Assembly (NCBI RefSeq): GCF_016464705.1
Contig: NZ_JAEHOB010000009.1
Coordinates: 219,640-252,106 of the forward strand
Direction of reading: 5' to 3'
Length of the DNA: 32,467 nucleotides
DNA from: Qaidamihabitans albus
GTDB taxonomy: Bacteria > Actinomycetota > Actinomycetes > Mycobacteriales > Pseudonocardiaceae
Shown here: one piece after another, positions 1 through 32,467 of the stretch
Position numbering within the stretch: the first letter of the stretch is position 1
Layout of the letters: every line of letters starts with the position of its first letter
Made by a program: the position numbers and the translations under genes
The notes under the pieces: generated by a model
Told to the model about the DNA's origin: nothing
The model's database searches: none
The model's input: the letters and a program-made list of their open reading frames with translations, nothing else

Positions 1-435
1 CCCCTGATCGCCCGCGCCCTGCTTGTCCAGATCGTCTGTGTCCTGCCCCTGGCGGTGTTCTCCGAGTCCTCCGAGTTCTCCGACTCGCGACTCGTACGCC
101 GTGTCAACGCCCTGCGCGATGTCCGGCGACTGCGCGCCGATCGCGACGTTCACACCGCACGAGTTGCCGTCGAAGCCCTTGGCCGAGGAGTCGTAACCGA
201 TCCGCAGGATGACGTCCCGCACGATGGTGGGGATGTCGGCGTAGGCCTCGGTGGTCACCTCGCCCGCGACGTGCACCTGGCCGGTGGTCACCAGTGTCTC
301 CACGGCGACCCGGCTACGCGGGTCCTTGCCGATCAGACCGTCGAGGATGGAGTCGCTGATCGCGTCGCAGATCTTGTCCGGGTGTCCCTCGGTCACCGAC
401 TCCGACGTGAACAGCCTGCGGTTGGTCGCGGTCAC
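1..435 (-). CDS. metK: S-adenosylmethionine synthase, N-terminal part (cut by window edge)
   Basis: Makes S-adenosylmethionine from methionine and ATP. Only the first 145 codons are present; the gene runs off the left edge. The GTG start at 435 is preceded by GAGGGA at 5-base spacing. The protein opens with the family signature [20 protein letters not shown] at about residues 9-28, and QGAGDQG is the last thing visible, at 139-145. Between GVD and QGAGDQG there are 27 residues (112-138), where E. coli MetK has about 6 and the mycobacterial enzyme about 16 (remembered, not aligned). Part of this loop is encoded by three 9-bp tandem repeats. The gene follows coaBC by 66 bp on the same strand, as in mycobacteria. 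Confidence 0.95.
58..84. repeat. Three 9-bp tandem repeats inside metK
   Basis: On the coding (minus) strand three units of the form NTCGGAGNA follow each other without interruption, with only one or two differences between units. They encode VGE-LGG-LGE within the extended MetK loop. Because the unit is a multiple of three, expansion or contraction keeps the reading frame. Confidence 0.8.
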
Positions 436-501
436 GACTGTCCCTCACATCCTCGCTCAAACGGCTACCCGGCGACGCACACGGCACCGCCTGCCGGAAG
501 C

Positions 502-1743
502 CTACTGGCGATCCCTCGAACGGCCCAGCAGGTCGGTCACCGCGTCCCACAGAGTGGCCGCCAGTTGGGCTTTCGCGCCGAGCGGGATCCGCTGCTCCAG
601 CCCGTCCGCCGACAGCAGCCAGCCGGTGTTGTCCTCGACCTCGAACGCCATGCCCTCGCCCACCGCGTTGACGACGAGCAGGTCGCTGCCCTTGCGCCGG
701 AGCTTGGCCCTGGCGTGGTCGAGCACGCTGCCGTGCGCGTCGCCGGTCTCGGCGGCGAAGCCCACGATGATCTGGCCGGGCCTGCGGTCGGCGACGAGCC
801 CGGCGAGGATGTCGGCGTTCCGGGTGAGGGTGATCGCCGGGTCGGGCGCGTCGTCGGTCTTCTTGATCTTGTGCTCGGCCCGCGACTCGGGCCGGAAGTC
901 GGCGACCGCGGCCGCCATCACGACCACGTCGGCGTCCACCGCCGCGGCACTGACGGCCTTGCCGAGCTGCTCTGCGCTGGACACGTGCACGACCTCGGCG
1001 CCGGCCGGCTCGGGCAGGGCCACGGTGTGCGCGGCGACCAGCGTGACGTCGGCGCCGCGCTGGGCGGCGACCCTGGCCAGTGCGTAACCCTGCTTGCCGG
1101 AGGAGCGGTTGCCGAGATAGCGCACCGGGTCAAGGGCTTCGCGGGTGCCGCCCGCGGACACCACCACCCGCACGCCCTCCAGCTCACGCGGCAGCGCATC
1201 CGGCCGGGCGAGGAGCAGCCGCGCGAGATCGACGATCTCGCGCGAGTCCGCGAGCCGCCCCTTGCCGGTGTCCACGCCAGTCAGCCGCCCCGAGTCGGGC
1301 TCGGTGACGACGGCACCGCGCGCACGGAGCAGGGCGACGTTGTCGCGGGTGGCCGGGTGCTCCCACATCTCCGTGTGCATCGCCGGGAAGAACGCGACCG
1401 GGCAGCGTGCGGTGAGCAACGTGTTGGTCAGCAGGTCGTCGGCGAGTCCGTGAGCCGCCCTGGCGAGGAGGTCGGCGGTCGCGGGGACGACGAGCACGAG
1501 GTCGGCTTCCTTGCCCACGCGCACGTGCTGCACGTCGGGCACCTCGGTGAACACGCCGGTGTGCACCGGATGCCCGGACAACGCCTCGAAGGTCGCCGCA
1601 CCGACGAAGCGCAGCGCGGCCTCGGTCGGCACCACGCGCACGTCGTGCCCGGACTCGGTCAGGCCGCGCAGCACCTCACAAGCCTTGTAGGCCGCGATGC
1701 CGCCGCCCACGCCGAGGACGATCTTCGGTTGGCTCACATCCAC
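502..1743 (-). CDS. coaBC: Bifunctional phosphopantothenoylcysteine decarboxylase / phosphopantothenate-cysteine ligase
   Basis: Catalyses two consecutive steps of coenzyme A synthesis: ligation of cysteine to phosphopantothenate (CoaB, C-terminal) and FMN-dependent decarboxylation (CoaC, N-terminal). The CoaC half begins KIVLGVGGGIAAYK (residues 7-20), has the likely catalytic His near residue 73 (VQHVRVG) and the PAMHTEMW segment at 120-127. The CoaB half has NRSSGKQGYALA, the KIKK lysines and DLLVVNAVGEGMAFE near the end. The length (413 aa) is normal. The frame stays open to 1800, but that extension would run through a palindromic repeat; the GTG codons at 1743 or 1737 just before the conserved KIVLGV start are more likely. 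It lies downstream of rpoZ and upstream of metK. Confidence 0.93.
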   Translation of the reverse strand: MDVSQPKIVLGVGGGIAAYKACEVLRGLTESGHDVRVVPTEAALRFVGAATFEALSGHPVHTGVFTEVPDVQHVRVGKEADLVLVVPATADLLARAAHGLADDLLTNTLLTARCPVAFFPAMHTEMWEHPATRDNVALLRARGAVVTEPDSGRLTGVDTGKGRLADSREIVDLARLLLARPDALPRELEGVRVVVSAGGTREALDPVRYLGNRSSGKQGYALARVAAQRGADVTLVAAHTVALPEPAGAEVVHVSSAEQLGKAVSAAAVDADVVVMAAAVADFRPESRAEHKIKKTDDAPDPAITLTRNADILAGLVADRRPGQIIVGFAAETGDAHGSVLDHARAKLRRKGSDLLVVNAVGEGMAFEVEDNTGWLLSADGLEQRIPLGAKAQLAATLWDAVTDLLGRSRDRQ

Positions 1744-1762
1744 CCGTTTCCGCAGGTCAGGC

Positions 1763-1807
1763 CTCGTGAGTGCGTCGCAAGTTAGAACGCGTGCCGCCAC
1801 TCACGAG
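1763..1807 (+). repeat. Palindromic intergenic element, copy 1
   Basis: A 45-bp element with perfect 10-bp arms, CTCGTGAGTG (1763-1772) and CACTCACGAG (1798-1807), and the conserved centre GTTAGAACGC (1781-1790). It fills most of the gap between the rpoZ stop (1832) and the coaBC start (1743), so it would lie in the 5' leader of coaBC within a same-strand gene run. The same arms and centre recur at 12782 and 17933. No T-run follows, so it is not a classical intrinsic terminator. Confidence 0.85.
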
Positions 1808-1831
1808 CGCTGGCCAGGCAAAACGCCGGCG

Positions 1832-2107
1832 TCACTCGCCTTCGGTGTGCTCGAGCAGGCCGGCGTGGATCTCGCGGAGCGCGATCGACAGCGGCTTCTC
1901 CCGCGGGCCCGGCTCGACGAGCGGGCCGACGTACTCGAGCAGGCCTTCGCCCAGCTGCGCGTAGTAGTCGTTGATCTGGCGGGCACGCTTGGCGGAGTAG
2001 ATCACCAGCGCGTACTTGGAGCTGACCTTCTCGAGCAGGTCGTCGATGGGCGGGTTGGTGATGCCTTCGAGCTGCTCGCTCTGGGCACCCAACGTAATCG
2101 CGGTCAC
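1832..2107 (-). CDS. rpoZ: DNA-directed RNA polymerase omega subunit
   Basis: Small RNA polymerase subunit that helps assembly and stability of the core enzyme by contacting beta-prime. The 91-aa product has the omega core [19 protein letters not shown] followed by [13 protein letters not shown], and a C-terminal tail [18 protein letters not shown], all typical of actinobacterial RpoZ. The GTG start at 2107 overlaps the gmk stop (GTGA), so translation is probably coupled to gmk. The same frame is open far upstream, but that part is a shadow of gmk. A palindromic repeat separates it from coaBC downstream. Confidence 0.94.
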
Positions 2108-2775
2108 TCGTTGTGCTCCGAATCGTCGAGAAGAGAGGTTTCGCCGGCGACCAAGTCTAGCAACCGCCTCGCGGCGGCCTGCACGTCGTCGTTCACGACC
2201 CGCGCGTCGAACTCCCCGGCGGCCGCGATCTCGGTCTGGGCCTCGGCCAGCCTGCTCCGCACGGCGTCCTGCCGCTCCGTACCGCGACTGGTGAGCCTGC
2301 CGACGAGCTCGTCCCACGAGGGCGGCAGGAGCATGACCAGCCGCGCGTCGGGCATGGCCGCGCGGACCTGCCGCGCGCCCTGGAGTTCGATCTCCAGCAC
2401 CGCCGGCCTGCCCGAGTCGAGCGCCGCTTCGACGGGCGCCCGCGGCGTGCCGTAACAGTTGCCTGCGAACTCGGCGTACTCGAGGAACTCCCCCGCGGCC
2501 ACCATGGAGTCGAACGTCTCGCGGTCGACGAACCGGTAGTGCTCGCCGTCGACCTCGCCTGCACGCGGCGGGCGCGTGGTCACCGAGACGCTGAAGTACA
2601 CGTCCGGGCACAGCCGCCGCAGTTCCGCCACGACGCTGGACTTGCCGACGCCGGACGGCCCCGAGACGACCGTGAGCCGGTGCCGGGCGAGGCCGCCCGG
2701 CACCGGCTCACCGCCTGACTGCCGGCCGGCGCACACGCCGGCCTTGATCGAGCCGCGGTTGTCCTGCTCGCTCAC
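2104..2775 (-). CDS. gmk: Guanylate kinase
   Basis: Phosphorylates GMP to GDP with ATP. The 223-aa product has an N-terminal extension of about 30 residues before the P-loop GPSGVGKSS (39-47), then the GMP-binding region [21 protein letters not shown] and the segment [15 protein letters not shown], all diagnostic for guanylate kinases. GTG at 2775 overlaps the mihF stop (GTGA). The extension contains a glycine/serine-rich stretch and is likely disordered; a later start is conceivable, but no better placed start codon with a ribosome site was seen. It lies between mihF and rpoZ, an order shared with mycobacteria (Rv1388-Rv1390). Confidence 0.95.
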
Positions 2776-3089
2776 TCGCCGCTGAACTCGGCGAGCAGCG
2801 CTTTGCGCTGCCGGTCGCCGAGGCCGCGCAGCCGGCGGCTGGAAGCGATCTCGAGTCGCTCCATCGTCTGCTGCGCACGCACCTTGCCCACGCCCGGCAG
2901 AGCCTCCAGCAGAGCGGAGACCTTCATCTTGCCGAGGACCTCGTCCTCGTCGGCCTGCTTCAGCACGTCGGCGAGGGTCGTACCGCCACGCTTGAGCCGT
3001 TCCTTGAGCTCCGCGCGGGCGCGACGGGCAGCGGCGGCCTTCTCCAGCGCCGCAGCACGCTGTTCCTCGGTGAGCTGGGGAAGTGCCAC
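2772..3089 (-). CDS. mihF: Actinobacterial integration host factor mIHF
   Basis: Nucleoid-associated DNA-binding protein of Actinobacteria, unrelated to E. coli IHF; in mycobacteria it is essential and supports phage integration. The 105-aa product starts MALPQLTEEQRAAALEKAAA, with an Arg/Lys/Ala-rich helix, and carries the helix-two-turn-helix region LLEALPGVGKVRAQQTMERL and then RRLRGLGDRQRKALL. GTG at 3089 has a strong GGAGG six bases upstream. It is the first gene after a 328-bp gap and probably heads a transcript running through gmk, rpoZ and perhaps coaBC-metK. Confidence 0.95.
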   Translation of the reverse strand: MALPQLTEEQRAAALEKAAAARRARAELKERLKRGGTTLADVLKQADEDEVLGKMKVSALLEALPGVGKVRAQQTMERLEIASSRRLRGLGDRQRKALLAEFSGE

Positions 3090-3417
3090 GTTTTCCTCCG
3101 GTATTACTCAAAATTCTGGGTGGGTGTGGCGACCGTACCCACCCTTGACCTGGACCCACAATGCGGGGGTGTGCGCTGACCGGAACGAAAGTACGCCGTA
3201 TGGACGCATCTTCGCGCACGGTCCGATCGCGCCGCGGCTGGGCGCCGTGGCACGGCCGGAGACGACCCTACTCACATTCACGCGCCGGTTCTCGGCTCGC
3301 ATCCTGTGAATCCGGCTTCCGGGCCATTGCTCGAGCCCCCGCCTGACGCCACGCCGATCAGCCTAGTGCAAGATCAACTTGGGCGTGGACCTCGGTGGGA
3401 GCGTTTCGGCGTTCCGG
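3090..3417. other. Intergenic region between pyrF and mihF
   Basis: 328 bases without a convincing gene; the open frames here have no ribosome site and no recognisable protein. It must hold the end of the pyr operon transcript and the mihF promoter. No strong terminator hairpin was found after pyrF. Besides the mihF promoter candidate at 3132-3161, two other TANNNT hexamers occur on the minus strand (TACTTT at 3188-3193, TAGGGT at 3265-3270), neither with a good -35. Confidence 0.6.
3132..3161 (-). promoter_or_regulatory. Candidate mihF promoter
   Basis: On the minus strand TTGTGG (3161-3156) and TACGGT (3137-3132) are separated by 18 bp, placing a start of transcription about 36 bases before the mihF GTG codon. 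The -10 fits the actinobacterial TANNNT rule and the -35 is only partial. Confidence 0.4.
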
Positions 3418-4260
3418 CTATGCCGGTAGGCTGGCGAGCGCGTCCTGTGCGCGCCGCACGGCCGCGCGCAGCGCCGTCGGGTCGGGTCCGTGCCGGAGGA
3501 TGTCCCGCGACGAGGCAGGCAGCACGTTCCGGGCCGAGCCGCCGAAGAGACGGGCGAGGTCCGCGGCACCCGCCCCCTGTGCTCCGTAACCCGGCGCAAG
3601 GACCGGCCCGTTGAGCGCCGTCAGATCCAGCTCCCCCGGCGCGTTCGTGGCCCCCACCACGACGCCGACGTCGCCGACCGGGGCCACACCCGAGTTGCGC
3701 TCCGCAGCGGAATCCACAATGGACTGTGCGACGGTGGAACCGTTCGGTGGCACGGCGGTCTGGACCGGGCCGCCGTCGGGATTGGACGTACGGGCGAGGA
3801 CGAACACGCCCCGGCCCGACGCGCGGGCGGCCGTCAGTGCCGGCTCCAGCGAGCCGAAGCCGAGGAAGGGCGACACGGTGATCGCGTCGGCGGCGAGCGG
3901 CGCACCGTCGGTGAGGTAGGCCGCCGCGTACGCCGCCATCGTGGAGCCGATGTCGCCCCGCTTGACGTCCAGAAGCACCAGTGCGCCCGCGTCCCGGGCA
4001 CGCGCGACGACCCGCTCGAGCACGGCGATCCCGGCCGAACCGTAACACTCGAAGAAGGCCGACTGCGGCTTGAGCACGGCCACCTGCCCGGCCAGCACCT
4101 CCGTCGCGGTGAGCGCGAAGCGTTCCAGCCCGCTCGCGTCGGCGGGCAGTTCCCACGCCCGCAGCAGCTCCGGATGCGGGTCCACCCCGGCGCACAGCGG
4201 CCCGCGGGCCGCCACCGCGGCCGCCAGCCGCCGGCCGAACGTCCCGGCCCTCTCCGTCAC
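3418..4260 (-). CDS. pyrF: Orotidine 5'-phosphate decarboxylase (type 2)
   Basis: Last step of UMP synthesis: decarboxylates OMP to UMP. The 280-aa length and the sequence belong to the longer type 2 (mycobacterial/myxococcal) family rather than the about 230-aa E. coli type. [11 protein letters not shown] lies at about 23-33 and the catalytic segment [12 protein letters not shown] at 96-107 with Lys100. The C-terminal part has [16 protein letters not shown] for phosphate binding. GTG at 4260 overlaps the carB stop (GTGA), indicating coupling. It is the last pyrimidine gene of the operon; a gap of 328 bp follows. Confidence 0.95.
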
Positions 4261-7200
4261 CGCTTGGCCCGCATCGTCGCCTGGAGCTCCTGGATGGAGC
4301 ACACGCCGATATCGCCGCGGATGAGTGCCTCGATGCCGTGCACGGCAGCCGCCGCGCCCTGCACGGTCGTGACGCACGGGATGTCCCGCGAGACCGCCGC
4401 CGTGCGGATCTCGTAGCCGTCGATGCGGGGCCCGCTGTTGCCGTACGGCGTGTTGATCACCATGTCCACGCCACCGTCGAGGATCACCTGGACGATGTTC
4501 GGCCCGGCGGGCTCTTCCGTGGCGCCCTCCGAGTACTTGCGCACGACGGTGCACGGGATCCCGTTGCGGCGAAGCACTTCCGCGGTGCCGGACGTGGCGA
4601 GGACGTCGAAGCCGAGATCGGCCAGCCGCTTGACCGGGAAGACCAGCGAGCGCTTGTCGCGGTTGGCCACCGAGACGAACACCTTGCCGTGCGTCGGCAG
4701 CGAGCCGTACGCGCCCGCCTGGGACTTGGCGAAGGCGGTGCCGAAGGACGTGTCGACGCCCATCACCTCGCCGGTGGACTTCATCTCCGGCCCGAGCAGC
4801 GAGTCGACACCGTGCCCCTCGGGGGTGCGGAAGCGGTGGAACGGCAGCACGGCCTCCTTGACCGCCACCGGCGAGTCGACCGGCAGATGCCCGCCGTCGC
4901 CCTCGGCGGGCAGGATGCCGCGCTCCCGCAGCTCGCCGATCGACGAGCCGGTCATGATCAGCGCGGCGGCCTTCGCGAGCGGGACGGCCGTCGCCTTGGA
5001 GACGAACGGCACGGTGCGTGAGGCACGCGGGTTGGCCTCAAGGACGTAGAGCACGTCGTCCTTGAGCGCGTACTGCACGTTGAGCAGCCCCCGGACGCCG
5101 ACGCCGCGGGCGATCGCCTCGGTGGAGGTTCGCACGGTGTCCAGGTCGGTGCGGCCGAGGGTGATCGGCGGCAGCGCGCACGCCGAGTCGCCGGAGTGGA
5201 TCCCGGCCTCCTCGATGTGCTCCATCACGCCGCCGAGGTAGAGCTGCTCGCCGTCGTAGAGCGCGTCGACGTCGATCTCGATCGCGTCGTCCAGGAAGCG
5301 GTCCACCAGCACCGGGTGCTCGGGAGTGACCTCGGTGGCCCTGGCGATGTAGCCCTCCAGCGAGGGCTCGTCGTAGACGATCTCCATGCCGCGGCCACCG
5401 AGCACGTAGGAGGGCCGCACGAGCACCGGGTAGCCGATCTCGTCGGCGACGCGCTTGGCGCCCTCGAACGAGGTGGCCATGCCGTACTTGGGCGCGGGCA
5501 GTCCGGCACCGACCAGCACGTCGCCGAACGCGCCCCGGTCCTCGGCCAGGTGGATCGCCTCCGGCGGGGTGCCAACGATCCGCACGCCCGCGTCGGCCAG
5601 CCGCTGCGCCAGCCCCAGCGGGGTCTGCCCGCCCAGCTGCACGATCACCCCGGCGACGGTCCCCGACTCCCGCTCGGCGTGCACGACCTCCAGCACGTCC
5701 TCGAACGTCAGCGGCTCGAAGTACAGCCGGTCCGAGGTGTCGTAGTCGGTGGAGACCGTCTCCGGGTTGCAGTTGACCATCACGGCTTCGAAGCCGGCCT
5801 CGCGCAGCGCCAGCGCGGCGTGCACGCACGAGTAGTCGAACTCGATGCCCTGCCCGATGCGGTTGGGCCCCGAGCCCAGGATCAGCACCTTCGGCCGGTC
5901 CGGCTGCGGCGCCACCTCCGACTCCGAGGAGTCGGGGTCCCCCTCGTAGGCCGAGTAGTGGTACGGCGTCTTCGCGGGGAACTCGGCGGCGCAGGTGTCC
6001 ACGGTCTTGAACACCGGGCGCACACCCAGCCGGTGCCGTAGCGCCCGCACCCCGTCCTCGCCGGCCAGCTCCGGCCGCAGCGCCGCGAGCTGCCGGTCGG
6101 ACAGCCCGGTGCGCTTGGCCCGCCGCAGCAGGTCCGCGTCCAGCACCGGCGCGTCCCGCACCTCGGCCCCGACCTCGCCGATCAGTGCGATCTGGTCGAC
6201 GAACCAGGGGTCGATGCCGCTGGCCTCGTGCACCTGAGCCACGGTCGCCCCGAGCCGCAGCGCCCTTTCCACCGCGTACAGCCGGGCGTCCCGCGGGGTG
6301 CGCAGCTCCTCCAGCGTCGACTCCAGGGTGGCGCCCTCCGGGTCGGGCACCGTCCAGAAGCCGACCGCCTTCGTCTCGACCGAGCGCATCGCCTTGCCGA
6401 GCGCCTCCGGGAAGCTGCGGCCGATCGACATGGCCTCGCCGACGCTCTTCATCGTCGTGGTCAGCGTCGGGTCCGCGCCGGGGAACTTCTCGAACGCGAA
6501 CCTCGGCATCTTCACGACGACGTAGTCCAGCGTCGGCTCGAACGACGCGGGCGTCTCGCCGGTGATGTCGTTGCTGATCTCGTCCAGCGTGTAGCCGACC
6601 GCGAGCCGGGCCGCGATCTTCGCGATCGGGAAGCCGGTGGCCTTCGACGCCAGTGCCGAGGAACGGGACACCCGGGGGTTCATCTCGATCACGACCATCC
6701 GGCCGTCGGCCGGGTTGATCGCGAACTGGATGTTGCAGCCACCCGTGTCGACCCCGACCTCGCGCAGGACGTCGATGCCGACATCGCGCATGTGCTGGTA
6801 CTCGCGGTCGGTCAGCGTCATCGCGGGGGCGACGGTCACCGAGTCGCCGGTGTGCACGCCCATCGCGTCGATGTTCTCGATCGAGCACACCACCACCACG
6901 TTGTCGTGGCGGTCGCGCATCAGCTCGAGCTCGTACTCCTTCCAGCCGAGCACGCTCTCCTCGATGAGCACCTCGGTGACCGGGCTCTCCTCCAGCCCCA
7001 GCGACGCCATCCGCTCCAGCTCGTCCTGCGTGTGCACCATGCCCGAGCCGAGCCCGCCCATCGTGAACGACGGCCGGATCACCACGGGCAGGCCGAGCTT
7101 GGCGACCGTCTCCCGTACCTCGTCCATCGAGTGGCAGACCGCGCTGCGCGGCACGTCGGCGCCGACGGAGCGCACGATGTCCTTGAACTTCTGCCGGTCC

Positions 7201-7595
7201 TCGCCACGCTGGATCGCCTCGACGTCGGCGCCGATCAGCTCGACGCCGTACTTCTCCAGCACGCCGCGCTCGTGCAGCGCGACCGCGCAGTTCAGCGCGG
7301 TCTGCCCGCCGAGTGTGGCCAGGATCGAGTCCACCGGCCGCCCCAGCGCCTTCTCCGTCGCGATCACCTTCTCCACGAAGTCGGGCGTGACCGGCTCGAT
7401 GTAGGTCGCGTCCGCGAACTCGGGGTCGGTCATGATCGTGGCGGGGTTCGAGTTCACCAGGCTCACCCTGAGGCCCTCGGACCGCAGCACCCGGCACGCC
7501 TGGGTGCCCGAGTAGTCGAACTCGGCGGCCTGTCCGATCACGATCGGCCCGGAGCCGATCACGAGCACGTGCTCGATGTCAGTACGTTTCGGCAT
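4257..7595 (-). CDS. carB: Carbamoyl-phosphate synthase large subunit
   Basis: Makes carbamoyl phosphate from bicarbonate, two ATP and the ammonia delivered by CarA; feeds both pyrimidine and arginine synthesis. The 1112-aa product starts [29 protein letters not shown] and shows the expected internal duplication: a second [19 protein letters not shown] about 570 residues later, each half with an ATP-grasp domain (GGQTALN/GGQTPLG, then [18 protein letters not shown] and [20 protein letters not shown]). The C-terminal MGS-like allosteric domain contains [23 protein letters not shown] and INTPYG. The frame is open further upstream, but ATG at 7595 overlaps the carA stop by one base (TAATG) and matches the family start. 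Confidence 0.97.
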
Positions 7596-8719
7596 TACTT
7601 CGACTTCTCCATCAGAGTCACGAACCGGTCGAACAGCGGCGCCGCGTCGTGCGGGCCTGCGGCGGCCTCGGGGTGGTACTGCACGGAGAAGGCAGGCACG
7701 TCGTCGCACCTGATGCCCTCGACCGTGCCGTCGTTGGCGCAGTAGTGGCTCACCCGCGCCGAGCCGAACGGCGAGGAGAACCGGCTGCCCGGTTCCCCCT
7801 CCAGTGCGAACCCGTGGTTCTGGGCGGTGATCGCTACCCGGCCGGTCTCCGCGTCCAGCACCGGGATGTTGATCCCACGATGGCCGTAGCGCATCTTGTA
7901 GGTGCCCAGCCCGAGTGCGCGGCCGAGGATCTGGTTGCCGAAGCAGATTCCGAACAGCGGGATCTGCCGGCCCAGCACGGCCTTCGTGAGCTCGATCGCC
8001 TGCTCCTGCGTCTCCGGATCGCCCGGTCCGTTGGACAGGAAGACCCCGTCCGGCTCGACCGCGAGCACGTCCTCGATGTCGCTGCCCGCGGGCAGCACGT
8101 GCAGGTCGATCCCGCGCCGGCTCAGCTCCCGCGGGGTGTTGCTCTTGATGCCGAGGTCCAGCGCCGCCACCCGGAAACGCGGCTCGCCTGCCGCGGGCAC
8201 CACGTAGGGCCTGGCGGTGGTCACCTCGCCCGCCAGGTCCGCGCCCTTCATCGGCGGGCTCGCCAGCACCTCGCGCACCATGTCGCCGGTGTCACCGAGC
8301 GCGTCCCCGGAGAACACCCCGGCGCGCATCGCGCCGTGCTCGCGGATGTGCCGGGTGAGCGCGCGGGTGTCCACCTCGGAGACGCCGACCACGCCCTGGC
8401 CGGCGAGCGCGTCGTCCAGCGACCCGGTGGACCGCCAGTTCGACGGCGTGCGCGCCGGGTCCCGCAGGACGTAACCGGAGACCCAGATACGAGCGGACTC
8501 GTCGTCCTCGTCGTTCCAGCCGGTGTTGCCGATCTGCGGCGCCGTCTGCACCACGATCTGCCGGTGGTACGACGGGTCGGTCAGGGTCTCCTGGTAGCCG
8601 GTCATTCCCGTGCAGAAGACGACCTCGCCGAGGGTCCGCCCGCGCGCGCCGTAGGCCGCGCCGCGGAAGACCCGCCCGTCCTCCAGCACCAGCGCCGCCG
8701 GTGTCCGCGTGCCCGTCAT
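7595..8719 (-). CDS. carA: Carbamoyl-phosphate synthase small (glutaminase) subunit
   Basis: Class I glutamine amidotransferase that hydrolyses glutamine and passes ammonia to CarB. The 374-aa product has the N-terminal CPSase small domain ([39 protein letters not shown]) and the amidotransferase domain with the nucleophile Cys in [14 protein letters not shown] and the His-Glu pair in VQYHPEA. The actinobacterial FGNQ replaces the LGHQ of E. coli. The ATG at 8719 overlaps the stop of the preceding gene (ATGA) and has GGAGG upstream, so the longer open frame to 8752 is not used. Confidence 0.96.
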
Positions 8720-9207
8720 ACCTGGGCTCCTCCCTTTACCTGCTTGATCCACTCCGGATAGACGTCGAGGTCGTCACCGCGGAAACCGGTGTCGAGCTCG
8801 TTGTCGCCCAGCCGCCAGGTGAACACCAGCAGGCTGTCCGTTCCCATCACCTTGCCCGCCATCCCCCTGGCGGTCTTGACATCCACCATGGACTCACCCG
8901 GGATCCAGAACGCGGGCGCGCCGGCGCGCTCGACCGCGATGCCGCCGGCATGGCGGCGCAGCGTCGCGCGGGCGCGCAGGCCCGCCCCGCGGGTGACCAC
9001 GCGCTCCTGCCAGTGCCCCGCACTGGTCGTCGCCACGTAGACCCCGGATGCCTCGAGCAGCGGTTCGCCGGGCTCGGCCGGGACGTCCGGGAACGGCGGG
9101 TAGCGAACGCTCTGCGCCCGCGCCTGCCTGCGCCAGCCGCGCCACATGCCGTACACGCACAGCGCGAAGAACGCCGCGACCAGCAGCGTCAGCAACAACC
9201 TGTCCAT
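8716..9207 (-). CDS. Conserved membrane-anchored PH-like protein of the pyr operon
   Basis: 163-aa protein with one N-terminal membrane helix (LLLTLLVAAFFALCVYGMW, about 4-22), a short basic stretch, and a soluble, presumably beta-rich domain resembling bacterial PH-like folds. No catalytic motif was seen. Its position between pyrC and carA, with four-base overlaps on both sides (ATGA at 9207 and at 8719), matches the uncharacterised mycobacterial Rv1382, so linkage to pyrimidine synthesis is conserved. The function is unknown; a membrane scaffold or regulatory role is only a guess. Confidence 0.88.
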   Translation of the reverse strand: MDRLLLTLLVAAFFALCVYGMWRGWRRQARAQSVRYPPFPDVPAEPGEPLLEASGVYVATTSAGHWQERVVTRGAGLRARATLRRHAGGIAVERAGAPAFWIPGESMVDVKTARGMAGKVMGTDSLLVFTWRLGDNELDTGFRGDDLDVYPEWIKQVKGGAQV

Positions 9208-10496
9208 CAGTCAATCTTCCCCTCGCGCGACGTGATCCGCCCGCGCAGCAGCGTGGCGCTCACCACGGCGGGCAGCCGCATCCCCTCGTACGGGGTGTTC
9301 GCGGCGATGCTCGCCAGCTCGGTGCCGCGCACGGTCCACCCGGCTTCCGGGTCCACCAGCACGACGTTCGCCGGCTCGCCCTCGGCCAGCGGCCTGCCCT
9401 GGTCCGGCAGCCCGGCGATCTCCGCGGGCCGCTCGCTCATCACGCGCGCCACACCACGCCAGTCGAGCAGGCCGGGCTCCACCATCGTCCGCACGACGAT
9501 CGAGAGAGCGGTCTGCAGCCCGAGCATTCCCGGCCGCGCCGCGGCCCACTCGCAGTCCTTGTCCTGTACCGCGTGCGGCGCGTGGTCGGTCGCCACGCAG
9601 TCGAGCACGCCGTCGGCCAGCGCCTGCCGCATCCGCTCCACGTCCGCGTCGGCCCGCAGCGGCGGGTTCACCTTGTTCACCGGGTCGTAGGTGGCCAGCC
9701 GCTCGTCGGTGAGCAGCAGGTGATGCGGGGTGACCTCGGCCGAGACACGGGTGCCGCGCTCCTTGGCCCAGCTCAGCACGTCGACCGTCCCGGTGGTGGA
9801 AACGTGACAGACGTGCAGCCGGGCCCCTGCGTGCCGGGCGAGGATGCAGTCCCGCGCCACGATGGACTCCTCCGCCGAGGCCGGCCAGCCGGTGTAGCCG
9901 AACCGCGCGGCCCGCTCGCCCTCGTGCGCCTGCGCGCCGACGGTGAGCCTGGGCTCCTCGGCGTGCTGCGCGACGAGCACGCCGAGCGAGGTCGAGTACT
10001 CCAGCGCCCTGCGCATGAGCAGCGGATCGGCCACGCAGTGGCCGTCGTCGGAGAAGATCCGCACCCCGGCCTCCGACCTGGCCATCGTGCCAAGCTCGGC
10101 GAGCCGTTCACCGGCCAGCCCCACCGTGACGGCGCCGACCGGATGGACGTCGACGAGCCCCGTCTCCCGGCCCCGGCGCCACACGTGCTCGACCACCACG
10201 GCGTTGTCGGCCACCGGATCCGTGTTGGCCATCGCGAACACGGCCGTGTAGCCGCCCAGCGCGGCGGCGGCGGAACCGCTCTCCACGGTCTCGGTGTCCT
10301 CCCGGCCGGGCTCGCGCAGATGCGTGTGCAGGTCGACGAAGCCGGGCAGCAGCACCTGCCCGCGGGCGTCGATCACCTCGGTGTCCCCGGCCGCCTCCGG
10401 CGAACCGATCTCGGCGATGACTCCGTCGGCGATCAGCACGTCGACCGGGTCGCCCTCGCCGTAACACCGCGCGCCCTTGATCAGTACCCGGCTCAT
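9207..10496 (-). CDS. pyrC: Dihydroorotase
   Basis: Zinc amidohydrolase that cyclises N-carbamoyl-aspartate to dihydroorotate, third step of pyrimidine synthesis. The 429-aa product is the class I (long) type. It has the metal-binding [10 protein letters not shown] at 55-64 (His57, His59), NTDPVADNA for substrate binding, HAEE and HVCHVST histidines in the middle, and the catalytic Asp in [12 protein letters not shown] at 10496 overlaps the pyrB stop (ATGA), and the stop overlaps the start of the PH-like gene. Class I dihydroorotases often associate with PyrB, which fits the adjacent gene. Confidence 0.97.
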
Positions 10497-11431
10497 GACC
10501 CTCGTCCTTCTTCTTCTCCCGCGAGCAGGTGGTAGAGCACCGCCATCCGCACGTGCACGCCGTTGCGGACCTGCTCGGTGATCGCGGCCTGCGGCGCGTC
10601 GGCGACGGCCGAGGCGATCTCCATGCCACGCAGCATCGGCCCCGGGTGCAGCACGACGGCGTGCTCGGGCAGCAGCCGCAGGCGCGCCTCGCTCAGCCCG
10701 TAGGAGATCGAGTACTCCCTGGCCGAGGGGAAGTAGCTGCCGTGCATCCGCTCGGCCTGCACGCGCAGCATCATCACCGCGTCGACGGCGGGCAGCTCCG
10801 CGTCCAGCTCGTGCGAGACGGTGACCGGCCAGCCGGCCACCCCGGCGGGCAACAGCGTCGGCGGGGCGACGAGCACCACCTCGGCGCCCAGCGTGGCGAG
10901 CAGGTGCACGTTCGACCGGGCGACGCGGCTGTGCAGCACGTCGCCGACGATCGCGATCCGCCTGCCCGCCAGGTCGCCGAGCCGCTCGCGCAGCGTCGCG
11001 GCGTCGAGCAGGGCCTGGGTCGGGTGCTGGTGGGTACCGTCACCGGCGTTGACCACCGAGGTCCCGGCCTCGGCGAGCCAGCCTGCCAGCCGGTGCGCCG
11101 CTCCCGACGCGGGATGGCGAACGATCACGCAGTCCGCTCCTGCCGCGGCGAGGGTCAGCGCGGTGTCCCGCAGCGACTCCCCCTTGCCGACCGAGGACCC
11201 GCCCGCCGAGACGTTCACCACGTCGGCGCTCATCCACTTGCCGGCGAGCTCGAAGGACACCCGCGTGCGCGTCGAGCTCTCGTAGAACATCGTGATGACG
11301 GTGCGGCCGCGCAGCGTGGGCAGCTTGCGGACCTCGCGGCCGAGCAGCGTGCGCTTGAGCTCGTCGGCGGTGTCCAGCACGGCGGTCGCGTCGGCGAGGT
11401 CCAGCCCGTCGGTGGTCAGCAGGTGCCTCAT
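10493..11431 (-). CDS. pyrB: Aspartate carbamoyltransferase catalytic subunit
   Basis: Condenses carbamoyl phosphate with aspartate, the committed step of pyrimidine synthesis. The 312-aa product has the carbamoyl-phosphate motif SSTRTR at 52-57, the GESLRDT loop (lysine in [10 protein letters not shown]) and [10 protein letters not shown] in the middle. No pyrI-like regulatory subunit gene lies nearby, as usual in organisms that control the pathway through PyrR. ATG at 11431 overlaps the pyrR stop (ATGA), so PyrR-controlled translation of pyrR would pass on to pyrB. Confidence 0.97.
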
Positions 11432-12021
11432 CGCCGTTGCTCCCCGGTCTCCCTGAGCAGGACCGCGTCACGCCCGTCCACCTCGGTGAGCAGCACCGAG
11501 ACGTCCTCACTGCGCGAGGTCGGCACGTTCTTGCCCACGTAGTCGGCGCGGATCGGCAGCTCACGATGGCCCCGGTCGACGAGGACGGCGAGCTGGACGG
11601 AACGCGGCCTGCCGTGGTCGCGCAGGGCGTCGAGCGCGGCGCGGATGGTGCGACCGGAGTAGAGCACGTCGTCGACGAGCACGACCACCCGGTCGTCGAT
11701 GCCGCCCTCGGGAACCTGGGTCTGCTCCAGCGGCCGGGTGGGCCTGCGCCGCAGGTCGTCCCGGTAGAGCGTGACGTCGAGCGCCCCGGTGGGCACGGCG
11801 ATGCCGGAGAACTCGCCGATCCTGACGCCGAGCCGCGTGGCGAGGGGTGTTCCCCTCGTGGGTATGCCCAGCAACACGGGTGGGGCATCCGGGCCCGCAC
11901 CGAGTGCGGTCTTCTCGATGACCTGATGGGCCATTCGAGCGATGGTGCGCGCGACATCGCCGGCCGAGAGCAGCTCGCGCTCGGCGGCCGGTTCCGCCGC
12001 GCCACGTGGACGTGGCGCCAC
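11428..12021 (-). CDS. pyrR: Bifunctional pyr operon regulator PyrR / uracil phosphoribosyltransferase
   Basis: RNA-binding regulator of the pyr operon that senses UMP/UTP versus PRPP and retains uracil phosphoribosyltransferase activity. The 197-aa product has the PRPP-binding motif [12 protein letters not shown] at 114-125, [11 protein letters not shown] at 51-61 and DVTLYRDDL at 82-90, all PyrR signatures. The GTG at 12021 has a very strong AAGGAGGT (12034-12027) upstream; the frame open to 12771 is a shadow of bldD. A PyrR-binding hairpin covers the region immediately before this ribosome site, so it probably represses its own translation and, by coupling, that of the operon. Confidence 0.96.
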
Positions 12022-12026
12022 GGTGG

Positions 12027-12064
12027 ACCTCCTTCCCCGCCTCACTGGACGGGTCCTTAAAGGA
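12027..12064 (-). promoter_or_regulatory. PyrR-binding RNA element overlapping the pyrR ribosome site
   Basis: Reading the minus strand, TCCTTTAAGGA is followed by a hairpin with stem CCCG/CGGG (12053-12050 with 12039-12036), whose loop reads TCCAGTGAG, and then by AAGGAGGT, the ribosome site of pyrR. The loop closely matches the PyrR-binding loop known from Bacillus pyr attenuators (GTCCAGAGAGGC). There is no terminator fork here, so control of translation initiation, as shown for mycobacterial PyrR, is the likely mode. Confidence 0.82.
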
Positions 12065-12099
12065 TGTCGACCACCCGGATTCGCTGGGCGATCGCACAG

Positions 12100-12105
12100 A
12101 CAGTA
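12100..12105 (-). promoter_or_regulatory. Candidate -10 box of the pyr operon
   Basis: TACTGT on the minus strand fits TANNNT and would start transcription about 70 bases before pyrR, leaving room for the PyrR-binding hairpin in the leader. No convincing -35 hexamer was found at the right distance. Confidence 0.4.
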
Positions 12106-12191
12106 GCAGGCCGGCGGGCTCAATCTTCCGGGTGGTGTGCCGACGTCCACAACGCAGCCAGCAATGATCTGCTTGACCTGGTGACGACAAC

Positions 12192-12214
12192 GAGTAACCA
12201 TTACTCTGAGTATT
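12192..12214 (+). promoter_or_regulatory. BldD box and nested palindrome in the bldD promoter
   Basis: Positions 12200-12214 read ATTACTCTGAGTATT, which matches the BldD consensus NTNACNCWGNGTNAN at all but one fixed position. It overlaps a separate perfect inverted repeat, GAGTAA-CCA-TTACTC, at 12192-12206. GAGT/ACTC half-sites alternate on to about 12226. TTGACC at 12173-12178 is a possible -35, which would put the box near the transcription start. Autorepression of bldD is known in Streptomyces. Confidence 0.78.
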
Positions 12215-12276
12215 CGACTCAGGAGTCCCCTGTCGGTCATCCGGGCCGAACGGGCGAGGAAACGGAGAACCACCAC

Positions 12277-12765
12277 ATGGGCGATTACGCCAAGGCGCTC
12301 GGGGCGAAGCTCCGCGGGATCCGCCAGCAGCAGGGCCTGTCCCTGCACGGAGTCGAGCAGAAGTCCGGCGGGCGCTGGAAGGCGGTCGTCGTCGGTTCCT
12401 ACGAGCGCGGCGACCGCGCCGTGACCGTCCAGAAGCTCGCCGAGCTGGCCGACTTCTACGGGGTACCGGTGGTCGAGTTGCTGCCCGAGGGCAGGGTGCC
12501 ATCCGGCGCCGAGCCAGCCACCAAGATCGTGATCAACCTGGAACGGCTCCAGCAACTGCCTGCGGAGAAGGTCGGCCCGCTCGCGCGCTACGCGGCGACG
12601 ATCCAGAGCCAGCGCGGCGACTACAACGGCAAGGTGCTCTCGATCCGCACCGAGGACCTGCGGTCGCTGGCGATCATCTACGACATGACGCCCGGCGAGC
12701 TCACCGAGCAGCTGATCGACTGGGGGGTGCTGCCGCCGGAGGCACGCCCGGCGAAGGAAGACTGA
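12277..12765 (+). CDS. bldD: Developmental master regulator BldD
   Basis: DNA-binding protein that represses sporulation genes in growing Streptomyces when dimerised by tetrameric cyclic di-GMP. The 162-aa product has an N-terminal Xre-type helix-turn-helix (about 6-68, [18 protein letters not shown]) and the C-terminal domain with the full c-di-GMP signature RxD-X8-RxxD: Arg113-Gly-Asp115 and Arg124-Thr-Glu-Asp127. The ATG at 12277 has GGAG at 12264-12267. It is transcribed away from the pyr operon and towards nusB, with which it is convergent across a palindromic repeat. A BldD box in its own promoter suggests autoregulation. All ligand residues are present, so the protein should be c-di-GMP responsive. 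Confidence 0.96.
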
Positions 12766-12781
12766 CAGCACGGGGCCCGGG

Positions 12782-12827
12782 GTCGTGAGTGCGCACGCGA
12801 GTTAGAACGCTTGTCGCCACTCACGAC
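12782..12827 (+). repeat. Palindromic intergenic element, copy 2
   Basis: 46 bp with perfect 10-bp arms GTCGTGAGTG (12782-12791) and CACTCACGAC (12818-12827) and the centre GAGTTAGAACGC (12799-12810). It sits between the convergent bldD and nusB genes, 17 bases after the bldD stop, and could fold as a bidirectional hairpin, though no T-run follows. Same orientation and layout as the copies at 1763 and 17933. Confidence 0.88.
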
Positions 12828-12845
12828 GCCGTGGGGCACCGGGCG

Positions 12846-13295
12846 CTAGAGAACCGCGCGCAGCCGGTCGGCGATGTTGCCGATGCGGCCGAGCACACCG
12901 TTGACGAAGCGCGGCGAGTCCTCGGTCGACAGTTCCCTGGCCAGCCCGACCGCCTCGTCGATCGCGACCGGGTCCGGCACGTCGGACGCCCAGAGCAGCT
13001 CGTAGACCCCGAGCCGCAGGACGGCCAGATCGACCGGCGGCATGCGGGTCAGGGACCAGCCCTGCGCGTGCTCGGCGAGCACCTCGTCGATGTGCTCGCG
13101 CTGCGCGCTCACGCCTTCCACCAGGGTGATCGTGTAGTCGCCGATCGGTTCGGCCCCGGTGGCGCCGACCCGCTCCGACAGCAACGTGACCGGGTCGGCG
13201 GCACGCTGCGCCGCCTCGTACAGGATCTCGACGGCGCGCCTGCGGGACGCGCGGCGGCCGGTGGAGCCGCGCCGGGGGGTGTCGTCCGCGTTCAC
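12846..13295 (-). CDS. nusB: Transcription antitermination factor NusB
   Basis: RNA-binding protein that with NusE (S10) forms part of the rRNA antitermination complex. The 149-aa product is all helical with the NusB core: RRRAVEILYEAAQR near the start, DLAVLRLGVYELLW in the middle and the C-terminal motif AIDEAVGLARELSTEDSPRFVNGVLGRI. The GTG at 13295 lies 8 bases after the efp stop, so the two are cotranscribed. The order pepQ-efp-nusB is the same as in Mycobacterium (Rv2535c-Rv2533c). Confidence 0.95.
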   Translation of the reverse strand: MNADDTPRRGSTGRRASRRRAVEILYEAAQRAADPVTLLSERVGATGAEPIGDYTITLVEGVSAQREHIDEVLAEHAQGWSLTRMPPVDLAVLRLGVYELLWASDVPDPVAIDEAVGLARELSTEDSPRFVNGVLGRIGNIADRLRAVL

Positions 13296-13303
13296 GAACG
13301 GGC

Positions 13304-13867
13304 TCAGCTGGAGGAACGGCCGAGGTAACGGCCGTCCCTGGTGTCGACCTTGATCTTCTCGCCGGTGGTGACGAACAGCGGCACCTGCACCTCGGCGCCG
13401 GTCTCCAGCCGGGCCGGCTTGCTGCCGCCCGTGGAGCGGTCGCCCTGCAGGCCCGGGTCGGTGTGCTCGATCACCAGCTCGACGGAGGCCGGCAGCTCCA
13501 CGTAGAGCGGGTTGCCCTCGTGCATCGCCACCTGTGCTTCGCTGTTCTCCAGCAGGTAGTCGGCGCTGTCCCCGACGACCTCCTGCGGCACGGTGATCTG
13601 GTCGAACGTCTCGCCGTCCATGAACACGTAGTCGGTGCCGTCGTTGTAGAGGTAGGTCATCGTGCGGCGGTCCACGGTCGCGGTGTCGACCTTGGTACCG
13701 GCGTTGAACGTCTTGTCCACCACCTTGCCGGAGAGCACGTGCTTGAGCGTGGTGCGCACGAACGCACCGCCCTTGCCCGGCTTGACGTGCTGGAAGTTCA
13801 CGACGGACCAGAGCTGGCCGTCCAGTTTGAGGACGACGCCGTTCTTCAGGTCGTTGGTGGTGGCCAC
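13304..13867 (-). CDS. efp: Translation elongation factor P
   Basis: Rescues ribosomes stalled on polyproline stretches. The 187-aa product has the three EF-P beta-barrel domains: an N-terminal KOW-like domain (1-65), then [15 protein letters not shown] and the C-terminal [23 protein letters not shown] signature. The tip loop reads [10 protein letters not shown] (about 29-38), so the conserved Lys is present; actinobacterial EF-Ps with this kind of PGKG loop are thought to work without lysine modification, and no epmA/epmB or ymfI is nearby. The start at 13867 (GTG) has AGGAGA upstream. It lies 38 bp after pepQ. Confidence 0.96.
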
Positions 13868-13905
13868 GAGTGTGAGATCTCCTGTGTGTTCGGGCGGGCC
13901 GCGTT

Positions 13906-15003
13906 CTAGACGACCACGAGTTCCTTCGTGCTCAGGGTGAGGAGCTCGGGAGTGCCTTCCCGCACGACGAGCGTGTCCTCGATGCGCACGCCACCGCGGC
14001 CGGCGAGGTAGACGCCTGGCTCGACGGTGACCGCCATACCGGCGGCCAGTGTACCGACGGCGGTCGCGGCGAGGCTCGGTGCCTCGTGCACCTGCAGCCC
14101 GACGCCGTGGCCGAGGCCGTGGGAGAACTCATCCGCGTGCCCGGCGCGCTCAATCACCTTCCGCGCCGCCCGGTCCACCGCCACCACCTCGGCGGCGGGC
14201 CGCACGGCCGCGCAGCCCGCCGCCTGCGCCGTGTGGACCAGCTCGTGCAGGTCCCGCTGCCACGCCGCGGGTTCGCCGAGCACGACGGTGCGGGTCATGT
14301 CGGAGTGGTATCCGTCCACGACGGCGCCGAAGTCCAGTTTGACGAGGTCGCCCGCGGCCAGCGGCGTGCCGGTGGGCCGGTGGTGCGGGATCGCGGAGTT
14401 GGCGCCGGCTGCCACGATCGAAGGGAACGACGCGCCTTCGGAGCCGAAGTCGAGCATGCGGTTCTCCAGGTCCCTGGCCACCTCGCGCTCCGTGCGGCCC
14501 GGCCGGAGCCCGCCGTGTTCGAGCAGATCGGCAAGCGCCCGGTCGGCCGCCGCACACGCCGTGCGCAGCGCCTCCACCTCGGTCTCGTCCTTCACCACGC
14601 GCAGCCGCTCGACCAGCCCGGGGGCGCGGCGCAGCTCGATACCCTCCGCGGCGGCGCCGAGCTCGTCGAACCGCTCGACGCTCACGTGCTGGCTCTCGAA
14701 GCCCGTGCACCGGTAGCGGTCAGGGTGCGCGGCGGCCCGGCCGAGCAACGCCTGCGCGCTCGCCCGGTCGAGGACCCGTTCCAGGTCGGGCACCTCGGCG
14801 GCCGCCTGCGCGGTGTAGCGCCCGTCGGTGCAGAACAGGCTTCGCTCGTCGTCCGCCGCGTGCACGAGCAGCGCCGCGTTCGACCCGGTGAATCCGGTCA
14901 GGTAGCGGATGTTCAGCAGATCGGTCACCAGCAGAGCGTCGACGTCCGCGGCGCGGAGCAGGCCGCGCAGCGCCATCCGGCGGCCGGCATGAAGTTCGGG
15001 CAC
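13906..15003 (-). CDS. pepQ: M24-family Xaa-Pro peptidase
   Basis: Metallopeptidase of the aminopeptidase P/prolidase family that cleaves X-Pro bonds. The 365-aa product has an N-terminal creatinase-like domain (about 1-130; [24 protein letters not shown]) and a pita-bread catalytic domain with the metal ligands: Asp in [19 protein letters not shown], His in [12 protein letters not shown], and two Glu in VTVEPGVYL and [12 protein letters not shown] at 15003 is only 6 bases from a TAGACT -10 box, so the mRNA is probably leaderless. The name pepQ follows the mycobacterial homologue at the same place; the exact substrate is not shown. Confidence 0.93.
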
Positions 15004-15009
15004 CGGGCC

Positions 15010-15015
15010 AGTCTA
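15010..15015 (-). promoter_or_regulatory. -10 box of pepQ (leaderless start)
   Basis: TAGACT on the minus strand, followed by exactly 6 bases and the GTG start of pepQ. This spacing places the transcription start at the first base of the start codon. It faces a similar box at 15045 for the divergent gene. Confidence 0.7.
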
Positions 15016-15044
15016 GGAGGCGCGTCGCGGGCGGCACGCCGGGT

Positions 15045-15050
15045 TACAGT
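15045..15050 (+). promoter_or_regulatory. -10 box of the B-4DMT-like gene (leaderless start)
   Basis: TACAGT followed by 6 bases and ATG at 15057, with no Shine-Dalgarno sequence between. The whole divergent promoter region shared with pepQ is only 53 bp. Confidence 0.7.
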
Positions 15051-15056
15051 GGGCGG

Positions 15057-15521
15057 ATGCCGTCCTGGGTTGTCCGCGGACTCGGCATGGCCCTGCTCCA
15101 TGCCGCCACCGCCGTCGCGCTCGCCAAGATCGCGGTCTTCCGGCCGACCGATCTCACCGTGATCACCGCCGTGGTGCTCGCGCTGCTGGTCGGTGCGGCC
15201 GCGCTGTGGAGCGCGCTCGACGGCTGGCTCGGCCTCGTGGACGCGGGCCGGATCTGGTTCATCGCGGCGCTGGTCGCCGGACCGGTCTCCGGCCTGCTGA
15301 CCGTGATCGGCCGTGCGGTGCTCGTCGACCGCACCGGCATCAGCGAGCTCGGCTCGGCGCTGACCGGCGGCGCGGCGTTCACCGCGCTGCTGGTGCTGGT
15401 GCCGGCGGGCGCCGGACTGCTGGTGGGCCGCAGGCTCGGCACGCCCCGCCGGAGCGAACGGGCGGAAGAGGAAGCCGAGGAGGCTCAGGATCGCGGGCCC
15501 AGGGTCGAGCCGACCACGTAG
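15057..15521 (+). CDS. Four-helix membrane protein (B-4DMT-like, Rv2536-like)
   Basis: 154-aa integral membrane protein with four predicted helices (about 5-27, 33-55, 65-90 and 100-125) and a charged C-terminal tail rich in Arg and Glu. It resembles the actinobacterial B-4DMT transporter family and occupies the place of Rv2536 in Mycobacterium, divergent from pepQ. No substrate is known. The start is set by a TACAGT box 6 bases before the ATG. Its last 37 bases overlap the end of the convergent lipoprotein gene, so the charged tail and the lipoprotein C-terminus are encoded on opposite strands of the same DNA. Confidence 0.85.
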   Translation: MPSWVVRGLGMALLHAATAVALAKIAVFRPTDLTVITAVVLALLVGAAALWSALDGWLGLVDAGRIWFIAALVAGPVSGLLTVIGRAVLVDRTGISELGSALTGGAAFTALLVLVPAGAGLLVGRRLGTPRRSERAEEEAEEAQDRGPRVEPTT

Positions 15522-16999
15522 CGCTCCCATTCCGGCCTGCTCACCGGTTCGGCGGTGGAGTCGTTGCGTTCCACGGCCTCCGGCACGGTGACCGGCCACA
15601 GCGTTCCGCCGTCCAGGACGAAGCCCGTGCCCAGCCCGGGCGCCCGCACCGCTCGCGCACCGGACGCCAGCCGCGCGGCGACCGGGACCTCGTCCAGCAC
15701 CGGGAGACGCTCGTCGAGCACGCGGGTCGCGAGCACGGTGGCGACCGAGCGCCGGTCGACCCGCACCACCTTGCCGCCGGTCACCAGATCCATCGTGCGG
15801 GCCGGGGAGGGCATCGTGAACCCTTCCAGCACGGCGAGCGCCCGTTCCGGCTCGGCGCACGCGTCGAGACCGTGCACGTCGATGCCGAAATGGCGCAGGT
15901 CGGTCGGCGCCTTCGCCGAGCCGATCACCGTCGCGTGGACGACGTCGAGCGGGACCCGCCCGCACGGGTCGAGTGGATCGACCGGCGCGTGGCCCTGCGG
16001 CCTGCGGAGCAGGCCAGGACCCTCCTGCCACCTGCCCGGGATGACGACGGGCCGGTACGGCGTCGCGCTGAAGTCGCGGTTCCAGAAGGTGATCGTGGTG
16101 CCGCCGTCGGTCTGGTGGGCGATCGCGAACGCGTCGAGCGCGGCGACCCACATCAGGTCCGCGCTGAACGCGTCGACCAGTGAGCTCGTCCGCGGTCCGG
16201 CGGTGCCGGAGACGGGTGCGAAGCCGTCCGGCCCCAGTGCCTCGACGCCGGCGCCGAACGCGGGATCCTTCGCCCGCAGCAGGAACTGCCCGGCACCGTT
16301 CCAGCCGGCCGCGCCGCCGGTGGTGTCGGTGAACATCAGGTAGAACCAGCCGTCGAGGTAGACCGCGGCGGGCTGTCCCGCGCCGTAGCTGTTGTCCCTT
16401 CGCGTGTCCTGGGCGGGCGTGACGATCGGGCCGTCGCCCGCACGATGCCAGCTCAGCCCGTCGCTGCTGGTGGCGAGGCCGATCGCGTTGCCGACGGCGT
16501 GGTCGCCGCGCGCGCCGGTGTAGTACATGTAGTAGGTGCCGTCGACGCGGATCACCGACGGATCGCAGGTGTGCACGCCGTCGAACCCGCCCGGCTCACC
16601 GGAGAGCACCGCGCCGGGGGCTCCGCCGCCGCGGCCGGTGAACGGCCCGCCCGGTGAGTCCGCCTCGGCGTGGAGGATGTCGTCGCCGGGTGGCCGCGCG
16701 CTGCCGTACTGGCTGCACCACCACATCCGGACCCGCTCGCCGTCGGCCATCACGGTGGGGCCGTAGTTGTACACGGCGTCCGCGCCACCCGCCGCGACGA
16801 CACCGGAACTGGCCCGCTCCCGGTCCACGAGGAGCGTCCGCTGACCGGGCTCCGGCGGCGCCTGCTCGACACCGCCGCCACCTCCGGGCCGCGCTCCCTC
16901 GGCCTGCGGCAGGCCGGAGCTGCAGGCCGCCGCCCCGGCGAGGGCGAGCACGGCCAGCACCGCGGCGCACAGGCGAGCCCGGCGAGCGGCATCGACCAT
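15485..16999 (-). CDS. Secreted lipoprotein with GH43/GH32-like beta-propeller
   Basis: 504-aa predicted lipoprotein. A signal peptide with a basic start (MVDAARRARLCAAVLAVLAL) ends in the lipobox LAGAAAC (Cys at about 25), followed by a Gly/Pro-rich linker and a domain of repeated beta-blades typical of the five-bladed glycosidase superfamily: YNYGPTVMADGERVRMWW, then DPSVIRVDGTYYMYYTGARG, GLATSSDGLSWHRAGDGP and GWFYLMFTDTTG. A glycan-active or glycan-binding role is likely, but the catalytic acids cannot be assigned by eye. ATG at 16999 has GGAGGT upstream; the longer frame to 17077 would spoil the signal peptide. It is divergent from an ArsR-type regulator and absent from the matching mycobacterial block. 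Confidence 0.8.
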   Translation of the reverse strand: MVDAARRARLCAAVLAVLALAGAAACSSGLPQAEGARPGGGGGVEQAPPEPGQRTLLVDRERASSGVVAAGGADAVYNYGPTVMADGERVRMWWCSQYGSARPPGDDILHAEADSPGGPFTGRGGGAPGAVLSGEPGGFDGVHTCDPSVIRVDGTYYMYYTGARGDHAVGNAIGLATSSDGLSWHRAGDGPIVTPAQDTRRDNSYGAGQPAAVYLDGWFYLMFTDTTGGAAGWNGAGQFLLRAKDPAFGAGVEALGPDGFAPVSGTAGPRTSSLVDAFSADLMWVAALDAFAIAHQTDGGTTITFWNRDFSATPYRPVVIPGRWQEGPGLLRRPQGHAPVDPLDPCGRVPLDVVHATVIGSAKAPTDLRHFGIDVHGLDACAEPERALAVLEGFTMPSPARTMDLVTGGKVVRVDRRSVATVLATRVLDERLPVLDEVPVAARLASGARAVRAPGLGTGFVLDGGTLWPVTVPEAVERNDSTAEPVSRPEWERYVVGSTLGPRS

Positions 17000-17095
17000 G
17001 CTGACCGGACCTCCATCCTCCGCCACGGCACGGAAACGGGTCCGGCCTGGAACGCGTCCAGTGTACGAGTGGCTCACCCGAAAAGGTGACGGCGG

Positions 17096-17138
17096 TTAGC
17101 AGCATGCCTTGCTAAAGGAGTCTTTCTAAAGGTACCTT
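17096..17138 (+). promoter_or_regulatory. Promoter and operator-like repeats before the ArsR-type gene
   Basis: TTAGCA (17096-17101) and TGCTAA (17110-17115) form an inverted repeat around GCATGC. TTGCTAAAGG (17109) and TTTCTAAAGG (17123) form a direct repeat with a 14-bp period, and AAGGTACCTT is a further palindrome. TTGCTA (17109-17114), an 18-bp gap and TACCTT (17133-17138) make a promoter whose -10 ends 7 bases before the ATG at 17146. The repeats cover the promoter, so self-repression is plausible. The region also lies upstream of the divergent lipoprotein gene. Confidence 0.55.
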
Positions 17139-17145
17139 GTTAAGC

Positions 17146-17733
17146 ATGCCCGACAAGGACGAGCGCGAGCTGATCCGCGACCCGAGGCGCCTGCGTGCCC
17201 TGGCCCATCCACTGCGCTGGGAGCTGCTCGACCTGATCGCCGCCGAGGGGACCGCCACCGCCACCCGGTGCGCGCACGTCCTCGACCAGAGCGTGGCGAG
17301 CTGCTCGTACCACCTGAACATGCTGGCCAAGTACGGCTTCGTCGAGGAGGCTGCCGGCGGTGAGGGCCGGGAGAAGCCGTGGCGGGTCACCAGCGTGAAC
17401 CAGGACTTCCGGTTGTACGACCTGGAGCAGGAGGGCGTCCTCGCGGGCGAGGCGGCAGCGGGTGCCCTGGTCGACCGCGAGGCGGCGTTGCTGAAGGACC
17501 GCATCCGCCGGCACGGCCTCGAACCCGTCGAGTGGCAGCGCACGATCGGGATGATCAGCTCGAACACCTTTCTCACCGCCGACGAGCTCGCGGCGGTGCG
17601 CGAGGAGCTGATGGCGATCGTCGACCGCTACCGGGACCGGCTCACCGACCCCGACCTGCGACCCGCCGGGTCACGCGAGGTCCGGCTCTTCGCCGCGACC
17701 ACCGTGGCACCCGAGCGGCCGAACCCGAGCTGA
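17146..17733 (+). CDS. ArsR-type winged-helix transcriptional regulator
   Basis: 195-aa regulator. The N-terminal winged helix (about 8-85) carries LRALAHPLRWELLDLIAAEG, TRCAHVLDQSVASCSYHLNMLAKYGFVEEA and a wing GEGREKPWRVT, as in ArsR-family repressors with HPLR/W and SYHL signatures. There is no obvious metal-binding cysteine cluster; the single Cys pair is not in an ArsR/SmtB ligand layout. The C-terminal half is helical and of unknown ligand. ATG at 17146 is preferred over the TTG at 17137 because of the promoter spacing. Probable targets are itself, the 60-aa gene 13 bases downstream and the divergent lipoprotein. Confidence 0.85.
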   Translation: MPDKDERELIRDPRRLRALAHPLRWELLDLIAAEGTATATRCAHVLDQSVASCSYHLNMLAKYGFVEEAAGGEGREKPWRVTSVNQDFRLYDLEQEGVLAGEAAAGALVDREAALLKDRIRRHGLEPVEWQRTIGMISSNTFLTADELAAVREELMAIVDRYRDRLTDPDLRPAGSREVRLFAATTVAPERPNPS

Positions 17734-17746
17734 GACTGGGGGCCCG

Positions 17747-17929
17747 ATGACCCATCCCGTGTTCACCGAGGCAGTGGTCCGGCAGAGACATGCGAACCTG
17801 CTGGCGACGGCCCACAGGGGTCGCGCCCGGCCGGTCCGCCCGCCCCGGCTCCGGAATCGCCGGCAGCGACTGGGCTGGCTGCTCGTCGAATGGGGCCTGC
17901 ACCTGGCCACAAAACGACCCGCGGCCTGA
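17747..17929 (+). CDS. Small basic protein (60 aa)
   Basis: 60-aa Arg-rich protein (MTHPVFTEAVVRQRHANLLA at the start, then RPPRLRNRRQRLGWLLVEWG) ending in a short amphipathic or membrane-associating helix. It resembles the many small actinobacterial proteins with a QRxxxLLA start, a basic linker and an RLGxxLVxxGxxL end found next to regulators. It follows the regulator stop by 13 bases with GGGGG upstream of ATG, so it is probably cotranscribed. The function is unknown. Confidence 0.65.
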   Translation: MTHPVFTEAVVRQRHANLLATAHRGRARPVRPPRLRNRRQRLGWLLVEWGLHLATKRPAA

Positions 17930-17932
17930 CGA

Positions 17933-17972
17933 GCTCGTGAGTGCGCACGCGAGTCAGAACTCGCGTGCGCAC

Positions 17973-17980
<8 letters not shown>
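17933..17980 (+). repeat. Palindromic intergenic element, copy 3 (perfect 22-bp arms)
   Basis: 48 bp that fold into a perfect 22-bp stem (17933-17954 with 17959-17980) with a CAGA loop. The outer GCTCGTGAGTGCGCACGCGA and the centre GAGTCAGAAC show it belongs to the same family as the copies at 1763 and 12782. The right arm contains the aroQ stop codon (17973-17975), so the element supplies the last codons of aroQ. It lies between convergent genes and may act as a terminator in both directions. Confidence 0.9.
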
Positions 17981-20035
<2,055 letters not shown>

Positions 20036-20036
<1 letters not shown>

Positions 20037-21223
20037 CACCGACGTTCCTCCAGCGAACGCAGGTAGGAGTCGGCGTTGCGCCTGCTCTCGGCGAGCGAGT
20101 CGCCGCCGAACTTCTCCAGCGCGGCGTCGGCGAGCACGAGCGCCACCACGGATTCGAGCACGACACCGGCCCTCGGCACCGCGCACACGTCGGAACGCTG
20201 GTGGATCGCCACCGCAGGCTCCCCGGTCGCGACGTCCACCGTGGCCAGTGCGCGAGGCACCGTGGAGATCGGCTTCATCGCGACCCGGACCCGCAGCGGC
20301 TCACCGTTGGTCATCCCGCCTTCGAGACCACCGGCCCGGTTCGAGCGCCGGGTGACGCCGGTGGCACCGGAGCCGGGGTCGATCTCGTCGTGCGCCTTGC
20401 TGCCCCAGCGGCTCGCCGTGGTGAACCCGTCGCCTACCTCGATGCCCTTCATCGCCTGCACGCCCATCAGCGCGCCGGCCAGCCGCGAGTCGAGCCTGCG
20501 GTCCCAGTGCACGTGCGAGCCGAGCCCTGGCGGCAGCCCGTAGACGATCACCTCGATGACCCCGCCGACCGTGTCACCGGCTTTCCGGACCGCGTCGACC
20601 TCGGCGACCATGGCTTCGGTCGCCGCGTCGCCGAAGGCGCGGACCTGGCTCTCGTCGATCGCCGCCAGGTCGCCCGGCCCGGGCAGCGGTCCCTCCGGAG
20701 CCCGCGCGCCGCCGATGGACACCACGTGGCTGATCACCTCGGCGCCGAGCAGCTGCCGCAGATACGCCCGCGCGACGGTGCCCAGCGCCGTGCGCGACGC
20801 CGTCTCCCGTGCGCTCGCCCGCTCCAGCACGGGCCGCGCCTCGTCGAACCCGTACTTCTGCATTCCGGGCAGGTCTGCGTGACCGGGCCGGGGCCTGGTG
20901 AGCGGCTCGTTGCGGGCCAGGCCCTCCAGCTCGGCGGGATCGACCGGGTCGGCCGCCATCACCTTCTCCCACTTCGGCCACTCGGCGTTCTCGATCTGCA
21001 CCGCGACCGGCCCGCCCTGCGTGCGGCCGTGCCGGACGCCGCCGACGAACTCGATCCGGTCGGTCTCGAAACCCATGCGCGGGCTCCGGCCGAAGCCGAG
21101 CCGCCTGCGCGCGAGTTGCTCGCCCACGTCGGCCGTCGTGATCTCGACCCCGGCGACCATGCCCTCGAGAACCGCGGCCAGGGCGGGGCCGTGCGATTCA
21201 CCAGCGGTTATCCAGCGCAACAC
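20036..21223 (-). CDS. aroC: Chorismate synthase
   Basis: Final shikimate-pathway step, EPSP to chorismate, needing reduced FMN. The 395-aa product starts [21 protein letters not shown] and has the family signatures [42 protein letters not shown] and [23 protein letters not shown] at 21223 lies 6 bases after CAGGAT, suggesting a leaderless transcript that begins the aroC-aroK-aroB-aroQ operon. Confidence 0.97.
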
Positions 21224-21229
21224 GCAACG

Positions 21230-21235
21230 ATCCTG
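21230..21235 (-). promoter_or_regulatory. Candidate -10 box of the aro operon
   Basis: CAGGAT on the minus strand lies 6 bases before the aroC GTG codon. It differs from TANNNT at the first base only; no clear -35 was seen. Confidence 0.42.
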
Positions 21236-21256
21236 TCACGTGGGCGTGTTCTCGTT

Positions 21257-21964
21257 TCAGCTGCCCATGCCCACCCCCAGCCCGGCACCGGGAAACACCG
21301 CGACCAGGCAGGTGGCCGCCAGAAGACCCGGCCCGTGCGGCACCGCCCCGCGCCAGCGGCGCACGCGCAGGAGCGCCACGGCGACGGCAAGGCCCAGTGT
21401 GATCGCCGCCGCCAGGCACGCGACGACCACGAGGGCCTGCCAGCCGGTCGCGCCGAGCACCACGCCGAGGCTGCCCGACAGCTTCACATCGCCCGCGCCC
21501 AGCGCGGCGGGCGCGGCCGCGTGCACCAGGACGTGCGCACCGGCGAACAGCACGGCGGCCGGAGCGGCTCGCACGAGCAGGCCGCCACCCGGCCCCGCGG
21601 CCGCCGCGACGCCAAGTGCCGCACCCGCGAGCGGGTACGCGGGCAGGGTCAGCACGTCGGGCAGCCGCCGGTGGAGCAGATCGGCCAGCGCCAGCGGAAC
21701 GGCCAGGGCGGTGACGACGAGCGGCACGGGCAGCCACCAGCCGGGCCAGCCGCCCGCACACCACCGCCAGCCCACCGCCGACCACAGCACGGCGGTGCCC
21801 GCCGCGCACCACCGGCCGGGCACGGCGGCCGGTGGCTGGGCCCGCGCAGGCACCCGGCCACCGGCCCGGCCGACGCCGAAACCGGCAAGGCCGAAGCCGG
21901 CAACGGCGAACACCAGTTCCCAGTACACCCAGCGAGCGTCCGCCCAGCTCGGCGGGCAGAGCAA
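21257..21964 (-). CDS. A24-family prepilin peptidase
   Basis: Membrane aspartic peptidase that cleaves type IV prepilin-like leader peptides. The 235-aa product is hydrophobic with about seven or eight helices and has the two catalytic aspartates expected: Asp95 in LADLLHRRLPD and Asp159 in the signature GAGDVKLSG. The N-terminal cysteine-rich/methylase domain of E. coli GspO is absent, as in the short actinobacterial (TadV-like) forms. The start is uncertain: TTG at 21964 gives 235 aa, while GTG at 21928 gives 223 aa; neither has a strong ribosome site. No pilin or tad genes are in the window. Confidence 0.85.
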   Translation of the reverse strand: MLCPPSWADARWVYWELVFAVAGFGLAGFGVGRAGGRVPARAQPPAAVPGRWCAAGTAVLWSAVGWRWCAGGWPGWWLPVPLVVTALAVPLALADLLHRRLPDVLTLPAYPLAGAALGVAAAAGPGGGLLVRAAPAAVLFAGAHVLVHAAAPAALGAGDVKLSGSLGVVLGATGWQALVVVACLAAAITLGLAVAVALLRVRRWRGAVPHGPGLLAATCLVAVFPGAGLGVGMGS

Positions 21965-21970
21965 GCACGA

Positions 21971-21990
21971 AGCGGAGCGACAGCTCCGCT
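21971..21990. terminator. Hairpin between anti-sigma and prepilin peptidase genes
   Basis: AGCGGAGC, a GACA loop and GCTCCGCT form a perfect 8-bp stem in the 68-bp gap after the anti-sigma gene. There is no U-run on either side, so termination strength is uncertain. Confidence 0.45.
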
Positions 21991-22032
21991 CGCTCCGATC
22001 GGCCCGCGGAGATCACCCGATCGGCCGCGCCG

Positions 22033-22686
22033 TCACCGGGAGACCGGCAACCGGAGCACCGTGGGGCCCCCGGGCACCCGTATCTCCAGCGAACGGATCT
22101 CGGCCCGGCGCAGTGGAGTGCCCACGGACAGTTCCGCGGTGTCCTCCGGCAGCGCGTACCAGGTCGCGAGCTCGGCCGTGCCCCCGGAGCGGCGGACGGC
22201 CACCAGCACGTACTCGCCGCCCTCGCGGCCGCCGTAGCTGCACGACATCGACACCCGCGTGCCCGCAGGGGCTTCCGTCACGCTCGCGCTGGCCCGCACC
22301 GGGTAGCCGCCCAGCGAGGTCATCTCGGTACCGGCCGGTCCCTCGGCCCCGCGCGGGATGACCAGCGCGAAGACCAGCGCCAGGCAGGCCGCCACCGCGG
22401 CCACCGCGGCGGAGAGGCTCACGACCCGCCTTCGGCGCCGTTCCCGGTCCACCCTCGCCAGCAGCGCGGGAAGCACGTCGGGTCGCGGTGGCGGGAAATC
22501 CGGCCGGTCCGCCCCGGCCAGCAGCCCTGGCAGCCCGGCCAGCTCCCGCACCGAGCGCGCGCACGCGTCGCATCCGCGCAGGTGCTCCTCGAAGGCCGCG
22601 CGGTCCTCCGGGGACAGCGCACCGAGCACGTAGGCGGCGTCGAACGTGGCGAACGGGTCGGTCCGCGACCCGGACTGTTCGTTCAT
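22033..22686 (-). CDS. Zinc anti-sigma factor with RskA-like external domain
   Basis: 217-aa membrane anti-sigma factor expected to hold the adjacent ECF sigma factor inactive. The cytoplasmic part has DAAYVLGALSPEDRAAFEEH followed by the zinc motif HxxxCxxC (HLRGCDAC, about 35-42). A single membrane helix lies at about 92-112 (VVSLSAAVAAVAACLALVFALVIP), and an extracytoplasmic beta-rich domain similar to the C-terminal domain of RskA follows. This architecture matches RslA/RskA of mycobacteria, which are controlled by redox or proteolysis. ATG at 22686 overlaps the sigma stop (ATGA). Confidence 0.93.
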   Translation of the reverse strand: MNEQSGSRTDPFATFDAAYVLGALSPEDRAAFEEHLRGCDACARSVRELAGLPGLLAGADRPDFPPPRPDVLPALLARVDRERRRRRVVSLSAAVAAVAACLALVFALVIPRGAEGPAGTEMTSLGGYPVRASASVTEAPAGTRVSMSCSYGGREGGEYVLVAVRRSGGTAELATWYALPEDTAELSVGTPLRRAEIRSLEIRVPGGPTVLRLPVSR

Positions 22687-23195
22687 CTGGTCACGCCCCT
22701 CTCCTCGAGCACCAGCCGCAGCGCACGCAGCGCGTAGTGCGTCCGGGACTTGACCGTCCCCTCCGCCACGCCGAGACGGACCGCCGCGTCCGCGACCGAG
22801 AGGCCCTGGAAGTAGCACAGCGACAGGACCTCCCGGTGCCGCAGGGAGAGCTCGCCGAGCGCGTCGGCGACGAGCCAGCCCTGCACGGCCCGTTCGGTGC
22901 CGTCCGGCACCGACAGCTCGGGCGGCGCGTCGGTGGTCACCTCGGAGCGGGCGGCCGCCGAGCGCCAGCCGTCGATGGCGATGCGGCGGGCGACGGTGAA
23001 CAGCCACGCGCGCGCCGAGCCCTGTGACTGGTCCAGCACCCTCGGATGGCGCCACGCCCGCAACAGCGTCTCCTGCACGACGTCCTCGGCCCGCGCGCGG
23101 TCCCCCGAGGTGAGGTGCAGCGCGTAGGACCAGAGAGCGGCCGAGTGCTCGTCGTGCAGCTCACGCATCAACCGCGACTCGGCCGCCTCGCTCAC
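22683..23195 (-). CDS. ECF RNA polymerase sigma factor (SigK/SigL type)
   Basis: 170-aa extracytoplasmic-function sigma factor. Region 2 (about 15-80) includes ALWSYALHLTSGDRARAEDVVQETLLRAWR and region 4 (about 110-160) includes LSLRHREVLSLCYFQGLSVADAAVRLGVAEGTVKSRTHYALRALR. GTG at 23195 overlaps the stop of the membrane protein gene (GTGA). It sits in the operon membrane protein-sigma-anti-sigma. Both its own operon and the divergent Rieske gene have TGAACC-N16-CGTGT elements, the consensus of mycobacterial SigL, so these are probably its promoters. The SigL assignment rests on this motif and the RslA-like partner; a direct orthologue relation is not shown. Confidence 0.93.
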   Translation of the reverse strand: MSEAAESRLMRELHDEHSAALWSYALHLTSGDRARAEDVVQETLLRAWRHPRVLDQSQGSARAWLFTVARRIAIDGWRSAAARSEVTTDAPPELSVPDGTERAVQGWLVADALGELSLRHREVLSLCYFQGLSVADAAVRLGVAEGTVKSRTHYALRALRLVLEERGVTR

Positions 23196-23563
23196 GTCCG
23201 CCTGCCCTCCCGCACGAAGAGCAGGGCGATGCCGAAGACGATGCAGGCGGCCTCGGTGATCACGCCCCAGAGCTCGGCCTGGGTCCGGAACTGCTCCTGC
23301 ACACCGAAGAACCCGACCGTGAGCGACAGCACGTAGGCGAGCAGCGTGGCCGCGCCGAACCCGACGGCCGCGAGCGCGGGCAGCCAGTGCCGCCACGCGA
23401 GCACGCCGATCGCGATCACCACCCCGGCAACCACGTTGACCAGGAACAACGGCCCGACGACCGCCGTGTCGCGCGCCCAGTCGAGCCAGACGACCAGATG
23501 CACCCACGCCGAGCCGAGCAGTCCGAGGACCACCAGCAGCCGCAACACCCAGCCGACCATCAT
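23192..23563 (-). CDS. Small four-helix membrane protein of the sigma operon
   Basis: 123-aa protein with four membrane helices (about 3-25, 36-56, 62-84 and 95-115), short loops and a basic C-terminus (VREGRRT). It has no cysteines suited to redox sensing except one in the last helix, and no family could be named. It is the first gene of the transcript made from the SigL-type promoter at 23605-23632 and overlaps the sigma gene by four bases, so it is likely part of the same response; a role as sensor or in quinone/heme redox beside the Rieske protein is only speculation. ATG at 23563 follows GGGAG. Confidence 0.75.
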   Translation of the reverse strand: MMVGWVLRLLVVLGLLGSAWVHLVVWLDWARDTAVVGPLFLVNVVAGVVIAIGVLAWRHWLPALAAVGFGAATLLAYVLSLTVGFFGVQEQFRTQAELWGVITEAACIVFGIALLFVREGRRT

Positions 23564-23604
23564 TCGCTCCCGCCGTTCGAGAAACCCGGATCACCGCACC
23601 CCTG

Positions 23605-23632
23605 AACACGATGTAGACCACGGCCGGGTTCA
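23605..23632 (-). promoter_or_regulatory. SigL-type ECF promoter of the sigma operon
   Basis: Minus strand: TGAACC (23632-23627), 16 bp, CGTGTT (23610-23605). It gives a leader of about 35 bases before the ATG at 23563 and implies autoregulation of the sigma factor. Its -35 is one arm of an inverted repeat, GGTTCAATC/GATTGAACC (23627-23635 and 23645-23653). Confidence 0.78.
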
Positions 23633-23647
23633 ATCCGCAAGTGCGAT

Positions 23648-23675
23648 TGAACCGGATGGGCGGCCGCCTCGTGTC
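23648..23675 (+). promoter_or_regulatory. SigL-type ECF promoter of the Rieske gene
   Basis: Plus strand: TGAACC (23648-23653), 16 bp, CGTGTC (23670-23675), an exact match to the SigL consensus. The start codon at 23683 follows 7 bases after the -10, so this transcript is probably leaderless. Confidence 0.8.
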
Positions 23676-23682
23676 CACACAC

Positions 23683-24141
23683 ATGACTGACCGATCCCAC
23701 ACCCGCCGCACCGTCCTCACCACCGGAGCCGCCGTCGCCGGCGTGGCCGCGGGCGGCGCCGCACTGGCCGCCTGTGGAAACGGCGGCGACACGTCCTCGT
23801 CCGGCTACGGCGACTCCGGCGGGGGCGACAGCCCCGCACCGGCCGCCGACCAGCCCCTCGCCGCGCTCAGCGACGTCCCCGTCGGCCAGGGGAAGGCCGT
23901 CACGACGCCGGACGGCCAGGACGCGATCGTCTCCAGGCCCGACGAGACGACCGTGGCCGGCTTCAGCGCGGTCTGCACACACCAGGGCTGCAAGGTCACC
24001 CCCGAGGGCGCCGAGCTGAAGTGCCCTTGCCACGGCTCGGTGTTCGACGCCTTCACCGGCGAGGTGAAGAACGGCCCGGCCAGCGAGCCGCTGCCCGCGG
24101 TCAACGTCAAGATCGAGAACGAGCAGATCGTCACCGCCTGA
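23683..24141 (+). CDS. Tat-exported Rieske [2Fe-2S] lipoprotein
   Basis: 152-aa protein with a twin-arginine signal (HTRRTVLTTGAAVAGVAAG) ending in the lipobox LAAC (Cys at about 30), a Gly/Ser/Pro linker and a Rieske domain. The cluster ligands are in CTHQGC and CPCHGSVFD (Cys and His of CTH, Cys and His of CPCH); the additional cysteines of both motifs would form the disulfide of the high-potential Rieske type. It would sit folded on the outer face of the membrane, possibly passing electrons. The 5'-proximal GTG at 23641 lies inside the promoter, so ATG at 23683 is chosen. It is not next to cytochrome bc1 genes, so it is not the respiratory QcrA. Confidence 0.92.
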   Translation: MTDRSHTRRTVLTTGAAVAGVAAGGAALAACGNGGDTSSSGYGDSGGGDSPAPAADQPLAALSDVPVGQGKAVTTPDGQDAIVSRPDETTVAGFSAVCTHQGCKVTPEGAELKCPCHGSVFDAFTGEVKNGPASEPLPAVNVKIENEQIVTA

Positions 24142-24165
24142 CGGCCGTCGCCGTGAGCGCGGGCC

Positions 24166-24200
24166 GACGGGGGTGCTCCCGGGGATGGAGCACCCCCGTC
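24166..24200. terminator. Bidirectional terminator between Rieske and PTS IIA genes
   Basis: GACGGGGGTGCTCC (24166-24179) and GGAGCACCCCCGTC (24187-24200) form a perfect 14-bp stem with a 7-base loop. It serves two convergent genes and its right arm overlaps the stop codon of the IIA gene (24199-24201). Confidence 0.82.
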
Positions 24201-24663
24201 AGCCCGACCAGGTGAAGACCTCGTCGCCGGCCCCGACGCCCGTGCCGGGCCGCAGCCCGGACAGCGCGTCCTCCGCGGCGTCGAGCGCGACGACCGGCAC
24301 GATCGGCGAGTAGCCCGCGGCGCTCACGGCGTCCGGATCCCAGCCGACGATCGGCTGCCCTGCGCGCACCGACTCCCCCTGCACCACGTGCAGCGTGAAG
24401 CCCTCGCCCTTCTGCTTCACCGTGTCGATGCCCAGGTGCACGAGCACCGCGCGGCCGTCCTCGCCCGCCACGACGAACGCGTGCGGGTGCAGCGTCGCGA
24501 TCGTGCCGTCGATGGGCGCCACGGCTGCCACGATGCCGCCGCGCCCGCCTTCCGGCCGCACCGCGATCCCGGGCCCCACCATCGCCTGCGCGAACACCGG
24601 ATCCGGTACCTCGCCCAGCGCCAGCGTCGTGCCCGCGACCGGGCTCCCCACCGGCAGGTTCAC
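24199..24663 (-). CDS. crr: PTS glucose-family EIIA component
   Basis: Phosphocarrier that takes phosphate from HPr and passes it to EIIB. The 154-aa product has the EIIA-Glc fold and the two active-site histidines: His61 (TLHPHAFVV) and the phosphorylated His76 in VHLGIDTVKQKGEGF. GTG at 24663 overlaps the IIB stop (GTGA). As a free-standing IIA beside IIB, C and HPr it parallels Streptomyces crr; whether it also serves other permeases cannot be told here. The stop codon lies in a terminator hairpin. Confidence 0.92.
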   Translation of the reverse strand: MNLPVGSPVAGTTLALGEVPDPVFAQAMVGPGIAVRPEGGRGGIVAAVAPIDGTIATLHPHAFVVAGEDGRAVLVHLGIDTVKQKGEGFTLHVVQGESVRAGQPIVGWDPDAVSAAGYSPIVPVVALDAAEDALSGLRPGTGVGAGDEVFTWSG

Positions 24664-24896
24664 ATCAGGTCCTGGATGTCGGAGGCGATCGTGTCCGCCT
24701 CCGGTCCCACGATCACCTGAACGACGTCCCCGGCCCGCACCACGCCGTGCGCGCCTGCCTTCTTCAGCGCCGCCTCGTCGACCACCGAGCCGTCCTCCAG
24801 CTCGCAGCGCAGCCGGGTGATGCAGCCTTCGATGTCGATGATGTTCCCGGCGCCGCCGAGCGCCGCCAGGATCTTCTCCGGCCTGTCGTCCGCCAT
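24660..24896 (-). CDS. PTS EIIB component (GlcNAc/glucose family)
   Basis: 78-aa cytoplasmic EIIB domain with the phosphorylated Cys25 in IEGCITRLRCEL, the hallmark of the glucose/GlcNAc PTS family. The length equals Streptomyces NagF/MalX2-like stand-alone IIB proteins. ATG at 24896 has AGGAGG six bases upstream; the open frame to 24929 is not used. It is divergent from the GntR regulator across a dre-like operator and coupled to the IIA gene. Confidence 0.92.
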   Translation of the reverse strand: MADDRPEKILAALGGAGNIIDIEGCITRLRCELEDGSVVDEAALKKAGAHGVVRAGDVVQVIVGPEADTIASDIQDLM

Positions 24897-24917
24897 CGCG
24901 GCCTCCTGAATCGTTCG

Positions 24918-24940
24918 GTTACGGAGCACGAACCCGTAAC
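24918..24940. repeat. Inverted repeat in the leader of the EIIB gene
   Basis: GTTACGG (24918-24924) and CCGTAAC (24934-24940), separated by 9 bases, lie between the EIIB start and the divergent promoter. This may be a second operator or an RNA hairpin in the 5' leader. Confidence 0.45.
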
Positions 24941-24945
24941 GGTGG

Positions 24946-24975
24946 TTGACACCCGATCGGATAGCGGAGCATTCT
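24946..24975 (+). promoter_or_regulatory. Promoter of the GntR-PTS operon
   Basis: A perfect TTGACA (24946-24951) is followed by 18 bp and CATTCT (24970-24975). Transcription would begin near 24982, just upstream of the dre-like operator. Confidence 0.6.
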
Positions 24976-24987
24976 GCCCCATCATCA

Positions 24988-25003
24988 AATGGTCTAGACC
25001 GGA
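24988..25003. promoter_or_regulatory. dre-like operator (DasR-type site)
   Basis: Contains the perfect palindrome GGTCTAGACC (24991-25000), which is the core of the Streptomyces dre consensus (ACTGGTCTAGACCACT); 12 of the 16 positions match. It lies between the EIIB gene and the GntR gene, immediately after the likely GntR transcription start, where a bound repressor would block both directions. Confidence 0.8.
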
Positions 25004-25045
25004 ACGTACCAATCCCCGCCCCAGGACGCGAGTACGGAGGTGCCC

Positions 25046-25837
25046 GTGGATACCGCAGCCGGTGCCCGCATCTCCGTCGACCGGGTCGTGGACGGGCCGA
25101 CCCCGAAACACGCCCAGCTCAGGGAGATCCTGCGGCGCATGGTGGAGCGGGAGCTCCCGCCCGGCTCCCCCATCCCGTCGGAGCGGGAGCTCGCCGAGCG
25201 CTACGCGGTCTCCCGGCTCACCGTGCGCTCGGCGATCGGCAGGCTCGTCGACGAGGGCCTGCTGTCCCGGGTGCGCGGCAAGGGAACCTTCACCGCCAGC
25301 AGGCGGATGGAGCTCCAGCTCTACCTGATGTCGTTCACCGCGGACATGCGCCGCCGCGGGCTGGCACCGGCCACCGAGGTGCTCACCACGGCGACGGAGC
25401 AACCACCCGCGGCCACGTCGAAGGCGCTGCGGCTCGGCCGGAGCGAGGCTGCATACCGGCTGCACCGGCTGCGCAGGGCGGACGGCGTGCCGCTCGCGGT
25501 CGAGCGCGGCTGGTACCGCCCGCACGCGGTGCCCGGGCTGCTGGAGCTGGACCTGAGCCAGTCGCTCTACGCCCAGCTCGCGCAGCGCTACGGGATCCGC
25601 TTCGACAACGCGTGGCAGACGGTCCGGGCGGAGTCCGCGGACCGGGAAACCGCACGGCTGCTCGAAATCCGCACCGGCAGCCCGCTGCTCGTCTTCCGCC
25701 GGATCTCCAGCGTGCGCGGAGAGCCGGTTGAGGACATGACGTCCTGGTACCGGGGAGATCACTACCAGGTGACCGTGCAACTGGACCGGAGCTCCCCGGA
25801 CTCCGGCCGCCTTCCGAAACATGGAGGTACCCGATGA
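25046..25837 (+). CDS. GntR/HutC-family regulator, DasR-like
   Basis: 263-aa regulator with an N-terminal winged helix (about 18-85: PIPSERELAERYAVSRLTVRSAIGRL, then GLLSRVRGKGTF) and a C-terminal UTRA effector domain (RLHRLRRADGVPLAVERGWY ... PVEDMTSWYRGDHYQVTVQL), the layout of DasR and NagR, which bind GlcN-6-P or GlcNAc-6-P. GTG at 25046 is 5 bases from GGAGG; the GTG at 25040 would overlap that ribosome site. A dre-like operator lies upstream, and PTS genes are on both sides, so the inferred role is local control of amino-sugar uptake. The effector is inferred, not seen. Confidence 0.9.
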   Translation: MDTAAGARISVDRVVDGPTPKHAQLREILRRMVERELPPGSPIPSERELAERYAVSRLTVRSAIGRLVDEGLLSRVRGKGTFTASRRMELQLYLMSFTADMRRRGLAPATEVLTTATEQPPAATSKALRLGRSEAAYRLHRLRRADGVPLAVERGWYRPHAVPGLLELDLSQSLYAQLAQRYGIRFDNAWQTVRAESADRETARLLEIRTGSPLLVFRRISSVRGEPVEDMTSWYRGDHYQVTVQLDRSSPDSGRLPKHGGTR

Positions 25838-25941
25838 GCAATGACGAGCGGAGCGCGGGCTCGCTCCGTTTAACGCGGCGCGAGCGTGCCTCATGGCAGT
25901 CCTCGCGCGACGCGGCACGAGCAGAGGGAGGACGGTCATGA
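25834..25941 (+). CDS. Possible 35-aa ORF coupled between regulator and EIIC
   Basis: ATG at 25834 overlaps the GntR stop (ATGA) and its own stop overlaps the EIIC start (ATGA, 25938-25941). GGAGGT lies 6 bases before the start. The product MSNDERSAGSLRLTRRERAS... is 35 aa, polar and without a recognisable domain. The tight fit at both ends argues for translation, as a coupling or leader ORF or simply a ribosome path through the gap. A hairpin followed by TTTAA (25849-25871) lies inside it. No homologue is known to me. Confidence 0.5.
   Translation: MSNDERSAGSLRLTRRERASWQSSRDAARAEGGRS
25846..25871 (+). terminator. Hairpin inside the gap before EIIC
   Basis: CGGAGCG (25849-25855) pairs with CGCTCCG (25862-25868), extendable by A-T and G-T pairs, and is followed by TTTAA. 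It could be an internal attenuator between the regulator and the EIIC gene. It also lies within the 35-aa ORF, so translation of that ORF would disturb it. Confidence 0.45.
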
Positions 25942-27257
25942 GCACACCCACCAAAACGGAGTCGAAGGGCAGGAAGAAGAAGGGCTTCGCCGGGCTGCAG
26001 CGCTTCGGCCGCAGCCTGATGCTGCCCATCGCCACCCTGCCCGCCGCCGGTCTGCTGTCCCGGCTCGGTGCCGCCGACATGCTGGGCGAGGACGGGCTCG
26101 GCTGGAACCGGGTGGCCGAGGTCCTCGCCGCGGCGGGCGGCGGCCTGTTCAGCTGGCTGCCTCTGCTGTTCGCGGTCGGCATCGCGGTCGGCTTCGCGCG
26201 CAAGGGCGACGGCTCCACCGGCGTCGCCGCGGTGGTCGGCTGGGTCGTGTTCAACCAGGTCGTACAGGTCTTCGCGCCCATCGACTCGGTCGAGGGCTTC
26301 GATCCGGCCTGGTACCTACAGCCGACCAAATGGCCCTACAGCGTGCTCTCCGGTGTCGTCGTCGGCCTCGTGACGGCGAAGCTGTGGGAACGGTTCCACC
26401 GCATCAAGCTGCCGCAGTACCTGGCCTTCTTCGGCGGGCGCCGGTTCGTGCCGATCATCAACTCGTTCGCGCTGCTGCTGCTCGGTGTCGTGTTCGGCCT
26501 GATCTTCCCGGTCATCGACGCCGGCATGCAGAACCTCGGCGAGGCGGTCACCAGCGACGCCGTCGTCGGCGGCGGGATCTACGGCATGCTGAACCGGCTG
26601 CTCATCCCGCTCGGGCTGCACCACCTGCTCAACGTGCCCGTGTGGCTGATCTTCGACGGCGGCGACATCCCCAACTTCTTCGCCGGTGACCCGGAGGCCG
26701 GTGCCTTCATGACCGGGTTCTTCCCGATCTTCATGTTCGCACTGCCCGCCGCGGCACTGGCGATCTGGCAGACCGCACGGCCGAGCCAGAAGAAGATCGT
26801 CGGCGGCATCATGATGGCGGCCGCGCTGACGTCGTTCATCACCGGCGTCACCGAGCCGCTCGAGTTCTCGTTCATGTTCGTCGCCTGGCCGCTGTACCTG
26901 ATCCACGCGGTGCTCACCGGGATCTCGCTGGCACTGGTCAACGCGCTGGACATCCACCTCGGCTTCTCCTTCTCCGCGGGAGCGATCGACTTCCTGCTGA
27001 ACTCGGGGGCGGCCGCCGCGAACAAGGCCTGGCTGCTGATCCCGATCGGCCTCGGCTACGCGGTGATCTACTACTTCCTCTTCCGCTGGGTGATCATCAA
27101 GTGGAACCTCCGCACGCCTGGCCGGGAGGAGGACGAGGAGATCGAGGCCGCCGAGACGCCCCGCGATCCGGTGCAGAAGGCCGAGCCGGCCGAGAGGGTC
27201 GAGAAGGCCGAGAAGACCGAGGAAGGCCGACAGGGGCCGGACGGCGCCAAATCCTAG
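25938..27257 (+). CDS. PTS EIIC permease (GlcNAc/glucose family)
   Basis: 439-aa membrane permease with about ten helices. The N-terminus carries FGRSLMLPIATLPAAGLLSRLG, the loop HHLLNVPVWLIFDGGDIPNFFAGDPEAG, and the family signature FITGVTEPLEFSFMF. The sequence is closest by eye to actinobacterial NagE2-type IIC proteins, but glucose or maltose specificity is not excluded. There is a long charged C-terminal tail (about 35 residues rich in Glu and Lys, AEPAERVEKAEKTEEGRQ) not needed for transport. ATG at 25938 has GGGAGG upstream. It lies between the regulator and HPr in the same operon. Confidence 0.9.
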   Translation: MSTPTKTESKGRKKKGFAGLQRFGRSLMLPIATLPAAGLLSRLGAADMLGEDGLGWNRVAEVLAAAGGGLFSWLPLLFAVGIAVGFARKGDGSTGVAAVVGWVVFNQVVQVFAPIDSVEGFDPAWYLQPTKWPYSVLSGVVVGLVTAKLWERFHRIKLPQYLAFFGGRRFVPIINSFALLLLGVVFGLIFPVIDAGMQNLGEAVTSDAVVGGGIYGMLNRLLIPLGLHHLLNVPVWLIFDGGDIPNFFAGDPEAGAFMTGFFPIFMFALPAAALAIWQTARPSQKKIVGGIMMAAALTSFITGVTEPLEFSFMFVAWPLYLIHAVLTGISLALVNALDIHLGFSFSAGAIDFLLNSGAAAANKAWLLIPIGLGYAVIYYFLFRWVIIKWNLRTPGREEDEEIEAAETPRDPVQKAEPAERVEKAEKTEEGRQGPDGAKS

Positions 27258-27270
27258 AAAGGCTCGAGAG

Positions 27271-27537
27271 ATGCCGCAACGAACGGTCACCGTGGCGAGC
27301 AAGGTCGGCCTGCACGCGCGGCCGGCGGCGCTCGTCGCCAAGGCCGCCGCAGCACAGCCGGTGACCATCACGATCGCCAAGAACGGTGGCAGCCCCGTCC
27401 CCGCGGGCAGCGTCCTCAACCTGATGACGCTCGGCGCCGGCCACGGTGACGAGGTGGTGCTCTCCGCCGACGGCGAGGGCGCGCAACAGGCCCTCGACGA
27501 GGTCGCCGAGCTCATCGCGGCCGACCTCGACGAGTGA
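27271..27537 (+). CDS. ptsH: PTS phosphocarrier protein HPr
   Basis: General PTS phosphocarrier; takes phosphate from enzyme I on His15 (in KVGLHARPAALV, residues 11-22) and passes it to IIA. 88 aa, normal length. The usual HPrK serine region is degenerate (PAGSVLNLMTLG), in keeping with actinobacteria that lack HPr kinase. It follows EIIC by 13 bases with GAAAGG upstream. No enzyme I (ptsI) gene is in the window. Confidence 0.95.
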   Translation: MPQRTVTVASKVGLHARPAALVAKAAAAQPVTITIAKNGGSPVPAGSVLNLMTLGAGHGDEVVLSADGEGAQQALDEVAELIAADLDE

Positions 27538-27541
27538 CCAA

Positions 27542-27577
27542 CCGGTTCCCCGGTGCCGCACGGCGCCGGGGAACCGG
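27542..27577. terminator. Strong hairpin terminator after ptsH
   Basis: 17-bp stem, 27542-27558 with 27561-27577, containing GGTTCCCC/GGGGAACC, one G-T wobble and a 2-base loop. It directly follows the ptsH stop (27535-27537), closing the PTS operon. There is no U-run, as is common in high-GC actinobacteria. Confidence 0.85.
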
Positions 27578-27619
27578 CGCGGGCGTGTGGGCCGGGGCAG
27601 CGGCGGGTATCCGGCCGGT

Positions 27620-27907
27620 ATGGAACGACGGCACGACCGGCCTCGCGCCCGCGAGGAGTACGAGCGGGGCCTGCCCGACTACCACGACCCGACCGGCGGC
27701 TTCGGCGGCGCCGCACCGGCCTACAGCGCGCTGACGCTGCGCATCATCCTGTCCGCGGTCGCCGTCGTACTCTCCGTCGGAGGGGCGGTCGTGTTCGCCG
27801 TCGCGGGAATCCTGTGGGGCACGGCGCTGCTCTGCGTGCTCGCCGTCGGGAGTGCGATCGACCTCGGATGGGTCATCCATCGCAAGCGCCGGGGCGAACC
27901 CGGCTGA
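27620..27907 (+). CDS. Small membrane protein (DUF6343-like)
   Basis: 95-aa protein with a hydrophilic, charged N-terminus (about 1-32, RPRAREEYERGLPDYHDP), the segment SALTLRIILSAVAVVLSVGG leading into two membrane helices (about 38-60 and 63-82) and a basic tail. It resembles the actinobacterial DUF6343 group by the SALxLRxxLA/S start of the first helix. The function is unknown. ATG at 27620 lies 6 bases after TATCCG, a poor -10. It precedes the phosphoribosyltransferase gene by 21 bases and may be cotranscribed. Confidence 0.72.
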   Translation: MERRHDRPRAREEYERGLPDYHDPTGGFGGAAPAYSALTLRIILSAVAVVLSVGGAVVFAVAGILWGTALLCVLAVGSAIDLGWVIHRKRRGEPG

Positions 27908-27928
27908 CACGCGAGGAGGAGTCAGCAC

Positions 27929-28606
27929 ATGATGCGGTGGAGCGCTACCGCCAGCGAGACCTTCGCCGACCGGCGTGCCGCGGGCCGCAGGCTGGCGGAG
28001 TTGCTGGGCGAGCGGGACTGGGCGGAGCCCGTCGTACTGGGCCTGGCCCGCGGCGGGGTCCCGGTCGCCGCGGAGATCGCCGCCGAGCTGGACGCGCCCC
28101 TGGACGTTGCCGTGTCGCGCAAGATCGGCGCACCCGGCCACCCCGAGTTCGGTGTCGGCGCGGTCACCGCGGAGGGCCCGGCCATCTACGACGAGCGCAG
28201 CATCCGCATGCTCGGCCTCACGCCGGAGGCGCTGGAAAAGGCCTGCGAGCAGGAGCGTGCGGAGGCCCGCCGCAGAGTGGACCGCTACCTGCAGGGTCGC
28301 GACCCCGTGCGGGTCGAGGGACGCGACGTCATCGTCGTGGACGACGGCCTGGCCACCGGTGTCACCGCCACCGCGGCGTTGCGCGCGCTGCGGGCCGAGG
28401 GGCCGCGCCGGCTCGTGCTCGCGGCCCCGGTCTGCGCGGCTCAGGCGGCCGCCGGGCTGCGCGAGGAGGCGGACGAGGTCGTCTGCGCGGGCGAGCCGGA
28501 GGAGTTCCGCGCCGTCGGCCAGTGGTACGGCGACTTCCGGCAGACCACCGACGAGGAGGTGGTCCGGCTCCTCGCCGACGCCCGCGACCGCAGCCCCGGA
28601 GTGTGA
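27929..28606 (+). CDS. Phosphoribosyltransferase-domain protein
   Basis: 225-aa type I PRTase-fold protein. The PRPP-binding motif VIVVDDGLATGVTATAAL is at about 133-150, and LGLARGGVPVAAEIA is near 37-51. The substrate base is unknown; these proteins were once annotated as predicted phosphoribosyltransferases. GAGGAGG precedes the start at 27929. The downstream hydrolase begins 3 bases after the stop. In Mycobacterium tuberculosis a PRTase domain and such a hydrolase are fused in Rv0571c (a DosR-regulon gene, from memory), so the two here probably act together. Confidence 0.88.
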   Translation: MMRWSATASETFADRRAAGRRLAELLGERDWAEPVVLGLARGGVPVAAEIAAELDAPLDVAVSRKIGAPGHPEFGVGAVTAEGPAIYDERSIRMLGLTPEALEKACEQERAEARRRVDRYLQGRDPVRVEGRDVIVVDDGLATGVTATAALRALRAEGPRRLVLAAPVCAAQAAAGLREEADEVVCAGEPEEFRAVGQWYGDFRQTTDEEVVRLLADARDRSPGV

Positions 28607-28609
28607 CCC

Positions 28610-29257
28610 ATGACAGCGCCCTTCGTCCTCAACACGGAGACCACGTCCCTGCGCGGCGACCTGACGTTGCCCGCCGACGCGGCCGGGGTGGTCGCGTTCG
28701 CCCACGGCTCGGGCAGCTCCCGGCACAGCCCGCGCAACGTCGCCGTGGCCAGGACCCTGCAGGACTACCGGCTTGGCACGTTGCTGTTCGACCTGCTGAG
28801 CCCCGAGGAGGAGCGGATCGACGCGGCCACCGCCGAGCTGCGGTTCGACGTGCCGCTGCTCGCCGGGCGGCTGACCGACGCGGTGGACGAGCTCGCGCGG
28901 CACCGCGACACCGCCGGCCTCCCGCTCGGCCTCTTCGGTGCGAGCACCGGCGCCGCCGCCGCGCTGACGGCCGCGGCCCGGCGGCCCCGGGAGGTGCGTG
29001 CGGTCGTCTCCCGCGGCGGCCGTCCCGACCTGGCCGGAGAGTCGCTCGGGGGCGTCGTCAGCCCGGTGCTGCTCATCGTCGGCGAACGCGACGAGCAGGT
29101 GCTGCGGCTCAACGAGCAGGCCGCGGCGCAGCTGTCGGGGACACAGCGGATCGAGGTCGTACCCGGCGCGACGCACCTGTTCGAGGAGCGGGGTGCCCTG
29201 GAACAGGTGGCCGAGCTCGCCGCGAGCTGGTTCGGCACGCACCTCACCGCGACCTGA
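28610..29257 (+). CDS. Dienelactone-hydrolase-like alpha/beta hydrolase
   Basis: 215-aa alpha/beta hydrolase. It has the oxyanion-hole segment VAFAHGSGSSRHSPRN, a nucleophile Ser in the elbow GASTGAAAAL (about 111-120), Asp in VGERDEQVL and His in GATHLFEE, giving a complete triad. No substrate is known. It starts 3 bases after the phosphoribosyltransferase stop and is thought to be coupled to it, as in the fused Rv0571c. No signal peptide is present, so it is cytoplasmic. Confidence 0.9.
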   Translation: MTAPFVLNTETTSLRGDLTLPADAAGVVAFAHGSGSSRHSPRNVAVARTLQDYRLGTLLFDLLSPEEERIDAATAELRFDVPLLAGRLTDAVDELARHRDTAGLPLGLFGASTGAAAALTAAARRPREVRAVVSRGGRPDLAGESLGGVVSPVLLIVGERDEQVLRLNEQAAAQLSGTQRIEVVPGATHLFEERGALEQVAELAASWFGTHLTAT

Positions 29258-29271
29258 GCCGCCCCCCTTCG

Positions 29272-29277
29272 TAGGGT
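29272..29277 (+). promoter_or_regulatory. -10 box of the serine hydrolase gene (leaderless start)
   Basis: TAGGGT followed by 6 bases and ATG at 29284, with no ribosome site between. Confidence 0.7.
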
Positions 29278-29283
29278 GGGGCC

Positions 29284-30099
29284 ATGGACAGTGTGCGGTT
29301 GATCGAACAGTGGCCGGTGGACAACGCCGCGGCGGCGGTGGTGAGCGCCGACGGCACGGTGCTCGGCAGGCACGGTGACGGCACGCGGGTGTTCCGCCTG
29401 GCCTCGGTCACGAAGCTGTTCACCGCCTACACCGCCCTGATCGCCATCGAGGAGGGCGTCGTCGAGCTCGACACGCCGGCCGGGCCGGAGGGCTCGACGA
29501 TCCGCCACCTGCTCGCGCACACGGCCGGGCTGGCCTTCGACGAGGACCGGGTGCTGGCCGAGCCCGGGCAGCGCCGGATGTACTCCAACGCCGGCTTCCA
29601 GTGGCTGGCCGACGCGCTCGCCGAGCACTCCGGCATCGGCTTCAAGGCATACCAGGACGAGGCCCTGTTCCAGCCGCTGCGACTGGAGAACACCCGGCTG
29701 GACGGCTCGCCCGGCGCGGGCGCGGTGTCCACACTGGACGATCTCGTCCTGTTCTCCGCCGAGCTGCAGCGTCCCAAGCTGCTCTCGCCGGACACGCTCG
29801 CCACCGCAACGCGGGTCGCTTTCCCCGGCGTCACGGGCGTCCTCCCCGGCTTCGGTCACCAGAAGCCCAACGACTGGGGGCTGGGCTTCGAGATCCGGGA
29901 CGGCAAGAGTCCACACTGGACCGGCGAGAACAGCTCACCACGCACGTTCGGCCACTTCGGACAGTCCGGCACCTTCCTGTGGGTCGACCCGGACGCCGGT
30001 GCCGCGTGCATCGCGCTGACCGACCGGGACTTCGGCCCGTGGGCCGCGCAGGCATGGCCCGCCTTCACCGACGCCGTGCTCGCCGAGCTGCGCCGGTAG
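29284..30099 (+). CDS. Serine hydrolase, beta-lactamase class C fold
   Basis: 271-aa penicillin-binding-protein-like hydrolase. The active-site motifs are SVTK (SxxK, about 42-45, in RLASVTKLFTAYTA), YSN (YxN, about 99-101) and a C-terminal HFGQSG in the place of KTG/HTG. There is no signal peptide, so it is probably a cytoplasmic esterase or peptidase rather than a resistance enzyme. It is set apart from the hydrolase upstream by its own TAGGGT box. It is convergent with the dehydrogenase gene, with only 3 bases between the two stop codons. Confidence 0.9.
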   Translation: MDSVRLIEQWPVDNAAAAVVSADGTVLGRHGDGTRVFRLASVTKLFTAYTALIAIEEGVVELDTPAGPEGSTIRHLLAHTAGLAFDEDRVLAEPGQRRMYSNAGFQWLADALAEHSGIGFKAYQDEALFQPLRLENTRLDGSPGAGAVSTLDDLVLFSAELQRPKLLSPDTLATATRVAFPGVTGVLPGFGHQKPNDWGLGFEIRDGKSPHWTGENSSPRTFGHFGQSGTFLWVDPDAGAACIALTDRDFGPWAAQAWPAFTDAVLAELRR

Positions 30100-30102
30100 C
30101 GA

Positions 30103-31047
30103 TCACGGCCGCAGGACGCGGACCGGCGATCCGGCCTGATACGCCGCGATGTCGTCGACGGCGTCGCCGTAGAAGATCTCGTACACGTCCCGGGTCACAT
30201 AGCCGATGTGCGGTGTGAGCACGGTGTTCGGCAGCGACCGCAGCGGGTGCTCGGCCGGCAGCGGCTCGGTGCCGTACACGTCGAGCGCGGCGCCGCCGAT
30301 CCGGGTCGTGCGCAGCGCGTCCAGCAGCGCGGCCTCGTCCACGATCGGGCCGCGGGAGGTGTTCACCAGCCACGCGGTCGGTTTCATGGCGGCCAGCTCG
30401 TCGGCGCCCAGCAGGCCGCGGGTGCGCTCGCTCAGCACCAGGTGGATCGAGAGCACGTCGGACTCGCGCAGCAGCTCCTCCTTGGACACCGCGGTGACGT
30501 CGTGCTCGTCCGCCCGTTCCCGGGTGAGGTTCTGGCTCCAGGCGATGGTCCGCATGCCGAACGCCTGGCCGACCCGCGCGACGCGTGAGCCCAGCCTGCC
30601 CAGCCCGAGCAGCCCGAGGGTCGCGCCGTGCAGGCTGGTGCCGACCGTGTGCTGCCAGCCGCCGGCGCGGACGGAGCGCTCCTCCTCCGGCAGATGGCGC
30701 ATCGCGGCGAGGATCAGCGCCCAGGTGTGCTCCGCGGTCGGGTGCGGCAGGTAGCCGGTGCCGGAGACGACGATCCCGAGCCGGTCCGCGGCCGCCACGT
30801 CGATGGCCGCGTTGCGCTGGCCGGTGGTCACCAGCAGGCGCAGATCAGGCAGCCGCTCCAGCAGTTCCGCGGGGAACGGTGTGCGTTCCCGCATCGCGAC
30901 GACCACCTCGAAGCCGGCGAGCCGCCGGACCAGCTCGTCCCGGTCGGCGATGTGCTCGGTGAACACCACGGTCTCCGCATCGAGCCTGCCCCAGTCGGCG
31001 AGGCCGAGTGCGACGTCCTGGTAGTCGTCCAGAATGGCGATCTTCAT
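30103..31047 (-). CDS. D-2-hydroxyacid dehydrogenase
   Basis: NAD(P)-dependent dehydrogenase. The 314-aa product has the NAD-binding GLLGLGRLGSRVARVGQAFG in the Rossmann half and the catalytic Arg in VNTSRGPIVDEAAL, with the Glu-His pair later (TEPLPAEHPL; LTPHIGYVT). It belongs to the D-isomer 2-hydroxyacid dehydrogenase family (glycerate, hydroxypyruvate or formate relatives); the specific substrate is not known. The predicted -10 box TAGCGT lies 7 bases before ATG 31047. Confidence 0.93.
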   Translation of the reverse strand: MKIAILDDYQDVALGLADWGRLDAETVVFTEHIADRDELVRRLAGFEVVVAMRERTPFPAELLERLPDLRLLVTTGQRNAAIDVAAADRLGIVVSGTGYLPHPTAEHTWALILAAMRHLPEEERSVRAGGWQHTVGTSLHGATLGLLGLGRLGSRVARVGQAFGMRTIAWSQNLTRERADEHDVTAVSKEELLRESDVLSIHLVLSERTRGLLGADELAAMKPTAWLVNTSRGPIVDEAALLDALRTTRIGGAALDVYGTEPLPAEHPLRSLPNTVLTPHIGYVTRDVYEIFYGDAVDDIAAYQAGSPVRVLRP

Positions 31048-31054
31048 GCCGCCA

Positions 31055-31060
31055 ACGCTA
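31055..31060 (-). promoter_or_regulatory. -10 box of the dehydrogenase gene, overlapping a stop codon
   Basis: TAGCGT on the minus strand with 7 bases to the ATG at 31047. Its TAG is also the stop codon of the upstream endonuclease-family gene, so promoter and reading frame share three bases. Confidence 0.55.
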
Positions 31061-32251
31061 AGGCACGAGCACGTCGACGCGGACCAGGTGGTGGTCCGAG
31101 GCGTCGTTCAGCCGCACCATCGGCGTACCGGGGACCGGCCAGAAGACGCCGTCGCCGCGCACCACGAGCCCCCGGGAGGGCAGCACGTAGTCGACCCGCA
31201 GGTTGCCCGGTGCGGCGTCGTTGAAGTCGGCGGTGTCCAGCCGCGAATCGCCGCGGTGCTCCGCGTTCGCCCCGCCCTGTTGCCGTGCGGCGACGGCCGC
31301 GCCCATGCTGGCCGGCCGTGTGTCGTGCACCCGAGGCGCGCGCAGCAGCCGGTCGATGGCGCCGGGGACGCTGTCGCCGTCGACCGGGTCGGAGTTGTAG
31401 TCACCCGCGATCACGAACCGCTCGCCCGCGCCGAGGCCACCGCGGCGGCCGGTGTCGTCGTAGATGTAGCCGCCCCTTCCGGGGGTGACGTAGTCGGCCC
31501 AGAAGCGGATCTCGTCGTGGTTGCGGGTGCCGTTGCGGTCCTCGGGGCCGTCGAACGTGGGTGGCGTCGGATGCGCCGCAAGCAGGTGGACGTCGCGCCT
31601 GCCGATACGGATCGGCACGTCCCAGTGCGACTTGGACGACAGGCGCAGCACGTCGAGCGCTTCCGGCGGGTACCAGTCGCGCGGTGCCGGCGTCGCGGGA
31701 TCGTCCGGCAGCAGCGCGCCCGGCATGTCCCGCCAGCGGAACCGCTGGAACGTGCGGACCTTCGCGGTGTCGATCGGGTACTTCGAGAGCACCAGCATCC
31801 CGTACTGGCCCTCGAACAGGCCGAAACCGTGGGCGTCGTTGCCGCCGCCGACCGTGCCGTTGCGGTCGAGGTCGAACCCGGTCGGGACCCCGGTGTTCAC
31901 CGGCGCGGTGAACGCGTACGGGTAGTCGATGGGCCGCGCGCCGTTCTGCGGCCGCGCCAGATAGTTGCGGCGGAACGCGTCGGCGGCGGCGCCACCGGGC
32001 ACGTAGTCGAACTCGTTGAGCAGCAGCACGTCCGGCCGGTTGCGCTGGATCACCTCGGCGATCGCGGCGGCCTGCCCGTCGCCCGGCGCGGACAGGTCCG
32101 CGAGCAGCTCTCCTTCCGTGCCACGGTTCAGCGACGCGTTGAACGTCGCGAATCGCGCGTCCGGCGCCGGTTTGGCGCCGACGGCGGGCGCGGCGGTCAG
32201 CGTCAGCACGGCGGCGAAGAGGATCGGCAGGCACATACGTCTCCGAGGCAC
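31058..32251 (-). CDS. Secreted endonuclease/exonuclease/phosphatase-family protein
   Basis: 397-aa protein of the EEP superfamily with an N-terminal signal peptide (MPRRRMCLPILFAAVLTLTA, cleavage after AVGA). Family residues are visible: FNASLNR, Glu in LLLNEFDYV, HLLAAHPTPP, Asp/Asn in IAGDYNSDPVDG and the final SDHHLVRVDV. The exact activity is not shown; secreted nuclease or phosphodiesterase roles are possible. GTG at 32251 is 6 bases from TAGGGT, favouring it over the ATG at 32236. It is followed 10 bases later by the dehydrogenase gene. Confidence 0.92.
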   Translation of the reverse strand: MPRRRMCLPILFAAVLTLTAAPAVGAKPAPDARFATFNASLNRGTEGELLADLSAPGDGQAAAIAEVIQRNRPDVLLLNEFDYVPGGAAADAFRRNYLARPQNGARPIDYPYAFTAPVNTGVPTGFDLDRNGTVGGGNDAHGFGLFEGQYGMLVLSKYPIDTAKVRTFQRFRWRDMPGALLPDDPATPAPRDWYPPEALDVLRLSSKSHWDVPIRIGRRDVHLLAAHPTPPTFDGPEDRNGTRNHDEIRFWADYVTPGRGGYIYDDTGRRGGLGAGERFVIAGDYNSDPVDGDSVPGAIDRLLRAPRVHDTRPASMGAAVAARQQGGANAEHRGDSRLDTADFNDAAPGNLRVDYVLPSRGLVVRGDGVFWPVPGTPMVRLNDASDHHLVRVDVLVP

Positions 32252-32257
32252 GCAGCC

Positions 32258-32263
32258 ACCCTA
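32258..32263 (-). promoter_or_regulatory. -10 box of the endonuclease-family gene (leaderless start)
   Basis: TAGGGT on the minus strand, 6 bases before the GTG at 32251, with the same hexamer and spacing as the box at 29272. Confidence 0.68.
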
Positions 32264-32467
32264 CGCATCCAGGGCGGCCCCTGACATGAGCGCGAGGTGA
32301 ACAGTCGCCATGGGCATCAGCCTGGTCGGCCCGCATGTCGGAACCCCGATCATCGCGGCGACCAAGAAGGAGGGCGAGCGGGTTCTTCGGACCCGTTCTC
32401 TCCCGTATACCGACCAGGACGTTGTCGCGACTGCTCCGTTGGTGTTGTAGCTGGCTACATTGCCGGT
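32264..32467 (+). other. Right-edge region with possible DsbA-like gene fragment
   Basis: No complete gene fits. A short frame from ATG 32310 begins GISLVGPHVGTPIIAA, which resembles the GxxLVGxxVGTPxIAV stretch of actinobacterial DsbA-like/mycothiol-dependent nitroreductase proteins, then diverges and stops at 32449. It may be a gene remnant. A hairpin with an 8-bp stem (32376-32398) follows inside it. Confidence 0.3.

Follow-up and report, generated by a model that had tools for sequence, protein, structure and literature searches.

The genome of the soil actinobacterium Qaidamihabitans albus contains some 450 copies of a 44-bp palindrome, and the reading that we favour, with some reservation, is that of a dispersed, recently active and fixed-length REP-like family, whose copies come to lie at gene 3' ends, most of all between convergent genes, and each fold as a 3'-end hairpin for both transcripts. 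The family is seemingly still being spread and swapped, and its copies probably shape the ends of RNA messages. REPs, abundant gene-end hairpins of debated function, are an old puzzle, and to our knowledge work on them has been confined to other phyla. The family described here is a REP-like one in the Actinobacteria, within a bacterial family rich in antibiotic producers, and no description of the 44-mer was found in the open-licence papers of PubMed Central.

The element and its copies in the window

The window, by which we mean the whole stretch of 32,467 nt that was analysed, holds three members of the family. They were found in the three gaps named in the first-pass annotation, with the shared centre and the variant centre of copy 3 described there, and the gene contexts given for them (copy 1 between same-strand genes before coaBC, copies 2 and 3 between convergent genes) were confirmed (Table 1). 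The genes coaBC, rpoZ, bldD, nusB and aroQ were named by NCBIfam. All three copies have exact 9-bp feet. The 9-mer TCGTGAGTG occurs six times on the two strands of the window, where 0.37 occurrences are expected, and all six lie within the three copies; the arm-spacer-arm pattern at 44 bp with at most three mismatches gave two matches against 0.01 expected, a count that leaves out the shorter copy 1. Copy 3 is predicted to fold into a 20-bp stem inside the 44-mer (-40.4 kcal/mol), and the perfect 22-bp hairpin previously ascribed to it is reached only when the flanking GC/GC is counted. For copies 1 and 2, arms of 10 bp had been reported, and indeed pairing is perfect over about 10 bp and imperfect beyond (-19.2 to -21.8 kcal/mol). 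No Rfam family matched the window at the gathering score, and none of the three copies was called in a scan for canonical terminators.

Table 1. Copies of the 44-mer and neighbouring genes in the window
Feature	Position	Strand	Description
coaBC	502-1737	-	Same-strand pair with rpoZ, copy 1 between
Copy 1	1764-1806	+	43 bp instead of the typical 44; centre GTTAGAAC
rpoZ	1832-2107	-	Same-strand pair with coaBC
bldD	12277-12765	+	Convergent with nusB, copy 2 between
Copy 2	12783-12826	+	44 bp; centre GTTAGAAC; inner arms imperfectly paired
nusB	12846-13295	-	Convergent with bldD
Gene ahead of copy 3	17146-17733	+	Resembles ArsR-type regulators, below cut-offs
Small ORF	17747-17929	+	Seen by eye, missed by the gene caller; faces aroQ
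Copy 3	17935-17978	+	44 bp, near-perfect palindrome; centre GTCAGAAC
aroQ	17973-18407	-	3' end at copy 3
aroQ stop codon TGA	17973-17975	-	Within foot TCGTGAGTG, supplied by the right foot of copy 3

Copy number and anatomy in the genome

A search for exact 9-bp feet in the genome that holds the window (6.53 Mb, 63 contigs) gave 452 copies with a spacer of 4-30 bp and 449 with one of 24-28 bp; with 7-bp feet and the total length fixed at 44 bp, 459 were counted. The reversed-pattern control had 0 matches in each case. The genome-wide search proposed as a check therefore returned some 450 copies rather than few. The central sequence is conserved in the further copies as well (59 of the 71 oriented copies have GTTAGAAC unchanged), and taken together the copy number and the conserved centre support well the initial suggestion of a dispersed mobile REP/MITE-like family. 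As a short extragenic palindrome in high copy number, the element agrees with REPs in general.

A detailed reading of 1.19 Mb (18% of the genome), in which copies with up to two foot mismatches were admitted, gave 111 copies, 103 of them without a foot mismatch, seven with one and a single copy with two, and this sharp fall indicates that few decayed copies exist. From one set of 88 candidate rows, the 13 that had three or four foot mismatches were left out; a control with shuffled sequence yielded 17 such rows, all with four mismatches, and the real rows with three numbered four, two of them overlapping interrupted elements. The anatomy is unusually clean, with a fixed length, a near-invariant pair of feet and tip, and a covarying stem: 108 of the 111 copies measure 44 bp, two 43 bp and one 45 bp, and the feet TCGTGAGTG/CACTCACGA of the 44-bp copies carry eight substitutions in 1944 letters, while their inner 26 letters differ on average at 1.7 positions from the nearest other copy read. 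A profile of 71 copies (drawn from 75, keeping those of 44 bp and free of N) has invariant feet, a conserved A at position 13, CG at positions 16-17 and a conserved centre. The flanks are unconserved except for C at -1 (59/71) and G at +1 (48/71).

Placement at gene 3' ends

The 111 copies lie in convergent gaps in 60 cases, in same-strand gaps in 42 and in divergent gaps in eight, and one is inside a gene, as compared with 97 convergent, 366 same-strand and 170 divergent gaps of at least 40 bp in the background. Convergent gaps are thus enriched (odds ratio 6.6, p 2e-17) and divergent gaps depleted (odds ratio 0.21, p 1.6e-6), both relative to a background that includes the occupied gaps, with copies in shorter called gaps also counted. 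Genes were called with a home-made codon-usage caller. With respect to the adjacent genes, 130 of 162 3' ends fall between 40 bp inside and 30 bp outside the element, and in 38 of the 162 the stop codon is the TGA of TCGTGA in the foot. Copies occupy 35 of the 71 convergent gaps of 40-120 bp, 12 of 39 measuring 15-39 bp, 1 of 41 below 15 bp and 10 of 26 above 120 bp. In stretches of five other genomes, 43 rows were read (22 convergent, 15 same-strand, none divergent, five uncallable and one inside a gene), of which two look like chance, namely the one inside a gene and a row of 42 bp; four of the five uncallable rows belong to a genome in which genes could not be called (G003). The copies thus share the usual situation of REPs, most of them lying past gene ends in convergent or same-strand gaps. 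No orientation bias with respect to transcription was detected in the same-strand gaps of the 1.19 Mb, where the mRNA centre reads AG in 21 cases and CU in 19; that the three window copies share one orientation is correct as a fact, and in view of this wider set it is a coincidence of three.

A stable hairpin at gene 3' ends is also what an intrinsic terminator offers. None of the 162 gene ends has at least four T in the 8 nt after the element (background 23/1101), and the mean number of T in these 8 nt is 1.06 as compared with 1.20 in the background, so that a canonical terminator with a U-tract was rejected. The best residual hairpin had a median energy of -7.7 in gaps with the element and -23.1 in element-free gaps, a comparison that we did not use because it is confounded by the differing residual lengths.

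Distribution and turnover among relatives

Among 59 relatives, the 24 genomes of other families in the order have no copies with exact 9-bp feet. With a wider pattern, one match or more was obtained in 94 of 150 Pseudonocardiaceae genomes, counting that of Q. albus, many of them at the level of the reversed control, and 19 of the 150, spread over nine genera, have at least 20. The reversed control itself gave 33 matches in one genome (G028), as compared with 0-8 in the other 149. Outside the family, four of 245 genomes of the class have any match, three of them one and the fourth, G233, five. These five matches in a genome of another family are 44-bp palindromes of the type TCGTGAGTNG...CNACTCACGA on contigs C69, C140, C158, C160 and C203 and have the look of a related form. 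Across genera, the interior changes wholesale while the feet, the class of the centre and the length stay constant.

Copy numbers vary wildly within genera, from 401 to 12 in one genus (g27), from 127 to 0 in another (g25) and between 62 and 0 in a third (g19). Among named genomes (48 loci searched, of 50 given from 80 fetched), Kibdelosporangium persicum has 394 copies, Amycolatopsis sp. CA-126428 186, Prauserella shujinwangii 151, A. azurea 146 and Saccharopolyspora hirsuta 132, and there are none in P. flavalba, P. cavernicola, P. rugosa and both Saccharomonospora genomes. A. coloradensis has 10 copies, as compared with 90-167 in four sister genomes, and as copy number is so unlike in close relatives, the gene responsible could be sought by comparison. 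One of the loci, JOAA01000015.1 (L043), is titled Rhodococcus rhodnii and has 116 copies; its genome of 12.4 Mb and its Pseudonocardiaceae-like synteny suggest that the name is wrong.

Individual copies turn over quickly. The slot of copy 2 holds a shorter hairpin of the TCGTGAGCGG type in P. flavalba and P. cavernicola. In a congener (G001, 77-90% identical per block), eight of 12 sites could be aligned and none has the 44-mer, while at two of the eight another long hairpin was seen by eye in the gap. For five Amycolatopsis species, stretches of 120-140 kb that are 91.4-93.3% identical were compared, and 45 orthologous comparisons could be made with 14 of the 16 copies; PyrC served as synteny anchor, and another candidate anchor, an accessory gene, had no match in four relatives. 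A coding stretch TCGTGCGCG... that matched the loose pattern in several Amycolatopsis was excluded by the stricter pattern used here. The same copy was shared in none of the 45 comparisons; in one gap two species both have a 44-mer, with unlike interiors (a case counted once in each direction). The alignments show gain or loss, with gaps too rearranged for the edges of an empty site to be placed precisely.

In the Amycolatopsis set, two or more species have a strong palindrome in each of eleven orthologous convergent gaps, and in nine of these the palindromes fall into more than one cluster when each gap is represented by its single best inverted repeat and grouped by single-linkage clustering, which lumps some unlike palindromes. 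In one gap, five species have five palindromes in four clusters, and A. azurea also retains a remnant left foot of the 44-mer. In the genome of Q. albus, 25 of 52 convergent gaps of at least 40 bp have an inverted repeat with a score of at least 12, as compared with none of 52 random pieces of the same lengths. A second dispersed palindrome family, GCCATGAAnGnCTCGTTACTGGC..., occurs in gaps of this genome (contig C1 at about 83680, 136839, 208579, 278322 and 573964) and resembles palindromes in gaps of Amycolatopsis sp. WAC 01376. A third, based on CCCCAATGTGGCA..., lies at 87479, 206121 and 311301 of C1 and at 116547 and 73445 of the fetched part of C63; it is also present in G001, and a variant form in gaps of A. 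azurea.

Recent mobility and a proposed role at transcript ends

The patchy copy number, the absence of shared copies in 45 comparisons and the different families in 9 of 11 gaps indicate that the 44-mer is a recently mobile REP-like repeat. Since the copies sit in slots where relatives carry other hairpins, action at transcript 3' ends is its likeliest function. The first-pass annotation had proposed a mobile element rather than a terminator; the mobile part of this proposal stands, and the either/or does not, because of these shared slots. A putative factor that recognises the constant feet and tip would copy the repeat into gene ends, and the inner arms would need only to pair. In the RNA of either converging gene, the copy would then form a long hairpin and thereby fix where both transcripts end, either by factor-helped (Rho/NusG-type) termination or by arrest of 3'-5' exonuclease trimming. 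As T is not enriched past the element, either of these is likelier than autonomous termination. Several points speak against a role at 3' ends: the T-run is missing, in the 38 of 162 genes that stop inside the foot a terminating ribosome would cover the hairpin, and a terminator alone leaves the fixed length, the invariant feet and the conserved centre without explanation. Should the function prove true, the repeats would be ready-made bidirectional end modules for actinomycete engineering. With palindromes being swapped in orthologous convergent gaps, the idea that mobile DNA supplies bacterial transcript ends becomes open to test.

The 44-mer might instead be a tolerated parasite, that is a miniature mobile element without a host function, which accumulates at 3' ends because selection removes insertions elsewhere. 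The patchy copy number within genera, the lack of copies common to close relatives and the missing T-run are all in keeping with a parasite, and the stop codons supplied by the foot look like insertion into gene tails. We nevertheless consider it unlikely, as half of the convergent gaps of 40-120 bp are occupied, the orthologous gaps of relatives are filled by other long palindromes, and decayed copies are as few as the single one with two foot mismatches among 111.

Stem pairing and possible exchange of interiors

Covariation was assessed by comparing the pairing of the inner arms within elements with that after the right arms had been re-dealt among elements. In Q. albus, 5.89 of 9 pairs are formed as compared with 5.31 (z 4.9, n=71), in A. 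azurea 7.27 as compared with 5.62 (z 9.0, n=41 among the matches listed) and in A. dendrobii 7.59 as compared with 5.55 (z 6.7, n=22 among the matches listed), and up to four types of Watson-Crick pair are found at a single stem position. Covariation is weak in Q. albus and absent at position 15, and one subfamily of this genome joins two unlike halves, which suggests that pairing is favoured and not strict. Inverted complementarity in the flanks is slightly in excess (10/111 at 4 bp as compared with 4.2 re-dealt, 10 being at most reached in 500 re-deals), so some stems continue beyond the 44-mer.

The weak pairing of the inner arms in Q. albus, together with the fixed length and the position-specific conservation (feet, A13, CG16-17 and centre), would also suit a dimeric DNA-binding protein that reads the 44-bp duplex as a transcription roadblock or as a nucleoid-organising site between converging genes. 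We regard such a site as improbable, given the rapid turnover of the copy sets and the strong covariation of the inner arms in A. azurea and A. dendrobii, where their sequence changes: letters that are free to vary yet bound to pair fit a hairpin better than a duplex site.

One observation concerns how the interiors of the favoured hairpin change. Amycolatopsis sp. WAC 01376 has a repeat of about 460 bp, two copies of which are unlike at 12 of the 26 inner letters of their 44-mer and at none of the 18 foot letters, whereas the adjacent flanks differ at 2 of 143 letters (p 1e-9 as compared with the inner letters). The stem has changed at five pairs, each of them intact in either copy, and the centre is flipped, so that this case, which is a single pair of repeats, points to an exchange of the interior. 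In Q. albus, 16-18 copies (e.g. at 426468 of C1 and 21432 of the fetched part of C63) form a subfamily in which conservation extends into the flanks, GCCTGGTCACCTC-[44]-CCGGTGACCTGCGG; two or three members share longer flanks and are possibly a MITE-like carrier of the 44-mer. Per-site differences among 16 members are 0.20-0.21 in the flanks (inflated by two members that are shifted by two bases), 0.25 in the inner arms and 0.02 in the feet. As flanks and inner arms differ about equally, this subfamily gives no signal of interior replacement. We tentatively speculate, and would not be surprised to be wrong, that a putative enzyme system reads the hairpin of exactly two 22-bp arms by the foot TCGTGAGTG and the GTTAGAAC tip and copies or exchanges whole interiors between gene ends, and that convergent gaps in Pseudonocardiaceae are slots contested by several palindrome families, so that an unrelated hairpin would take the place of the one of an orthologous pair over a divergence of about 8%.

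Relation to known repeats

It is very improbable that the family is a classical REP mobilised by a Y1 (RAYT/TnpA-REP) transposase, even though its size, copy number and gene-end placement match those of REPs in the accessible text of PMC3733652. A search for such an enzyme in the same genome had been advised, and PF01797 gave 0 matches there; it is also absent from 19 of 22 other copy-bearing genomes, i.e. present in 3 of 23 including our own, as compared with matches in 5 of 14 genomes of a control set. Mobilisation by Y1/RAYT was therefore rejected, and no mobility enzyme for the family emerged from these PF01797 searches. Nor do the feet, which read TCGTGAGTG/CACTCACGA, end in an unpaired GTAG or CGTC tag. 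The classical reading is mostly refuted, and a Y1 enzyme on a plasmid absent from the assembly could rescue it. That TCGTGAGTG is an uptake word of the Neisseria/Haemophilus type, which forms hairpins when inverted, is hardly credible and was rejected, since this invariant 9-bp word, found in inverted pairs at gene ends, is not abundant as a single copy: 206 of its 232 occurrences in 1.19 Mb are in pairs of the 44-bp class, the 26 unpaired ones (about six expected from composition) include some from one-mismatch or interrupted elements, and centre and length are conserved too.

GTAG REPs with their RAYT are likewise mobile dispersed palindromes at gene ends, but the 44-mer family has no Y1 transposase in its own and 19 of 22 other genomes. 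We know of no way by which CGTC-class REPs spread, and head-to-head dimers, one of their points of comparison, were not noticed for the 44-mer. As far as the accessible text of PMC3733652 goes, REPs measure 20-40 bp, number hundreds per genome and lie mostly between convergent or same-strand genes near 3' ends, and the CGTC class is reported without a dedicated transposase; neither 'actinobac' nor 'Streptomyces' occurs in the text of that paper. The 44-mer resembles CGTC REPs, as they are described there, in being a dispersed short palindrome, in its abundance, in its gene-end placement and in having no dedicated transposase, but differs in its 44 bp, its two symmetric feet, its fixed length and its lack of a GTAG or CGTC tag (PMC3733652, accessible part). 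As the tag and the transposase are both missing, we file the family as REP-like and not as a GTAG or CGTC REP. According to PMC1525189, insertion sequences also land in REPs, frequently between convergent genes.

The SLS families are likewise repeated and fold into hairpins, some being thought to be terminators, but they are a survey class set by the search method, and the 44-mer family was not seen in the available portion of that survey (PMC2267715). For Streptomyces, the accessible sections of PMC12207403 describe U-poor transcript ends as usual, and the intrinsic terminators there share with the 44-mer a GC-rich actinomycete host, long stable end hairpins, few U and covariation; they keep 3-4 U in 10 nt, whereas no T enrichment follows the 44-mer, whose sequence moreover belongs to a shared repeat with one constant length. 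MITEs are similarly short and non-coding with conserved inverted ends, and some 44-mers lie within longer repeats, but here the whole element is the palindrome and there is no target-site duplication, with no excess of direct repeats of 2-10 bp (at 2 bp, 20/111 as compared with 20.0 re-dealt). Some elements have a centre interrupted by a small repeat containing TGCGGGACACCCGCACCCGG, which gives palindromes nested in palindromes (at 11918 of the fetched part of C63 and at 135856 and 537680 of C1, with a two-hairpin arrangement at 509697), and this small repeat also occurs elsewhere on its own, apart from the 44-mer.
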